Source: Meiothermus sp.
GTDB taxonomy: Bacteria; Deinococcota; Deinococci; Deinococcales; Thermaceae
Length of the DNA stretch: 64,000 bases
Direction: 5' to 3'
Assembly: GCA_026004095.1 (NCBI GenBank)
Contig: BPIL01000016.1
Location: forward strand, 1-64,000
Shown here: positions 1 through 64,000 of the stretch, piece after piece
Position numbering within the stretch: the first letter of the stretch is position 1
Layout of the letters: every line of letters begins with the position of its first letter
Translations under genes and position numbers: made by a program
Notes under the pieces: model-generated
What the model was told of the DNA's origin: nothing
Databases searched by the model: none
Seen by the model: the letters and a program-made list of their open reading frames with translations, nothing else

Positions 1-543
1 GTGCTGGGCAAAGCCATAGCCCGGATAGCGCTGCTCGAGCACCTCCATATACCGATCCCGCGCCACTTTAGCCAGGATGCTGGCCGCCGCGACCGTGGGG
101 CTATGCTGATCGGCCTTGGGTGGTGCGCGCAGCAGGCGCGGTGCGTCGGGGCGGGATGGGTGGGTGCGCAGGTACTGTTGCCACTCCTGTTCCAAACGCA
201 GGTAATCGGTAAGCAAGGCCTCCGGAGATACTGTAAGCCGCTCCAGGGCTCGAGCAGCCGCCAGGTGGGTTGCCCGCAGAATGCCGAGCCGGTCTATCTC
301 AGTCACCTCGGCCCATCCCACCCCCCAGGCCAGGGCCACCGCGCGGATTTGCCCAGCCAGGTGCTCGCGCGCCCTGGGGGTGAGGGTTTTGGAGTCGCGA
401 AAGGGGTACAGGGCTGGCTCCGCCAGGGGCGGCAGAATTACCGCCGCCGCCACCACCGGCCCGGCCAGCGCCCCCCGCCCGGCCTCATCCACGCCGGCCA
501 CCCGCAAGCCCAGTTTCCACCAGTCGGACTCGAGCGCTGACAT
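1..543 (-). CDS. rnhB: Ribonuclease HII (3' end outside window)
   Basis: This is the N-terminal 181 codons of ribonuclease HII, which cuts the RNA strand of RNA-DNA hybrids and nicks at single ribonucleotides in DNA. The reverse-strand frame opens with ATG at 543 and runs off the window without a stop. Near the N-terminus it has the family signature AGVDEAGRGALAGP, with catalytic Asp19 and Glu20, and later KADQHSPTVAAASILAKVA, which carries another conserved acidic residue. About 20-30 C-terminal residues are missing, judging from the usual family length of about 200. A weak TAGGCT box lies just upstream of the start, so the mRNA may be nearly leaderless. The gene is divergent from the diguanylate cyclase at 620. 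Confidence 0.93.
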   Translation of the reverse strand, partial: MSALESDWWKLGLRVAGVDEAGRGALAGPVVAAAVILPPLAEPALYPFRDSKTLTPRAREHLAGQIRAVALAWGVGWAEVTEIDRLGILRATHLAAARALERLTVSPEALLTDYLRLEQEWQQYLRTHPSRPDAPRLLRAPPKADQHSPTVAAASILAKVARDRYMEVLEQRYPGYGFAQH

Positions 544-619
544 ACCGGGCCCAAGCCTACCAGAATCGATATGTAAGAATACACGGTGTGTCAGGTGAAG
601 CACAAAACCTTGAGCATTG

Positions 620-1774
620 ATGTTAGATTGTTCTCATCTATTGGTACTGGCTATGCCGCCCCGCCCAGCCCCTGACCCCTACGCAACCCTCGAGGTGGCC
701 GATCCCCTCGAGACCCTGCGGATTCGCCTCACCCTGTGGTTACTTCCCCTCGGGGCCGGGGCTGCCCTAACCGCCTGGGGGCTGTCGGTCACCTCCAACA
801 AATTATCGCTGCCCGATCAGTATCTGCTGCTGCCGATGGCCGTGGGGTTTATCGCCCTGGAATTTCACCTCTGGCGCAATCCGCAGAACATTCGATGGGT
901 CTGGCAGATTGCCCTGGCCTTAATAGCCATTTACGAGATTGTCAGTCTATTTTATGAAGCCGCCTACAAACTACACCAGCGCGACGGCATTACCCCCGCA
1001 GCTTTGTGGTTTCCCATGGTCTACCTGATGGCCTTCAATCTGCTCAACCGCAGACAGGCCTTGCGTTTTTCGTTGGTGTATCTGGCGCTGGGTCTGCTGG
1101 CAGGCGCCATCGGCATGCTCATGAGCCCTTCCATAAATGCCACCTCCATCAATACCGCCCTGCAATTCACCTTTTCCAACATCGCCTACCTGGCCTTGCT
1201 ATACATGTTTGCTTACCTGCGGCGGCACTACGCCCAGATGCACCAGATGGCCCATACCGATGCCCTCACCAACCTGACCAACCGCCGGGCCATGCAGCAA
1301 AAACTGGAAAGCGAGCTGGATCGGGCCCGCCGCTACAACCGCCCCTTTGCACTTCTGCTGGCCGACCTCGACCATTTCAAACAAATCAACGACACCTACG
1401 GCCACCCGGTGGGCGATCAGGTATTGCGGGAGGTGGCTGGAAGGCTGGCGCAGCACCTGCGCGAGAGCGATAGCCTGGCCCGGTGGGGCGGTGAGGAATT
1501 TCTGATCCTGGCCCCTGAGACCGACCTTCAACAGGCCTACTTGCTGGCGCAACGGCTGCTGGGAGCCATCCGCGAAAGCCCCATATCGGGCGTGCAGGTC
1601 ACGCTCAGCCTTGGGGTGGCCTGCTACCGGCAAGGCGACAGCATCGCCGCCCTGCTAAGCCGCGCCGACGAGGCCATGTACCGGGCCAAGGCCGGTGGCC
1701 GCAATCGGATCGTGCTGGAAGAGGAACTCGAAGACATCGTTATTCCTTCCCACTCCACCACACCGGAGTTGTGA
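620..1774 (+). CDS. Membrane-bound diguanylate cyclase (GGDEF)
   Basis: Predicted diguanylate cyclase making c-di-GMP from two GTP at the membrane. The first ~195 residues hold about five to six hydrophobic segments. A GGDEF domain follows (about 205-370) with the active-site signature GGEEF at residues 290-294, so the enzyme should be active. The product-inhibition I-site RESD (281-284) lies exactly five residues upstream, so feedback control is likely. No PAS, GAF or EAL domain is seen. The start is uncertain: TTG at 617, ATG at 620 and ATG at 653 are in frame and none has a clear Shine-Dalgarno sequence. The input signal cannot be read from the sequence; a role in surface polysaccharide control is only a guess from the distant locus at 42-64 kb. 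Confidence 0.88.
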   Translation: MLDCSHLLVLAMPPRPAPDPYATLEVADPLETLRIRLTLWLLPLGAGAALTAWGLSVTSNKLSLPDQYLLLPMAVGFIALEFHLWRNPQNIRWVWQIALALIAIYEIVSLFYEAAYKLHQRDGITPAALWFPMVYLMAFNLLNRRQALRFSLVYLALGLLAGAIGMLMSPSINATSINTALQFTFSNIAYLALLYMFAYLRRHYAQMHQMAHTDALTNLTNRRAMQQKLESELDRARRYNRPFALLLADLDHFKQINDTYGHPVGDQVLREVAGRLAQHLRESDSLARWGGEEFLILAPETDLQQAYLLAQRLLGAIRESPISGVQVTLSLGVACYRQGDSIAALLSRADEAMYRAKAGGRNRIVLEEELEDIVIPSHSTTPEL

Positions 1775-1824
1775 GCGCGGCCTGTTTGCCAAACAGCCGG
1801 CCTGATTGGAGATAAGCTATAGCC

Positions 1825-2985
1825 ATGCAATTGGACGAGCTATCGCCCCGCACCCTGCGCGATCCCTACGGCTACAGCGGCAAGTGGCACTTTTACCCTG
1901 AGGACGTACTGCCCATGTGGGTGGCCGACATGGACTTCCCCATCAGCCCGGCCATCGCCCAGGCCATTGTGGAACGGCTGCAGGAGCGGGTGGGCTACCC
2001 CCAGATGAAAGGGGATAAGCTGCTGCTGGAGCGCATTATTCAGCAGCAAAGCCGGCACGGCCTGGAAGGTCTTACCCCCGAGCATCTACTGCTTACCACC
2101 TCGGTGGTACCGGCCATCTACGCCAGTGTGCTGGCCCTGAGCAGCCCCGGCGATGAGGTGATTACCCAGGTGCCGGTTTATCCCCCCTTTCTCAACGTGC
2201 TCAGCGAACACCACCGCGTAGCCCGGTACAACCCGCTGCAACCCACCCCCAGCGGCTGGGAGATAGACTTTGAGCAGCTCGAGCGCCTGGTGACCCCCCG
2301 CACCCGGTTGTTGCTGCTGTGCAACCCCCAGAACCCCACCGGGCGGGTCTTCCGGCGTGACGAGCTGGAACAACTGGCCGAGTTTGCCCTGCGCCATCGC
2401 CTATGGGTGATGTCCGACGAACTCTGGGCCGACCTGATTTACGAAGGCCAGCACATCCCCATTGCCTCCTTAAGCCCCGAGATTGCCCAGCGCACCGTAA
2501 CCCTCACCGGGCCCTGCAAGTCGTACAACACCGCCGGGCTGGGCGGCGGGGTAGCCATTAGCCACAACAAGCAGATCCTAAACGCCATGGCCCAGGTCAG
2601 CAAGGGTCTTGGGGGCCACCCCAACGTGCTCGCCATGGCGGCCTGGCGGGCTGCGATCGAGCACGCCCAGGACTGGCTACAGCAGGTGCGGGCCTACCTG
2701 AAGGGAAACCGCGACCTCATCACCGGGTTTTTGCAGCAGCACCTACCCCAGGTGGGCTACCGGCCCCCGCAAGGCACCTACCTGGCCTGGCTGGACTTCT
2801 CACAAACCCCCCTGGCCCAGGAAGCGCACAGGATCGTCCTCGAGCGGGCCAAGGTGGGTCTCAACGACGGCAGGATGTTCGGGCCACAGTACCAGGGCTG
2901 GCTGCGTCTAAACTTTGCGACCAGTCGCTCGCTCGTACAGGAGGCGCTCGAGCGCATTGCACGGGTAGTTCAGGCGGTCGACTAG
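1825..2985 (+). CDS. patB: PatB/MalY-family aminotransferase (cystathionine beta-lyase type)
   Basis: PLP-dependent fold-type I enzyme of 386 residues. The family includes PatB and MalY C-S lyases, which cleave cystathionine or cysteine to pyruvate, ammonia and a thiol. The PLP-binding lysine is Lys232 in TGPCKSYNTAGL. The cofactor-binding Asn lies in CNPQNPTGRVF. The C-terminus has the substrate Arg motif LRLNFATSR. Start ATG 1825 is preceded by GGAGA. It follows the GGDEF gene by 50 bp with the same orientation and could be cotranscribed with it. An ordinary aminotransferase activity cannot be excluded, but the N-terminal MWVADMDF block is typical of the PatB/MalY branch. Confidence 0.88.
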   Translation: MQLDELSPRTLRDPYGYSGKWHFYPEDVLPMWVADMDFPISPAIAQAIVERLQERVGYPQMKGDKLLLERIIQQQSRHGLEGLTPEHLLLTTSVVPAIYASVLALSSPGDEVITQVPVYPPFLNVLSEHHRVARYNPLQPTPSGWEIDFEQLERLVTPRTRLLLLCNPQNPTGRVFRRDELEQLAEFALRHRLWVMSDELWADLIYEGQHIPIASLSPEIAQRTVTLTGPCKSYNTAGLGGGVAISHNKQILNAMAQVSKGLGGHPNVLAMAAWRAAIEHAQDWLQQVRAYLKGNRDLITGFLQQHLPQVGYRPPQGTYLAWLDFSQTPLAQEAHRIVLERAKVGLNDGRMFGPQYQGWLRLNFATSRSLVQEALERIARVVQAVD

Positions 2986-3001
2986 GCGCTCCACCACCGC
3001 T

Positions 3002-3586
3002 CTACCGCCTGAGCATCTCCCGTCCCACCAGCACATACTCCTCCCAGGCCCGCGCGGCCCGGGGGTCTGGGGCGTTTTGCACCAGGGTGCCAGCCAGCAC
3101 CGCCTTTTCGTAGGCTGCCAGACGATGCACAACGTGTTTGAAGTGGGGGATGGCCTGTGCTTTCAGGTAGGCCAATGCGCGCATCCCCTCGAGGGAAGGA
3201 AAGGGCGGCACCAGGGTAACCAGGGCCCGCAATGGGAAGTCACTTAGCATCGGCATAAACTGCCGCACACTCACCAAGGAAAGCAGCCCCGGCGAGGTGG
3301 GCACCACCACTAGGTCGGCCTTGGCGGCATACTCGCGCAGGGTCTTGCCCTTCGGGTGCCCCGCCGTATCGATCACAACGTGCTCAAAGCGCCTGGGTCG
3401 GGCCTCCTCCGGGCCGGCCACCTCAAAAGGCAGCCCGGGCCCCTGGCGGGCCCAGACCAAGGCGCCCTGGGCGGGGTCGGCATCGATCAGCAAGGTGGGG
3501 CCACGAAGCTGCAAAAACGCGGCCAGATGCACCGCCGTGGTGGTCTTGCCCACCCCGCCTTTGAGCGAGGTAACCAGGATGCGCAT
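3002..3586 (-). CDS. ParA/MinD-like P-loop ATPase
   Basis: A short (194-residue) ParA-type ATPase. The deviant Walker A KGGVGKTT is at residues 9-16, with signature Lys9 and P-loop Lys14. A switch I-like DADPAQG and a switch II DTAG follow. ParA-type ATPases position plasmids, chromosomes or cell machinery by ATP-dependent dimerisation. No parB or centromere-like repeats are seen near it, so this is likely an orphan 'MipZ/cargo-positioning' type rather than the chromosomal Soj, which is normally about 250 residues and paired with Spo0J. ATG 3586 is preferred to an upstream GTG at 3607 because the fold begins immediately (MRILVTSLKGG). Convergent with patB; downstream of hpf. Confidence 0.85.
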   Translation of the reverse strand: MRILVTSLKGGVGKTTTAVHLAAFLQLRGPTLLIDADPAQGALVWARQGPGLPFEVAGPEEARPRRFEHVVIDTAGHPKGKTLREYAAKADLVVVPTSPGLLSLVSVRQFMPMLSDFPLRALVTLVPPFPSLEGMRALAYLKAQAIPHFKHVVHRLAAYEKAVLAGTLVQNAPDPRAARAWEEYVLVGREMLRR

Positions 3587-3616
3587 TGCTCGGCAGCCCC
3601 CCACCACAGCAGGGGT

Positions 3617-4168
3617 TCAGGCGGTGGGCTCAATCAGGCCATAATTGCCGTCACGACGCCGATAAATCACGTTGATCTGCTCGGTATCGGCGTTGCGGAA
3701 AACAAAGAAGTCGTGGCCCAGCGCCTCCATCTCGAAGGCGGCATCTTCTGGGGTCATGGGCTTCATGTGGAAGCGTTTGGTGCGCACGATGCGGGGCTCG
3801 GCCTCTTCCTCGGTTTCGAGGCGGGCGCTTCCAGCCAGAACAGCTTCTGGAACCGCATGGCGCGCGCGCTGAAAGTGGCGTTCTTTGTAGCGCTTGAGCT
3901 GGTACTCGAGGCGGTCAATCGAGCGATCGATGGCTGCATACATATCGGGGTCGGCCTCCTCCACCCGCACAATACCCCCCGGCACATTGACCTGGATCTC
4001 GGCCTTGGCCTTGCGCTCAATGCGCGGGCCCTGGGCCATCGAGAGCACCACTTTGGCCTCGACGTTGTTGTCAAAGTAGCGATCCAGGCGGGCCATCTTC
4101 TTGTCCAGGTAGTTCTTGAGGGCCTCGGTGATCTCAATTTGGCGACCAACCAGTTTGTAAACGTTCAT
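3617..4168 (-). CDS. hpf: Long-form ribosome hibernation promoting factor (HPF/YfiA)
   Basis: 183-residue long HPF, which binds the decoding centre of idle 30S subunits and dimerises 70S ribosomes into inactive 100S particles during starvation. The N-terminal S30AE domain (about 1-105) starts MNVYKLVGRQIEIT. A charged linker leads to the C-terminal dimerisation domain (about 125-183), recognisable by RTKRFHMKPMTPEDA and FFVFRNADTEQINVIYRR. The start is set by GGAGG six bases before ATG 4168; the overlapping ATG at 4171 would be too close. ftsE lies 182 bp upstream on the same strand and the ParA-like gene follows after 30 bp. Confidence 0.95.
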   Translation of the reverse strand: MNVYKLVGRQIEITEALKNYLDKKMARLDRYFDNNVEAKVVLSMAQGPRIERKAKAEIQVNVPGGIVRVEEADPDMYAAIDRSIDRLEYQLKRYKERHFQRARHAVPEAVLAGSARLETEEEAEPRIVRTKRFHMKPMTPEDAAFEMEALGHDFFVFRNADTEQINVIYRRRDGNYGLIEPTA

Positions 4169-4350
4169 CATTGCCCTCCAATCGCGTTCCGAGTTGGCTT
4201 CCCAGGCAGGGTTTCGGGATGGCAAAGGCACTCGGAAACCTCCGCCAAGTCCGGGATTCCCGAAACGTTCCTTCAGGCTTTCAAAATGCCCACTCGCCTG
4301 GTAACCCCATACTACCATCCCCCGGCGAGGGATATTTGTCCAACCACTCC

Positions 4351-5037
<687 letters not shown>

Positions 5038-5147
5038 CGCTATCCAGGGTACAACAAGGTGCCGCTCGAGGCCTCGAGCAATGTTTGCAGGTGAACACTT
5101 CGCTCTCATCTGCAACCGCTACACTGGGGTCTTAGGTGAACGAGACC

Positions 5148-6464
5148 ATGAAGCGCAGAGCCTGGTTAATAGTGCTGGGTGGCATCCTGGCCGCCCTTGT
5201 TTATGCCCAGCTTTCCGGCGGGGTGGCCGAAACCTTCAACCGCAACCCCTACGGACAAGCCCTCGTCCAAACCTATCAACTTTTGCAAACCCAGTACCTC
5301 ACCCGCCTCGAGCCCGACCAGCTCAACCGCGTGCTCGAGGGCGGTATCAGGGGCATGCTGGGCGCACTGGAAGACGAGTTTACCAGCTACTCCCCGCCCC
5401 AACGGGCCAGCCTGCGCAACCAGGATATCCAGGGTGAGTTCTTTGGCATCGGCGCCACCCTGGCCCCCAACGAAAACGGCGGCGGTGCACGGGTGCAGGG
5501 GGTCATCCGGGGTCTGCCGGCCTTCAATGCCGGCATCCGGGCCGGGGATATCATCGTGGAGGTCAACGGTCAGGACGTCACCAAGCTCGATCTGAACGAA
5601 ATTGTGGCCCAGATTCGGGGGCCGCAAAACACCAAGGTCACCATTGGCATCCGCCGGGAAGGCACCAACGCCATCCTGCGCTTCGAGATGATCCGGCAGC
5701 GGGTCGAGATCATCTCGGTCTCCAAAACCATCCTGCCCGGCAACGTGGGGTACGTGGCGCTGGAAACCTTCGGCAACGTGCGGGTCATTGAGCAGCTCAA
5801 CGCCGCCCTGAACGAGTTGAAGCAGCGGGGTGTGCAAAAGCTGGTCTTTGACCTGCGCGACAACGGCGGCGGTCTGCTGGATCAGGGCTGTCAGGTGGCC
5901 CGGGCCTTTATCCGCGAGGGGCCCATTGTGTACACCCGCACCCGCAACGAGACCCGGCTCTACTGCGAGGCCAACGGCCAGGTCACCTGGAGCGGCCCCA
6001 TGGTGGTGCTGATTAACGGCAACTCGGCCTCGGCCTCGGAGATTGTGGCCGGGGCCATGCAGGACACCGGGCGGGCCAAGGTGATCGGCGAGACCTCGTT
6101 TGGCAAGGGTGTGGGGCAGAACGTGATTGACCTGGCCAACGGTGGCGACCTGACCCTGGTCACCTTCGAGTGGCTCACCCCCAAGCGCCGCGGCATTAAC
6201 AAGCAGGGCATCAAGCCCGACATCGAGGTCAAGGACACCCGCTTTGAGGTGCCGGTGGCCTTTGAGGGCACCGGGGCCAAGCCCGGCGAGACCGTGACCA
6301 TCACCATTGGCGGCCAGACCTTTACCACCAAGGCCGACGCGCAGGGCAAGTTCAACTTCAGCCAGCCCCGGCCCGCGGTCAACCTGCCCGCCGAGCGCGG
6401 CCAGGCCGAGGTAGACCTGAACAAGGACGCCATTTTGCGGCGGGCGCTGGAAGAGCTTCGGTAA
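5148..6464 (+). CDS. S41 family C-terminal processing peptidase (CtpA type)
   Basis: Exported serine protease of the tail-specific/CtpA family, 438 residues from ATG 5148. An N-terminal hydrophobic segment (about 6-22) acts as signal or anchor. A PDZ domain (about 80-180) contains FGIGATL and GIRAGDIIVEVNG. The S41 core carries the catalytic dyad: Ser295 in GNSASASE and Lys320 in TSFGKGVGQ. The spacing of 25 residues equals that of known Ctp enzymes. The ~50 residues after the core look like a small beta-rich tail. AGGTGA lies 8 bp before ATG 5148; a GTG at 5136 in the same frame is an alternative start close behind a TACACT -10 box (5120-5125). It is divergent from ftsE. Confidence 0.92.
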   Translation: MKRRAWLIVLGGILAALVYAQLSGGVAETFNRNPYGQALVQTYQLLQTQYLTRLEPDQLNRVLEGGIRGMLGALEDEFTSYSPPQRASLRNQDIQGEFFGIGATLAPNENGGGARVQGVIRGLPAFNAGIRAGDIIVEVNGQDVTKLDLNEIVAQIRGPQNTKVTIGIRREGTNAILRFEMIRQRVEIISVSKTILPGNVGYVALETFGNVRVIEQLNAALNELKQRGVQKLVFDLRDNGGGLLDQGCQVARAFIREGPIVYTRTRNETRLYCEANGQVTWSGPMVVLINGNSASASEIVAGAMQDTGRAKVIGETSFGKGVGQNVIDLANGGDLTLVTFEWLTPKRRGINKQGIKPDIEVKDTRFEVPVAFEGTGAKPGETVTITIGGQTFTTKADAQGKFNFSQPRPAVNLPAERGQAEVDLNKDAILRRALEELR

Positions 6465-6477
6465 GACAGTTGCGCAC

Positions 6478-6529
6478 AGGCCGAAAGCTCAAAAGCAGGT
6501 TTTGCACCCTTGCCAAGAGCTTTCGGCCT
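6478..6529. terminator. Inverted repeat between S41 protease and ABC ATPase
   Basis: Perfect 13-bp inverted repeat (AGGCCGAAAGCTC / GAGCTTTCGGCCT) around a 26-base loop, 13 bases after the protease stop. There is no T-tract, so it may be a processing or attenuation stem rather than a classic intrinsic terminator. A TAGGCT -10 box for the next gene begins at 6530, right at its 3' edge. Confidence 0.5.
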
Positions 6530-6541
6530 TAGGCTTTAACC

Positions 6542-7291
6542 GTGGCGATGATCCGGCTGGAAGACCTCAGCAAGCGGTACGGCTCTTTTGTGGCCCTGGA
6601 CGGTTTGAACCTGGAGGTGCGCCCCGGCGAGACCCTGGCCCTGCTCGGGCCCAACGGCGCGGGCAAAAGCACCACCATCAAGGCGCTGGTGGGGTTGCTG
6701 CGGCCCAGCCGGGGCCGGGCGCTGGTGGGCGGGGTGGATGTGTGGAAAGACCCGGTGCGGGCCAAGGCCCAGTTCGGCTACGTGCCCGACCGGCCCTACC
6801 TGTACGGCAAGCTCTCGGGCCTCGAGCTCCTGCGCTTTGCCGCTGGGATCTACCGCCTGCCCAGGGCCCAGGCCGAGGCCCGCATCGAGGAACTGCTGGT
6901 GCAGTTCCGCCTCGAGCGCTTCGCTTCCTCGCTGATCGAGACCTACTCGCACGGCATGCGGCAAAAGCTCTCGCTGGCCATGAGCCTTCTGCACGCCCCA
7001 CCGGCCCTGATTCTGGACGAGCCGATGGTGGGGCTCGACCCCCACGCCACCCGGCTGGTCAAGGACTTGTTGCGCGAATATTCCAAGAACGGGCGGGCGG
7101 TGCTCTACGCCACCCACCAGCTTCACCTGGCCGAGCAGGTCGCCGACCGGGTGGCCCTGGTACACCGGGGGCGTCTGCTGGCCCTGGGCTCCCCTAAGGA
7201 ACTCCTGCACCAGCACGGCTCGAGCGACCTCGAGGAGTTCTTCTTACGCCTCACCGAAGACGCCAGCGAGTCCGCCAGCGTACTGGCCTAG
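6542..7291 (+). CDS. ABC transporter ATP-binding protein (ABC-2/DrrA-like)
   Basis: ATPase subunit of an ABC-2 type exporter or a related transporter, 249 residues. Walker A LLGPNGAGKSTT, signature YSHGMRQKLSLAMSL and Walker B ALILDEPMVGLDP are complete, and the C-terminus is DrrA/CcmA-like. No permease gene lies next to it, so its membrane partner must be encoded elsewhere. GTG 6542 is chosen because a TAGGCT box (6530-6535) places the transcription start exactly there, giving a leaderless mRNA; ATG 6548 is the alternative. The stop region overlaps the convergent apaG stop by four bases. Confidence 0.85.
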   Translation: MAMIRLEDLSKRYGSFVALDGLNLEVRPGETLALLGPNGAGKSTTIKALVGLLRPSRGRALVGGVDVWKDPVRAKAQFGYVPDRPYLYGKLSGLELLRFAAGIYRLPRAQAEARIEELLVQFRLERFASSLIETYSHGMRQKLSLAMSLLHAPPALILDEPMVGLDPHATRLVKDLLREYSKNGRAVLYATHQLHLAEQVADRVALVHRGRLLALGSPKELLHQHGSSDLEEFFLRLTEDASESASVLA

Positions 7292-7680
7292 TTGAGGGTG
7301 CGGTGGGCATCCGGCAGGCGCAGGGCAAAGGCCGGTATCTCGACGCGGAACAGCGCGCCCAGCATGTTCTGGAAGGTATAGAAACCCCACATTAAGCCAG
7401 GGGGGTGGGCCAAGGGGCAAAAACTGTTGTATCTGTAAAGCTGACCGGGCTCGAGGATGGGCTTCTCACCCACCACCCCCTCACCCTCCACGTGCACCAC
7501 CCCACCCCAGCCGTCTTGAATGAACCATTCCCGACGCAGGAGCTGCACCGTCTCGTGGCCCTGGTTTTCCAGGGTGATGAAGTATACAAAGACGTGCTGC
7601 CCGGGCCTCGAGTGCGCCTGGGCGTAGACCACCTCTACCTTCACATGGATGTCGTTCCGGATGGGCAAGCTCGCCGACAC
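7288..7680 (-). CDS. apaG: ApaG family protein
   Basis: 130-residue ApaG protein, a single fibronectin III-like beta domain first linked genetically to Mg2+/Co2+ resistance and Ap4A metabolism; its biochemical role is still unsettled. The family block ETVQLLRREWFIQD, then GEGVVGEKPILEPGQ and the closing RVEIPAFALRLP, match the family over its full length. GTG 7680 is the most upstream in-frame start. AGGAG lies 16 bases before it, which is long, so initiation is uncertain. It is convergent with the ABC ATPase (stop regions overlap). Confidence 0.92.
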   Translation of the reverse strand: MSASLPIRNDIHVKVEVVYAQAHSRPGQHVFVYFITLENQGHETVQLLRREWFIQDGWGGVVHVEGEGVVGEKPILEPGQLYRYNSFCPLAHPPGLMWGFYTFQNMLGALFRVEIPAFALRLPDAHRTLN

Positions 7681-7806
7681 TTTATGAGCATAACCCTTCT
7701 CCTGTAAATCCGGATGTTGGGGGCGGTACTCCCACTGGAGCGGGAAGAGACTTCAAGAGCAGCACCTCCAGCCCTACATTGGGATTAACGCACTAAACCG
7801 TCCGAA

Positions 7807-8976
7807 CTAAAGGGGGTCGTCCTGAAAAACGACCGTTTTCAGGTACAGCGACTCTGGCACATGCAGGCTCCAGGGGTGGTCGGGCGGGTTGTAGTGGACG
7901 GCGTGCACCCGCAGGCGGCGGCCTTCATCGGCAGCGGCCCGGCGGGTCACCTCGAGCAGCGCGTCCACGCCCAGGTAGTAGGCACAGCTCGAGAGCCACA
8001 GCCAGCCCTCCCGATCCAACAGCCGAAGGGCCGGCCGCAGCAAGTCCACCAGCAGCCGCTTGACCCTGGGCAGTTCGTCGGGCTTTTTAACCAGGGTGGG
8101 GGGGTCGAGCAAGACGTGCCGGAAGGGCGGGGTTTTACCTCGAGCCAGATCCTCCAGCACCGCCACCGCATCACCCTGGCGGATATCCACCCGCAAGCCC
8201 TGCATCGAGGCAGCCCGATCCAGCACAGCCAAAGCGTCGAGGTCTTTATCCACCGCCAGCGCATAAGCCCCTTTGCGGGCTGCACGCAGTGCAAAGGCCC
8301 CCACGTAGCTGTAGACATCCAGCACCCGCTCACCCGGCCCCACCACCTGCTCGAGCCGCCGGCGGTTCTCCCGCTGGTCGAGGTAGTAGCCGGTCTTCTG
8401 GGCCAGGGCCAGGGGAATCTGGAAGACCAGGCCGTCTTCCTGCACCTCCAGCACCGATGGCGCCTCACCGTACAGCACACCCACCCGCTCCGGGAGTCCT
8501 TCCTGGCGGCGGCTGTCCACATCGGAGCGCTCGTAGATGCTGGCTGGCTGCAAGGCCTCGATCAGGGCCGGTAGCCAGTGCGCCCGCAGGGCTTCCATGG
8601 CCCGGTTGCGCACCTGCACCACCAGCACACCACCAAAACGATCCACCACCAGCCCCGGCAGCCCATCGGCCTCGGCGTGCACCAGGCGGTGAAAGGGGTC
8701 TAGCTGGGCCCGTTTTTTCTGGGCCCGCTCGAAGCGCTGCAGGAAAAATCTTTTGTCGAGCGGCCCCTCGTCGAAGCGGTAGACCCGCACCGCCACCCGG
8801 CTTTGGGGGTCGTAATACCCCACCCCCAAAAAACCCTCTTCTTCGGAATAAACCTGCACAACCCCGGCCTGTTCTGGCACCGAAGCCAGTTCGTCGGCAA
8901 ACAGGCCCGGATAAAAGTTGCGCACTTTTTTGCCTTTGCCCGCTTTAGCAATTACCCGGTTCACCTGCGCCCTCAA
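7807..8976 (-). CDS. Class I rRNA large subunit methyltransferase, RlmI/RlmO type (m5C)
   Basis: SAM-dependent 23S rRNA cytosine-C5 methyltransferase, 389 residues. An N-terminal PUA-like domain (about 1-75) includes [15 protein letters not shown] middle domain contains [12 protein letters not shown]. The C-terminal Rossmann methyltransferase domain has motif [14 protein letters not shown], motif [10 protein letters not shown] and a Cys in LWLSSCAYY that corresponds to the catalytic Cys region of RlmI. The T. thermophilus homologue RlmO modifies C1942, so this is the likely target here. A single gene, with tRNA-CAU behind its start in the same direction. Confidence 0.88.
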
Positions 8977-9058
8977 TATCGCTTCTTACTTTTTCGACAA
9001 ACTCAGGAACCTGCCCGGCAAATCAAGGCCCGCAGGTGTGGTAACCTTGAAAAAAAGA

Positions 9059-9135
9059 TGGTGGGCCGTGCAGGACTTGAACCCGCGACCTGGCGATTAT
9101 GAGTCGCTTGCTCTGACCAACTGAGCTAACGGCCC
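9059..9135 (-). tRNA. tRNA with anticodon CAU (elongator Met or Ile2)
   Basis: 77-nt cloverleaf with the 3' CCA encoded. The acceptor stem GGGCCGT pairs with ACGGCCC; D-arm GCTC/GAGC; anticodon loop CTCATAA; T-arm GCGGG-TTCAAGT-CCTGC. The outermost anticodon-stem pair is an A-C mismatch. The CGACTCATAATCG anticodon arm resembles the lysidine-modified tRNA-Ile2, but an elongator tRNA-Met cannot be excluded. It is clearly not the initiator, which is at 19106-19182. Confidence 0.93.
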
Positions 9136-9173
9136 CCAAGCAGGGACTAGTCTAGCGGGTTTGGTCAATTTGC

Positions 9174-9575
9174 TCAACGCGGGGGGGGCGGATGCCTGTC
9201 CTGGCCGGTTATCTGGTCTTCCAGCTCACCGATGTAGGCGGCCAGGGTATTGCCGGCCTTCTCGATATCCTCGCGCAGTTCGTCCTCCAGCCGATCTATG
9301 CGCTCGGCAATAGCCTGCAACCTGGCCTCGAGCCCCGTCGGGCTCTGGGCTTTGAGACCAGCCAGTTCGCCCTCGAGCCACTTTTTGAGCTCCGAGAAAC
9401 GGCTGGCCTCGGCCTCGTCGGCCAGCTTGCGGGCGGCTAGCAGCTCGCGGGCGTACCGCTTGACCTCGAGCAGGGCGGCGGTCTCGAGGCCCACCGTGTA
9501 CATGAAATAGATGGCCACCAGCACCGCCATGATGGTGAGCATCACGATGCCGAACGGAGCGGTGATCTGGGTCAC
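9174..9575 (-). CDS. Small membrane-anchored coiled-coil protein, unknown function
   Basis: 133-residue protein that I cannot assign. One transmembrane segment (about 8-30) is followed by a long charged helix rich in Glu, Leu, Arg and Ala (about 38-125) with heptad-like spacing, so a membrane-anchored coiled coil is expected. The tail ends in HPPPPR. GTG 9575 is the most upstream start, without a good Shine-Dalgarno sequence. It follows a 26-codon hydrophobic frame (9601-9681) behind a TATAAT box and may be translated from the same mRNA. The next feature downstream is the tRNA at 9135. Confidence 0.6.
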   Translation of the reverse strand: MTQITAPFGIVMLTIMAVLVAIYFMYTVGLETAALLEVKRYARELLAARKLADEAEASRFSELKKWLEGELAGLKAQSPTGLEARLQAIAERIDRLEDELREDIEKAGNTLAAYIGELEDQITGQDRHPPPPR

Positions 9576-9600
9576 GAAGAGCGAGAGTGTTTTCTCCTCG

Positions 9601-9681
9601 CTAAAAACGGCCCAGTTTCGCCAGGCGAATACGCGCCATCGCGACGATCAGCACCAGTAGGAAAACGTTGCGCCCTCGCAT
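9601..9681 (-). CDS. Possible 26-residue hydrophobic small protein
   Basis: ATG 9681 opens a 26-codon frame (begins MRGRNVFLLVLIVAMARI): a hydrophobic stretch flanked by basic residues, like a single-pass small membrane protein. A consensus TATAAT (9705-9700 on this strand) puts transcription start about 12 nt before the ATG, and GAGAAG directly precedes it. The coiled-coil membrane gene at 9575 follows after 25 bp. It could instead be a leader peptide or noncoding. Confidence 0.35.
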   Translation of the reverse strand: MRGRNVFLLVLIVAMARIRLAKLGRF

Positions 9682-9715
9682 CTTCTCAGCCTCGCTACGA
9701 TTATATCTCACCCAA

Positions 9716-10677
9716 TTAGCCCGGCTCGGCGCTCGAGGCCCTGCGCAGCCGATCCATAATGGCCCTTCCCAGCCCCACCTCGGGGATCGGCTCCGCGTAA
9801 ATGGCCTCCAGGCCCAGCCGGTCGAGCTGGTGCAGCGCTTCAAACAGATGGGCGGCGGCTTCTAACAGACTGCCGGTTGGGGACAGCACCTTAACCACCT
9901 TGAACCCCTTGGGCACTTCCTGAAAAGCCAGGTAGCCCACCCGCTTGCGCAGGCCCGGGGGTATCTCGCCGGGCGGGGCGATGCGAATGGGGGTGTGGGG
10001 CGCGTAGTGCTGGGGCAACTGGCCCGGAACCAGGGGTTTCTCCCGCGCCCCTACCTGCAGTTCCAGGGCTACCCAGCACCTTCTCCAGCTCCTCCACCGC
10101 CACCGCACCATAGCGCAGCACGGTGGGTTTTTCGGCCAGCAAAACAATGGTGGACTCCACCCCAAACTCCGTTCGCCCCCCATCCAGGATCAGATCCACC
10201 CGCCCCCCCAGCGTCCGCTCGAACGTGTTCGGCCCGGGTGGGGCTCAGGTAGCCAAAAGGGTTGGCGCTGGGCGCGGCCAGCGGCACCCCAGCCTGTCGG
10301 ATGAGCGCCTGGGCCACCGGGTGGGCCGGCATGCGCACCGCCACCGTCGGGAGCCCCGAGGTCACAATCCCCGGCACCTGATCCGACCTGGGCAGCACCA
10401 GTGTGAGGGGGCCCGGCCAGAAGCGCTCCATGAGCTGCTCGGCTACCGCTGGAACCTCCCGCACCACCTTTTGCAGCATCCCGCGGTCGGCCACATGCAC
10501 AATCAGCGGGTCGAAGCTGGGGCGCTCTTTCGCCTCGAAGATTCTGGCCGCGGCCCGGGCGTCCAGGGCATTGGCCCCCAGGCCGTAAACGGTCTCGGTC
10601 GGAAACGCTACCAGCCCCCCACTGCGGATAATCTGGGCGGCGCGCTCGAGGTTCTCGGGGGTGGGCGGTACAACCAT
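9716..10677 (-). pseudogene. tsaC: tsaC/sua5 (threonylcarbamoyl-AMP synthase), broken by two frameshifts
   Basis: Reading begins at ATG 10677 (MVVPPTPENLERAAQII) and shows the YrdC/Sua5 core: FPTETVYGLGANA, KERPSFDPLIVH, FWPGPLTLVL and PLAAPSANPFGYLSPT. After AEHV the frame is lost near 10219-10223. Deleting one base restores ERTLGGRVDLILDGG followed by TEFGVESTIVLL. A second single-base excess in a GGG run near 10072-10074 shifts to the frame that carries the Sua5 C-terminal domain (GQLPQHYAPHTPIRI) and ends at 9716. TsaC makes threonylcarbamoyl-AMP for the t6A37 tRNA modification and is normally essential, so either these are sequence errors or another copy exists. A TATGAT box at 10695-10690 lies just upstream of the start. 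Confidence 0.85.
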
Positions 10678-10729
10678 AACAACCTGCACATCATAGCAGA
10701 GTCGGTCTGGTAGCCCGCAAGCAAAGCGG

Positions 10730-10735
10730 TAGACT
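10730..10735 (+). promoter_or_regulatory. Leaderless -10 box for ftsY
   Basis: TAGACT followed by six bases and the ATG at 10742; the predicted +1 coincides with the A of the start codon. No Shine-Dalgarno sequence is present. Confidence 0.6.
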
Positions 10736-10741
10736 GAAAAC

Positions 10742-11659
10742 ATGAGTTGGCTGCAACGCCTCAAAGAAGGCCTGAGCAAAACCCGCGACCACCTGGTCAA
10801 AGCCATCCCCTGGAGCGAGAACCCCGAGGCGGTGCTGGAGGAGCTCGAGTTCGCTCTGATCGCCGCCGATGTGGGCGTGGAAGCCACCCAGGAAGTTCTG
10901 GAAGAGGTGCGTCAGTCGGGCAAAAAAGACCTGCGCGAGGCGCTAAAACAGGCCCTCACGGTACAGCTCGAGCCCGACCGCTTCCGGGCCAAAATCCGCA
11001 AGGCGGGCTTCAACCCCAACGCCAAAAAGTCCACCGTGGAGCCCGCCGGCAGGGTGATTCTGATGGTGGGGGTTAATGGGGTAGGCAAGACCACCACCAT
11101 CGCCAAGCTGGGGCAGTACTACCAGAGCAAGGGCAAAAGCGTGATGTTCTGCGCTGGCGATACCTTCCGCGCCGCGGGCGGGGCCCAGCTCGGGCTGTGG
11201 GGGGAGCGGCTGGGCATCCCGGTGATTCAGGGCCCCGAAGGCTCAGACCCCGCTGCGCTGGCCTTCGACGCGGCCTCGGCCCGCAAGGCCCGGGGCCTGG
11301 ATCTGCTGCTGGTGGACACCGCCGGGCGGCTGCACACCAAGCACAACCTGATGGAGGAGCTGGCCAAGGTCAAGCGCTCCATCGCCAAAGCCGACCCTGG
11401 CGAGCCAGGCGAGGTCTGGCTGGTGCTGGATGCCGTCACCGGGCAGAATGGCCTCGAGCAGGCCAAAAAATTCCACGAAACCGTGGGCCTGACCGGGGTG
11501 ATTGTGACCAAGCTCGACGGTACGGCCAAAGGGGGCATTCTGGTGCCCATCGTGCGCGAGCTGGGCGTGCCCATCAAGTTTATCGGGGTGGGCGAGAAAG
11601 CCGACGACCTGCAACCCTTCGACGCGGGCGAGTTTGTGGAGGCTCTGCTGGGCGCATGA
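10742..11659 (+). CDS. ftsY: Signal recognition particle receptor FtsY
   Basis: 305-residue SRP receptor GTPase that docks SRP-ribosome complexes at the membrane. The N-domain (about 1-95) is followed by the G-domain: GVNGVGKTTTIAKL (G1), DTFRAA (G2), DTAGRLHT (G3), TKLDGTAKGG (G4), and the FtsY-type end GEKADDLQPFDAGEFVEALLG. The acidic A-domain of longer FtsY proteins is missing, as is common in this phylum. Ffh is excluded because there is no M-domain. Translation appears leaderless (TAGACT six bases before ATG). The downstream gene overlaps its stop by four bases. It is divergent from tsaC. Confidence 0.95.
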   Translation: MSWLQRLKEGLSKTRDHLVKAIPWSENPEAVLEELEFALIAADVGVEATQEVLEEVRQSGKKDLREALKQALTVQLEPDRFRAKIRKAGFNPNAKKSTVEPAGRVILMVGVNGVGKTTTIAKLGQYYQSKGKSVMFCAGDTFRAAGGAQLGLWGERLGIPVIQGPEGSDPAALAFDAASARKARGLDLLLVDTAGRLHTKHNLMEELAKVKRSIAKADPGEPGEVWLVLDAVTGQNGLEQAKKFHETVGLTGVIVTKLDGTAKGGILVPIVRELGVPIKFIGVGEKADDLQPFDAGEFVEALLGA

Positions 11660-12303
11660 CCCCCCGCGACCTGTACCCCCTGTACCGCCCGCTGGCCTCC
11701 AGGCTGCATTCCGGCGAGGTAGAAGGCATCCCCTACCTGCTCCAGCCCAACTGCCCCCTGCTGCTCGCCAACACCGCTTTTGGCTACCTCGAGGCCGCCC
11801 AAAAGGAGCTCGAGGCCCGTTTCCGGGCTGTGGGAGCACCCCCAGCCTTTACCGTGCTCGAGGGCTCCGAAACCTCGGCCTTGCTGGCATCGGGCTACCA
11901 GGCGACGGCCGCGTTCGAGCTTTGCCAGTCCGAGCCCAGCCCCCGCGCCCACTGGACCGAGCAGGTGCCCTGGTCGGAGGCCTGGTCCATCGCGCGCATC
12001 CTCACCGAGGCCTACCAGGCCCCCCAGTGGCGCTTTGCCCTGGCAGAGCGGGTCGGTAAGCTGCTGCAAGACCCCCACAGCCAGGCCTTTGTGGCTTACC
12101 TCTACGGCGATGCGGTAGGGGCCATCCTCACCCATCAGAACATCGGCCTCCTGGCCGGAGTGGTGCCCCCACGGCTGGGGAACGGGGTGGGCGCGGCCCT
12201 GGTGGGGCGCATCCACCCCCGGCTCTTCGTGCGCCTGGCCGGAACCGAGGCCGAGCTGCCTGGCCGCGTCCTAAGCCGCTTCATACGTTACAGCTTAGAA
12301 TAA
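11656..12303 (+). CDS. GNAT-like protein of unknown function, coupled to ftsY
   Basis: 215-residue protein starting in an ATGA overlap with the ftsY stop, so translational coupling is likely. The C-terminal half contains GVVPPRLGNGVGAALVGRI, which resembles the acetyl-CoA loop (RxxGxG) of GNAT N-acetyltransferases, preceded by a beta strand with FVAYLYGDAVGAIL. The N-terminal half (MTPRDLYPLYRPLASRL) is not recognised. Substrate unknown. It is followed after 5 bp by the DsbB-type gene, so ftsY, this gene and bdbC form a likely operon. Confidence 0.65.
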   Translation: MTPRDLYPLYRPLASRLHSGEVEGIPYLLQPNCPLLLANTAFGYLEAAQKELEARFRAVGAPPAFTVLEGSETSALLASGYQATAAFELCQSEPSPRAHWTEQVPWSEAWSIARILTEAYQAPQWRFALAERVGKLLQDPHSQAFVAYLYGDAVGAILTHQNIGLLAGVVPPRLGNGVGAALVGRIHPRLFVRLAGTEAELPGRVLSRFIRYSLE

Positions 12304-12308
12304 GCCCG

Positions 12309-12734
12309 ATGCTGAGCCCATCCTCTTCCACGCTTGATCGCAACGCCTTGCTGCTGGCTTTTGCCTGGCTGGTGGCATTAGTCGCCACTCTCGGTAGCCT
12401 TTACTACTCGGAGGTGCGCAACTTCATCCCCTGCACCCTGTGCTGGTACCAGCGCATCGCCATGTATCCCCTGGTGTTCATCCTGGGCATCGCTACCTGG
12501 CGCAACGACACCCAGATCCGGCCCTATGCCCTCACCCTGTCGCTTTTGGGGCTGTTCTGGAGCAGCTACCACCTTTTGGAACAGTGGGTTCCTGGGATAG
12601 CCCCCAGCGTCTGCAAAGGCCCCATTCCCTGCAACGTGGAATACATCCCCAGCTTCCCCATTCCGCTGCAGGCCGCAATCGCTTTCTTGCTCATCTCGGT
12701 AGCCCTGTTTTTGGTACGCCCGGCCCGGCGGTAG
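12309..12734 (+). CDS. DsbB/BdbC-type disulfide bond formation protein
   Basis: 141-residue integral membrane thiol oxidase with four predicted helices. DsbB-type proteins take electrons from a DsbA-like partner and pass them to quinone. The first redox pair is CTLC in FIPCTLCWYQRIAMYP, the family hallmark. A second cysteine pair follows about 60 residues later (VCKGPIPC). The size and the WYQR motif fit BdbC. Last gene of the ftsY unit and convergent with the membrane gene at 12741. Confidence 0.9.
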   Translation: MLSPSSSTLDRNALLLAFAWLVALVATLGSLYYSEVRNFIPCTLCWYQRIAMYPLVFILGIATWRNDTQIRPYALTLSLLGLFWSSYHLLEQWVPGIAPSVCKGPIPCNVEYIPSFPIPLQAAIAFLLISVALFLVRPARR

Positions 12735-12740
12735 TACCGG

Positions 12741-13211
12741 CTAGGCCCTTTTGCGTACCCAGTGGGGAACCCCGAGGGTGCAAAACAGGACCACGCCAAA
12801 GGGCAGGGTCAGGGTTAGCGCCAGGAAGGGGTCAAATAGCCCCAGCAGCGCACCTGCGCCCATCAGAACCAGCACGGCAAAAGCAAAAGCCCGGTGTCCC
12901 TTAAGCTCCAGACGCTGGAACAGGTTTCCTCGAGCCCCCGTGGGGTTCTGGCTCATGGCTTTGCTCAGGCCCAGCATGGCATACCAGGCCAAAAGCAGCA
13001 TGACCGAAATCACCAGCAAGGCATCGCGCCAGGAGCCCACCGTCTGCACCAGCAGCACGTACACCACCTGGGTGGCCGCAGTAAAGCCCAGGTTGATGCG
13101 GCTTTGCAAGCGGTTCTGGGCCTGGCTCAGGCTTACCTCTACCGAGACCACCAGGGCTAAGGCCCAGGCCCCCACCGCAAAGACCAGGGCCAGCAGCAGG
13201 TCAATAGCCAT
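12741..13211 (-). CDS. Integral membrane protein, unknown function
   Basis: 156-residue protein with four hydrophobic helices (about 3-25, 45-65, 70-88, 110-148). I do not recognise the family. Its start ATG 13211 overlaps by 11 bp a C-terminal fragment of the 2-hydroxyacid dehydrogenase. The full dehydrogenase sits 3.8 kb away with the same junction sequence, so the two were originally adjacent and overlapping genes. Its present promoter is unclear, because the original operon has been cut by an insertion. Confidence 0.65.
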   Translation of the reverse strand: MAIDLLLALVFAVGAWALALVVSVEVSLSQAQNRLQSRINLGFTAATQVVYVLLVQTVGSWRDALLVISVMLLLAWYAMLGLSKAMSQNPTGARGNLFQRLELKGHRAFAFAVLVLMGAGALLGLFDPFLALTLTLPFGVVLFCTLGVPHWVRKRA

Positions 13212-13268
13212 CGGTCACCACGTTTTGCAGGGGCTCGCCGCGCATATAGCGGGCCACCTGCTGGCGCA
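13183..13268. repeat. 86-bp direct repeat, left copy
   Basis: Identical by eye to 17017-17102. It spans the first nine codons of the membrane protein and the last ~22 codons of the dehydrogenase. The two copies bracket a lipoprotein cassette. Confidence 0.9.
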
Positions 13269-13314
13269 GCTCTGCTCGATACAAGTCAGGCTCGAGGAAA
13301 ATAAGCTTGGTCAT
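13201..13314 (-). pseudogene. Chimeric 37-codon remnant: foreign start fused to dehydrogenase C-terminus
   Basis: Opens at ATG 13314 with MTKLIFLEPDLYRAEL, a sequence unrelated to the dehydrogenase at this position. It then joins at about 13268 to the duplicated dehydrogenase tail RQQVARYMRGEPLQNVV and stops at 13201. It is a junction product of the insertion. It may still matter as a short translated leader for the downstream membrane gene, whose ATG overlaps its stop. Confidence 0.6.
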
Positions 13315-13328
13315 TGCCAAAATATACA

Positions 13329-13359
13329 GGCGGGGGCCCCAATAAGGGAGACCCCCGCC
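13329..13359 (-). terminator. Terminator-like hairpin after the Ig-like lipoprotein gene
   Basis: GC-rich stem GGCGGGGG / CCCCCGCC 11 bases past the stop at 13371, followed on the minus strand by an A/T-rich stretch (TGTATATTTT). Confidence 0.65.
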
Positions 13360-13370
13360 GCATACAAGTT

Positions 13371-14639
13371 CTACGGCCTGGTCACCGCCACCGGACCACC
13401 TGAGGCAAAGCCCTGAATCCCAGTCCCATCCTCAAACACCACCACCAGATCCCAGGCGCCCACATCCTGATCCGAGAAGGCACGGGAGAAGCTAAGCGAA
13501 GCCCCCGAACCTGAGCGGCCTTCCACAACCTTCCCGTCTTTGCGCAGAAGTGCAGTGTAGCGAACCGCTGAGGAGAAGCTCACCGTCCAGGAAGCAGTCC
13601 CCGGAACAACGATCGTGGAGGGGCTAGCCGAGATGGTAGCGGTCGGTACGGGTCCAGCCCCTCGGTCGACCGTTACATTGAACTCCTGAATGTTGCGCAA
13701 GGTGCGGTCCGCCGCGTCTACACCTACCACACGCAGGCAGTAACCCCCGTTCGCTATGAAGGGATAAGCATCCAGGGGGATGGTCATAAAGAAGAGTCCG
13801 TATGGCCCGGCTTCGTAGCGTAGGAGGTAGTTTTCCTGCGAGGGGTTCTGGCAGGTGCCCCCAATGAGCCGCACCTCCACTGCATGAACCCGACCAGAGT
13901 CGTCGGTAACGTCACCCACCAGGTAGAGGAACCCACCAGGCAGAATGGTTCCATCTCTGGGCTGGTAGATCACCAGAGCAGGTGGCAGGTTGGAGTTGGT
14001 CTTCACCTCCACCATCCGCTCCTGGTAGAGGCGGAAGGGAGCCCCGTTAACCACCACAAAGCCCTCTACCACCAGGCGGTAGGTGTCGTTAGGGACGTTG
14101 CCAAGGTCAAAGACAGCCTCTGCCACACTGTCTGCATTGTCCGAAGGTTGAGCGCCATTCACCAGGAGGGGATCCTGCTGCACCAATCTCCCCCGGTAAT
14201 CGTAAACCCTAGCCCAGAGGTTATTCCCGCTGGTAGGCTGCCAGGTGAAACTGGTTTGCTGTCTGGTGACACTCGCCCTGGCCGTAAACTGCACCCCCAC
14301 CGCAACATCTGCCTGAGGAAGCAAGATGGAGAGCAGCGGCGGCACACCCTGGTTCCGCACGTTCACGGTAATCTCAGCAGGGTTGCTGCTGTTGCCCGCG
14401 GTATCTGTTGCTACCGCCTTCAGCACCACTGGACCATCTGCCACGGTTGTGGAATCCCAGACCAGCTCGTACGGAGCCTGGCTAAGGACGCTAAGGAGCG
14501 TACCCCCTGCAAACACGCGTACTTCCTGCACCGCCTGGTTGTCCAGAACCCGCAGGCGAAGCGTAGTACTACCCGCTACGTTCTGGTTGTCCAGCGGATC
14601 AAGCCAGGTCACCGTTGGTTTCACCAGGTCGGGGTTATT
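13371..14639 (-). pseudogene. Ig-like repeat lipoprotein, C-terminal part (split by IS701-type element)
   Basis: C-terminal two thirds of a secreted multi-domain protein. Reading NNPDLVKPTVTWLDP onward it shows bacterial Ig-like repeats typical of surface adhesion or polysaccharide-associated lipoproteins (TTLRLRVLDNQAVQEVRVF, LVVEGFVVVNG, GAGPVPTATIS). The upstream part is at 15727-16407. Removing the IS and one 6-bp target copy rejoins both halves in frame as ASRSFTV-NNPDLVKPTV, giving an ancestral protein of about 651 residues. Alone, this half could start only at internal GTG 14624 and lacks a signal peptide, so it should be non-functional. Strand and spacing match the small lipoprotein at 16411, with which it formed an operon. 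Confidence 0.85.
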
Positions 14640-14645
14640 AACTGT

Positions 14646-15720
14646 TAGGAGTTACGCAGTTGGGTGAAGGATGTGGATGGGATTGGCCAGGTAACTTCGT
14701 ATCGCCTCGCGAATGATGCTTGTCTTGGACTCGTACCAGCTCACCCCCGTCCGCAAGCGGTGTGCCTCCAGCCTGAGGAAAGCCCGCAGGGCCAGCAGCA
14801 GGTGGCCTAAGACCGAAACCTTCTTCCTCACCTGGGCCCGCTCCACCCCGCAACACCCCTTGAGGCCCCGGTGGTAGACCTCTATACCCCATCCCGCCCG
14901 CTCCAGCTCCCCCCGTTGCTCCTCGCGCATCCCCAGGTCGTTGGTCGCCCAGTACTCCGCGTCCCCGTCTTTTGAAACCGTCCGGAACACCCTGACCAAA
15001 CCAAAACCCTTCAGGTGCACCACCCGTCCCGCCGGGGGTATCTCTACCTCGCTCACCGGCCGCAGCCCCGCCCCCTCAGGGTTCACCAGGCGGTTCCCCT
15101 TCAGCCGGGTGAGGAAGCGCCAGCCCAGGCCAACAATCCCCTTCAGGTTCTCCAGCGAAGCGTACCAGCTATCCATCAGCACGTACGCCGGGGCAAAGCC
15201 CCGTCCCTTGGCCACCCGCAGCATCTCCAGAAAGTGCGCGTTCTTGCTCGGGCCCCCCGAAGGCTTGTCGTAGACCCGGAAGTCACAGGGGATGAGAGCC
15301 TGGCCCTCCGTCCACAGCAGGGTCATGAGGGCGATCCCCTTGACCACCCGCTGGTGCTTGCCGCTCCAGTGGTAGGTCACCAACTCCATCCGCCGGGCGT
15401 AGGGTTTATCCAGGGTGGTATCATCCAGCACCAAAAGCCCTCGGGTGGGCTCCACCAAGGCCCTGGCCTCCTGCCACAGCGCCTCCGTGTCGGGAGGCTG
15501 TCGCTGGAGCAGACGGGTGAAGGCATCGTGGGCTGGGGCCTCTGGTTGGCAGCGGGCGGCTTCGCTGCAGGTAAAGACCCTCTGGGCAGCGATGAGGAAG
15601 TGGATGTAGTCCAGGTCGTTGCACTTTGGTGGGTTCATAGCAGCTAATCCCTCTTAGTCTGTGTGCTTTGCAGAAAAGGGTAGCCGAGTAGAGGGGAGGA
15701 AGGCAACTGCGTAACTCCTA
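14646..15720 (-). mobile_element. IS701-type insertion sequence
   Basis: 1,075-bp element with perfect 17-bp terminal inverted repeats (TAGGAGTTACGCAGTTG at 14646-14662 and its complement at 15704-15720). It is flanked by a 6-bp target duplication AACTGT (14640-14645 and 15721-15726). It encodes one intact transposase. Clean ends and an intact gene suggest a recent insertion. Confidence 0.9.
14652..15638 (-). CDS. IS701/IS4-superfamily DDE transposase
   Basis: 328-residue transposase. The first catalytic Asp lies in LLVLDDTTLDKPYARRM, followed by the family block HWSGKHQRVVKG. The second Asp is in VLMDSWYAS, and a Glu lies in the C-terminal WGIEVYHRGLKG helix (Y-(2)-R-(3)-K-like context). 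The length and blocks fit IS701-type elements. The reading frame is intact and fills almost the whole element; the stop lies 6 bp inside the left inverted repeat. Confidence 0.9.
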   Translation of the reverse strand: MNPPKCNDLDYIHFLIAAQRVFTCSEAARCQPEAPAHDAFTRLLQRQPPDTEALWQEARALVEPTRGLLVLDDTTLDKPYARRMELVTYHWSGKHQRVVKGIALMTLLWTEGQALIPCDFRVYDKPSGGPSKNAHFLEMLRVAKGRGFAPAYVLMDSWYASLENLKGIVGLGWRFLTRLKGNRLVNPEGAGLRPVSEVEIPPAGRVVHLKGFGLVRVFRTVSKDGDAEYWATNDLGMREEQRGELERAGWGIEVYHRGLKGCCGVERAQVRKKVSVLGHLLLALRAFLRLEAHRLRTGVSWYESKTSIIREAIRSYLANPIHILHPTA

Positions 15721-15726
15721 AACTGT

Positions 15727-16407
15727 AAAACTCCTCGAGGCCACACCCTGGCTCCCCGAATCCCCTACCGCTACCGCCTGAATCACAAGGGGGCCATTGG
15801 CAAAACCTGCGGTGTCCCAGGTGAAGTCCCAGAACCTGCCATCCGAACTCGTCGCATCTCCCAAGAAGCTGGTAACTCCGCCTTTATCTGCTAAGAAGAA
15901 CACCTTGCTCACCCTTCGGGGCTGATCCTGGGCATCAATACGGAGCCTCACCTGACCACTAACCTCGGCATTGGCCGACGGAGCCACCCAGGACACCTGG
16001 ACAGACTGGACGTTCACCGTTGGGTCATAAACAAATGTGAGAGGGTCGCTCTCTTTGGAATAAGCACCAGATACGGCTGTGGCCTTCAGGGTATACTGCC
16101 CAGGAACTAGCGTCCCTGGAAGCTCACCTTTCCAAGAGCCCTGCTGCTGGGTAAGGGAGATGGTTCCTGATGCCCCTCCTTGAGCCTGATATGCAACTTC
16201 TACCCTATCCACCCTGGAGGCCCCGGCGAGGGCAATACGGGCTTCTACCACACGGCTATTGGTAGTCTGATTTCGTTGAGGAGAAGTAATGACAACTGAA
16301 AGCTGCACATTGCCTTGGTTATCCAAAGAGGCATCTCTCCAGGAATTACAAGCAGCAAGGCTCAGTAAGCCAAACAAAAAGAGGATAAGTCGGCCATGCT
16401 CCCACAT
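15727..16407 (-). pseudogene. Ig-like repeat lipoprotein, N-terminal part (split by IS701-type element)
   Basis: Starts at ATG 16407 after GAGG. A lipoprotein signal peptide ends at LLSLAACN, with lipidated Cys about residue 19. Two Ig-like/fibronectin-like modules follow (VVEARIALAGASRVDRVEVAY; VQVSWVAPSANAEVSGQVRLR). The frame runs on into the inserted element and stops at 15718. Its continuation is 13371-14639. It lies three bases after the stop of the lipoprotein gene at 16411, so the two form an operon. Secreted truncated protein may still be made. Confidence 0.85.
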
Positions 16408-16410
16408 AGT

Positions 16411-16905
16411 TCACCTCAAGGGGTACTTAATCTGATGTTCCTGAACCCAGCCCACTTCGGTTCCATTTGAAGTTCTGGCATACCAAGTAATCCGCATTCG
16501 CCAGTTAACAGGGGCTCCCCGGCGCAGATGCTCCTCGGCTGCGACTCCATCCAGACCAAAAGTGAAAGGGTCAGACTTTTTAGAAATGTAGTTAGTTTGA
16601 CCCCCCACTTCTTCCCTTCCCGCAGGAATCTCAACCTTCACAGAGCCGCTCCCCAAAAGAACTTCGTTTCCAGAATCGTCGACCACCACGTAAGTGTAGC
16701 GCTCCAAATGCCCGCCTGGAGCACCAGGGGAGACCTGAACGAAAGCGCTGTTCTTCACGACAGTAACCTTACCCTGATCGTCGGCCTCATAGCCCACCTG
16801 GGCCGGTTCCAAGACGACTCTGTAAGGTTGTTGAAAAAAAACATCTGAACATGCAGAAAGTGCAAGTACCAGCAGCAATCCTACAAAAAGCCTGGGTTCT
16901 TTCAT
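16411..16905 (-). CDS. Small lipoprotein of unknown function
   Basis: 164-residue predicted lipoprotein: signal MKEPRLFVGLLLVLALSAC with a lipobox LSAC (Cys19). The mature part is beta-rich (VEIPAGREEVGGQTNYISKKSDPFTFGLDG) and has no recognised domain. AGGTGA precedes ATG 16905. It is the first gene of the inserted cassette. Upstream, a 44-codon chimeric frame (16911-17045) ends within its ribosome-binding site, so after insertion its translation may be coupled to the dehydrogenase mRNA. Confidence 0.7.
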   Translation of the reverse strand: MKEPRLFVGLLLVLALSACSDVFFQQPYRVVLEPAQVGYEADDQGKVTVVKNSAFVQVSPGAPGGHLERYTYVVVDDSGNEVLLGSGSVKVEIPAGREEVGGQTNYISKKSDPFTFGLDGVAAEEHLRRGAPVNWRMRITWYARTSNGTEVGWVQEHQIKYPLR

Positions 16906-16910
16906 CTATC

Positions 16911-17034
16911 TCACCTCTCCACTTGGGGCCTAGTATAAGACACCTGCCTTGTAAATCGAGTGCGATTTGAACATAGCACATCTCCAAAGGCCAGCAATAG
17001 GCTTGTCTTCAAGACCACCAGGGCCAGCAGCAGG

Positions 17035-17045
<11 letters not shown>
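16911..17045 (-). pseudogene. Chimeric 44-codon remnant carrying the membrane-protein start
   Basis: ATG 17045 begins with MAIDLLLALV, the first residues of the membrane protein at 12741-13211, then diverges at the repeat edge (17017) into unrelated sequence and stops at 16911. It is the reciprocal junction to 13201-13314. Confidence 0.65.
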
Positions 17046-19074
<2,029 letters not shown>

Positions 19075-19100
19075 AAAAGCCCCCGGCGCCGGGGGCTTTT
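19075..19100. terminator. Bidirectional intrinsic terminator (fni / tRNA-fMet)
   Basis: Palindromic stem AAAAGCCCCCGG-CG-CCGGGGGCTTTT directly after the fni stop and just 5 bp from the 3' end of the convergent initiator tRNA. A/T tracts flank both sides, so it can serve both strands. Confidence 0.9.
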
Positions 19101-19105
19101 GATTC

Positions 19106-19182
<77 letters not shown>

Positions 19183-19334
19183 TCGGTCGCTGCATGTGAC
19201 AGCTTTTACATATTAACCGCGAACGCCCATTTGGTCAAGACTGCTATAAGAACGCGAGGTTCATTTGCCGCTTGTGCCCTTTCTTCACGTGCTACAATGG
19301 GCCGCAAGATGAGTTTTAACTTGAAGGAGACGCT

Positions 19335-20777
19335 ATGAAACAACTTTTGTGCGCGGCGCTTCTATTTGTTTCGCTGAGCTGGGCGCAACAAAGCCAGCCT
19401 GCACCTGCCATAGAGCAGACCCTGCAGCAGGCCCAGGCCGCCCTCGAGGCCGGGCGTCTGAACGAGGCCGTGCAGGGTTTTGAAGCTGTGATTGCTCGCG
19501 ACTTCACCAACTACAGCGCGCACTTCGGACTGGGGCTGGCCCTGTACCGCCTGGGTGATTTGCGCGGGGCAGCCTTCGAGTTCACCCAGCTCACCGTTCT
19601 CGACCCCAACCGCTTTGAGGGCTGGTTCAACCTGGGGGTGGTGCGCGACCGCCAGGGCCAGGCCGCCGAGGCCGCCCAGGCTTTTGCCAAAGCCATCGAG
19701 GTGGGCGAAAAAGCCGGCCTGGGCCTCAACGAGCTCAAACCGGCCTATATAGGCCAGGTTAAGGCCCTGCGCACCCAGGGCCAGCATGAGGCCGCTGCAA
19801 CTGCTGCCCGCAAGGCGCTGGAAAAAGCCGCTGGCGACCTCGAGCTGACCTCGCTGCTGGCCGATAGCCTGGTCAAAGCCAACAAGCCCCTCGAGGCCCT
19901 ACCCGTGCTGTACCAGCTTCTAGCCAAAGACCCGGCCAACACCCAGGCCGTCTCGCAAATTGCTGACATCTATGTGGCCCAGGGCCTGCCCCTGCGGGCC
20001 CTGCGCGAGATCGACCGAGGGCTGGAGGCCACCAAAGACAACGCCGCACGGGCCCAATTGCTGCTCAAGAAATCCACCCTGCAGCAGGGCCGTGAACAGC
20101 AGGCCACCCTGCAAGAAGCCGTCCGCCTTGATCCCAAGCTATGGGCGGCGCACTACAACCTGGGCGTGGCCCGCCTGCGCGATGGCAACGCCCGGGGGGC
20201 GCTGGAGTCCTTCCAGAACGCCTACGCCCAGAACCCCGACGAACCCAGGGTGCTGCTGGGTCTAGCCACCACCCACGACCGCCTGGGCCAGGCCGCTGAA
20301 GCCGCCCGCTTCGCCGAAATGGCCGCCAAAGCCAGCCAGGGCGCCGACCGGCTCGAGGCCCTGTTCCTGCAAGGCAAGTCTGCATACACCCTGCGCCGCT
20401 ACAGCGAGGCAGCCGAGTTGCTGTCACAGGTAACCCAGCAAAAAGCCGATAACGCCGAGGCCTGGTTCTTTCTGGGGGTTGCGCAGTTCAACCTGAAGGA
20501 CTATGCCGCCGCCGCCGAATCGCTGGAAAAAGCCCAGGCCCTGGCCCCCAGCGCCGCCACCGCGGCCAACCTCGGGGCTGCGCTCTACTCGGCGGGAAGG
20601 TACTCCGATGCCGAGCGGGTGCTCTCCCAGGCGGTAGCCCTGGATGGCCGCAACGCGGTGGCCTGGTACAACCTGGGCCTCACCCTGCGCTCGCTGGGCC
20701 GCGTGGCCGAAGCCCGACGGGCCTGGCAGCGCTCCGCCGACCTGGGTTACGCCCCAGCCCGCGATTTATTGCGGTAG
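19335..20777 (+). CDS. Exported tetratricopeptide-repeat protein
   Basis: 480-residue secreted or periplasmic TPR protein. A signal peptide (MKQLLCAALLFVSLSWAQ) is followed by about a dozen 34-residue TPR units with typical G-Y/L-A-F-P spacing, for example AHFGLGLALYRLGDLRGA, AWFFLGVAQFNLKDYAAAAE and AWYNLGLTLRSLGRVAEA. TPR arrays are protein-protein scaffolds; no catalytic domain is seen. AAGGAG lies 6 bp before ATG, and TACAAT (19293-19298) gives a ~30-nt leader. The SPOR protein follows after 9 bp, so both may act on the cell envelope. Confidence 0.88.
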   Translation: MKQLLCAALLFVSLSWAQQSQPAPAIEQTLQQAQAALEAGRLNEAVQGFEAVIARDFTNYSAHFGLGLALYRLGDLRGAAFEFTQLTVLDPNRFEGWFNLGVVRDRQGQAAEAAQAFAKAIEVGEKAGLGLNELKPAYIGQVKALRTQGQHEAAATAARKALEKAAGDLELTSLLADSLVKANKPLEALPVLYQLLAKDPANTQAVSQIADIYVAQGLPLRALREIDRGLEATKDNAARAQLLLKKSTLQQGREQQATLQEAVRLDPKLWAAHYNLGVARLRDGNARGALESFQNAYAQNPDEPRVLLGLATTHDRLGQAAEAARFAEMAAKASQGADRLEALFLQGKSAYTLRRYSEAAELLSQVTQQKADNAEAWFFLGVAQFNLKDYAAAAESLEKAQALAPSAATAANLGAALYSAGRYSDAERVLSQAVALDGRNAVAWYNLGLTLRSLGRVAEARRAWQRSADLGYAPARDLLR

Positions 20778-20786
20778 ATTGATGGC

Positions 20787-21641
20787 ATGGGTTGGATTCG
20801 AGCAAACTGGTTGGATGCGCTGATCTTCCTCTTGGTTGCAGCCATTATGGCAGGTGTGGTGTTCTTTTTGGTCGGGGTTAATCCGTTTAGCGGCCCGCAG
20901 GGGAATCCGGCCCCCCCACCAACCGCTGCACCCCAACCCCAGACGGCCCCTGCAACCCCACCGCCCGAGCCACAAACCCCAGCTCCAGCTCAATCGAAGC
21001 CCCAGCCCCAGACCGAGCCCGAGCCTGTGGTAACGCTCCTACCTGTTCCACAAGCCCCCACCACCTCATCCTCGAGCAGCAAGCCCGTTCCGGCCCCTCC
21101 CAAGGTGACGGATCGCAGCCCCACAAGCCCACAACCAACAACCCGTTCCGTTGCTCCAAGCAGCGAGCGCCCGAGCCTAAGCGCCGATGCAGGGGGCGGT
21201 TGGCGGGTGGTGGTGGGCGCCTTTGGCAACCGCGAAAACGCCGAACGCCTGACCACAACCCTGCGCCAGCAGGGATACCCGGTGGGCCTCGAGGCCGCCG
21301 GCAACCTCACCCGGGTCTGGGTGGGCCCTTACAGCACCCAGGATCGGGCCCGCGCCGTTGCTGGCACCCTCGAGCAGTACCAGCCCCAGGTGGGCCGGGT
21401 TCCGACCCCTACACCCCGCGCAGAAACCACTACAGAGGCTGGCCGCTACCTTCAGGTAGGGGCTTTCCGCAACGCCCAGAGCGCCCAGGCGGTTATCGAG
21501 GCCGTGCGGCAGGCCGGCTACCCGGTGGTGCTGGTGGAGGAAGGCGGCCTGGTCAAGGTTCGGGTCGGCCCCCTCGAGGACGCCACCGCGGCGGCTACCG
21601 ATTTGCGGGCCCGGGGCCTCGAGGTTCTGGAGGTTCGCTAG
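20787..21641 (+). CDS. SPOR-domain membrane protein
   Basis: 284-residue type II membrane protein. A transmembrane segment (about 9-30) is followed by a long Pro/Thr/Gln-rich linker (about 35-130) and two SPOR domains (about 133-200 and 212-284; GGWRVVVGAFGNRENAERL and GRYLQVGAFRNAQSAQAV). SPOR domains bind denuded glycan strands at division septa, so a role in cell division or septal wall remodelling is expected. It follows the TPR gene in the same direction. The start ATG 20787 gives the usual short cytoplasmic tail. Confidence 0.88.
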   Translation: MGWIRANWLDALIFLLVAAIMAGVVFFLVGVNPFSGPQGNPAPPPTAAPQPQTAPATPPPEPQTPAPAQSKPQPQTEPEPVVTLLPVPQAPTTSSSSSKPVPAPPKVTDRSPTSPQPTTRSVAPSSERPSLSADAGGGWRVVVGAFGNRENAERLTTTLRQQGYPVGLEAAGNLTRVWVGPYSTQDRARAVAGTLEQYQPQVGRVPTPTPRAETTTEAGRYLQVGAFRNAQSAQAVIEAVRQAGYPVVLVEEGGLVKVRVGPLEDATAAATDLRARGLEVLEVR

Positions 21642-21663
21642 ATGCAGCAAATAGGAGTGTTCT

Positions 21664-22305
21664 ATGGCTAAAGTACCCAGTGCGGCCATCTCCCGCCTGG
21701 TCACTTATCTGCGGATTTTGGAAGACCTCGAGGCCCGGGGGATCAACCGCACCTCCTCCGAACAACTGGCCGAGGAGGCCCAGGTCACCGCCTTTCAGGT
21801 GCGCAAAGACCTCTCGTACTTCGGCAGCTATGGTACTCGAGGGGTGGGCTACACGGTGCAGGTGTTGCGCCGGGAGCTCCGGCAAATTCTGGGCCTGAAC
21901 CGCCGCTGGGGCCTCTGCATTGTGGGTATGGGCCGCCTGGGCCAGGCCATCGCCGACTACCCCGGCTTCAGCGAGATCTTCGAATTAAGGGGCCTGTTCG
22001 ACCGCGACCCCTCCAAAATCACCACCACCTTCCGGGGTTTGCAGGTCGAAAGCATGGATAACCTGCCGCGGGCCATAGCCGAAAGGCGCATCGAATTCGG
22101 CCTTCTGGCGGTTCCTGCAGATTCGGCCCAGGCTGTGGCCGATCGTCTGGTAGAGTCTGGTATTAAGGGCATCCTGAACTTCGCTCCAGCAGTTCTGGAG
22201 GTGCCCAGGGAAGTGGCCGTGGAAAACGTAGATTTTCTCACCGGACTGAGCAGGCTCTCGTTCTTCGTCTTAAACCCCAAATGGAGAGAGGAGATGATCG
22301 GATGA
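21664..22305 (+). CDS. rex: Redox-sensing transcriptional repressor Rex
   Basis: 213-residue NADH/NAD+ sensor repressor. The N-terminal winged helix (about 1-80) contains TSSEQLAEEAQVTAFQVRKDLSYFG. The Rossmann domain follows with GLCIVGMGRLGQAI and the FDRDPSK region that defines the ribose-binding acidic residue. A C-terminal domain-swap helix ends the protein. Rex normally represses fermentative and respiratory genes until NADH rises. GGAG lies 7 bp before ATG. No clear Rex operator was seen nearby. The stop overlaps the start of a small lipoprotein gene by four bases. Confidence 0.96.
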   Translation: MAKVPSAAISRLVTYLRILEDLEARGINRTSSEQLAEEAQVTAFQVRKDLSYFGSYGTRGVGYTVQVLRRELRQILGLNRRWGLCIVGMGRLGQAIADYPGFSEIFELRGLFDRDPSKITTTFRGLQVESMDNLPRAIAERRIEFGLLAVPADSAQAVADRLVESGIKGILNFAPAVLEVPREVAVENVDFLTGLSRLSFFVLNPKWREEMIG

Positions 22306-22403
22306 AAAGGTTCATCGCGCTGGTAGTAGCGGCTTTTGCACTGGCCGGCTGTAGCAACTTTGTAACCGACTTTGGGATTCCCACCCTAGAGACCGCTAAC
22401 TAG
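22302..22403 (+). pseudogene. Small lipoprotein, N-terminal fragment cut by IS5-type element
   Basis: ATG 22302 overlaps the rex stop (ATGA). The frame shows a lipoprotein signal MKRFIALVVAAFALAGC and then SNFVTDFGIPTL before entering the insertion element; the in-frame stop at 22401 belongs to IS sequence. The continuation is at 23247-23567. Confidence 0.75.
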
Positions 22404-23246
22404 CCGTCCGTAAAAGCTCCACAGTTTTTGCCGTCATCAGAACTGAGAAGGCCAACCAGTGCCAGCCTCGCAAGGTCTCAGCCAGCCGCTCATAGTCGCG
22501 CGCCAGCCTGCGAAACCGGGATGTCCAGGCAAACGAACGTTCCACCACCCAACGCTTCGGCAGCAGGACGAATCCTCGTCTAGCACCCTCCACCTTGACC
22601 ACACACAGGGCGATTCCTTCCGCCTCCGCCGCTTGTGCTGCCTCTTCTCCGGTGTAACCCTGATCCACAAAGGCCACTTCCACCTGCTCCCCCGTCACTT
22701 CCTGCACCTGTTGACTGAGGGCTCCCACCTGGGCCCGTTCCTGTTCACTGGCCGCCGTTACTACCAGGGCCAGCAGATGCCCCAGGGTATCTACCGCCAG
22801 GTGAACTTTGCTTCCCTTGCGTCGTTTGTACCCATCGTATCCGGCCCGCTCCCCACTTTGCGGGGTGGACTGTAGGGTGCGAGCATCGTAGATGGCAGCG
22901 CTGGGATGGGCGGCTTTGCCCTGGAGCATTCGCAGGGTCATGCGCAGGTCGTGTACCAGGTCTTCGAAGACCCCCCGGTTCATCCAGCGGTAGGCTTGCG
23001 CCTGAACGATATGGGGGGGTGGGAAGTCGTGGGGGAGGTAGTCCCATTGAGCACCGGTTCGGACCATCCAACGCAGGGCGTTGAACACTTCGCGCAGGTC
23101 ATACTTGCGCTGGGGAGCCTCTAGCGGAGCGAGGGTCAAATAGGGCAGCACCAGGGCCCATTCCTCATCACTCACGTCCGATGGGTAGGTACGACGGTTC
23201 ATGATCTAAACATAATCGCATGGCCTGATTTGGGTAAGGTGGTTTG
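22389..23246 (-). mobile_element. IS5-type insertion sequence (approximate ends)
   Basis: An ~858-bp element defined by its intact transposase and the break in the lipoprotein gene. I set the ends between TA dinucleotides at 22387-22388 and 23247-23248, a usual IS5-group target. Only a weak terminal match (GAGACCGC against CAAACCAC, read inward) supports these ends. Confidence 0.55.
22396..23202 (-). CDS. IS5-family transposase
   Basis: 268-residue DDE transposase with an N-terminal DUF4096-like domain ([29 protein letters not shown]). Catalytic residues are Asp in [12 protein letters not shown], Asp in [10 protein letters not shown], and Glu in [21 protein letters not shown] (Y-(2)-R-(3)-E type). 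The frame is complete, so the element may still be active. Confidence 0.92.
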
Positions 23247-23567
23247 TAGATTCTACGCTTCCACCCGGTATCGTTTGGGCCCGCTGCAGGTGGTTACCAG
23301 GTCTCGTTTGAGGTGCAGCCCATACCCGGCAGTCCGTCCGCCTACGTTACCCGCATCTACATCAACGGCACGCCCTCCCAGCTATCCGGGTTTGGTGTAG
23401 CCGAGTGCCTGCCTCCAACCACCGCCGATGCCTGCCCTAAACTGGCCCAAACCCTTACTTTTGCCGCCAACCCAGGCACCCTGGAAATTACCGGCTATCA
23501 GGCCCAGAGCCTGAACGGTACCGTGCGCGATATTACGCTACCTGCTCCAGTACTCATTAATCCGTAG
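23247..23567 (+). pseudogene. Small lipoprotein, C-terminal fragment after IS5-type element
   Basis: Downstream half of the gene begun at 22302. Directly after the IS the frame continuing GIPTL reads DSTLPPGIVW and then stops; the frame from about 23280 onward reads PAAGGYQVSFEVQPIPG and YVTRIYINGT to the stop at 23565. One extra C near 23280 would reconcile the two, so the gene may carry a frameshift besides the insertion. Function unknown; the mature part is beta-rich with two Cys (ECLPP, DACPK). Confidence 0.6.
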
Positions 23568-23609
23568 ACTCTTTTGGGTAGGCCGGTTTTTTCTGCTCTT
23601 CTTCCAAGC

Positions 23610-23615
23610 TATAAT
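23610..23615 (+). promoter_or_regulatory. Leaderless -10 box for polyprenyl synthase
   Basis: Consensus TATAAT seven bases before ATG 23623; no Shine-Dalgarno sequence. Confidence 0.65.
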
Positions 23616-23622
23616 CGTTTAG

Positions 23623-24582
23623 ATGAGCATCAAGGACTTTACCCCCGACCTACCCACCTTGCTAGAAGCCTTTGAACTACGCCTGCGCGAGGTGGTGCGC
23701 TCGGAGGTGGAGTTCGTCCGGCTCATTGAAGAAGACCTGGTCACCGCAGGGGGCAAGCGGGTGCGCCCCCGGCTGGTTTTTTTGGCCAGCAACGCCCTGG
23801 GGGGGGTGCCCTATGCCATGGAGCTGGCCCTGGCGGTGGAGCTTTTGCACTCGGCCTCGCTCCTGCACGACGACCTGGTAGACGACGCCGAGACCCGGCG
23901 CGGCAAGGAAGCCGCCTTTCGCAAATACGGCAACGCGGTCTCGGTGCTCTCGGGCGACTACCTACTCTCGCGGCTGATGGCCTTGCTGGCCCAGACCGGG
24001 CGCATGGAGCTGGTGGCCATGTTCGCCGAGACCGCCCGGCAGCTCTCCGAGGCCGAGGTGCTGCAGTTTCAGGTGGCCGCCTTGCACGACTACTCGCTGG
24101 AAAACTACGAGCGCATCATTGATGGCAAAACCGCCTCGGTGATGCGGGTGGCCTGCGAGGGGGCTGCGGTGCTGGGGGATGCGCCCCCGGCAGAGCGCGA
24201 GGCCCTGGCCCGTTTTGGCTCGTTCTATGGCCAGGCCTTTCAGATGCGCGACGACTATCTGGACTTGATGGGCACAGCCGAGGTGCTGGGCAAGCCCGCA
24301 GGCGGGGATGTGCGCGAGGGCAAGGTGACCCTAATCACCCTGCGGCTTCTGGAGGCCTACCCCGAAGAGGTCGGGGCCATCTTCAAGCGCCGGGCCGCCA
24401 AACCGGGGGATATCGCCCGTCTGCAGGAGCTGGCGGTGCGTTCGGGGGCCGACCTCGAGGTCACCGAGGCCATCGCCGCCCGGGTGGATCGGGCCATCGC
24501 TGCCTTGCGAGCCCTTCCCCACTCGGCTTACCGCGATGAGCTCGAGGCCCTGGCCCGGCGCGAGCTGGTGCGGATTAAGTAG
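23623..24582 (+). CDS. Polyprenyl diphosphate synthase (trans, long-chain type)
   Basis: 319-residue trans-prenyltransferase that condenses IPP onto allylic diphosphates. The first Asp-rich motif is LLHDDLVDDAETRRG (about residue 83) and the second is MRDDYLDLMG (about 208). The residues before the first DDxxD are small (HSASL), consistent with a medium- or long-chain product, so menaquinone side chain (octaprenyl/heptaprenyl) is more likely than GGPP. A role in carotenoid GGPP supply is not excluded, since no other prenyl synthase lies in the window. Probably leaderless. Confidence 0.9.
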   Translation: MSIKDFTPDLPTLLEAFELRLREVVRSEVEFVRLIEEDLVTAGGKRVRPRLVFLASNALGGVPYAMELALAVELLHSASLLHDDLVDDAETRRGKEAAFRKYGNAVSVLSGDYLLSRLMALLAQTGRMELVAMFAETARQLSEAEVLQFQVAALHDYSLENYERIIDGKTASVMRVACEGAAVLGDAPPAEREALARFGSFYGQAFQMRDDYLDLMGTAEVLGKPAGGDVREGKVTLITLRLLEAYPEEVGAIFKRRAAKPGDIARLQELAVRSGADLEVTEAIAARVDRAIAALRALPHSAYRDELEALARRELVRIK

Positions 24583-24585
24583 GCC

Positions 24586-24945
24586 CTACCCCTCGACGGG
24601 TGTGGGCTTGCCATGCTCGTCCACCGCCACGTAGGTGAGGTTGCCTTTGGTAGCCAGCACCTTGGGCTCGCGTAGGTTCTCGCGGTACACCTCGACCTCG
24701 ACCGTGAGCGAGGTGCGACCGACCCGCACGACTTTGGCCACCACCTCCAGCAGGTCGCCTACCTTAATGGGCACCTCGAACACCACCTCGCCCACCCGCA
24801 CCGTCACGCAGCGCTTGCGGGCGTGGCGGATGGCTGCATAGGAGCCCACCTTATCCATCAGACCCAGAACAAAACCGCCAAAAGCATTGCCGCCGGGGTT
24901 GGCGTGCTCGGGAAAAACCAATTCCAGGGTGCGGGCTTCGCTCAT
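24586..24945 (-). CDS. Acyl-CoA thioesterase (hot-dog fold, YciA-like)
   Basis: 119-residue hot-dog domain protein that hydrolyses acyl-CoA. The family motif HANPGGNAFGGFVLGLMDKVG contains the active-site Asn/Asp region, and the strand GEVVFEVPIKVGDLLEV follows. ATG 24945 is chosen over an upstream ATG/GTG because AGGTGG lies six bases before it. Convergent with the polyprenyl synthase with three bases between stops. Substrate length unknown. Confidence 0.88.
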   Translation of the reverse strand: MSEARTLELVFPEHANPGGNAFGGFVLGLMDKVGSYAAIRHARKRCVTVRVGEVVFEVPIKVGDLLEVVAKVVRVGRTSLTVEVEVYRENLREPKVLATKGNLTYVAVDEHGKPTPVEG

Positions 24946-24999
24946 AGCACCCACCTTATACCAGATTCAGCCTCCCTACGACGAACTCCTCGGAACAGG

Positions 25000-25035
25000 T
25001 ATACTCTTAGGCGTTGAAAACAGAGCGGTTTTCAA
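25000..25035 (+). promoter_or_regulatory. gdhA promoter box and leader hairpin
   Basis: TATACT (25000-25005) is a good -10 box. The ~107-nt leader begins with a perfect 8-bp stem, TTGAAAAC (25014-25021) / GTTTTCAA (25028-25035), followed by A-rich sequence. Whether it regulates is unknown. Confidence 0.5.
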
Positions 25036-25118
25036 AAAACTTGCGACGCTTGAAAGCAGAGAAACCGCGCTAGGGGCCAGCATCCAGAGCACGGGCCCCA
25101 CACAACGGAGGTTGCGTC

Positions 25119-26393
25119 ATGCCACTCAGAAACGCCTACCGCCCCCCTGGCGACTCGAGCCTGTGGGATAGTTTTTTGCGCCGCCTCGAGACCACCATCC
25201 AGGTAGCCAGGATTCACCCCGCCACCATCCAGTACCTGACCCACCCCAAGCGCATCGTAGGGGTCTCGCTACCGGTGGTCATGGACGACGGAGGGGTGCG
25301 CAACTTTACGGCCTACCGGGTCATTCACAACATCGCCCGCGGCCCGGCCCTCGGAGGGGTGCGCTACCACCCCGAGGTGGGGCTGGGCCAGACCTGCGGC
25401 ATGGCCGCCTGGATGACCCTTAAATCGGCGGTGTTTGGCCTGCCGTTTGGCGGCTCGGCTGGGGGCGTGGTGGTAGAACCCGCCAAGCTCTCCAGGCGGG
25501 AGCTCGAGCGCCTTTCGCGCCGTTATGTGACCGAGCTCATCGAGCTCATCGGCCCGGACGAAGACGTCCTGGCCCCCGATGTGGGCACCAACGCCACCGT
25601 GATGGCCTGGTTCCAGGACACCTTCACCATGACCCGCGGCCAGACCTCCCTCAGCGCCGTGACCGGCAAGCCCACCCCGCTGGGGGGGGTGGCCGTGCGG
25701 GACGAGGGCGGTGGGCAGGGGCTGGTGTACGCCCTGGCCGACCTGGCCCGGGCCAAGGGCTGGCCGCTGGACGGCGCCAGCATAGCCATCCAGGGTTTTG
25801 GACAGGTGGGCAGCGCCGTGGCCCGGTACGCCGTCAGGGAAGGGCTGAAGGTGGTGGCGGTCTCCACCAGCCGGGGCGGGGTGTACAACCCTGAGGGGCT
25901 GGATGTGGCGGCCCTCGAGCAGCACTATGCCCTGCACGGCCACCTCGAGGGCTTCCCCGAGGCCAAATTCATCACCAACCACGAGCTGCTCACGCTCAAG
26001 GTCAACTACCTGGTTCCCGCGGCCATCGAGGGCGTAATTCACGAGCACAATGCCCGGCAAATTGCCGCCGAGGTGGTGATCGAGGGGGCCAACGGGGCCA
26101 TCACCCCCGAGGCCGAGTACCTGCTCAAGCTGCAAGGTGTTCAGGTGGTGCCCGACATCCTGGCCAACGGCGGAGGCCTGGTGCTCTCGTACCTCGAGTG
26201 GGTACAGGATCTCTCGATGCTTTTCTTCGAAGAGGCAGAAGTGCAGCAAAAGCTGCGGGAGTTTATCCACCAGAGCTTGCAGGCGGTGCTCGAGCGGGCA
26301 AAGCCCCTCCAGGGCGACCTGCGGGCCGGTGCGTATGCCCTGGCCCTCGAGCGCATCAACGAGGCCACCCGCCTGCGGGGGGTGTATCCATAG
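25119..26393 (+). CDS. gdhA: Glutamate dehydrogenase-like regulatory subunit (catalytic Lys lost)
   Basis: 424-residue member of the Glu/Leu/Phe/Val dehydrogenase family. Two of the substrate/catalytic lysines are replaced: PALGG (Leu78) in place of PAKGG, and GGSAGG (Ala114) in place of GGGKGG. Lys102 and the DVGT Asp are kept, and the NAD domain has GFGQVG. It is thus predicted to be inactive alone. In Thermus thermophilus GdhA is the regulatory partner (leucine-responsive) of catalytic GdhB, and the tandem layout here is the same. GGAGG precedes ATG. gdhB starts 30 bp downstream with its own Shine-Dalgarno sequence. Confidence 0.9.
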   Translation: MPLRNAYRPPGDSSLWDSFLRRLETTIQVARIHPATIQYLTHPKRIVGVSLPVVMDDGGVRNFTAYRVIHNIARGPALGGVRYHPEVGLGQTCGMAAWMTLKSAVFGLPFGGSAGGVVVEPAKLSRRELERLSRRYVTELIELIGPDEDVLAPDVGTNATVMAWFQDTFTMTRGQTSLSAVTGKPTPLGGVAVRDEGGGQGLVYALADLARAKGWPLDGASIAIQGFGQVGSAVARYAVREGLKVVAVSTSRGGVYNPEGLDVAALEQHYALHGHLEGFPEAKFITNHELLTLKVNYLVPAAIEGVIHEHNARQIAAEVVIEGANGAITPEAEYLLKLQGVQVVPDILANGGGLVLSYLEWVQDLSMLFFEEAEVQQKLREFIHQSLQAVLERAKPLQGDLRAGAYALALERINEATRLRGVYP

Positions 26394-26423
26394 CCAACCA
26401 CCCATCCATTTTCGGAGGAAGAG

Positions 26424-27701
26424 ATGAAATCTGAACCCCTTTCTTATCTGTGCAGCGACAATATCGGCCCCTGGGAAATCTATCTGGCCCAGGTGGATCG
26501 CGTCACCCCCTACCTGGGCAAACTGGCTTTCTGGGTGGAGGATCTCAAGCGACCCAAGCGCGTCCTGATCGTGGACGTGCCCGTCCAGATGGACGACGGC
26601 TCGGTGGCCCACTTTGAAGGCTACCGGGTTCACCACAACACCTTCCGCGGCCCGGCCAAAGGCGGTATTCGCTATCACCAGGACGTCACCCTTTCCGAGG
26701 TGATGGCCCTCGCAGCCTGGATGACCATCAAGAACGCCGCGGTGGGGCTGCCCTACGGGGGCGGCAAGGGCGGCATCCGGGTAGACCCCCGCAAGCTCAG
26801 CCCTGGCGAGATTGAGCGCCTGACCCGGCGCTACACCTCCGAGATTGGCATCATCATCGGCCCCGACAAGGACATCCCCGCCCCCGATATGGGCACCGGG
26901 GCCCGCGAGATGGCCTGGATGATGGACACCTACTCCATGAACGTGGGCCGCACCGCGCCGGGGGTGGTTACTGGCAAACCTATTGCGGTGGGTGGCTCGT
27001 TGGGGCGGCAGGACGCCACCGGGCGCGGGGTGTTTGTGACTGCTGCCGCCGCTGCGGAAAAAATCGGGCTGCCCGTGGCGGGTAGCCGGGTGGCGGTGCA
27101 GGGCTTCGGCAACGTGGGCAACGCCGCCGCCCGCATTTTCCACGACCACGGGGCCAGAATTGTGGCGGTCTCGGACGTCACCGGCGGCATCCGCAACGAC
27201 GGCGGCATCGACCCCTACGACCTCACCGCCTACGTCCGGCAGATGGGCGGTGTGAAGGGCTACCCCAAAGCCGAGCCCATTCCAGCCCCCGAGGTGCTCA
27301 CCACCCCCTGCGAGTTCCTGGTTCCGGCCGCCCTGGAAAAACAGATCACCGAGGCCAACGCCTGGAAGGTGCAGTGCAAAATTGTGGCCGAGGGCGCCAA
27401 CGGCCCCACCACCCCCGCCGCCGACGATATCCTGGCCGAGCGCGGGATTCTGGTCATACCCGATGTCATCGCCAATGCCGGCGGCGTAACGGTGAGCTAC
27501 TTCGAGTGGGTGCAGGATTTCAACAGCTTTTTCTGGACTGAAGACGAGATCAACGCCCGGCTCGAGCGCCTCATGCGCCAGTCCTTCGAGGCCGTCTGGC
27601 AGGTGGCGCAGGACAAAAAGGTCACCCTGCGCACCGCCGCCTACATCGTGGCGGCCACACGGGTGCTGGAAGCCCGTTCCTTGCTGGGCCTGTACCCATA
27701 A
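26424..27701 (+). CDS. gdhB: NAD(P)-dependent glutamate dehydrogenase, catalytic subunit
   Basis: 425-residue glutamate dehydrogenase converting glutamate to 2-oxoglutarate and ammonium. Active-site lysines are present: Lys79 in [10 protein letters not shown], Lys103 in [11 protein letters not shown] and Lys115 in YGGGKGGI, with Asp in [13 protein letters not shown]. The dinucleotide loop is [19 protein letters not shown] lies before ATG 26424. Downstream partner of the gdhA-type subunit, with which it should form mixed hexamers. Confidence 0.95.
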
Positions 27702-27764
27702 GATCGGGTTTCCACCGGTCGAATAACCCAGGAGGGCCCCCACGCCTTGGCGTATGCTAGGTGT

Positions 27765-28328
27765 GTGACGCTCAGCAACACCTGGCCTCGCCACGGCAAA
27801 GTAACCCTCAAGCCCTTTACCGAAGCCCTCACTGAAACCGAGTGGCGGCGCTTCTACGAGTGCTTCCGCGACCCGGAAATTGCCGAGTGGAACGGCAGCC
27901 GCCCGCTCAGGATGCCCCTGTGGCTTTTCAAGCGGGTGGTGATGGGCGAGGTCAGCCGGGGCGATCGGATGGGGTTTGGCATCCTGGACGAGCACGGGGA
28001 GTGGCTGGGCACGGTAGAGCTTTACGAGATGAGCCGCAACGAGGCCACCCTGGGCATCCTGATTGGCGCCAAAGACCGTTGGGGAAAGGGCTACGGCACC
28101 GATGCGGTGCGGGCGGTGCTCGAGTACGCTTTCTGCACCTTGCGGCTGCAAAAAGTTAAGCTGCGCACCTACCGGCACAACCTGCGGGCCCAGCGGGCCT
28201 TCCAGAAAGCTGGTTTTCGCTACCTCGAGACCCCACCCGCCCCGACCCCCCGTTTTAATTTCGGCCTGGCCCCCAAAGCCGAGTTTGTACCAATGGAGAT
28301 TACCCGGGAAGACTGGACGTGCTACTGA
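27765..28328 (+). CDS. GNAT acetyltransferase, RimJ/RimL type
   Basis: 187-residue GNAT enzyme, probably acetylating a protein N-terminus or small amine. The acetyl-CoA loop is AKDRWGKGYGTDAVRAVLEYAF, broken here as WGKGYGTDA; the RimJ-like block LQKVKLRTYRHNLRAQRAFQ precedes GFRYLE (only short parts quoted are diagnostic). GTG 27765 is chosen because TATGCT (27753-27758) places +1 exactly on it, a leaderless start; the longer frame from 27747 has no ribosome-binding site. Its stop overlaps the convergent P450 gene by 7 bp. Confidence 0.85.
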   Translation: MTLSNTWPRHGKVTLKPFTEALTETEWRRFYECFRDPEIAEWNGSRPLRMPLWLFKRVVMGEVSRGDRMGFGILDEHGEWLGTVELYEMSRNEATLGILIGAKDRWGKGYGTDAVRAVLEYAFCTLRLQKVKLRTYRHNLRAQRAFQKAGFRYLETPPAPTPRFNFGLAPKAEFVPMEITREDWTCY

Positions 28329-29452
28329 ACCGAGCGCAGCCACAGCGCACCCCTGGGGGCCAGGGTCAGGCCGGGTTTGGGCTGGGGGTCGCCCTGCAGG
28401 GGCTCGAGCGGCCCAAAAAGCGAAAGGGCCACCCCCAGCACCATCTGGGCGAAGTGCATCCCCAAACAGATGCGCTCCCCCCCGCCAAACGGCAGATACC
28501 CCCAGGCCGGAATGCGGCCCTCGAAGCGCGCCGGGTCAAACACCAGGGGGTTCTGCCACAGATCGGGGTGGCGGTGGGTCAGGTAGGGGCTGTAAAGGGC
28601 CAGCGCACCCTGGGGAATGAAAATCCCATCGAACTCGAGGGCCCGCGCCACCCGGCGGCTCCCGATAAAGCCCGGCGGGTACAGGCGCAGGGTTTCCTTG
28701 ATGAGCAGGGGATGCCCCGCCGGGTGATGCCAGTCGGGGTAGCAGGCCGCATGCCACAGGGCCCAGGCCAGGGTGTGGGCGGTGGTGTCGTAGCCGGCCG
28801 CCAGCCCGATCAGCACCTCCTCCAGGGGCAGGTGGGCGGCCAGCCCCAAACCCTGCGCCTGCATCTCCCCTATCCGGCGGCGCACTCGGGCAAAAAGCAG
28901 GGGCCGCGGCCACAGGGGAGCGGGAAAGGGCTGTTTGAGCGGTGCCAGGAACCGGGCCAGCTCGGCTTTGGGAAACTGCCCCGCAAAGTAGGCCACATTG
29001 AGGCTGGTCTGGGCCACCTCCGAGGCCCAGCGGTTGGCCTCGAACACGCCCTGGGGGCGGATTTCTTGCAAGGCCGTGCGGATACGGGCCTCGAGCCCCC
29101 CCAGGGCCCTGGCGTGGAAATGGGGGTTGAGTTCCTGGCGCCTGGCCCTGTGTGCGGGGGCATCGGTGGTGATGATGCCGCCGTTCAGGTAGGGCACCAG
29201 GCTGGAAAAGCTGCCTTTGGAGCGGAAGGTTTCCAGGTCGCTAAGGAGCCGCCGGTTCCACTCGGGGCTGTACCCCACCACCGCCGGACGGCCCAGCCCT
29301 AGGGCAAAGATGGGCCCCAGGGCCGCCCCTTCCTCGAGCAAGGCCAATGGCTCCCCTGCCCAGCGCGGCAGGTGGGCCAAAGGCCCCCAGGGATGCCCTT
29401 TGGGTTGAGGTAGCCCGGTCTTCCCGATTGAAGCACGGCCCTTAAGGTTCAA
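28322..29452 (-). CDS. Cytochrome P450, carotenoid ring hydroxylase candidate
   Basis: 376-residue soluble P450. The I-helix oxygen motif is AAGYDTTAHTLAW, the K-helix ExxR is KETLRLYPP, and the heme loop is PFGGGERICLGMHFAQ with the axial Cys. TTG 29452 is chosen because GGAGG lies 7 bases upstream; it overlaps the desaturase stop by 11 bp, so the genes are translationally linked. Related enzymes in this phylum hydroxylate beta-ionone rings: CYP175A1 (C3, Thermus) and CYP287A1 (C2, Deinococcus). Context (last gene of the cyclase-cruF unit) supports a carotenoid substrate; the ring position cannot be read. Confidence 0.85.
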   Translation of the reverse strand: MNLKGRASIGKTGLPQPKGHPWGPLAHLPRWAGEPLALLEEGAALGPIFALGLGRPAVVGYSPEWNRRLLSDLETFRSKGSFSSLVPYLNGGIITTDAPAHRARRQELNPHFHARALGGLEARIRTALQEIRPQGVFEANRWASEVAQTSLNVAYFAGQFPKAELARFLAPLKQPFPAPLWPRPLLFARVRRRIGEMQAQGLGLAAHLPLEEVLIGLAAGYDTTAHTLAWALWHAACYPDWHHPAGHPLLIKETLRLYPPGFIGSRRVARALEFDGIFIPQGALALYSPYLTHRHPDLWQNPLVFDPARFEGRIPAWGYLPFGGGERICLGMHFAQMVLGVALSLFGPLEPLQGDPQPKPGLTLAPRGALWLRSVQ

Positions 29453-30797
29453 ACCCGCCTCCTCCAAGCGTTCTATCCAGGAGCCAGCCCGCCCCGTTCC
29501 AGCCCGAAAGCATGGAGAGCGGAACCCCCCCGCCAGGGTGAACCGTTCCGCCCACCTGCGCGAAATTACGCAGGCCCGCCACCTCCCAGCCAGGCCGCAA
29601 GGCCCCCAGCAACCCGTGCGGCGCCCGCCCGTACAGAGCCCCACGGTAGGCGGTCAGGCTGTAGTCCTGGGGGCTCATGGCCCGCCAGGCCGCAATGGGC
29701 AGGGGGTGTACCTGGGCGAGCTTGCCCAGCAACAGCCGGGCGTAGTCCTCGGCTTCTGGGGGCTCTGCCCGGCCCATCGGGGGTGCATTCACCAGCAAAA
29801 AGGCCGTTTCGCCGTCGGTGTGCAGGTACAGGGTGGGATCCTGGGGCCAGCGCCCGGCGGCGATCGCCTGCCACTCGGCCCGGTAGTCCGACGAAAAATA
29901 GATGTGGTGGCCCAGGGGTACCGCCTCAGTCAGCTTCAAAAGCAGCGCAAAGCCCGAGACTCCCAGGGCATAGCCCGGCCGGGGCAGTCCCAGCCACTTT
30001 AGGGTGAAGTGCCGGTCGGCAGCCGAGATGTACAGGTCGGCGCGGTGCCAGCCCTGGTCGGTTTGCAGCGCGCCCACGCGGCCCGGCAAGCGTTGCATCT
30101 GCAGTACCCTGTGCCCAAAGGCGAACTGCACGCCCTGGGCCAGGGCCAGCCGGAAGAGGCTATCGGCCAGGGCGCGCATCCCCCCCGCCAGGTGAAACAC
30201 GCCCAGCCCCAGCTCCACCCAGGCGATGTTGTGCAGCACCGCCGGGGCCCGGTAGGGGTTGGCCCCCAGGTAGGTAGCAAAGCGCAGGAAAAAGGGGGTC
30301 AGGTAGGGGCCGGACTGCACCAGGGCCGCCAGTGAGCGGGTGGGGTGGGCCTTCAGGCCGTCGCGCAGGGCGTAGCGCAGCAGTTGGGCCAGGTGCGGGG
30401 GAGCGCCTTCGATGAAGGTGTCCCGGGCCCCTTCGTACATCGTGCGGGCCACCTGTAACAAGCGCCGGTAATGCCGGGCTTCCTGCAGCGAGAGCTGGGC
30501 CAGGGTGGCCTCCAGCTCCAGTTCGGGCGCGAAGACCCGCCCATCGGGCCAGGTGTAGCGGGTGAGGGGCGAGACCGGCCTGGGTTCGGGCAGTGTAGCC
30601 CCAAAGGCTTCGAAGATGCGGCGGGGAATCTCGGGAAGGGTCAGGACGGTGGGGCCGGTGGGCACCCCTTCCCAGCCGATGGCCTTGCCACCCGGTTGGT
30701 CAAACTGCTCGAAGACCGTGACCTCGAGGCCCGCCTTTCTTAGCCGTAGCGCCGCCGCCAGCCCCGCAAAACCCGCCCCTATCACAATGGCCTTCAT
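29442..30797 (-). CDS. CrtI-family FAD-dependent carotenoid desaturase (CrtD/CrtI type)
   Basis: 451-residue flavoenzyme. The N-terminal FAD motif is [19 protein letters not shown] followed by [11 protein letters not shown]. The C-terminal FAD block is [27 protein letters not shown] (quoted in part: [11 protein letters not shown]). It is a distinct branch from CrtO at 35728. Since no other CrtI is present, it may be the phytoene desaturase itself or a C3',4' desaturase (CrtD-like) acting after CruF. Overlaps the glycosyltransferase stop by 4 bp and the P450 start by 11 bp. Confidence 0.85.
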
Positions 30798-31882
30798 CGG
30801 CTATATTCCCGCCCTTTCCAGGTATATTTTCGTTGTGCAGAGCGCCAATAAATGGGCGTGCTGAGCAAGGGCGCCAGCGGTACCAGCACCAACTCCCACC
30901 ACGCCCGCCCGGTTTTGAGGCCCAGCAACAGGCGCTCCAAAAGCCCCAGCACCCCCACCCAAAGCCACAGCGGACTGAACAGGGCCAGCGGCCAGCACAG
31001 GGTATAGGCCAGCAGGTGCCCCATGTACGAGAGGGCCAGAACCACCCGGCTGCGCCCGTGAAACTCGATCAGGTTCTTGCCCAGGCCCTCCACAATCTCG
31101 GCAAAGCTCCGGTACATCCGCACCGCCACCAGGCCGCCTCCCAGGGCCAGGGCCAGGCGCTGCCCCGCGGCCTTGGTTTTTTGCGCCAGGCGCACGTCCT
31201 CCAGCACCTCCCCCCGCACCGCAGCGTGCCCCCCCGAGGCCAGGTAGGCCAGCCGGGTAAAGGCCATCACCTGCCCATTGGCCGCCGACGCCGAAGGAAA
31301 GGGGGTTCGGAGGAGGGGGTAGGGCAGGTAGCACAGCAGCACATCGTCAATCAGGGGCAGGATCACCCGTTCGGCCAGGCTGTGGGTCATCTGGCGCGGA
31401 TACACCGAGACCAGCCCGGCCCGCTCGCGCTCCATGCGGGCCAGCACCGCCCGCACCCCGCGCTTGCGCCAGTGCACATCGGCATCGGTGAAGATGAGCA
31501 CCTCGCCCTGGGCCGCCTGGGCCAGTTGGTAGCAGGCCCAGGTCTTGCCCATCCAGCCCTCGGGTTTGGGCAGGCCCGCAAGCAAGCGCACGCGGGCGTC
31601 CTGGCGGCTAAATTCCTCGACCACCTGGGCGGTCGCATCGGTGGAATGGTCGTCCAGCACCAGAATTTCCTGCACCCCCTGCAACAGCAGGCCCGGCAGG
31701 GTTTCCCGCAGGTTGTGGGCCTCGTTGCGGGCCGGCACCAAGAGCGAGACCGTGGGGCGCGGCCCGCGCAGTTTCTCCCGCTTCAAAACCGGGAAAAAGA
31801 GCATGTTCAGTAGCAGCACCAGAAGCTTAAGGCCCAGCCAGGCCAGCACCCCATACCAGAGCACCTCGAGGATAGATACCAT
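30794..31882 (-). CDS. Family 2 glycosyltransferase, carotenoid glycosylation candidate
   Basis: 362-residue membrane GT2. An N-terminal helix (about 5-30) precedes the GT-A domain: [26 protein letters not shown]-type IFTDADVHW, and a QxxRW-like QRLALAL region. Two to three C-terminal helices follow. The layout resembles CruC/CrtQ glycosyltransferases that add sugar to carotenoid hydroxyls, and its place between a PlsC-type acyltransferase and carotenoid enzymes fits. ATG 31882 is used; an upstream GTG at 31897 overlaps the acyltransferase stop. Confidence 0.82.
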
Positions 31883-31886
31883 ACCA

Positions 31887-32576
31887 CTACGGAGCACCTT
31901 TACGCTCGGCCAGCCCGATCAGTTTACCCAGCGCCACCCCCCAGGCCGCCATGCGTTCGTGGGTGCTCTTGCGCCCGGCCAGCCGCAGTTCGAAACCCGG
32001 CAGCGGTTCCTCGGCGGGGGCGGTGCGGATCTGGTCGTCGAGTTCCGCCAGCATCCGTTCCAGTTGCTCGCGCAGCAGCTTCAAATCGGGTTCTATGGGT
32101 GCACCAAAGACCAGGTAGGCCTCGGCCAGCTCGTGCCCGCGCAGCACCACCCTCGAGGCCACCGGCACCACCGGCACCCCCGCCCGCTCGGCGAACCAGA
32201 CCACCCCCCGGTTCAGCCCGCCCAGCGGCCCCGGCGGGCGCAGCTCACCCTCGGGGAAGACGATCAGCGCCTCCCCCCGCCCAAGTGCGGCCAGCGCCTC
32301 CCTGGGCTTGCTGGCCGAGACCGTATCGAGACGGCGAAAGAAAGCAAACTCCCGCAAGCGGCGCTCCCCCACCACAATTTTGAAAGGCCGCCCAGCCCCC
32401 CAGAACAAGACGGGCAGCAGATAGCCATCCCACCAGGAGTGGTGGTTACCGGCCAGCACACAGGCCTGCCCCGGCAGGGCCCCCCGCACCCACACCCCCC
32501 GCAGGCCCCGCTGCACCGTGCGGCGAAACAGGGCCTTGAAGGCCAGGCTCAGCAATCGTTCCCAGGGACGCATCAT
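31887..32576 (-). CDS. PlsC-family acyltransferase, CruD-like candidate
   Basis: 229-residue 1-acylglycerol-3-phosphate acyltransferase-type protein. The H(X)4D catalytic motif is NHHSWWD, and block III is [13 protein letters not shown]. PlsC enzymes make phosphatidate, but in carotenoid clusters related CruD proteins acylate the sugar of carotenoid glycosides. Position between cruF (4-bp overlap) and the glycosyltransferase favours the latter; Thermaceae carotenoid glucosides are known to be fatty-acid esters. Confidence 0.82.
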
Positions 32577-33736
32577 GTCTGCCCTCTAGACCGTTTCAGG
32601 CCGCCACGCCCCCCAAGAGGCAGGTATTCCAGCCACGCCAGCCCGTTCATGGCCAGGCCACAAAGCAGCGCCGCCGGCCACAGGCCCAGCAGGGCCATTC
32701 CCACCGGTAAAAACAGGGCCTCGAGCCGGTAGGCCCAGGCAAAAGCTCCGTCCTGGTGCAGGCGGGGCCCCAGCCGTCCGTACATCCAGGAGATGGCATA
32801 ACCCACCGCAAACCAGGCCAGGTAGTTCTGGATGGGCGCGCCGTACCACAGGGGGTTGGGGTCTTGCCAGGCCCAGTAACCCTGGGCGGTCATCAGGGCC
32901 TCGAGCCCCAGGTCCCAGGCCACCACCAGCAAGCCGGTGCGCCAGGGCCGCCCCCCCGCCAGCACATGGGCCGAGAGCACCAGGGCAAACCAGCCCAGCG
33001 GCACGATCAGGGGCACGCCCCCAATGGTGGGCTGCGGCGCACCCTGGTAGCTGTAAAGCCCAAAGGGAAAGCCGGTCTGGCTGCCCAGCAGCTCCACCCC
33101 CAGCCCCAGCGCAAAAGCCAGCACCGCCAGCAGCACAATTCGCCCCCCCACCCGCCCCCAGCCCCAGAGCAAAGCCGCCAGGCTGATGAGCAGCATCTGC
33201 ACCAGGCTGATGAGGGGAAAACCCTCCGGCCAGAGCGGCACCGGGATGCGCACCAGCACCGCCAGGGCCAGCGGCACCATCCAGGGTTGCAGGTGCCGCC
33301 GGAGCCCGCCAAGCCGGGCCCGGGCTTCGGGCTGGGCAGCAAGCCAGAGGGCCTGGGCGGTGGCCGTGGCCGCCAGCAAAGCCCAGATCCCCAGCGCAGG
33401 GGATTGATAAAGCAGCCAGCCCACCCCGCCCGCCAGCAGCGCAGCGGCCCCGCCCGCAACCAGCCAAACCCTGCGGCCTGCCCAGAGCAGATCGCCGCCC
33501 CACACCGCCAGCAAGGCCAGCACACAACCCCACCCGGCCAGCGCAGCCCCCAGCAGCCCGCCCCGCCCCAGCACCAGCAGCACCGCACCCAGCAGGGCCA
33601 GGCCCATACCCCAGAGCCCGCCCAGCCCGCGCAGCCAGCCCGGGCCTGCCGCCGCAGTAGGGCCTGCGCGCCGTGTCCAGAACAGCCCAGCAACCGCAAG
33701 CAAAACAGCCAACGATGTGGTTATCAGCAAGTCCAC
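32573..33736 (-). CDS. cruF: CruF-type carotenoid 1',2'-hydratase
   Basis: 387-residue polytopic protein. The C-terminal ~230 residues carry the CruF (DUF422) blocks: [46 protein letters not shown] and [16 protein letters not shown], with the acidic residues needed for water addition to the psi-end. The first ~150 residues are an extra set of Leu/Ala/Gly-rich helices not usual for CruF; they may be a fused membrane domain. Start codon ATG 33736 is 3 bp after the lycopene cyclase stop. The extreme Gly/Ala/Leu composition makes helix borders uncertain. Confidence 0.85.
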
Positions 33737-33738
33737 CG

Positions 33739-34932
33739 CTACCCTCGCCTGGGTTCCATTCGGCCCGACCTCGCCAGAGGCCAGCGCGACCTTCCTACTG
33801 CCAGCGTAGCCCTCAGAAACGCCGGAATGTCCACACTGGACATAATCTGCAAATCTTCCAGCAGGCTGGTTTCCTCGTCCAGAAAGCGCAGCACCCGCTG
33901 GGGGGGGTTTTTGCGGAACAGGTCGCTGAAGACCTGTTTACCCGGACTGCGGCGGTGCGCCAGCACGTTCAGGAGCACGCTGTCCATGTAGGCGTGCCGG
34001 TTGAAGGCCGGCTCTGGAAAGAAGGGCTGGCCGGTCTGGGCAAGGGCTTTGGCAATGCGGCGCGCCTGCTGCTGGATACGCCGGAAGGTATAGCCGGTAG
34101 AGGCCTTGGTACAGCCGCCGGCGGTGCCGATATTCATGACGTGGGGGCTTGGCCGGCGGGCAAAGGGCGCGTCGGTCATGGGGATGACGCCGAACTCGGT
34201 CTCGAGCACCTCGTACTGCGCCAGGCCCAGCGGGCCCTCGAGGTAGGCCCGCAGCCCTGCATCGTAGGCGTCCGGGGGCAGCAGCTCGGGCGAGAAGAGG
34301 GTGTACTCCACCAGCGCCGTCCGGGCATCGAAGGGCAGGACATAGGCAAAACGCACCGCGCCCTCCTGGGGAACCCGAAAGTCCATAAAGGTCGCGGCCC
34401 CGGTATCGAAGGCCGGCCGGGGGGTTCGCACCACCCAGCCCTTGAAGTGCTGCAACAGGTAGTGGTAGCCGGGTTGCCGGGGCGCGGGCTGGTACAGGCT
34501 GCTAAAGGCCCAGCGGCCCACGAACACCTGCCCACCCGCCTCGACCCGCACCCCTTGCGGGGCCTCCTCGAGGCGGGTGACTTCCCCGTAGTGCAGGCGG
34601 ATGTTGGGCTGCTCTGCCATCCAGTGGTGCATGAAGTTATAAAAATCCAGGCCGCGGATCATCTTGTAGGCATAGGGCGCGATCTCGAGCCGCTCCGAGA
34701 GGCCTTCCCCATAAAACCAGATGCGATCCCACCGGCGGAAGACCACCGGCTCGAAGGGGCCCTCCCCCACCTCCCAGAAGCACCAGGTGCGGTCGTTGAG
34801 GGTTTTGGGGGCCCGCTCGAGCAGCAGGATGCGCTTGTCATGCAGGCCCGCCTGCACCAGATGGTAGGCCAGGCTCAGGCCCGCCGCCCCGGCCCCCAGA
34901 ATGATGTAGTCGTAGTCGTAAGCCGCGCTCAC
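33739..34932 (-). CDS. crtY: Lycopene cyclase (CrtY/CrtL type)
   Basis: 397-residue FAD-dependent lycopene beta-cyclase. The dinucleotide motif is YIILGAGAAGLSLAYHL, the second motif is NDRTWCFWE, the substrate region is FMDFR, and the cyclase block is MNIGTAGGCTKASTGYTF. This branch occurs in Bacteroidota and Deinococcota. First gene of a tight five-to-six-gene minus-strand unit ending with the P450. Because CruF hydrates the other end, this enzyme probably closes only one end to give gamma-carotene-type products. The promoter region is the short gap to hicB (34933-34977). Confidence 0.9.
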   Translation of the reverse strand: MSAAYDYDYIILGAGAAGLSLAYHLVQAGLHDKRILLLERAPKTLNDRTWCFWEVGEGPFEPVVFRRWDRIWFYGEGLSERLEIAPYAYKMIRGLDFYNFMHHWMAEQPNIRLHYGEVTRLEEAPQGVRVEAGGQVFVGRWAFSSLYQPAPRQPGYHYLLQHFKGWVVRTPRPAFDTGAATFMDFRVPQEGAVRFAYVLPFDARTALVEYTLFSPELLPPDAYDAGLRAYLEGPLGLAQYEVLETEFGVIPMTDAPFARRPSPHVMNIGTAGGCTKASTGYTFRRIQQQARRIAKALAQTGQPFFPEPAFNRHAYMDSVLLNVLAHRRSPGKQVFSDLFRKNPPQRVLRFLDEETSLLEDLQIMSSVDIPAFLRATLAVGRSRWPLARSGRMEPRRG

Positions 34933-34977
34933 CTGGTAACAGGCTACGCCGCCACGCCCAACCCTGGCTAGCCGGGG

Positions 34978-35439
34978 TTACAAAGCGGGGCGCTCGAGCC
35001 CCCGCAACTCCGCAGCGTGCTTTAGCGCCCGAAGATCGTCGCGCAGGCTGGACAGTTCACGCCGCACGGCGCGGAGGGCGCTGGCCTCGGCCAGCAAGCC
35101 CACGATGTACTGATTCAGGCTCACCTCCTCGGCCTCGGCCTCCTCCACCAGCCGGCGGTGCAGGCTGGGGGGCATCCGCACTAGCACCTTACCGCCGTAA
35201 GCCCGCTCGGTGGAGGGCAGGGGGATCTCGTCGCCGTGCTCGTAGGCCACCTCGAGCCACAAACGCCTGGCATCTTCGATCATCTGCAAGGCCTCCTCTG
35301 CGGTCTCCCCCACCGAGACGCAGCCCGGAAGGTCTTTGATCAGGGCGGTGTACCCCCCCTCGGCCTCGGGAACCAGCGTGATGGGGTAGCGCAGGTTCAG
35401 ATAGTAAGCCAAAGGCTTGCGTGCGGCGGGCTTCCTCAT
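34978..35439 (-). CDS. hicB: HicB-type antitoxin
   Basis: 153-residue antitoxin. The N-terminal RNase H-like HicB domain (about 12-80) has YPITLVPEAEGGYTALIKDLPGCVSVGETAEEAL; only the GCVSVGETAEEA part is the diagnostic core. A C-terminal ribbon-helix-helix segment (VLVRMPPSLHRRLVEEAE) binds DNA, and a coiled tail ends it. It overlaps hicA by four bases (ATGA), the usual order hicA-hicB. Expected to neutralise HicA and repress the pair through the palindrome at 35700-35714. Confidence 0.92.
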   Translation of the reverse strand: MRKPAARKPLAYYLNLRYPITLVPEAEGGYTALIKDLPGCVSVGETAEEALQMIEDARRLWLEVAYEHGDEIPLPSTERAYGGKVLVRMPPSLHRRLVEEAEAEEVSLNQYIVGLLAEASALRAVRRELSSLRDDLRALKHAAELRGLERPAL

Positions 35440-35672
35440 TCCTCCTCCTCCAGAAGCTTGAGCACCTGTCTGAGATACGTGGTTTTCACCACCTGCCCTT
35501 TGTGCTTGGGTACGGTCAGCGTTCGACCATCGGGGTGGCGAAAGATGTGGTGACTGCCGCTCGAGCGCACTTCCTCGAACCCGTGCGCCTCGAGCACCCT
35601 CGCCACCTCCTCGTAGCGCATCTCAGGGGGCCGACGGCGCATCTTCTCGATCAGTTTCTCGAGCTGCCCCAT
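35436..35672 (-). CDS. hicA: HicA mRNA interferase toxin
   Basis: 78-residue toxin with the dsRBD-like HicA fold. The catalytic His lies in SSGSHHIFRHPDGR, and the end is VPKHKGQVVKTTYLRQVLKLL. HicA cleaves mRNA independently of the ribosome. ATG 35672 gives MGQLEKLIEKM, the usual N-terminus; ATG 35684 is an alternative. A TATTAT box lies immediately upstream of 35684. Confidence 0.92.
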   Translation of the reverse strand: MGQLEKLIEKMRRRPPEMRYEEVARVLEAHGFEEVRSSGSHHIFRHPDGRTLTVPKHKGQVVKTTYLRQVLKLLEEEE

Positions 35673-35688
35673 CGGCCCACCCATAAAA

Positions 35689-35714
35689 TAATATCACAGG
35701 TAATATCATATTAC
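35689..35714. promoter_or_regulatory. Probable HicB operator in the hicAB promoter
   Basis: GTAATAT-C-ATATTAC at 35700-35714 is a perfect 7-bp inverted repeat; TAATATCA is also directly repeated at 35689-35696 and 35701-35708. The site lies 16-42 bases upstream of hicA and covers the expected -35/-10 area. Confidence 0.6.
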
Positions 35715-35727
35715 AAAAGGTATGCGG

Positions 35728-37260
35728 TCACACCCGGTTGCGGCTCAAGTCCCCGAGCAGCACCCTTGCGGCATTCCGCCCGCTCGCGCCCATGATGCCC
35801 CCGCCGGGGTGGGTGCTGGCCCCGGTCAGGTAGAGGCCTTTTAGCCCCGGAAACCTGTACTCGTGGGCCCCCAGCCAGGGACGGAACATGAACATCTGGT
35901 CGGGGGTCATCTCGAGGTGCATCACATTCCCCGCCGGCATGGCAAACTCCTGCTCGAGCCAGAGCGGGGTCTGCACCAGTTCAGCCACAATCTTGCGGCG
36001 AATCTCGGGGTCAAAGCGCTCGAAGCTCTGGATCACCCCCTCCCGGGCCTCCATGGCGCGGGTCTCCCACGTCCCCGCGGCCAGCCTGTAGGGGTAGTAC
36101 TGCGCCCACAGCCACAGGGTCTCGCCCCCCGGTGGGGCCAGGGTCTCGTCCACCGCGCTGAAACTCATGGCGATGAGCGGGGGGTCGCGGGTGGGCTCGC
36201 CCGCCAGGTAGTCGCCGTAGGCCCGGCTGAGTTGCAGCTCGTCGGTGATAAGGAGGCCCAGGCCGATGCGGGCCTCGGGGCCGGGGTGGGTCTGGTAGCG
36301 AAGCTTCTCCGAGAGCCCCAGCCGCAGCACCAGGCCGAAGCCGTTGCCCGCCCGCAGCCCCTTGGCTACCTCGGGGGTCTGGTCGGCGGGCAGCAAGGCC
36401 AGGGTTTTCTGGATGTGCGCCCCGGCCACCACCGCTCGAGCGCTCACGCTCTGCCCGTCCGCCAGGCGCAGGCCCACCGCCCGTCGGCCCTCCAGCACAA
36501 TCCCGGCCACCGGGCTATCCAGGTGCACCTTCCCCCCTTTGGCTTCTATCGCACGCACCAGCGCCAGCGAGAGCCCCCCGGAGCCCCCCCGGGGCCGGGC
36601 CACCCCACCCACGTGGTAGAGCGGGTGCCACAGCAAAAAGGGCGAGGACAACGGGTCGGAGGGCGGCGGCCCGGACTGCGCGGCCATCCAGACCAGGGGG
36701 GCCCGCACCCGTTCCTCGCTGAAGTATTCCCGCGCCACATCGCCGTAAGGCCGCAATATCTGCGGCAGGCGCTTCTGCCAGTCGCGCCCAAACCCGGCCC
36801 CCCAGATCATCTTGCGCCCCAGGTTGAGCGGGCTGGGCGAGGCCAGGAAGGCTTCTTTGACGGCCTGGGCAAAGGGCAGCCAGTCGCGCATGAAGCGGCG
36901 GTAGGCCTGGCCCTGGCCTGGGTAGCGCTCGTCCAGCTCGGCGGCGGTGCGCTCGGGGTCGCGCCAGACAAACCAGCTTTCCCGTGCATCCGAAGCGTGA
37001 AAAAGGGGGTCGAGCTCGAGGTACTCCAGCCCGTGCTTGTGCAGTTCCAGCTCGTCCACAATGGGCGTCAGGCGAATCAGGATGTGGGCGCTGCCCCCCA
37101 GGTCGAAGCGGAAGCCCTCGTAATCAATGGTCGAAACCGCCCCGCCCGGCACCCTGCGCCGCTCGAAGACCCCCACCCTGTACCCGGCCTGGGCCAGGTA
37201 CGCCGCCGTTACCAGGGCGTTGTGCCCCGCCCCCACCACTGCCACATCGAAGTCCGGCAT
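35728..37260 (-). CDS. crtO: Carotenoid ketolase CrtO (CrtI superfamily)
   Basis: 510-residue FAD enzyme close to the Deinococcus CrtO, which adds a 4-keto group to the carotenoid ring. The N-terminal FAD motif is [20 protein letters not shown]; the CrtO-typical block is [13 protein letters not shown], with [17 protein letters not shown] and [13 protein letters not shown] in the core, and [18 protein letters not shown] at the C-terminus. ATG 37260 is used; TATCAT (37275-37270) places transcription start about 3 nt upstream. It stands alone between two toxin-antitoxin pairs. Some Meiothermus carotenoids carry a 2-keto group, so the keto position needs testing. Confidence 0.88.
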
Positions 37261-37301
37261 CTCGGGCGCATGATACCGCAGACTGCCTGCATGAAAACCT
37301 T

Positions 37302-37571
37302 TTAGCGGTAGACATCCCGCCGATGCCCAATCCGCAAGACCAGCACAGTGACCCTCTGATCCTGGATATGGCAGATCAGGCGATAATCCCCTACCCGGTA
37401 CTTCCAAAACCGGCCCAGCTCCGGCCCGTGCAAGGCCTCCCCAATGCTGCGGGGATCATCCAACGAGGCCACCCGCTCGCGCAAAAACCGCACGATGCGG
37501 CGCGCTACCTCACGATCCAGCTTCGCCAGCTCTCCCTCGGCCCGTGGGTCGAATTCAATCCTGTAGCCCAA
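37302..37571 (-). CDS. RelE/ParE-family toxin
   Basis: 89-residue RelE-type toxin ([47 protein letters not shown]). The basic/aromatic C-terminal triad Arg-His-Arg-Tyr is kept, so ribosome-dependent mRNA cleavage is likely. Overlaps the upstream antitoxin by 17 bp. Confidence 0.92.
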
Positions 37572-37767
37572 GGCGGCGCTCCACTTCGTCTAGGGGGATG
37601 CCGGGCAGGTTCTGCTCGAGCCGTTCTAGGGCCAGGTAGTAGTCCTCGAGGTCATCGAGGTGCTCGAGGATGGCCTGGCGCACGTAATAGCTCTTGCTGC
37701 GCCCGGTTTTCTGGGCAAGCGCCTCGAGGCGTTCCTCTATCTCCTTGGGCAGCCGAATGGCCAGCAT
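37555..37767 (-). CDS. Ribbon-helix-helix antitoxin
   Basis: 70-residue RHH (CopG/RelB-like) antitoxin: N-terminal [21 protein letters not shown] and [14 protein letters not shown] form the DNA-binding fold, and the acidic tail should block the toxin. The mRNA is nearly leaderless (TATACT gives +1 about 3 nt before ATG). Confidence 0.9.
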
Positions 37768-37768
37768 T

Positions 37769-37784
37769 GCTATACAAGTATAGC
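37769..37784. promoter_or_regulatory. Palindromic operator overlapping the antitoxin -10 box
   Basis: GCTATAC-AA-GTATAGC: perfect 7-bp arms two bases upstream of the antitoxin ATG and containing its -10 box (TATACT), as expected for autorepression. Confidence 0.7.
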
Positions 37785-37832
37785 ACCGGGCTCGAGGACT
37801 TCGGGCCGCAACCCGGTGTAAAAAAACTGGTA

Positions 37833-38660
37833 TCAGGCCCCGCGCAGCCAGATGGCCTTGGGCAGGAGCATCACCCGCTCGTAGGCGGAAAGCGAGGCCC
37901 GGCGCGAGAGGTTGTCCCAGCCGTTCATCTCCAGCTTGTCCAGAATGCCCTGGTACTGCAAAGCGGCCAGGGCCACCGCCCCGCGCCCGGTTTTCAGATG
38001 CTTGAGGCCAGCCAGCCCCTCGCGGTAGAGCCGGCGGGCCTCCTGGGCCAGCTCGCGCATCAGGCCGATGTAGCGCGGGCTAATATGGCCCTGGCGCAGA
38101 TCCTCGAGGGACACCTCGTATTTGCGCATCAGCTCGGCAGGCAGATAAACCCGGCCCAGGGCCAGGTCTTCGCCCACGTCGCGCAGGCAGTTGGTAAGCT
38201 GCATGGCCTGGCCCAGCTTGATGGCCGCATCCCGCCCGGCTTCACCGGCCCCGCCTATGGGCGCAATCATCAGCCCCACGGTGCCCGCCACCCGGTAGCA
38301 GTAGGTGTAAAGCTCCTCCAGGGTGTTGAGCCGCACCGGGTTCAGGTCGGCCAGGAAGCCCTCTTTCATATCGGCAAAGGCCTGTTTGGGAATCTCCCAG
38401 CGGGCCAGAGCCCAGGCCAGGGCCGCTTCCCAGTCCTCCCTGGGAATCCCGGCATAGGCCCGCTCGATGCCCGCCCACCATTCGTTCAGGTCGGCCCGGG
38501 GGTTGGCCGACTCGTCCACCGCGTCGTCCCCAATGCGGCAGGCCGCGTACACGGCCCAGGCCCCTTTGCGGGCCTCACCCCGGAACAGCAGGCTACCGTA
38601 GTAGAACGTGGCCGAGTGTCGGCGGATAATGGCCGATACAGCCTGCCAGTTAGGTTCCAT
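37833..38660 (-). CDS. crtB: Phytoene synthase
   Basis: 275-residue squalene/phytoene synthase that joins two GGPP to phytoene, the entry step of the pathway. The Asp-rich motifs are IGDDAVDE (about residue 45) and NCLRDVGEDLALGRVYLP (about 160). AGGAG lies six bases before ATG 38660, which sets the start over the overlapping ATG at 38666. Second gene after a methyltransferase, with 41 bp between, driven from the LitR-type operator region. Confidence 0.95.
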   Translation of the reverse strand: MEPNWQAVSAIIRRHSATFYYGSLLFRGEARKGAWAVYAACRIGDDAVDESANPRADLNEWWAGIERAYAGIPREDWEAALAWALARWEIPKQAFADMKEGFLADLNPVRLNTLEELYTYCYRVAGTVGLMIAPIGGAGEAGRDAAIKLGQAMQLTNCLRDVGEDLALGRVYLPAELMRKYEVSLEDLRQGHISPRYIGLMRELAQEARRLYREGLAGLKHLKTGRGAVALAALQYQGILDKLEMNGWDNLSRRASLSAYERVMLLPKAIWLRGA

Positions 38661-38701
38661 ACGCATCTCCTAGGGCAACTTCTCCTGAAAACACCGTTTG
38701 G

Positions 38702-39391
38702 CTAAGATTGCACCGAGCCTTGCATAGTGACTTTTGTCCCTGCCACAAATCCTACCGACCCCTCCCGCCAGCCGTCTACCTTGAAACCACTTTTTGTAAG
38801 TGAATCCATAAGCTCTGAAAGGGTAGGAAAGCGCAACCCGGCCACCTCCAGCAGGCGCTGCAGGGGGCTTTGCGAGCGGTGGCTGAACATGACCCAGAGC
38901 CACCCGTCTGGCTTCAGCACCCTGTACAGTTCGTGTATAACCTGCTCGGGGTCGGGGAACTCGTTCCAGCTACCCCCCACCACCACCCCATCCACCGAAG
39001 CCTGGGGCAGGGGGATGGCCTCGGCCCTGGCCAACAAGGGTACGAAACCGGGGTGTCCTCTGGCTTTCTGAAGGGCCACCCTCAGCATGGCCGGCGATAG
39101 ATCGAGGGCGTAGACCCTGGCGGCGCCCGCCTCGAGCAAAGCCCTGGCGTACAGGCCGGTGGAGGTACCCAGATCCAGGAAAACCTGCCCTGCCACCGGC
39201 TGCACCCGCTTCAGCATCAGCGAAAACTCCTCTTCCAGGGGAAAGGGTCTGCCGGATAGCAGCGTGAGGGCCCGCCGGCGCCAAACTTCGTAGCCCAGGG
39301 CGGTGAGGGGCCACAGGTTGGTGCGGGCCGCCAGCGTAAGCGGGGCTTTAGAGCGTTGGTCGGGGGGTGATGCTGGCCTGGACTCCCTCAT
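38702..39391 (-). CDS. SAM-dependent methyltransferase upstream of crtB
   Basis: 229-residue class I methyltransferase: motif I VFLDLGTSTGLYARAL, motif II ALDLSPAMLRVAL, motif IV GVVVGGSWNEFPDPE, motif post-I VLKPDGWLWVMF. The UbiE/COQ5-like fold suggests a small or lipid substrate. Its place as first gene before crtB, behind the light-regulator operator, suggests a role in pigment or isoprenoid metabolism, but the substrate is unknown. ATG 39391 is preferred to TTG 39400. Confidence 0.8.
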   Translation of the reverse strand: MRESRPASPPDQRSKAPLTLAARTNLWPLTALGYEVWRRRALTLLSGRPFPLEEEFSLMLKRVQPVAGQVFLDLGTSTGLYARALLEAGAARVYALDLSPAMLRVALQKARGHPGFVPLLARAEAIPLPQASVDGVVVGGSWNEFPDPEQVIHELYRVLKPDGWLWVMFSHRSQSPLQRLLEVAGLRFPTLSELMDSLTKSGFKVDGWREGSVGFVAGTKVTMQGSVQS

Positions 39392-39411
39392 TCGGATCAA
39401 TTCCTAAAAAC

Positions 39412-39475
39412 TTAGACAAAGATTAGACATAAATCCCGACAAAGCCTTGACATAAGTTATACAGTAAGCTATCCT
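39412..39475. promoter_or_regulatory. CarH/LitR-type operator and litR promoter in the divergent region
   Basis: Five direct repeats centred on ACA begin at 39416, 39427, 39439, 39450 and 39461 (spacing 11, 12, 11, 11); the consensus is close to TTAGACA. The fourth overlaps the -35 TTGACA (39447-39452) of a promoter whose -10 TATCCT (39470-39475) lies 17 bp away and leads to litR. The leftmost copies lie about 25 bp from the methyltransferase-crtB start. CarH repressors bind 11-bp direct repeats overlapping -35 boxes. Confidence 0.75.
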
Positions 39476-39498
39476 TATTTTCAATAAAGGTTTGTCTT

Positions 39499-40380
39499 AT
39501 GCGGAACGATCTGGGGGTTTACACCATTGCCGAAGTGGAGGAGCGCACCGGGCTCTCCAGCGCGCTGCTGCGGCAGTGGGAGCGTCGGTATGGGTTCCCC
39601 CGGCCGGAGCGCTCGCCGGGTGGGCACCGGCTGTACAGCCATACCGACCTCGAGGCCCTGCGCCAGATCAAGAAGTGGATCGCCGAGGGGGTCACCCCGG
39701 CCCAGGCCGTCCGCCGCTACCTGGAAGGCCTGACCCAGGAGGGCCCACGTCCCCCCGAGGCCCTCTCAATGGAGCTCGAGGAGGCCTTGCTGCGGGCCGA
39801 TACCGAGGCGGCCGAGCGCACCCTCTCGGAGGCCTACAGGCTGCACCCTATGGAAACCGTGGTGATGGAGGTCATCGCGCCCTGCCTGCGCCGCATCGGC
39901 GACGGCTGGCACCTGGGCCGCGTGAGCACCGCGCAAGAACATTTTGCCAGCACCTACCTGCGGGGCACCCTGCAGGGCCTGCTCAACCTGATGGGGGGGT
40001 CGCTGGGGCCCACCCTGGTGGTCTCCACCCTGCCGGGGGAGCAGCACGAGATCGGGAGCCTGATCACCGCCTTGTTCCTGCGCCGGGCCGGCTACACCGT
40101 GCACTACCTGGGGCCCAACACCCCCCTGGCCGACCTCCGCTCCTTTGCCGAACGCACCGGGGCCAAGGCCGTGGTGCTCTCAGCGGCGCAGCCCATTTCC
40201 CTGGAGTCGCTGCCACACGAGGCCCTGCGCCACCTGGCCCCTGTGGTGGTGGTGGGGGGCCGGGCCGCGGCCAACGACCCCCGCCTGGTGGAGCGGCTGG
40301 GTGCGCATTACATGGGCAACGACCCCCGTGAGCTGGCCGACAGGCTTTCACACACCTTGAAGGAGCTGGGCTTGTGGTAA
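39499..40380 (+). CDS. litR: LitR/CarH: MerR-type B12-dependent photoreceptor repressor
   Basis: 293-residue regulator: N-terminal MerR winged helix (about 5-75; SSALLRQWERRYGFP), a four-helix bundle, and a C-terminal cobalamin domain. All key features of T. thermophilus CarH are present: W137-H138 followed by E147-H148 (W-x9-EH), the lower-ligand motif ExHxxG (E181, H183, G186), and the His after Trp that ligates Co after photolysis. In the dark, AdoB12-loaded tetramers repress; light breaks the Co-C bond. AAAGG precedes ATG. It sits divergent from methyltransferase-crtB and next to ldrP. Confidence 0.95.
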   Translation: MRNDLGVYTIAEVEERTGLSSALLRQWERRYGFPRPERSPGGHRLYSHTDLEALRQIKKWIAEGVTPAQAVRRYLEGLTQEGPRPPEALSMELEEALLRADTEAAERTLSEAYRLHPMETVVMEVIAPCLRRIGDGWHLGRVSTAQEHFASTYLRGTLQGLLNLMGGSLGPTLVVSTLPGEQHEIGSLITALFLRRAGYTVHYLGPNTPLADLRSFAERTGAKAVVLSAAQPISLESLPHEALRHLAPVVVVGGRAAANDPRLVERLGAHYMGNDPRELADRLSHTLKELGLW

Positions 40381-40441
40381 GCAGGCCTTTGATGTGGGGT
40401 TCATCCGGGCTGAAGCGCAAGATTGGGAACAAGGAGGCCGT

Positions 40442-41032
40442 ATGAAAAAGGTACGTAGGAAAGAAGTGATCTACCGGGCGGGCGACCGTGCGGACACGCT
40501 GTATCACCTCGAGCGTGGCCTGGTGCGCATCATCGAGATCTTGCCCGACGGTCGCCAGCTCACCCTGCGGCATGTGCTGCCCGGCGACTATTTCGGCGAG
40601 GAGGCCCTCTCCGAGCGGCAGTACAAGTACACCGCCGAAGCCCTCACCGAGGCAGCAGCTTTCGCCGTTGACCCCCAGAGCCTCTCGAGCGAAGACTTGC
40701 GAGCCCTGGCCGGAAACCTGGCCAGCCAGATGGCCCAGGTACAGGCCTACGAAACCCACCTGCAGTGGGGGGAGCTCCGCAGCCGTATCTGCCGCTATCT
40801 GCTCTACCTGGCTGCCACCGCCGCCCAGGGGCAGGACGAGCGGGGAATCTACGTCACCGCCAGCCATGAAGAGATTGCCGATGCCACCGCCTCCACCCGC
40901 GAGTCGGTGAGCAAACTGCTCTCCGACCTGCGCCACGAAGGCATCCTGGATACCGGCTACCGCAAGATTTACCTGGTAGACCGCAAAACCCTGGAGCTGG
41001 AAGCTGAAAGCCGGATGCTGCAGGCGGTCTGA
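40442..41032 (+). CDS. ldrP: LdrP: CRP/FNR-family transcription activator
   Basis: 196-residue CRP/FNR regulator. An N-terminal cyclic-nucleotide-like beta-barrel (about 5-110; GLVRIIEILPDGRQLTL; PGDYFGEEAL) precedes a winged HTH (about 130-185; ASHEEIADATASTRESVSKLLSDL). AAGGAGG six bases upstream fixes ATG 40442. In T. thermophilus LdrP is made after LitR release and activates crtB without cAMP. No FNR Fe-S cysteines are present here, which fits. Confidence 0.9.
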   Translation: MKKVRRKEVIYRAGDRADTLYHLERGLVRIIEILPDGRQLTLRHVLPGDYFGEEALSERQYKYTAEALTEAAAFAVDPQSLSSEDLRALAGNLASQMAQVQAYETHLQWGELRSRICRYLLYLAATAAQGQDERGIYVTASHEEIADATASTRESVSKLLSDLRHEGILDTGYRKIYLVDRKTLELEAESRMLQAV

Positions 41033-41039
41033 GGTAGCG

Positions 41040-41939
41040 ATGAAGGTACTGATTGTCGGCGGCAGCGGCTATGTGGGCACCCACATGGCGCAGCACCTGC
41101 TGGAGCGGGGCCACCAGGTCACGGTGGCCTCGAGGCGGGGGTCGGGGCCCCTCGAGGGCGTGCGTTACGTGGTGGCCGATGCAGCCAGGAACGAGGGTCT
41201 GCTCGAGGCCGCCCAGGGCCAGGAAGCGCTCATTTACCTGGTGGGCATCATCCGCGAGCGCGGCGACCAGACCTTCCGCCAGGCCCACGTGGATGGGGTG
41301 CGGCACAGCCTGGCAGCCGCCAAAGCAGCCGGAATTGCTCGCTTCGTGCACATGTCCGCGCTGGGCACCGCCCGCGGGACGGGCAGCCGCTACTACGAAA
41401 CCAAGGCCGAGGGCGAAGAACTGGTACAGACCTCGAGGCTGGACTGGACCATTCTGCGCCCCAGCTTGATTTTCGGTCAGGGCGACGAGTTTTTTGGGGG
41501 CATTCTGAAGGGCCTGGTCACCGCCCCCATCCCCTTCATCCCCCTGATTGGCGATGGCCGCTTTGTCTTCCGGCCCATCTGGGTGGGGGACGTGGCCGCG
41601 GCCTTCGAGCAAGCCCTGGGCCGCCCCAACACCATTCACCGCAGCTACAACCTGGTAGGGCCTAAGGAATATACCTTCCGCGAGCTGCTGCTCCTGGTAC
41701 GGGACACCCTGGGCTCCCGCAAACCCCTGCTCTCCATCCCACTGCCCCTGATGGACTGGGTAGTTCCCCTCATCTCCCCTCTGCCCTTCAGCCCCATTAC
41801 GCGCGATCAGTACCTTCAGCTCAAGATGGGCAACACCGCCGATCCAGTCCATATGCGCCATGCTTTCGCCCTTGAAGAACGCTCGCTCGAGACCGAATTA
41901 CCCAAAATCCTCTCAGCTAAACGGTTGGTCGGTGCTTAA
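41040..41939 (+). CDS. NAD(P)-binding epimerase/NDUFA9-like protein
   Basis: 299-residue atypical SDR of the NmrA/complex I NDUFA9-like group. The Rossmann start is KVLIVGGSGYVGTHMAQHL, followed by VHMSALG and the YxxxK-like YYETKAEGE. The C-terminal region contains PFSPITRDQYLQLKMGN. These proteins can bind NAD(P)(H) without a defined reaction. The start is 8 bp after ldrP, so it probably shares the light-regulated mRNA. A link to carotenoid metabolism is not proven. Confidence 0.8.
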   Translation: MKVLIVGGSGYVGTHMAQHLLERGHQVTVASRRGSGPLEGVRYVVADAARNEGLLEAAQGQEALIYLVGIIRERGDQTFRQAHVDGVRHSLAAAKAAGIARFVHMSALGTARGTGSRYYETKAEGEELVQTSRLDWTILRPSLIFGQGDEFFGGILKGLVTAPIPFIPLIGDGRFVFRPIWVGDVAAAFEQALGRPNTIHRSYNLVGPKEYTFRELLLLVRDTLGSRKPLLSIPLPLMDWVVPLISPLPFSPITRDQYLQLKMGNTADPVHMRHAFALEERSLETELPKILSAKRLVGA

Positions 41940-41985
41940 CCTGGAATACTGTTGAAAAACTCAGGTGGGTCTAATCTAGGGTGCG

Positions 41986-42258
41986 ATGGAGTCCGCCCGG
42001 CCCTACCTGTTGAAAATGCACACGCCCACCGACCCGCTCAAACGCTTCGAGGAAGCCCCGCCAAAGAGCCGCGAAGCCTTGCTCAAGCTATGGGCCGCGC
42101 TGGGGCCCCGCGTGCGTACCGCCGATCCCGCACGCTACTACGCTGTGCAGGAGGCGCTCGAGCTCGATATACCCTTCCCGGTGCTGGTACTGTACGTGTT
42201 TCGCGAATGCCGCCGGGCCCTCGAAGACAACCCCCTGCAGGAACGCCTGGCCGAGTAG
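41986..42258 (+). CDS. Small hypothetical protein
   Basis: 90-residue protein of unknown function with no membrane segment (MESARPYLLKMHTPTDPLKR). A TAATCT box (41972-41977) places +1 two bases upstream of ATG, typical of leaderless genes here, which supports it being real. It ends just before the convergent wecA-type gene. Confidence 0.6.
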   Translation: MESARPYLLKMHTPTDPLKRFEEAPPKSREALLKLWAALGPRVRTADPARYYAVQEALELDIPFPVLVLYVFRECRRALEDNPLQERLAE

Positions 42259-42263
42259 GAAAC

Positions 42264-43208
42264 CTACAACGAGCCCAGCCTGTACGCACCCCAGAACAGA
42301 ACAGCCGCCAACAACACCCCCAAAACCAAGCCCATCCCAACGCCCACCTTGCCCATCACCAGGCCTGCCAGCACCAACACTCCGCTCACCAGCCAGACCA
42401 CCGCCACGGTCTTGGCCGGGTTCCGCAAATAAAGCTGATCCAGTCGATCGTAGGTGTGATCCCGATCCCCGTCAAAGATGGGCCTGCCCCGCCGCCAGCG
42501 CCGGATAATACCGGCTGCGGTGTCGTACAGGGGAAAGCCCACCATCGCCAGCGCTGCCAGAAAGGTGGCCCCACCTTGGGCCGCTGCCATCAAAAGCAGC
42601 ATAGCCAGTAGATAGCCAATGGATAGGCTGCCGCTATCACCCATAAAGGTCTTGGCCCGGGGGTAGTTCCAGAATAGAAACCCTAGCAAGCTCGCAGCCA
42701 AAATTACAGCCAGCCCAGCCCCAGCAGGAATTGACCACAACAAGATGGCGATTCCAACAGCAGAGATCAGGGCATTGCCGGCGGCCAGACCGTTCATCCC
42801 ATCAATCAGGTTGATCGCATTGGACATGAGTAGCACCAGCACCACCGCCAAACCCATCCCCCCCCATCCCAAAACGTCCCAAAAGTGCATGCCCAGCGCA
42901 ACCCCAGCCACCAACTCGGCCAGCAGACGCAGCCTGGGCGAAAGGCCAAAGCGGTCATCCAGGCCGCCCGTAATAGCTATAACCAGCAGTCCCAGCAAAG
43001 CCCAGCCAGCCACCACTTGGGTGTAATAACCCCAAAGCAGTACAGAAGCCACTATCCCCACCCCACCAAAGCGCGGGGTGGGCAGGGTATGAATTTTGAT
43101 AACCCCCGGCCGGTCTACAATGCCCAGACTCCTAGCCAGCGGCAGGGATAGCCCCACTAGTACTACAGCGGTCAGCGTTGCTAACAAAGCTAACAGCAGT
43201 TCATTCAT
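42264..43208 (-). CDS. Undecaprenyl-phosphate sugar-1-phosphate transferase (WecA/TagO type)
   Basis: 314-residue polytopic protein of the MraY/WecA family with about ten helices. It should start surface polysaccharide synthesis by moving a HexNAc-1-P from its UDP form to undecaprenyl phosphate. Key blocks: TGGLDDRFGLSPRLRL, the metal-binding SNAINLIDGMNGLAAG, FMGDSGSLSIGY, and the HIHH-like DGDRDHTYDRL loop. AAAGGT sits six bases before ATG 43208, which sets the start. Divergent from the beta-helix lipoprotein; first gene of the polysaccharide locus. Confidence 0.93.
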   Translation of the reverse strand: MNELLLALLATLTAVVLVGLSLPLARSLGIVDRPGVIKIHTLPTPRFGGVGIVASVLLWGYYTQVVAGWALLGLLVIAITGGLDDRFGLSPRLRLLAELVAGVALGMHFWDVLGWGGMGLAVVLVLLMSNAINLIDGMNGLAAGNALISAVGIAILLWSIPAGAGLAVILAASLLGFLFWNYPRAKTFMGDSGSLSIGYLLAMLLLMAAAQGGATFLAALAMVGFPLYDTAAGIIRRWRRGRPIFDGDRDHTYDRLDQLYLRNPAKTVAVVWLVSGVLVLAGLVMGKVGVGMGLVLGVLLAAVLFWGAYRLGSL

Positions 43209-43495
43209 AAGTACCTTTCTACCTTTCGCTAAACAAAAGCAGCGTGCCACTTCAGCATAGAGGTTCGCTACGAAAAAATCTGTTTTTTTGTTGCTTTTAC
43301 ACTGAATGAGGCTTGCGCTGCCAATGTGACCTATTTCGTTACATAAAAGAGATTTTTAAAGGTGAATTTAACGTTTAACAAAAAAAATTCTTTTTCTAGG
43401 CCGATATCGTTACTTAACATCTGGGGGTCGAGAAACTGTTTCTCCCCTCTCATGCACGGGTAAGCGTAACGCCTATACCCAAGGAGTTTTGACCA
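43209..43495. promoter_or_regulatory. AT-rich divergent promoter and structured 5' leader
   Basis: 287 bp without a gene. The middle is strongly A/T rich. TCGTTAC occurs at 43336-43342 and 43407-43413. Close to the beta-helix start are two hairpins: GGGG-TC-GAGAAAC-T-GTTTCTC-CCC (43424-43447), and GGGTA-a-GCG-TAA-CGC-cta-TACCC (43458-43480), directly before AAGGAG at 43481. They may control translation of the gene at 43496. Confidence 0.5.
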
Positions 43496-44959
43496 ATGCG
43501 GCAATCATTCTTCCTTTTACTGGCTGGGTTAATAACAGCCTGCGCCACTGATCAGTCGGCACCCTCTCCTTCCCCTTCTTCCAATCAAGCGCCCAGTATA
43601 CGCATCCTTAGTCCATCCAACGGAGCCAGCATCAGCGGCACCGGCACCAGAGCAGAGGTGAGCATAAGCGACGATAAGGCCGTTACCCGCCTGACCCGCC
43701 AGGTGAACGGGAATCCTGAGCAGGACATCAACATACAGCCCACCCAAAGCGGCAACATCATCTTCTGGATTCCTCTGGTTAGCGGCAGTAACACGGCCAT
43801 TATCCGAGCCTACGATGCCGAAGGGCTAAACGCTAGTGCCAGCCTGACACTGATAGCCAACACCTCGGGCAGTGGTGGAGGGGGTGGGGGCAGTAGCGGC
43901 GAAGGTACCACCCCCTCCTACGGCAGCTACACCCCACCCAGCGGCCCCACCTACTACGTCAGCCCCTCCGGCAGCAACGCCAACGACGGCTCCCGCGACC
44001 GCCCCTGGGCCACCCTTTCCTACGCCGTGCAGCAGCTACGGCCCGGCTACGTGCTCCGCGTGCTGCCCGGCACCTACAACGAATCCGTCCAGGTCAACGT
44101 CTCCGGCACAGCAAGCCAGCGTATCACCATCATCTCCGACACCCGTTGGGCCGCCAAAATCAACGCCCAGGGTCAGCTCTTCGGCATTGACGTCCGCAGC
44201 AGCTTCGTCGATATCGTCGGCTTTGAAGTCACCAACGCCTCCAACACCGGCATCATCAGCTGGAGGCCCCACAACCGTCTCCTCTTCAACTATGTCCACC
44301 ACATCAACGCCCAGTGCGACTCCAATGGAGGCTCCGGCGTCAATATGTCCCCCTATGCCGATGAGGGTCTCCTCCTCGGCAACCTCGTTCACGACATCGG
44401 CAACCTCTCCCAGGGTTTCTGCACCCGTATCCACGGCGTCTATGCCGCCGCACCCAGGGTGGTCGTCCAGAACAACATCGCCTTCCGTGCCAGAGGTTTT
44501 GGCATCGACACCTGGCATGCCGTTACCGCCGCCACCATCACCCACAACCTCTCCTTCGCCAACCTCTATGGTGGTCTCAAGGTCGGCTCCGGCGACAACA
44601 CCCGAGGCAACAGGGCCGAAAACTTCTTAGTCGCCAACAACATCGTCATAGACAACCCCAGGGGCATCGTCGAAGAGTTCAACACCGGCCTCAACCGTTT
44701 CCTCAACAACCTCTCCTGGAACAACGGCACCAGCAACAACGTCAACTGGCGTCTTTCTACCAGCACCCACCAGGGCAGCCTCTCCACCAATCCCCTCCTC
44801 CTCAACTACCAACCCGACGGCACCGGCGACTACCGTCCAGCCCAGAACAGCCCCGTCATTGATTACGGCATCCGTGAAGGTCTTCCACCCTTCGACTTCC
44901 TCGGCAACCCACGGGTCCTCGGCGCTGCACCCGACCTGGGTCCCTTCGAGGTGCGCTAG
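43496..44959 (+). CDS. Secreted beta-helix lipoprotein A (Ig-like plus DUF1565-type)
   Basis: 487-residue predicted lipoprotein: signal MRQSFFLLLAGLITACATD with lipobox ITAC, then an Ig-like domain (about 30-125), a Gly/Ser-rich linker (about 128-142), and a right-handed parallel beta-helix (about 150-487) with the DUF1565-like start YYVSPSGSNANDGSRDRPWATL. Such helices bind or cleave polysaccharides, so a role in exopolysaccharide processing is likely; no catalytic residues could be assigned. From residue 138 on it matches the protein at 59110 except for one residue (Asp instead of Asn). AAGGAG precedes ATG. The stop overlaps that of the convergent oxidase gene. Confidence 0.85.
   Translation: MRQSFFLLLAGLITACATDQSAPSPSPSSNQAPSIRILSPSNGASISGTGTRAEVSISDDKAVTRLTRQVNGNPEQDINIQPTQSGNIIFWIPLVSGSNTAIIRAYDAEGLNASASLTLIANTSGSGGGGGGSSGEGTTPSYGSYTPPSGPTYYVSPSGSNANDGSRDRPWATLSYAVQQLRPGYVLRVLPGTYNESVQVNVSGTASQRITIISDTRWAAKINAQGQLFGIDVRSSFVDIVGFEVTNASNTGIISWRPHNRLLFNYVHHINAQCDSNGGSGVNMSPYADEGLLLGNLVHDIGNLSQGFCTRIHGVYAAAPRVVVQNNIAFRARGFGIDTWHAVTAATITHNLSFANLYGGLKVGSGDNTRGNRAENFLVANNIVIDNPRGIVEEFNTGLNRFLNNLSWNNGTSNNVNWRLSTSTHQGSLSTNPLLLNYQPDGTGDYRPAQNSPVIDYGIREGLPPFDFLGNPRVLGAAPDLGPFEVR
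43908..44955 (+). repeat. 1,048-bp near-identical direct repeat, copy 1
   Basis: Matches 59195-60242 (offset 15,287) in the same orientation. The only difference I found is G at 44651 against A at 59938. It encodes the beta-helix domain and ends at the last sense codon. Confidence 0.93.
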
Positions 44960-47673
44960 GGTTGGCGGCCAGCCTCCCGCAGGCGCACGACCCTGGCCTC
45001 CGACGGCACCCCCCGGCCATCCAGCACATAAAGCTGGTAAAAGCCGGGGGTTGCCAGGTTGGGGCTGGCCGGCGCGGTCACCTGGAGGGAATTGGGGCCC
45101 GTGCGCGTAAAGCTCAGCTCGATAAAGCGCTGGCCCATGTTGAAGGCATGGGTTACCGCACCGAAAGCCACCAAAGTCACCCGCTCCACCACCGTGGCGG
45201 GTACGTCGGTGGTCAGGGCAAAGCTCTGGCCGTAGCTAATGCGATCCGGCGCGCTCTGCACCACCGGACGGCTGGCCGGGCTGCCATCGGCATTGTGCAG
45301 GTAGGGCGGGTAGTAGATCTCGGCGTTGAGCTGGTTGACCTTCTGCGCGTTGCCCTTGGTTTTGTCACATTCTGGCGCACTTACTGGGTCATCCCCTCCG
45401 GTCGCTCCGCCGCCCATGGTGATGATAGTGCCATCTAGCAGCAGCAGGGCGGTGGAGTGGTAGGTGCGGGGGCACCGGGCCTCGGCAGCGCGCTTAAAGG
45501 TCTCGGTGAGGGGCGACCAGATCTCGCTCTCATAGACCGCGGTCGCGTTGCTGAAATTTACACCATCCTCGTTCCCACCATTAACAAAGATGCGGCCATC
45601 GGGCATCAGGGTGGCGTTCAGATGGGTGCGCTTGTGGGCCATGGGGGCTACGTCGCGCACGGAGATGCTCTGGTTGTTGGGGTTAAGTTCAATCACCTGA
45701 GCAGTCGCGCCCCCCAGTTCACCAGAAAAACCCACCCAGCCACCCCCCAGAACCAGAATTTTTCCTGGCACGTACATTACCGAGGAGCCGTAGTAACGAT
45801 TGTATCTTTGGATGTTAATAGGGCCCCACGAGCCCGTACCGCTGGTGTCCAGGTAGTACCAGTTCTTAAAGCTGCCCGATAAAAACACCTGCCCGTTGGG
45901 GGCCACGTGCACCCAGGGGTAGAAGTGCTCAATACCCTTACCAAAGGAGGAAGCCCCGGTCAGGCGGCGCAGAGTGTTGGTGAAGGGGTCCCAGACATCA
46001 GGAATGTAGTTTTTATCGTTGTTTACGCCATCCCCATTGTGCTGGTCGGCGTTGCCGCCGATAATCAGCATCTCTTCGTTGGGCAGGGTAATTACGCTGG
46101 GATACCAGCGGCCCTGGGTCATGTCGGGGCCGGCGCTCCAGGTGTTGGTGCTGGGGTCGAAGATGTTGGTGTGGGTGTGTCCAGCTTCGAATCCGTACTC
46201 GCCGCCGCTGGCAGTGTAGTCGTAGCCCAGGTTGCCCCCGGCCAGATAGAGCTTGCCGTTGGCGGCCAGTACGTAGCCCGCGCAAAAGAGGTCGGTGCGG
46301 GTGTTGTCGTAGCGGGCCTGGCTCTGGGCATCGGTGGGGGTGCCGGGCGTCCAGACGAAAACCTGGGTGGAGGCGTGCTTGCTGTAATCGCGGTAGTTAT
46401 CACCCTGGCCCTTGCCCACCGGGTCGAGGCCGTGGAAGGTCATTACCCGGCCATCGGGCAGCAGGGCGGCGTGGGTGGCTACGGTGGGCCAGGGCAGTTT
46501 GGGGCCAAAGTAGCCGATGCGGGCCTTCTGGTGGCGCACAAAGGCCGAAGGGGGCACGACTTGCTCGGACTGGCCGGGGTAGGCCCAGCGCAGCTTGATG
46601 GCCCCACGGGCGTCCTGGTTGTAGTACTCGAGCTTGATGCGGTAGGCCTGGCCTGCGTTCAGGGAAATGGTGGCGCTGCGGCGGGTAAGGTTCTGGTCGA
46701 ACCAGGCGCTGATCAGGAGCTGGTCGTTAACCCAGAGGCGCACACCGTCGTCGGCCAGCACGGTAAAGGTGTAGGTGCCGCTTGCCGGAGCGGTAATCAG
46801 GCCTGTCCAGCGGATGCTGAAGGTGTCGGGGCCCATGCCGGGGCGGGGGGACTGACCGGAGAAGGTGCGGTTGATGTTGGTCTCTATGCGCCGGGCAAAA
46901 AGGCCGGTGAGGTCGGGGTTGTCGAAGTATTCCACGTCCAGGCCTAGGTCGGGGCTGGTCAGGGGGTTAATGCCGGGATCCTGGCTCGAGTCATCGGCAA
47001 AGCTGTAGCTGCTAGCGGTCTGGGTAAAACCTGGCTCGTTGTAGGCGGGGGTCTCGGTTTGCAGGGTGGCCGGGCTGCCGCTGCCCGCGCTGTTGTAGGG
47101 GGTGAGGCGGTAGGTGTAGGGGGTGCCGCTGCCCACCGCTATATCGGTGTACTCGGTGGTGCTGGCGGGCAGGGTACTGCTCAGGGTGACAAAGCTGCCG
47201 TCGCGGGTACGGCGCTCGAGCACATAGCGGGCCACCCGCTCCGGGGCCGTCCAGCGCAGTACAACTTTGGGCGTGGCGTCGGGGGTGGCCTGGAAGTTGC
47301 TGGGAACGTCGGGAGGTTGCTGGGGTGGTGGGGGGGTGGTGGCGCTCTGCTCGACCGGGCTGCTCGCAGCGGCGTTGTTGCGGGCGGTCAGGCGGTAGGT
47401 GTAGGTGGTGCTGTATTCCACGCTTTCATCGGTGTAGCTGGTGTCGGTAATCACCCCTAAAACAGCGAAAGCACCGCTGTTTGTTTTGCGCTCGAGGACA
47501 TAATCGGTGGCCCCTGCGGCCGCCTCCCAGCGCAGCACCACCCGGGGGGTGGCATCGGCGGTAGCCTGAAAATTGGCGGGCGTTGCAGGGGGTCGGGTGG
47601 TGTTACAGGCAGCCAGGCTGAGTACAGCTAGTGCAAGTAAAAACCTCCCCGGAAAGGCCAATATCTCTTTCAC
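44956..47673 (-). CDS. Galactose/glyoxal oxidase-like copper lipoprotein with FN3 and PA14 domains
   Basis: 905-residue lipoprotein (signal ending LSLAAC). Domains in order: two FN3 modules (about 28-110, 122-205), a PA14 carbohydrate-binding domain (about 225-370, with YTFTVLADDGVRLWVNDQ), a kelch beta-propeller oxidase core (about 385-770), and a C-terminal DUF1929 domain. Copper-radical residues are all visible: Cys464 in DLFCAGY and Tyr523 in GRWYPS (the Cys-Tyr cofactor pair), Tyr738-His739 in PRTYHS, and His842 in VTHAFNMGQR. It should oxidise primary alcohols or aldehydes of sugars, giving H2O2, at the cell surface. Convergent with beta-helix A, downstream of the epimerase fusion. Confidence 0.88.
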   Translation of the reverse strand: MKEILAFPGRFLLALAVLSLAACNTTRPPATPANFQATADATPRVVLRWEAAAGATDYVLERKTNSGAFAVLGVITDTSYTDESVEYSTTYTYRLTARNNAAASSPVEQSATTPPPPQQPPDVPSNFQATPDATPKVVLRWTAPERVARYVLERRTRDGSFVTLSSTLPASTTEYTDIAVGSGTPYTYRLTPYNSAGSGSPATLQTETPAYNEPGFTQTASSYSFADDSSQDPGINPLTSPDLGLDVEYFDNPDLTGLFARRIETNINRTFSGQSPRPGMGPDTFSIRWTGLITAPASGTYTFTVLADDGVRLWVNDQLLISAWFDQNLTRRSATISLNAGQAYRIKLEYYNQDARGAIKLRWAYPGQSEQVVPPSAFVRHQKARIGYFGPKLPWPTVATHAALLPDGRVMTFHGLDPVGKGQGDNYRDYSKHASTQVFVWTPGTPTDAQSQARYDNTRTDLFCAGYVLAANGKLYLAGGNLGYDYTASGGEYGFEAGHTHTNIFDPSTNTWSAGPDMTQGRWYPSVITLPNEEMLIIGGNADQHNGDGVNNDKNYIPDVWDPFTNTLRRLTGASSFGKGIEHFYPWVHVAPNGQVFLSGSFKNWYYLDTSGTGSWGPINIQRYNRYYGSSVMYVPGKILVLGGGWVGFSGELGGATAQVIELNPNNQSISVRDVAPMAHKRTHLNATLMPDGRIFVNGGNEDGVNFSNATAVYESEIWSPLTETFKRAAEARCPRTYHSTALLLLDGTIITMGGGATGGDDPVSAPECDKTKGNAQKVNQLNAEIYYPPYLHNADGSPASRPVVQSAPDRISYGQSFALTTDVPATVVERVTLVAFGAVTHAFNMGQRFIELSFTRTGPNSLQVTAPASPNLATPGFYQLYVLDGRGVPSEARVVRLREAGRQP

Positions 47674-47732
47674 TCATCACCTCGCACATCCACGTCCGCT
47701 TACCGCCCCTCTGCGGTAAGTTGAGCACAACC

Positions 47733-49304
47733 CTAAGCCTGGGGCACGGTGGCCGGCCCCGGTTCCTCTTTCGGCTCGTAGGTCTGTTGAATCAGGGACC
47801 TTTCCCAACCCAGGTAATACTGTTTAACGACCTCCGAGGTAGCCCCCTCGGTAAGGTATTTGACGTTGGAGTACATGGCCGCCCGGTAGTCGTGCACCTT
47901 GCCGCTCTTCAGGGCCTCGATGACCTGCTGGATGCCCTGTTCCATCGTCCACTGCGGCTCGAAACCCAGCCGGTTGCGAATTTTAGAAAAGTCTACGCGG
48001 TAGTTGCGCCGGTCACCATCGCGGCCCGAGTCGATCAGTTCGGCATCGGGCACCAGTTTCTTAACCAGCTCCCCTACCATGCCTAGGGTCATGTTGCCCT
48101 CGTTGCTGCCCACATTGAAGGTCTCGTTGTGTACGCGTTCTTTGGGGGCTTCCACTACCAGCATGACTGCGCGCGCGGCATCGTCCACATGCACAAAAGG
48201 CCGCCACTGATCGCCCCCAAACACGGTGATTTTCTTGTCTACCACCGCCTTGGCCGTAAGCAGGTTGACCACCAGGTCGAAGCGCGTGCGACCCGAGAGG
48301 CCGTAGATGGTACCGAAGCGCAGGATCACCACCGAGAAGTCGTCGCTCTGAAGCTGACGCAGTACCTGCTCAGAGGCAATTTTGCTGCGGGCATAGAGCG
48401 AGACCGGGTTGAGGTTGCTGCGCTCATCCAGCACCAGGTCGCTGGCACCGTACACCGAGCAGGTGCTGGCGAAGATGAAGCGGCGCACGCGCATGCCCTT
48501 GGCGATCTCGGCAATGGTGCGGGTAGCCACCAGGTTAATTTCGATGGTGAGGTTTTCGTCCAGGGCACAGGCCGGGTCGCCCACCAGCCCCCCCAGGTGC
48601 ACCACCGTGTCCACCCCGCGCATGGCCTCCACCACCTTGTCCACCTGGCGGAAGTCGGCCTGGATGATTTCCAGGTTGGGGTGGTGCAGCACGTGGGCGA
48701 TGGGCTCTTTGCCAAACAAGAGCAGGTCGAGCAAGCGCACCCGGTAGCCGCGCTCGAGCAGCCGCGGCAGCAACCCCGAACCGATGTATCCCGCCCCACC
48801 AATCACCAGCACGATGCGCTCGTCGACGGTGAGGGGAAGGATGGGATTGGCCCTGGCCTTGCGCCGGGCCTCCACGCTATCCCAGTAGTGCACCCAGGCC
48901 CTCGAGGCCAGGGTCAGGCCTAGGGTCAAGAATCCGCTGGCAAACAGCACCGAGCGCGGCGGATCTTTTAGCGGCAACATGAACACTGCAAAGCCAAAAA
49001 TGAGGTAGGCCAGCATCACCGCCTGGGCCACCACCAGCATCTTGTAGCGGCTCTGGTAGGCCCGGCCGCGGCTGTAAAACCCACTGGCTGCAAACACCAC
49101 AAAGGCAATGAGCATCAGGATGCCCACGTTCTTGCCGTAAATCTGGGCATATGCCCCCAGCAAGGCCGCGTCGGCAGCACCGCGGTAGGCCCACAGCAGG
49201 TGAATCACCATGGCAACGGCGAAGCTGCCGGCCACCATGAGCTGGTCGGCCAGCACCCGCAAAATCACATCGGCGGTGAAACGCAATTCCCTCAAATAGA
49301 CCAT
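47733..49304 (-). CDS. Membrane-anchored NAD-dependent sugar epimerase/dehydratase
   Basis: 523-residue fusion. The first ~150 residues have four transmembrane helices like the N-terminus of WbpM/CapD or of polyprenyl glycosylphosphotransferases. The rest is an extended SDR of GalE/RfbB type: VIGGAGYIGSGLLPRL, SVYGASD and YARSK (Tyr-x3-Lys), with VHVDDAARAV. Linking a GalE-like rather than a FlaA1-like SDR to this membrane part is unusual. It likely makes or modifies a nucleotide sugar at the membrane for the local glycosyltransferases. 14 bp downstream of the aminotransferase. Confidence 0.82.
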   Translation of the reverse strand: MVYLRELRFTADVILRVLADQLMVAGSFAVAMVIHLLWAYRGAADAALLGAYAQIYGKNVGILMLIAFVVFAASGFYSRGRAYQSRYKMLVVAQAVMLAYLIFGFAVFMLPLKDPPRSVLFASGFLTLGLTLASRAWVHYWDSVEARRKARANPILPLTVDERIVLVIGGAGYIGSGLLPRLLERGYRVRLLDLLLFGKEPIAHVLHHPNLEIIQADFRQVDKVVEAMRGVDTVVHLGGLVGDPACALDENLTIEINLVATRTIAEIAKGMRVRRFIFASTCSVYGASDLVLDERSNLNPVSLYARSKIASEQVLRQLQSDDFSVVILRFGTIYGLSGRTRFDLVVNLLTAKAVVDKKITVFGGDQWRPFVHVDDAARAVMLVVEAPKERVHNETFNVGSNEGNMTLGMVGELVKKLVPDAELIDSGRDGDRRNYRVDFSKIRNRLGFEPQWTMEQGIQQVIEALKSGKVHDYRAAMYSNVKYLTEGATSEVVKQYYLGWERSLIQQTYEPKEEPGPATVPQA

Positions 49305-49318
49305 GCCCTGCTCCCCCC

Positions 49319-50509
49319 TCAGATCGAGGCTTGTTCCATCACCCGTTCAACTGCATCGGCGGTGGCTTGCATCTGGGCCTGGCCCAGGGTGGGGTGCACC
49401 AGAAACATCAGCGAGGTTTCGCCCAGTTCCCTGGCCACCGGCAATCGCTCGGCTGGCTGCCAGCCCCGCCGGGTAAAGGCTTTCTCGAGATAAACCTCAC
49501 TGCAGCTACCGCTCATGCAGGGAATGCCCATTTCACTAACGGTCTGCATGATGCGGTCGCGGCTCCAACCGGGCTTGAGCCGCTCGGGGCGCACATACAC
49601 GTAGTACTTGTAGTAGGCGTGGTACAGGTGGGCGGGTACTTCGGGCACCCGCAGGGCCGGAATCTGGCGGAAGCGCTCGCTCAGGTAGTGGGCGTTGGCC
49701 CGGCGCTTTTCAACCCAGCCGTCCAGCTTGCGCAGAATCACCCGGCCAATGGCCGACTGCACCTCGAGCATCCGCCAGTTGGTGCCGAAGTCTTCGTGCA
49801 GCCAGCGGAAGCCAGGGGGGTGCTGGCGGTTGTAGACCGCGTCGTAGCTCTTGCCGTGGTCTTTGAAGCTCCAGGCTCTATTCCACAGTTCGTCGTCGTT
49901 AAGGGTAAGCATCCCCCCCTCGCCGCCGGTGGTGAGAATTTTGTCCTGGCAGAACGACCAGGCCCCGGCATGACCAATCGAGCCTACGCTCCGGCCCTTG
50001 TACCGGGCCCCGTGGGCCTGGGCGCAGTCCTCAATGACCCAGAGGTTGTGCTTGCGGGCCAGGGCCATGATAGCGTCCATATCGGCCGGCCAGCCCGCCA
50101 GGTGCACCACGATAATGGCCTTGGTACGGGGGGTGATGGCCCGCTCGATGGTCTCGGCGGTAATCAGACCGCTCTCGGGATCTACATCGGCAAAAACAGG
50201 CCTTGCCCCGCGCATCACCGCCGCGCTGGCCGAGGCAATGAAGGTGCGGGGGGTGGTGATAACCTCGTCCCCGTCGCCCACCCCCATGGCGTAAAGGGCC
50301 AGCTCGAGCGCCACCGTACCGTTGTGCAGGGCAATGGCGTGTTTGGTTCCGACATATTCGGCGAATTCACGTTCGAACAGGCGGCCCTCCTGCCCTGTCC
50401 AGTAGTTCACTTTTCCCGACTGGAGCACCTTTGTAGCAGCTTCGATCTCGTCCGGCTCAAAGTGGGGCCATGGTGCAAAAGGCGCTGTAATGAAGGGTTC
50501 TTTTAGCAT
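49319..50509 (-). CDS. DegT/DnrJ/EryC1/StrS sugar aminotransferase
   Basis: 396-residue PLP enzyme that aminates a keto-sugar nucleotide. The PLP-binding Lys lies in FCQDKILTTGGEGGML; the cofactor-binding region is HNGTVALELAL, and the end of the active site is LEDFGTNWRMLEVQSAIG (core NWRMLEVQSA). AAGGAG eight bases upstream fixes ATG 50509. Together with the epimerase fusion it forms a two-gene unit; the exact sugar (3-amino or 4-amino) cannot be read. A role in the diacetamido-uronic acid path at 61.7-64 kb is possible. Confidence 0.88.
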   Translation of the reverse strand: MLKEPFITAPFAPWPHFEPDEIEAATKVLQSGKVNYWTGQEGRLFEREFAEYVGTKHAIALHNGTVALELALYAMGVGDGDEVITTPRTFIASASAAVMRGARPVFADVDPESGLITAETIERAITPRTKAIIVVHLAGWPADMDAIMALARKHNLWVIEDCAQAHGARYKGRSVGSIGHAGAWSFCQDKILTTGGEGGMLTLNDDELWNRAWSFKDHGKSYDAVYNRQHPPGFRWLHEDFGTNWRMLEVQSAIGRVILRKLDGWVEKRRANAHYLSERFRQIPALRVPEVPAHLYHAYYKYYVYVRPERLKPGWSRDRIMQTVSEMGIPCMSGSCSEVYLEKAFTRRGWQPAERLPVARELGETSLMFLVHPTLGQAQMQATADAVERVMEQASI

Positions 50510-50700
50510 CTACGTGCTCCTTACGAGGTGGATTCCTCCGAAATATGCCCCAAAGTTTAGTCCAGGCCTCGTTATGATCGCGTTATTTCGATAGAAATCC
50601 CCTCTGCTAAAGGCAGCATAGAGCGCGTTAACTTGGATAGCGGGTTATTAATAGCACGCAACTCTCACGTAACGATGGGTATAACGCTGTTCAAAGAAGG

Positions 50701-50726
50701 GGGGCTCGAGGTTACCCTCGAGCCCC
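50701..50726 (-). terminator. Terminator of the Big2 lipoprotein gene
   Basis: Perfect 11-bp stem GGGGCTCGAGG / CCTCGAGCCCC with a 4-base loop, 13 bp past the stop at 50740; followed on the minus strand by a pyrimidine-rich tail. The CTCGAG octamer-like element is itself common in this genome. Confidence 0.75.
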
Positions 50727-50739
50727 AGAAAAACCACCG

Positions 50740-52809
50740 CTACTTCTTGTTGCCGTCGGTATCGTACTTCAGCACGAAGATATCCTCTTCGCCCTGGTTG
50801 GTGTAGCCGTCCAGCGCTCCTTTGCTCCAGCCGGTCAGGTAGAGGTCGCTGCCGCGCAGGGTGACGGCCAGGGCGATCTCGTCCTGGTCGCTGCCTTGCT
50901 GGCGGGCCCAGCCCACGTTACCGTCGGCCAGATACTGCAGGATGAAGACATCCTTAGCACCGGCGGGGGTTGCTGTGCCGTCTACCGAAACATTGACATC
51001 CCCCACGATGTAGACGTTGCCCGCGGCATCGGCGACCATGCCATAGGGATTAATTTGCGCCGGGTCGATGGGGCTGTACTGGCGGCGTAAGGTCTCGCTA
51101 CCATCGGAGGCAAACTTGACCAGGAAAAGATCGGTACCACCGTTGTAGTCGAACCCTGCTGCAAAAGCGTTGGTGGTGTAACCTGTCACATAAACATCCG
51201 TTCCAGACACTGCAACCGCACTGGCTTCATCACTGGTAGTGGTGCCGAACTGCCTGATCCAGGCGGTGCTTCCATCAGCGTTCAGCTTAGCCAGAAAGGC
51301 ATCTACCGGGCCTCCCACATAGGTGTTCCCTGGCAGGGCATCTCTAGCAAACCCGGCCACGTAGACAGCGTTAGCATCGGCGGACAGGGCCTTAATCCGA
51401 TCCTCTCCCGACGAACCGAACTGCCTTGCCCATTGCTGGTTGAGGTCGAGGTCGAACTTGTATACTGCTGCATCCCGACCACCGGCGTTGGTCCCGCTTG
51501 CATTCGTACCCACCACCACACCATTGGTGTAGCCTGCAGCATACAGCGCACTGCCCACAACAGCCACGCCGGTAAAAACATTCTCCGAGGAGCCAGCAAC
51601 ATCTATCTTGATAGAGGCTACCTTGTTACCACTCGAGTCAAGCTTAAGAATAAAGCCTTTGAAGTTACCATTCGTGTACGCCTGGCCCACCACGTAGATG
51701 TTGCCCGCAGCGTCGGTGGCCACCCCTTTGGCCTGCGACTCGGCACTGCCCGGCGTATTGGGGTCGCCTACAGTAAACTGCTTGACCCACAGACGGCTGC
51801 CGTTGGGCGCGTACTTGGCCACCACCACGTCCGGGAAGGCCAGGGCCAGCGTGCCCACCTCATCACCCAGCACTTCTTTAGAAAGGCCCGCCACAATCAC
51901 GTTGCCTTGGGCATCAGTGGTAATGGCGTTTCCGATATCGGTTGCGCTGGAAGCCAGCCACTTGGTGTAGGGGCTGCACTCCACCACCAGGTTGGTCACG
52001 TTGGCCCCGCTCACGGTCACGCTGCTGGGGGCGACGGTGCAGGTCTGAGGGGGGTTGGTGGGCTGGGTCTGCACACTCACACTGTAGGTGCCGTTTGGTA
52101 CGGGGGTGTCGAAGGTGAAGGAACCGTTGCTGCTAATGGTTTTGGTCTGCGAACCCAAAGCCAGCACCAGGCCGCTGCCGTTCAGGTAGCGCACCTCACC
52201 GCCCACGGTGTAGGTAGGCATGGGGGTCACGTTAAAGGTAGCGCTGCCGCTCTTGCCCCCGGCCGTGGCGGTGATGGTGGCCGTGCCCGCGGCAACAGCA
52301 GTGGCCAGGCCGCTGTTATTCACGGTGGCAATGTTGGGGTCGCTCGAGCTCCAGGTAAAGGTCACACCGGAAATCACGTTGCCGCTCGCATCCTTGGCTA
52401 CCGCGGTGAACTGCTGGGTCTGGCCCACCTCTTTGCTGGCGGTCGCCGGGCTGACCTCGATGGTCTCGATGGTCGGGGGTGGTGGGTTGGTCACGGTAAA
52501 GGTAGCGCTGCCGCTCTTGCCCCCGGCCGCAGCGGTGATGGTGGCCGTGCCCGCGGCAACGGCAGTGGCCAGGCCGTTGCTATCCACGGTGGCAATGTTG
52601 GGGTCGCTCGAGCTCCAGGTAAAGGTCACACCGGATATCACGTTGCCGCTCGCATCCTTGGCTACCGCGGTGAACTGCTGGGTCTGGCCCACCTGCTTGC
52701 TGGCGGTGGCTGGGGTGACATCAATGGTGCTAATGCTAGGCGCCCCACCCCCCCCGCAGGCAGCCAGGAACAGCGCGGCTAATAGTAGTACAAACCAGCG
52801 ATAGGTCAT
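50740..52809 (-). CDS. Big2 and beta-propeller surface lipoprotein
   Basis: 689-residue lipoprotein (signal MTYRWFVLLLAALFLAAC, Cys18). After the signal come two bacterial Ig-like (Big2) domains in tandem, nearly identical (ASKQVGQTQQFTAVAKDASG in one, ASKEVGQ in the other), a small beta domain (about 195-285), then a six- to seven-bladed SBBP-like propeller (about 290-689) with repeats such as DAAGNIYVVG, ANAVYVAGFARD and GTDVYVTGYTTN. No enzyme motif seen; probably a surface-exposed scaffold or binding protein. GGAGG precedes ATG by six bases. Confidence 0.85.
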   Translation of the reverse strand: MTYRWFVLLLAALFLAACGGGGAPSISTIDVTPATASKQVGQTQQFTAVAKDASGNVISGVTFTWSSSDPNIATVDSNGLATAVAAGTATITAAAGGKSGSATFTVTNPPPPTIETIEVSPATASKEVGQTQQFTAVAKDASGNVISGVTFTWSSSDPNIATVNNSGLATAVAAGTATITATAGGKSGSATFNVTPMPTYTVGGEVRYLNGSGLVLALGSQTKTISSNGSFTFDTPVPNGTYSVSVQTQPTNPPQTCTVAPSSVTVSGANVTNLVVECSPYTKWLASSATDIGNAITTDAQGNVIVAGLSKEVLGDEVGTLALAFPDVVVAKYAPNGSRLWVKQFTVGDPNTPGSAESQAKGVATDAAGNIYVVGQAYTNGNFKGFILKLDSSGNKVASIKIDVAGSSENVFTGVAVVGSALYAAGYTNGVVVGTNASGTNAGGRDAAVYKFDLDLNQQWARQFGSSGEDRIKALSADANAVYVAGFARDALPGNTYVGGPVDAFLAKLNADGSTAWIRQFGTTTSDEASAVAVSGTDVYVTGYTTNAFAAGFDYNGGTDLFLVKFASDGSETLRRQYSPIDPAQINPYGMVADAAGNVYIVGDVNVSVDGTATPAGAKDVFILQYLADGNVGWARQQGSDQDEIALAVTLRGSDLYLTGWSKGALDGYTNQGEEDIFVLKYDTDGNKK
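52234..52719 (-). repeat. Tandem 264-bp repeat encoding the two Big2 domains
   Basis: Segments 52234-52455 and 52498-52719 match at an offset of 264 bp (88 codons) with few differences, far closer than usual for neighbouring Ig-like domains. Confidence 0.8.
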
Positions 52810-53211
52810 GAAGTACCTCCTTGGAGTTTTGGATCTAGGTGATCCTAGGCCTTGAGTATAGTCACAAAAAACTGGTTGAAAATGCTCGTTGGTACCGGAA
52901 GAAACGGCCGTGACCCAAAGACTTAACGCCGCTCAAGCCCGGCTTGTAAATCTCTATCCGATCATCCAGCCAGGCTTTTTAATATGGCTGGCAAGCAACA
53001 AACCAAACGCCTGGCCGATCGGTCAGAAAAGCGCTGGTGGTTAACGCTCTGATAACGATGCAGTTTATTTAGCCTGTTTTTGTTCGGCCATATCCAGCAT
53101 TGGGGTAGTATGTCCAAAAACACCAATCTGACCGGCCCTACAAGGTTTCCACGCTCCTTGCGTCCAGGAATTATGACCTGCGTCCGCGCCGGGGTAGTCG
53201 GTTTGTTATGG
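52810..53211. other. Gene-free interval with minus-strand promoter of the Big2 gene
   Basis: About 400 bp without a convincing gene. A short dyad CTAGG-TGAT-CCTAG lies near 52834. The 89-codon minus frame at 52962-53231 has no family match and unusual composition, so I leave it out. Confidence 0.4.
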
Positions 53212-54117
53212 TCAGAAGCCACTTTCCACAAGACCGCCTTGAACTATGGGCCACAGAGGATTCAGCGGCCCGATCAGGCAGAACCACCAGGATTGGCGGT
53301 AGGCCAGCTCCTCGCCCAGGCGGCGCAGGTTGTCCCGCAAATTAACAGGGATGTTGGCCCCCCAGTGCCGGGGATGCAGCAGGACTTCTACAAACGGAAG
53401 ACCGGTGCGGATGGCCTCGAGGGGGTTGCCGTTCAGCCATAGGTTGGGGTGGGCCCCATCAGAAAAACGTTGGGTGTAGCGTTGCTGCAAGACCGGATCG
53501 TAGGCCTCGAGCTCGATACCCAGCTCCTCACGCAGGCCACGGTCTTGCAACAGTTCATGGTTGATCACCCCCAACCGGCGGTTGAGCCAGTCGCCGTGCG
53601 AGGCTACCGTGTGCAGGGGCAGACCGGTGAGGGCTTTTACCCTGCGGTAGTTTTCTGCAAACAAAGCCTGGATGGCGGGCATATGGGCCTCAACCTCAGC
53701 ACGGCTTTTGAGGCGGTGGCGTTTGGCATAGGTGGCGATCTCTTCGTAGTGGTAGCTGGCCTCACTACCGGAAGCGTGAATCTCCCGCATCAGGTTCACA
53801 TCCAGCGTAGAGAGCCGAAAGTAAAACGAGGCTTGCACACCCATTTCGCGCACAACCTGCCACAAAGCCCGCGTGGTACGTAGGTCAGTATCAATGTCCA
53901 GCCGCAAAACCAGGTATGGGCCATCCTGAAGCTGCCCGGCCTTGATTTTCTCCCAGATGGAAGCAATGGAGTGCATCTGGTAGCCCTGGGCCAGGGCCTG
54001 CTCGAGCAAGCTGCGCAATTCATGCACCCGGCTGGGGAGCAAAAAGTCGGAGTAAAAACGGTGCCAGCTCGACCGCAGGGCCTGCTGGAACTTAAGGGGC
54101 TTCGAAGACGTCGGCAT
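53212..54117 (-). CDS. Polysaccharide deacetylase-like protein
   Basis: 301-residue protein. The region LRLDIDTDLRTTRALWQVV holds an Asp-x-Asp like the metal-binding start of NodB-type deacetylases; AYHYEEIATY and TVASHGDWLNRR supply further His residues, and VEVLLHPRHWGAN the C-terminal His. It may N-deacetylate the growing glycan or a lipid-linked sugar. ATG 54117 is used; TTG 54123, overlapping the glycosyltransferase stop, is an alternative. Cotranscribed with the glycosyltransferase at 54120. Confidence 0.75.
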   Translation of the reverse strand: MPTSSKPLKFQQALRSSWHRFYSDFLLPSRVHELRSLLEQALAQGYQMHSIASIWEKIKAGQLQDGPYLVLRLDIDTDLRTTRALWQVVREMGVQASFYFRLSTLDVNLMREIHASGSEASYHYEEIATYAKRHRLKSRAEVEAHMPAIQALFAENYRRVKALTGLPLHTVASHGDWLNRRLGVINHELLQDRGLREELGIELEAYDPVLQQRYTQRFSDGAHPNLWLNGNPLEAIRTGLPFVEVLLHPRHWGANIPVNLRDNLRRLGEELAYRQSWWFCLIGPLNPLWPIVQGGLVESGF

Positions 54118-54119
54118 AC

Positions 54120-55292
54120 TCAACCCAACGCTCCCTCCAGCAGTCGACGGTACAACTGCACCAGTTCCTGTGCATTTCGGCTGGCATCGTAGTGGCGGTA
54201 GACGTGCTGCCGCAAGCGCTCGCCCCGGGCCCGGGCCTCCAGTGGGTCGCTTCGCACCTGGGCGATGGCCGCCAGTATCGCTGCCGGGCTGATCTCCTCG
54301 AGGCGGTAACCGGTCTCGGGGGTCACAATTTCGGGCGTGCCCCCCCGGTTGCTGGCGATCACCGGCAGGCCTACCGCACCGGCTTCCACCACCACCGTGG
54401 GCAGCCCCTCGCGGTAGGAAGGCAGGATGAGCGCATCGGCGGCGGCCATGTAGCGGCGTACCACCGCATTGGGTTGCTGGCCCAATAAAATACGCCGCGT
54501 TCGGGAAGTACCACCCAGACCATCACGCAGCGGCCCATCACCGATAAATACAGCCAGCACCCCCTCGTCGTCGAGCTGACGCAAGGCTTCGGAGAGCTCG
54601 AGCACCCCTTTGTACTGCACCAATGTGCCCACAAACAACAAGACGAAGCGGTCTTGGGGAAGCCCGAGCTCAGAGCGAAGCGCTCTTTTGTCGGGCTTTT
54701 CTTGTATTGGTGGCAGTCTGAGGCCCACCCGGTGGGTCAGCACCGGGCGCTGGGTGCGGGCCTGGGCTTTTTGGCGGATTCCATCGCTTACAGCCAGAAT
54801 CAGGTCGGCCTGGGCCAACACCCGCTCGTAGTATTTGCGGTAACGGGGGCTTTGCTCGGGGTAGGTGTTGGCGTCGTCGCCGTGCAGCGTAACCACCAGC
54901 GGCTTCTTCCAGCGGCGCTTGAGTAAAAGACCCAGGGTTCCCTCGGGATGGGCGAAGTGGGCGTGGATCAGATTAAACTGATCAGCAGACAGCCCCCTAA
55001 GACTCAAAGCCTTAGCGTAGTGCGGCCAAGCCCAAAAGTTTTCGCCCGGAAAAGCAAAGTAGCGCGGACGCCGTACCTCTACCCTTTCCACTTGGTAGCT
55101 GCGGGGAATTTGAGCATAAGTACGCCATTGAGGTTTTAGAGCCGCTTGGCCCGGCAACACCATCGGCGTCGGCGCACAAACCGTTACCAAAACCCCGTGG
55201 CGCTGTAACTCTATAGCCTGGGTCTGCACAAAAATCGAGGGCACCGGATTGGCTGGCGAAGGGAAATCAGGGCTTAGAATTAATAGACGCAT
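54120..55292 (-). CDS. GT4-family glycosyltransferase
   Basis: 390-residue GT-B glycosyltransferase. N-terminal MRLLILSPDFPSPANP, middle VTLHGDDANTYPE, and the retaining GT4 E-x7-E motif in PSYREGLPTVVVEAGA are present, with the sugar-nucleotide block VLLFVGTLVQYKGV. It should add a sugar to the lipid-linked repeat unit. Overlaps the ligase/polymerase gene by 26 bp. Confidence 0.88.
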   Translation of the reverse strand: MRLLILSPDFPSPANPVPSIFVQTQAIELQRHGVLVTVCAPTPMVLPGQAALKPQWRTYAQIPRSYQVERVEVRRPRYFAFPGENFWAWPHYAKALSLRGLSADQFNLIHAHFAHPEGTLGLLLKRRWKKPLVVTLHGDDANTYPEQSPRYRKYYERVLAQADLILAVSDGIRQKAQARTQRPVLTHRVGLRLPPIQEKPDKRALRSELGLPQDRFVLLFVGTLVQYKGVLELSEALRQLDDEGVLAVFIGDGPLRDGLGGTSRTRRILLGQQPNAVVRRYMAAADALILPSYREGLPTVVVEAGAVGLPVIASNRGGTPEIVTPETGYRLEEISPAAILAAIAQVRSDPLEARARGERLRQHVYRHYDASRNAQELVQLYRRLLEGALG

Positions 55293-56553
55293 AAAAGTAA
55301 CCTCGCGTCATCATTGCTAGGCCATGTAGCAGGCCGATGGTAAGCCATAAATATTTTCGCTCTAAAATGCCTAAAAAGGCCCCCTGGATTAGGTAGGCGA
55401 GCAGGCAAGCTTTCAGAATCAAAATAAGATCTGGATGTACCGCTTGGCGCATACTTACTTGAAGCAATAGCATTATCCAAACCAGGAAGATGCCCAATCC
55501 CACCAAACCAATTTCCGAGAGTAGCTCGAGGTAGATGTTGTGTGCTCCCCGACCATCAATGATGTAGTAGGTATCAATGGACTCGAGCGCTGAGCGAGCA
55601 GCCACACCCTGATCGAACAACGCGACAAAAGTACCAAAACCGTTACCAAAAAAAGGATTTCTTTCTACAAGCTCAAAGCCCACCAGCCAGATCGCTGTGC
55701 GACCAGCCCCACCGCTATCCCCTGCCGAATCCACACGGTAAGCCAGAAACTGGCCCACCGCCGGTAATTGGCTGAGACTCACCACAATCACTCCCAAAAC
55801 CAGCAACAGTAACAACATGCGCTTCCAACCGAGCCTTGGAAGAATTAGGAATGACAAAGTTGCTATGATGGCCACCCAAGCACTGCGGGTTCCAGACAAA
55901 ACCACTCCCAAAGTACATATCACAAAGCACAGAATGCCGTACCAACGCAGAAGGTGCCGAGTTGTTACTAGCCATAGCCCTAGCCCTAGAAGTGCACCAA
56001 GCAATGCTACTGCCGCAAAATCGGCAGCATCCGCAGAGCCGGCAAAGGTCGTGCGATTCAAGGGGTTTTGCCAGTAATTGACAATACCCACCGATGCAGC
56101 AATCAAAGCCCCCAGAGAGTAGAAAAACATTAAAGGCACCAAAGTTTTTGGTCTAGAAAAAACGAAGAAAGCGATAAGTAAAGCTCCTACCACCTGCTGT
56201 ACCAAAACTTGGATCCTATCCCAAGTTGCAGACGGATTCGAAGACCAGAAATAGCTCAAAAATACCCAAAAAAGCAAAACCACCGCCAACAAGGAGATAC
56301 GAAACCTGGGAACTTGCCTCCAAGTCAACAGAAGCGCTGGCAACCAAGGGATTTTGGGACGCCGTACCCGGGTGGCTTGAACCAATAAAAACAACGCCAT
56401 CAAACCCTTAGACAAAGTGAATAAACCCTCGATAGCAAACAAACCTTCCAGCGGAAGGGTAAATACATAAAAATAAAGCACAATTTGGGGGAAAGCTAAC
56501 CAGCCCCAGATAGGAAAAAACGCAAATGTTGCTATTCTGGATAGCAGCCTCAT
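55267..56553 (-). CDS. O-antigen ligase/polymerase (Wzy/WaaL-like)
   Basis: 428-residue polytopic protein with about 11-12 helices and a large outer loop (about 285-340) that contains RTAIWLVGFELVERNPFFGNGFG and the ligase-like HNIYLELLSEIGL. Either polymerises repeat units (Wzy) or ligates glycans. ATG 56553 overlaps the flippase stop (ATGA). A/T content is higher than in the housekeeping regions and CTCGAG is rare here, suggesting transfer. Confidence 0.88.
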   Translation of the reverse strand: MRLLSRIATFAFFPIWGWLAFPQIVLYFYVFTLPLEGLFAIEGLFTLSKGLMALFLLVQATRVRRPKIPWLPALLLTWRQVPRFRISLLAVVLLFWVFLSYFWSSNPSATWDRIQVLVQQVVGALLIAFFVFSRPKTLVPLMFFYSLGALIAASVGIVNYWQNPLNRTTFAGSADAADFAAVALLGALLGLGLWLVTTRHLLRWYGILCFVICTLGVVLSGTRSAWVAIIATLSFLILPRLGWKRMLLLLLVLGVIVVSLSQLPAVGQFLAYRVDSAGDSGGAGRTAIWLVGFELVERNPFFGNGFGTFVALFDQGVAARSALESIDTYYIIDGRGAHNIYLELLSEIGLVGLGIFLVWIMLLLQVSMRQAVHPDLILILKACLLAYLIQGAFLGILERKYLWLTIGLLHGLAMMTRGYFYASINSKP

Positions 56554-57974
56554 CGTAAACCTTCTTGACGCCAACCCATGCCCGTGCATAGTAAAGCTGT
56601 ACCAGTCGAGAGTACAGTCAGGGCCAATAGATTCCATCCCGAAATATGCTGGCTTGCAAACCACAGTAGCAACAGTAAAAGCGAATTGGCTACTGTAATA
56701 GGCGCAACCCGCGACCAAAACACCACCCACCTAGCACCGGCAGCTCTAAAAAAAAGCATTAAGGATAAGGCTGCGATCAGGGCGCTACTGGTAGAAAAAA
56801 GTACGACAGCCCAGTACATCTGCTGAGTGGATACCCCCCAAAAAATAGCCCCCAACCGCAGCAACAATTCAAACGCAGTAAAGACAAATAGCATCTTCTG
56901 CCACTCACGCACCGTTAGTAAATGCGATAGCGGCTGAGCAACAAAAGAAAGTAGAAGGTAGGGGGCTAGAAGTTGGGCATAGATTCCAGCTTCAGCCCAG
57001 TTATTTCCGAAAATCTGTGGAAAGACCTGTGGGGCTACAACAAACAAACTACCAAATATCGGAAGCCCCAACATAAATAAGGCCGCTGCCGTTTGCTCCG
57101 TTAGCTTAGCCAGGTTGGTAGAAGCCCGCACTGCTGCTGCTCTGAAAAAAAACACCTGACCGATCGACTGAGCTACCAAAGTGACCGGAATGGTGGTGAT
57201 GCGATAACTTAAACTGAATTGTCCCATTGCGGCTGTACCAAAGTGAGCTGTCAATAAGATGAAAGGGAGATGGAAGCTAGCTGCTGTAAACAACGCAGCC
57301 CCCGCACCAAAAAACAAAAAGCTCTGGTACCGCCGGGCTGTGTTCCATAGGGTCTGTATCGAAAGACCTACAAACCCTGGAAGCAGACGTAATAAAACCT
57401 GCACCCCACCCAGGCGTCCTAACACATCTCCTAAAAGCAAACCTGTTGGCCCTTTGAAAACAGCCAACGCCACTTGCCCAACCGCCTGCCATATCCCTTG
57501 TTGTAGCTTGGTCTGGGCCAGTGCACGAAACTGTGCCATACGCAAGGCCCACATACTACCAGCTTGCATGATGGCCACGCAGATGAGGCCCAAAACCAGC
57601 AGCAAAATAAAAAAACCGGGTAGCGTTATGCCAAACCACTTTGCGAATGTATCTCGCAAAAACCAGAATATACCTCCAACCAACAAGCTAATCACTATAC
57701 CTATCAGCAATGACAATGCCAATAAGCTACGAGCTTCTACTTCTTCTTTGGGTAACTGAATGGCCTGTTCATAACGAAGGTTAACTACCACGGCCAGCAA
57801 CGAGAGAATCGAAGTATATAAGGCCAGTAAACCAAAATCTTCCGGTCGGTAAAGCCGTGTTAGTAGTGGCTGTATCAGCAGCACCAAACCTTGACCCAGC
57901 ACCGTACTACCAGCCAGTAGGGCCGCGCTGCGCAAAAAAGTAGAACCAGCTAGTAGACTTTTTATCCGGATCAT
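56550..57974 (-). CDS. Oligosaccharide flippase (Wzx-like, MOP superfamily)
   Basis: 474-residue membrane protein with about 12-14 helices, N-terminal FLRSAALLAGSTVLGQGLVLL and LTRLYRPEDFGLLALYTSI. It should flip lipid-linked repeat units to the outer face. First gene of a tight wzx-wzy-GT-deacetylase unit. Base composition is A/T-rich for this genome, like its neighbours to 60.4 kb. Confidence 0.9.
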   Translation of the reverse strand: MIRIKSLLAGSTFLRSAALLAGSTVLGQGLVLLIQPLLTRLYRPEDFGLLALYTSILSLLAVVVNLRYEQAIQLPKEEVEARSLLALSLLIGIVISLLVGGIFWFLRDTFAKWFGITLPGFFILLLVLGLICVAIMQAGSMWALRMAQFRALAQTKLQQGIWQAVGQVALAVFKGPTGLLLGDVLGRLGGVQVLLRLLPGFVGLSIQTLWNTARRYQSFLFFGAGAALFTAASFHLPFILLTAHFGTAAMGQFSLSYRITTIPVTLVAQSIGQVFFFRAAAVRASTNLAKLTEQTAAALFMLGLPIFGSLFVVAPQVFPQIFGNNWAEAGIYAQLLAPYLLLSFVAQPLSHLLTVREWQKMLFVFTAFELLLRLGAIFWGVSTQQMYWAVVLFSTSSALIAALSLMLFFRAAGARWVVFWSRVAPITVANSLLLLLLWFASQHISGWNLLALTVLSTGTALLCTGMGWRQEGLR

Positions 57975-58273
57975 AGGTTTATTCAGACAGGCATCTAGAT
58001 TTGAGGGCTACGATTCATACTCCCGCTCCTGCTTATGCTACACAACAAAAATAAGCGATCACAGGTTACTTGCATAACCCATCCCGTTAATTGGGCAAAT
58101 CCTCTAGTTACATAGAGTTACATAATGGCTATCTTGGCAATCTTGGCTAATAAAATAAAGCAGGGTAACAGGGTATAGAAAGTTTACCTGGTTCTGCTAT
58201 ACCAAATGCTGCTAAGTCGTGACATAATCCAATCGCATCTATAGTTGCCAGAGTCTCTGCCCAGGATGAACAC
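57975..58273. promoter_or_regulatory. Divergent A/T-rich promoter region between wzx and the chain-length gene
   Basis: 299 bp without a gene. AGTTACAT is directly repeated at 58106-58113 and 58116-58123 (10-bp period), the kind of same-face repeat bound by a regulator. An AGGA Shine-Dalgarno sequence precedes ATG 58274. Confidence 0.4.
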
Positions 58274-59053
58274 ATGAAAAACACCGCCACACTTACCGAC
58301 TTTGATCGTATGATGGCCAGCTTTACCCGCCTTGTTTGGGTCATAGTGGCCTTTGCAATTGTCATTGCAACTCTGACCTTTTACATCTTCAACGCTCAAC
58401 CCCGCGTTTATGAAGCCTATACACGTTTGCTTCTAGCCGAACCCGTCAACATTGGTTCTACATTAGATGTGCCACAAGTGCGTCCATTGGCAGCAGCAGC
58501 TTATCGGGAAGCCGCTTTTAGCACGGCTGTGCTTGAGCAAATGAACCGACAATTCCCAGGTAAACTGCCCAACGACAGCGAGAAAGTTCGTGAAATTATG
58601 CGGATTCGTTCAATCGAAACCGTTGGCTCTAGCTCCATCGTTTTCGTATTGAGTGTGCGCAACAATAATCCGCGGGAAGCAGCCCAGATGGCCGATGCCT
58701 GGGCTAAAGCTCTGCAGGACTGGGAAATAGCGCTAATAAGGGAGAGTTATAAACGAGCAGCAAACTCCTTAAAAAACCGGCTAGACTGGGTAGTAAGCCA
58801 GCTGACTCAACCTTCTAGTCAAACTGACTTAACTGGACTGCGCCAACTAAGGGCCTCCCTTGAGCGCGATCTAGGCGTGGCTCGCTCGCTAGAAAACAGC
58901 GCCACTGGGCAACTTTCTTTATTATCGCAAGCAGAAATACCTACAAAAGCTGTTCAACCGCGTCCTCTACTATCCGCCGGTATTGCCGCAATTGCAACCA
59001 TGTTGTTTGGATTTATTGTGCTAGCCGTGCGAGATCGTCTATCTAGCTCCTAA
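58274..59053 (+). CDS. Wzz/GumC-like chain-length determinant protein
   Basis: 259-residue protein with an N-terminal helix (about 18-40), a periplasmic coiled region (about 55-225), and a C-terminal helix (about 230-252), the Wzz topology. No kinase (Wzc/BY-kinase) part. Presumably sets polymer length together with the Wzy-type protein. The Pro-rich motif before the second helix is short (KAVQPRP). The next gene, beta-helix B, starts 56 bp downstream. Confidence 0.8.
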   Translation: MKNTATLTDFDRMMASFTRLVWVIVAFAIVIATLTFYIFNAQPRVYEAYTRLLLAEPVNIGSTLDVPQVRPLAAAAYREAAFSTAVLEQMNRQFPGKLPNDSEKVREIMRIRSIETVGSSSIVFVLSVRNNNPREAAQMADAWAKALQDWEIALIRESYKRAANSLKNRLDWVVSQLTQPSSQTDLTGLRQLRASLERDLGVARSLENSATGQLSLLSQAEIPTKAVQPRPLLSAGIAAIATMLFGFIVLAVRDRLSSS

Positions 59054-59109
59054 AATTCCCGTGCAAGCACCGGACATTTGGTCTTATTTTCTGAAGAAAA
59101 GGCTTGAAT

Positions 59110-60246
59110 ATGGTCAAAAATAGACTAATCACCAGTTTTATTGTTATCACATTAGCAGCTTGCATTACTGGGTTGCAGCAACCCAACTGGCCAGCCACCC
59201 CCTCCTACGGCAGCTACACCCCACCCAGCGGCCCCACCTACTACGTCAGCCCCTCCGGCAGCAACGCCAACGACGGCTCCCGCGACCGCCCCTGGGCCAC
59301 CCTTTCCTACGCCGTGCAGCAGCTACGGCCCGGCTACGTGCTCCGCGTGCTGCCCGGCACCTACAACGAATCCGTCCAGGTCAACGTCTCCGGCACAGCA
59401 AGCCAGCGTATCACCATCATCTCCGACACCCGTTGGGCCGCCAAAATCAACGCCCAGGGTCAGCTCTTCGGCATTGACGTCCGCAGCAGCTTCGTCGATA
59501 TCGTCGGCTTTGAAGTCACCAACGCCTCCAACACCGGCATCATCAGCTGGAGGCCCCACAACCGTCTCCTCTTCAACTATGTCCACCACATCAACGCCCA
59601 GTGCGACTCCAATGGAGGCTCCGGCGTCAATATGTCCCCCTATGCCGATGAGGGTCTCCTCCTCGGCAACCTCGTTCACGACATCGGCAACCTCTCCCAG
59701 GGTTTCTGCACCCGTATCCACGGCGTCTATGCCGCCGCACCCAGGGTGGTCGTCCAGAACAACATCGCCTTCCGTGCCAGAGGTTTTGGCATCGACACCT
59801 GGCATGCCGTTACCGCCGCCACCATCACCCACAACCTCTCCTTCGCCAACCTCTATGGTGGTCTCAAGGTCGGCTCCGGCGACAACACCCGAGGCAACAG
59901 GGCCGAAAACTTCTTAGTCGCCAACAACATCGTCATAAACAACCCCAGGGGCATCGTCGAAGAGTTCAACACCGGCCTCAACCGTTTCCTCAACAACCTC
60001 TCCTGGAACAACGGCACCAGCAACAACGTCAACTGGCGTCTTTCTACCAGCACCCACCAGGGCAGCCTCTCCACCAATCCCCTCCTCCTCAACTACCAAC
60101 CCGACGGCACCGGCGACTACCGTCCAGCCCAGAACAGCCCCGTCATTGATTACGGCATCCGTGAAGGTCTTCCACCCTTCGACTTCCTCGGCAACCCACG
60201 GGTCCTCGGCGCTGCACCCGACCTGGGTCCCTTCGAGGTGCGGTAA
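59110..60246 (+). CDS. Secreted beta-helix lipoprotein B
   Basis: 378-residue predicted lipoprotein: MVKNRLITSFIVITLAAC with lipobox, a very short linker, then the beta-helix domain shared with the protein at 43496 (residues from about 28 to the end match except for one). It lacks the Ig-like domain and the Gly-rich linker. AAAAGG lies 7 bases before ATG 59110; TTG 59104 is an alternative. Both the signal peptide and upstream DNA differ from copy A, so the same domain has been placed under a different promoter. Confidence 0.85.
   Translation: MVKNRLITSFIVITLAACITGLQQPNWPATPSYGSYTPPSGPTYYVSPSGSNANDGSRDRPWATLSYAVQQLRPGYVLRVLPGTYNESVQVNVSGTASQRITIISDTRWAAKINAQGQLFGIDVRSSFVDIVGFEVTNASNTGIISWRPHNRLLFNYVHHINAQCDSNGGSGVNMSPYADEGLLLGNLVHDIGNLSQGFCTRIHGVYAAAPRVVVQNNIAFRARGFGIDTWHAVTAATITHNLSFANLYGGLKVGSGDNTRGNRAENFLVANNIVINNPRGIVEEFNTGLNRFLNNLSWNNGTSNNVNWRLSTSTHQGSLSTNPLLLNYQPDGTGDYRPAQNSPVIDYGIREGLPPFDFLGNPRVLGAAPDLGPFEVR
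59195..60242 (+). repeat. 1,048-bp near-identical direct repeat, copy 2
   Basis: Matches 43908-44955 with a single base difference (A at 59938). Confidence 0.93.
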
Positions 60247-60443
60247 TCGTCTGGAAGTACACCCCGTTATCAATTGCATCTTAACGAAGCGCTCAATTTA
60301 TATCTAAACAAGCCTATTTGTAACGCCGCTTGGGTCAAACAACCCAGTCGAAACCGGAAAAACTATCTAAACTAACCCAAGATGATCGTTCAGTGTGCGT
60401 CTAAGCAATCCCTTGTTTTGCCGGGTATCGCATTGGAGGGAAG

Positions 60444-61682
60444 ATGCGCTTCTTGTTTCTAACCCAGTACTTCCCCCCCGAGATCGGCGCAGCCCAGGTG
60501 CGGCTGGCTTCGGTTATCCGCGAGCTGGTGCGGTTAGGGCATCAGGTAGAAGTGGTTACGGCTATGCCAAACTACCCCACCGGGCGTGTGTTTGACGGCT
60601 ACCGCGGCAGGCTCTGGCTCGAGGAAGACTGGGAAGGGGTGCGGGTGGTGCGCACCTGGCTCTACCCCGCCATGGGCACCGGCCCCAAGCGGCTGCTTAA
60701 CTACTTTAGCTTTGTACTGAGCGCGCTGGGCGGAGTGCTAAAGGTTCAAAAGCCCGATTACATCTTTGTGGAATCGCCGCCCCTGTTTCTGAGCCTAACG
60801 GGCTACCTGGCCTCGAGGCGCTTTGGTGTGCCTTTCATCTTCAACATAGCCGATCTCTGGCCGGACTCGGTGCGCCAGCTCGGCCTGATGAAGGAAGGCC
60901 CTTTGCTGCGCCTGGCCGAGGGCCTGGAAAGCTGGAGCTACCGCCAGGCCCACTTCATCACCGCGGTGACCGAGGGCATCCAGAAGGTTTTGCTGGAAGA
61001 GAAAAAAGTGCCCGCGCACAAGGTGCTCTACCTGCCCAACGGGGTGGACACCGATCTTTTCAAGCCCATGCCGCCCGACCTGGCCCTGGCAAGGGAGCTT
61101 GGCCTCGAGGGCAAGAAAATCATTCTGTACGCCGGCAACCACGGCTACGCCCACGGCCTGGAGGTGGCCCTGCAGGCCGCCCGGCTCCTGACCGACCCCC
61201 AGGTGGTGCTGGTGCTCATCGGCGACGGCTCGGAAAAACCCCGCTTGAAGCAGATGGCCCAGGAGATGGGGCTTACCAACGTGCGATTCCTGGATCCAAA
61301 GCCCCCCGCCTACATCACCCGGCTTTATTCGCTGGCCGTAGCCGGCCTTTCCACCCTGCGCGACTCCCCACTCTTCGAGATGACCCGCCCGGTCAAAATT
61401 TTTGCCGGGATGAGCTGTGCCAAACCCATTCTCTACGCTGGGCAGGGGGAAGGGGCGCGGCTAGTGGAGGGGGCTCGAGCCGGCCTGGTAAGCCTCCCCG
61501 AGGACGCTCAAAGCCTGGCCCACAACATCATGACGGTGGTACAGAACCCCCATCTGGCCGAGCAAATGGGCCAGAACGGGCGGCGCTATGTGGAGACCCA
61601 CCTGAGCTGGTCGGTGCTCATCGAAAACTGGCTGTACCAGCTTCAATCCCAGCAACCCAAGGCCGAAAAAGTTCCGGTGTAA
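60444..61682 (+). CDS. WbuB-like GT4 glycosyltransferase
   Basis: 412-residue GT-B enzyme of the WbuB/GT4 group. N-terminal FLTQYFPPEIGAAQVRLASV and TAMPNYPTG are diagnostic; IFNIADLWPDS is followed by LPNGVDTDLF, and the C-terminal EMTRPVKIFAGMSCAKPILYAG holds the donor-binding region (core RPVKIFAGMSCAKP). Probably transfers an N-acetylated amino sugar. GGAGG before ATG 60444. It is followed by a nucleotide-sugar dehydrogenase after 9 bp; both lie in high-GC DNA again. Confidence 0.9.
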   Translation: MRFLFLTQYFPPEIGAAQVRLASVIRELVRLGHQVEVVTAMPNYPTGRVFDGYRGRLWLEEDWEGVRVVRTWLYPAMGTGPKRLLNYFSFVLSALGGVLKVQKPDYIFVESPPLFLSLTGYLASRRFGVPFIFNIADLWPDSVRQLGLMKEGPLLRLAEGLESWSYRQAHFITAVTEGIQKVLLEEKKVPAHKVLYLPNGVDTDLFKPMPPDLALARELGLEGKKIILYAGNHGYAHGLEVALQAARLLTDPQVVLVLIGDGSEKPRLKQMAQEMGLTNVRFLDPKPPAYITRLYSLAVAGLSTLRDSPLFEMTRPVKIFAGMSCAKPILYAGQGEGARLVEGARAGLVSLPEDAQSLAHNIMTVVQNPHLAEQMGQNGRRYVETHLSWSVLIENWLYQLQSQQPKAEKVPV

Positions 61683-61691
61683 GGAGACCGT

Positions 61692-63011
61692 ATGCAGACC
61701 GTTGTAGACCCCAAAACCCTTTTGTTGCAGCGCATTGAGGACAAAACCGCCCTTGTGGGCGTGGTCGGCATGGGCTATGTGGGCCTGCCCTTTGCCGTGG
61801 AGAAGGCCAAGGTGGGCTACCGTGTGGTGGGCATCGACCGCAGCGCCAAGCGGGTGGCCATGATCAACCAGGGCCAGAACTATATCGGTGACGTAAAAGA
61901 CGAGGAGCTGCGCGACCTGGTGGCCCAGGGCCTGATCCGGGCTACCACCGGCTTCGAGGAAGTACCCGAGCTGGACGTGATTGTAATCGCCGTGCCCACG
62001 CCCCTGACCAAGAACCTGGTGCCCGACCTGCAGTACGTGGAGGGCGTGACCCGCGAAATTGCCAGATACCTGCGGCCCGGCCAGTTGGTGAGCCTCGAGT
62101 CCACCACCTATCCGGGCACCACCGAAGAGGTCATGCTGCCCATCCTGGAGCAAAGCGGCCTTAAGCTGAACCAGGACTTCTTCCTGGCCCACAGCCCCGA
62201 GCGGGTAGACCCCGGCAACGCCCGTTACACCACCAAGAACACCAACAAGGTGGTGGGCGGGGTGGGGCCCCAGAGCCTCGAGGTGGCGGTGGCCTTTTAC
62301 AGCAAAACCATCAACCACGTGGTGCCGGTGAGCAGCGCCAAAGCCGCCGAGATGGTCAAGGTGTTTGAAAACACCTTCCGGGCTGTGAACATCGCCCTGG
62401 TCAACGAGCTCACACTCCTGTGCGACCGCATGGACTTGAACGTCTGGGAGGTGCTGGACGCTGCTTTTACCAAGCCCTTCGGCATCATGCCTTTCTACCC
62501 CGGCCCTGGTGTGGGCGGCCACTGCATCCCCCTCGACCCGCACTACCTCGAGTGGAAGGCCAAGGAGTACAACTTCAACACCCACTTCATCAACCTGGCG
62601 GGCGAGATTAACCGCAAGATGCCGGAGTTCACCGTGGACAAGGCCGCCCGTGTGCTGAGCCAGCACGGCAAGCCTTTGCGGGGGGCCAAGGTGGTACTCC
62701 TGGGCATGGCCTACAAGGCCAACCTGGACGATTACCGCGAAAGCCCGGCCATCGAGGTCTTCAAACTCCTGCAAAAGCGGGGGGCCGAGGTGGTCTTCCA
62801 CGATAGCTGGACGCCGCACGTGGAGGAGCACGGCTTTGTGGCCGACAGCGTGGAGCTGACCGACGAGCTGCTGCAAAACGCCGACCTGGTGATCATCACC
62901 ACCAACCACTCCAATGTGGACTACGCCCGCGTGGTGGCCCTGTCCAAAGTGGTGCTCGACACCCGCTACGCCACCCGGGGGATCAAAGCCGACAACGTGG
63001 TGCTGCTCTAG
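61692..63011 (+). CDS. UDP-N-acetylhexosamine 6-dehydrogenase (WbpA/WecC type)
   Basis: 439-residue UDP-sugar dehydrogenase. The NAD motif is GVVGMGYVGLPFAVEKAKVG, a catalytic Lys lies in NTFRAVNIALVNEL-like context (N-x-F-R-A), and the catalytic Cys in GPGVGGHCIPLDPHYL. Oxidises C6 of UDP-GlcNAc (or UDP-ManNAc) to the uronic acid. AGGAG precedes ATG 61692. Followed by WlbA after 8 bp; together they open the pathway to UDP-2,3-diacetamido-uronic acid. Confidence 0.92.
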   Translation: MQTVVDPKTLLLQRIEDKTALVGVVGMGYVGLPFAVEKAKVGYRVVGIDRSAKRVAMINQGQNYIGDVKDEELRDLVAQGLIRATTGFEEVPELDVIVIAVPTPLTKNLVPDLQYVEGVTREIARYLRPGQLVSLESTTYPGTTEEVMLPILEQSGLKLNQDFFLAHSPERVDPGNARYTTKNTNKVVGGVGPQSLEVAVAFYSKTINHVVPVSSAKAAEMVKVFENTFRAVNIALVNELTLLCDRMDLNVWEVLDAAFTKPFGIMPFYPGPGVGGHCIPLDPHYLEWKAKEYNFNTHFINLAGEINRKMPEFTVDKAARVLSQHGKPLRGAKVVLLGMAYKANLDDYRESPAIEVFKLLQKRGAEVVFHDSWTPHVEEHGFVADSVELTDELLQNADLVIITTNHSNVDYARVVALSKVVLDTRYATRGIKADNVVLL

Positions 63012-63019
63012 GGAGGACT

Positions 63020-63964
63020 ATGAAGAACTTTGCACTTATCGGCGCTGCGGGCTACATCGCGCCCCGTCACCTCAAGGCCATCAAGGATACCGGCAATCGC
63101 CTTGTTGCCGCCCTCGACCCCTTCGATTCGGTGGGCATCATGGACTCGTACTTCCCCGAGGCCGAGTTTTTTACCCAGCCCGAGCTGTTCGAGGACTACC
63201 TCTACCGCCTGCGCGGCACCCCCCAGCAGGTGGACTACGTGAGCATCGCCAGCCCCAACTACCTGCACAACGCCCACATCCGCATGGCCCTCCGGGCCGG
63301 GGCCGACGCCATCTGCGAGAAGCCCCTAGTGCTCAACCCCGAAGAAATCCGGGAACTCAGAGACCTCGAGGCCGAGACCGGACGGCGGGTCTGGACCATC
63401 CTGCAGCTCCGCACCCACGAGGCCCTGCTCAACCTGCATGCCCGCTTGCAAGCCCAGCCCCCCCGCAAATACCAGCTCGACCTTACCTACATCACCAGCC
63501 GGGGCACCTGGTACCTGCGGAGCTGGAAGGGCCGCACCGAGCAGTCGGGGGGCCTGGCCACCAACATCGGGGTGCACTTCTTCGATATGCTCACCTGGCT
63601 TTTTGGCAAGGTGGAGCAGGTGGAGGTGCACCGCCGCGACGACACCGTGGCCTCGGGCTACCTGGAGCTCGAGCGGGCCCAGGTGCGCTGGTTCCTCTCG
63701 ATTGACGTGGGCTACGTACCGCCGGCCCTGCGGGCCCAGGGCAAGCGCACCTACCGCTCCATGCGCTTAGACGGCGAGGAGATCGAGTTCTCCGAGGGCT
63801 TCACCGAGCTGCACACCCGCGTCTACGAGCGCACCCTGGCCGGCCAGGGCTTCGGCCTCGAGGATACCTACGAGGCCATCGCCACCGTGGCCCGGATCCG
63901 CACCCTGCCCCTATCGGATCGCACCGCCACCATGCACCCCTTCCTCCAGACCGTCAAACAATAG
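63020..63964 (+). CDS. wlbA: WlbA: UDP-GlcNAc uronate 3-dehydrogenase (Gfo/Idh/MocA)
   Basis: 314-residue Gfo/Idh/MocA oxidoreductase. The N-terminal dinucleotide block is NFALIGAAGYIAPRHLKAI; the catalytic Lys is in ICEKPLVLNPEE, and later SGGLATNIGVHFFDML provides the conserved His. It oxidises C3 of UDP-GlcNAcA using NAD, recycled by 2-oxoglutarate, as in the T. thermophilus enzyme. GGAGG before ATG. The next gene starts 2 bp downstream. Confidence 0.9.
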   Translation: MKNFALIGAAGYIAPRHLKAIKDTGNRLVAALDPFDSVGIMDSYFPEAEFFTQPELFEDYLYRLRGTPQQVDYVSIASPNYLHNAHIRMALRAGADAICEKPLVLNPEEIRELRDLEAETGRRVWTILQLRTHEALLNLHARLQAQPPRKYQLDLTYITSRGTWYLRSWKGRTEQSGGLATNIGVHFFDMLTWLFGKVEQVEVHRRDDTVASGYLELERAQVRWFLSIDVGYVPPALRAQGKRTYRSMRLDGEEIEFSEGFTELHTRVYERTLAGQGFGLEDTYEAIATVARIRTLPLSDRTATMHPFLQTVKQ

Positions 63965-63966
63965 TT

Positions 63967-64000
63967 ATGGACTACTTCAAGCACGAGACCGCGATTGTGG
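63967..64000 (+). CDS. WlbB/WbpD-type N-acetyltransferase, 5' end only
   Basis: Only the first eleven codons are in the window (MDYFKHETAIV). The opening YFKHE-x-AIV is typical of the left-handed beta-helix N-acetyltransferases that acylate the 3-amino group in the Wlb/Wbp pathway, and the position right after wlbA agrees. The missing part should hold the hexapeptide repeats. Confidence 0.65.
   Translation, partial: MDYFKHETAIV

Follow-up and report, generated by a model that had tools for sequence, protein, structure and literature searches.

CarH is a well-studied photoreceptor family with uses in optogenetics. Only a few operators have shown how the tetramer, with its odd arrangement, recognizes DNA. 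The published CarH repeat spans 11 bp (nnnnTnnACAn), and one repeat holds the -35 box (PMC9304148). In Thermus thermophilus, whose protein is that of PDB entries 5c8d and 5c8e, the operator lies in the intergenic region between litR and the divergent crtB; the Thermus arrangement has three contiguous TnnACA units at -11, 0, and +11, counted, as are all offsets here, from the ACA of the litR -35 box, which is itself one of the units. An interleaved DR1-DR2-DR3 contact is described for the T. thermophilus protein. The operator of Bacillus megaterium has four 11-bp repeats in tandem for four DNA-binding domains (PMC9304148). At Pcrt of Cystobacter and Myxococcus, the CarH-CarA operator comprises five 11-bp positions, the fourth of which holds the -35 box; the ends or position 2 are degenerate, and tandem pairs are bound by dimers (PMC9304148). 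For Cystobacter CarH, two overlapping registers over five repeats have been mapped, each dimer needing two tandem repeats and two dimers filling one of the two four-unit registers (PMC9304148). A literature search, with the main structural papers outside its reach, returned no text joining CarH with Meiothermus.

We examined a window of 64,000 nucleotides of Meiothermus sp. DNA, in which a litR gene lies divergent to a carotenoid unit. The intergenic region carries ACA at 39416, 39427, 39439, 39450, and 39461, in steps of 11, 12, 11, and 11 bp, exactly where the initial annotation had placed them. This is the sole chain of at least four ACA at 11- or 12-bp steps on either strand of the whole window. 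None of 100,000 sequences simulated under a first-order Markov model of the same 98-bp region (31% GC) contained the five-ACA chain or a pattern of two plus two TnnACA units. When three mismatches were allowed, 0.02 chance matches to the two-plus-two pattern were expected per window, and three were found, all of them in the litR upstream region. A chance origin of the repeats was ruled out by these Markov controls together with shuffle controls.

Four of the five plus-strand units are complete TnnACA motifs: unit 1 (AACTTAGACAA, 39409-39419, TAGACA), unit 2 (AGATTAGACAT, 39420-39430, TAGACA; 11 bp from unit 1), unit 4 (AGCCTTGACAT, 39443-39453, TTGACA), and unit 5 (AAGTTATACAG, 39454-39464, TATACA). 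Unit 3 (AATCCCGACAA, 39432-39442) reads CCGACA, is degenerate in lacking the T of TnnACA, and probably makes no specific contact. The description of all five as near-TTAGACA units is thus exact for units 1 and 2 only and fails at unit 3. Unit 4 contains the litR -35 box, as had been proposed: the promoter TTGACA-17 bp-TATCCT (39447-39475, plus strand; boxes at 39447-39452 and 39470-39475) points to litR and is the sole consensus promoter within 39300-39550, with unit 5 lying in its spacer. The array has the hallmark of a CarH operator, TnnACA repeats lying across a carotenoid or carH promoter, in that units 1, 2, 4, and 5 are complete and unit 4 supplies the litR -35 box. Runs of at least three contiguous repeats, as in the Thermus and Bacillus type, were not found here, the complete units forming contiguous pairs only.

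The protein encoded beside the array has the features of the AdoB12-dependent photoreceptors. The litR/carH product (39499-40380, plus strand) consists of a MerR-type DNA-binding domain and an AdoB12-binding domain (Pfam MerR_1, B12-binding_2, and B12-binding), scores 400.8 bits against the NCBIfam CarH equivalog NF052513, barely above its cut-off of 400, and matches the T. thermophilus CarH structures with E about 1e-78. It is 53% identical to the Thermus parvatiensis protein. It has the Wx9EH motif (W137, E147, H148), a His directly after the Trp (H138), and the lower-ligand His (H183) in an ExHxxG motif that reads ExHEIG. W137, H138, E147, H148, H183, and E184 are all invariant in an alignment of 14 homologs, which bears out the ligand assignment of the initial annotation, and the region LRQWERRYGFP is mostly invariant as well. 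By sequence, the gene beside the array falls within the CarH/LitR equivalogs and retains every AdoB12 residue. A PduO-type adenosyltransferase gene is also encoded in the host genome.

The gene next after litR is ldrP, encoding a CRP/FNR-type activator (40442-41032, plus strand; longest open reading frame from GTG 40394) that scores 349.3 bits against the NCBIfam LdrP equivalog, whose cut-off is 300. On the other side, the divergent unit begins with a methyltransferase gene (38702-39400, minus strand; start at TTG 39400 or ATG 39391), followed by a phytoene synthase-family crtB (37833-38666, minus strand; Pfam SQS_PSY, E 2e-70). Apart from MAG015, every Meiothermus species whose flanks are complete has the methyltransferase gene between crtB and litR, as do Calidithermus and genus g2. 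This order differs from that in Thermus, where no methyltransferase match was found and crtB usually adjoins litR. The position between divergent genes sets the array apart from Pcrt of Cystobacter and Myxococcus. The array can thus be described, as had been suggested, as a CarH/LitR-type operator of 11-bp repeats beside its own gene and between the divergent litR and methyltransferase-crtB units.

To compare the litR upstream DNA, we used 17 Meiothermus species, 2 species of genus g2, 2 of Calidithermus, and 13 Thermus-type loci, and took column statistics from the 15 best-aligned Meiothermus species. Unit 1 is conserved throughout (T 15/15, ACA 15/15), and unit 2 nearly so (T 15/15; A 14/15, C 15/15, A 13/15), with weaker versions in M. 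luteus and SKYB64 (TATACG) and in G011 (TACCCA). The eight motif columns (T/A/C/A) of these two units have a mean pairwise identity of 0.95, versus 0.34 for the neighboring columns, a difference reached in 0 of 100,000 permutations; for comparison, identity at four-fold degenerate sites of litR is 0.59. On the litR side, unit 4 (offset 0) is TTGACA in 13 and TTGACG in 4 of the 17 Meiothermus species, and unit 5 (+11) has the full motif in all 17. Units 1 and 2 are spaced 11 bp apart wherever both are present, as are units 4 and 5. The left pair stands at -34/-23, -33/-22, or -32/-21, and in M. rufus, where units occur at -22, 0, and +11, one unit has apparently been lost. In genus g2, the left pair is represented by imperfect matches only (TGTTCA and TGTAAA). 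MAG015 (L017 / L040) has lost unit 2, and a complete unit at -11 makes its array a trio like that of Thermus; this is the sole Meiothermus-type genome without the divergent methyltransferase-crtB genes.

These data do not favor the initial proposal of five working units, in which the 12-bp step in the middle would let tetramers bind in two overlapping registers, each serving one promoter. Five ACA are indeed present in the window, and overlapping registers over five repeats, although not new, have a precedent in the Cystobacter operator. A middle unit serving both registers should be the best conserved of the five, and the opposite was observed: unit 3, at offset -11, is the worst conserved (T 3/15, ACA 6/15), and full TnnACA occurs there in only 1 of 17 Meiothermus species, MAG015. 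By conservation alone, no middle repeat shared by two registers of the Cystobacter type is apparent. Nor is the 12-bp step a conserved feature, as relatives have other spacings in its place and units 2 and 4 stand 21, 22, or 23 bp apart. We consider the five-unit reading very improbable.

Because unit 3 is unconserved and the step from unit 2 to unit 4 is variable, the operator is best read as a pair, one empty helical turn, and a second pair, that is, four candidate functional 11-bp units, a number equal to that of the DNA-binding domains in a tetramer. The 21-23 bp between the pairs correspond to about two turns, so the same helical face would be kept. This layout shares the TnnACA unit and the -35 unit with Thermus, whereas unit -11 is degenerate and the second pair lies at -34/-23; the gap also differs from the interleaved contact of T. 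thermophilus CarH noted above. It shares the number of four repeats with B. megaterium, with an empty turn splitting what is a tandem array in the latter. Like Pcrt of Cystobacter and Myxococcus it has five positions with the -35 box in the fourth, the degenerate one here being in the middle. We regard it as a CarH-family operator of a known kind, the conserved split layout of which is apparently undescribed.

On the litR side, the position of the operator supports repression directly, since units 4 and 5 would cover the -35 box and the spacer. For the crtB unit, a search of 39300-39550 gave no consensus promoter. A conserved block (AAGTTTTTAGGAA read on the minus strand, 39401-39414), which unit 1 overlaps, contains a weak -10-like TAAGTT at 39414-39409 and no -35 box. 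Its minus-strand sequence is AAGTTTAGGAA in most relatives; it borders on unit 1 and shifts together with that unit. The block probably holds the core of the methyltransferase-crtB promoter, and control of crtB by the candidate operator is plausible.

Taken together, we think it probable that the adjacent LitR/CarH has the 51-bp stretch 39413-39463 as its operator and that, in the dark, AdoB12-LitR spans both divergent promoters through the two-plus-two arrangement. In this mechanism, which we infer from the layout, a single tetramer with its four DNA-binding domains all engaged, or two dimers that cooperate, one per tandem pair, would sit on one face of the DNA across the empty turn; either form bridging the gap is the simplest account of the array. 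The right pair would place LitR over the litR -35 box and spacer and repress litR-ldrP, and the left pair would place it over the region just upstream of the conserved block, the probable seat of the methyltransferase-crtB promoter core, so that one complex could silence both units. Light would photolyse the cofactor, the oligomer would fall apart, and both promoters would be freed.

The same pairs might instead be occupied by two independent LitR complexes, units 1 and 2 serving methyltransferase-crtB and units 4 and 5 serving litR, with no bridging complex. That the left pair shifts with the conserved crtB-side element and the right pair stays with the litR -35 and -10 boxes, while the distance between the pairs drifts by 1-2 bp, would suit such an arrangement, as would the Cystobacter dimers, each on two tandem repeats. 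We nevertheless find it rather unlikely, since the gap is held at 21-23 bp, about two turns, and since the left unit of M. rufus still lies 22 bp from the -35 unit although one unit is deleted. In Calidithermus, where crtB is still divergent, the second pair lies beyond the -35 box toward litR, the 23-bp distance being unchanged, as would be expected of pairs that act jointly.

The Calidithermus units stand at 0, +11, +34, and +45 (steps of 11, 23, and 11 bp), which makes the -35 box the first complete unit there, against the third in Meiothermus. The chance of such a second pair on one side is 0.00008-0.0002, and the two Calidithermus sequences differ from each other only outside the motif bases. 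With the pattern lying one block downstream, the geometry of the operator would appear to follow the protein rather than the promoters. In 6 of the 17 Meiothermus species, +34 reads TCAACA, which we interpret as a partial trace of the Calidithermus register. Calidithermus (L022, L023) also has an isolated TGTACA about 56 bp upstream of the litR -35 ACA, adjoining an CCCTCCTGGAGGG inverted repeat on the methyltransferase side.

We also considered whether units 1 and 2 belong to another factor, such as LdrP, with LitR on units 4-5 or 3-5. Three contiguous units stand at -11, 0, and +11 in Thermus, the preferred LdrP site (TGT-N10-ACA) also ends in ACA, and the crtB promoter of T. thermophilus needs TAP/LdrP as its activator (PMC5101437), although direct binding there is doubted by another study (PMC7662524). 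However, TGT-N10-ACA is absent from the Meiothermus litR-methyltransferase intergenic region, and an LdrP/CRP site there was rejected on this ground. Units 1 and 2 are moreover the exact LitR motif at the exact LitR spacing, and unit 3, which a Thermus-like trio would require, is degenerate; this assignment is thus highly improbable. In most Thermus-type loci (L025-L032), the DNA separating crtB from the repeats holds an TTTTGTCCCGCCCACA-like block, about 26-41 bp upstream of the litR -35 ACA, with a good score against the LdrP consensus. It was set aside as a TAP/LdrP site, as its hand-counted distance to the crtB -10 box does not give the -41.5 that has been published for TAP and is no clear class II distance.

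The distribution of the layout was examined by scanning 111 Deinococcota genomes for TnnACA-N5-TnnACA-N15..17-TnnACR-N5-TnnACA. The pattern was found upstream of litR in 14 genomes, once in each (12 Meiothermus and 2 Calidithermus); one further match, in G072, lies in an apparent inverted-repeat array and is taken as an artefact, and a reversed-pattern control gave matches in G052 only. Contiguous four-unit arrays in the phylum comprise the G072 array, DnaA-box-like arrays, and one Trueperaceae litR operator (L053 / G096). The last is, as in Meiothermus, a litR-linked TnnACA array that includes the -35 box, with four contiguous units (-22, -11, 0, +11) in place of split pairs. In the host genome, which is about 84% complete, no further two-plus-two array and no convincing three-unit array was detected elsewhere; isolated pairs are possible. 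The single exact three-unit match in it consists of the DnaA boxes between dnaA and dnaN. These boxes (TTATCCACA, L064:1381-1615) stand in 11-bp phase and, by imitating TnnACA arrays, can mislead scans for CarH operators. DnaA boxes were rejected as an explanation of the litR array, from which the DnaA-like arrays elsewhere in Meiothermus differ in kind.

Between its DNA-binding and B12 domains, LitR of Meiothermus, Calidithermus, and g2 has a linker that exceeds the Thermus one by 5 residues (RRYLEGLTQEGPRPPE versus RRYLAQGVRPE), and this shared length may reflect a single event. AlphaFold confidence is below 50 at linker residues 79-81, consistent with flexibility in the predicted model. As a cause of the gap, through added reach, linker length is suggestive only, and Trueperaceae proteins have long linkers too, yet other operator layouts. 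We tentatively propose, as a possibility that falls somewhat short of even, that the LitR tetramer of Meiothermus and Calidithermus sets its four domains as two pairs around an unread turn, helped by the longer linker, and that the Meiothermus complex closes two divergent promoters. If true, this would be a CarH DNA-binding geometry unlike the contiguous modes of Thermus, Bacillus, and Cystobacter. Since this natural operator is conserved, skips a turn, stands at two promoter positions in sister genera, and goes with a longer linker, it allows a direct test of how the domains are distributed, and the Meiothermus and Calidithermus operators are thermophilic material ready for structures.

The carotenoid cluster beyond crtB contains two toxin-antitoxin modules. 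A ParE-type toxin and a ribbon-helix-helix antitoxin (37302-37767, minus strand) lie between crtB and a crtI/crtO-like gene, and a HicAB pair (34978-35684, minus strand) lies between the latter and a lycopene cyclase gene. The long open reading frame of the crtI/crtO-like gene (35728-37407) overlaps the ParE-type toxin, so its true start is probably further downstream.
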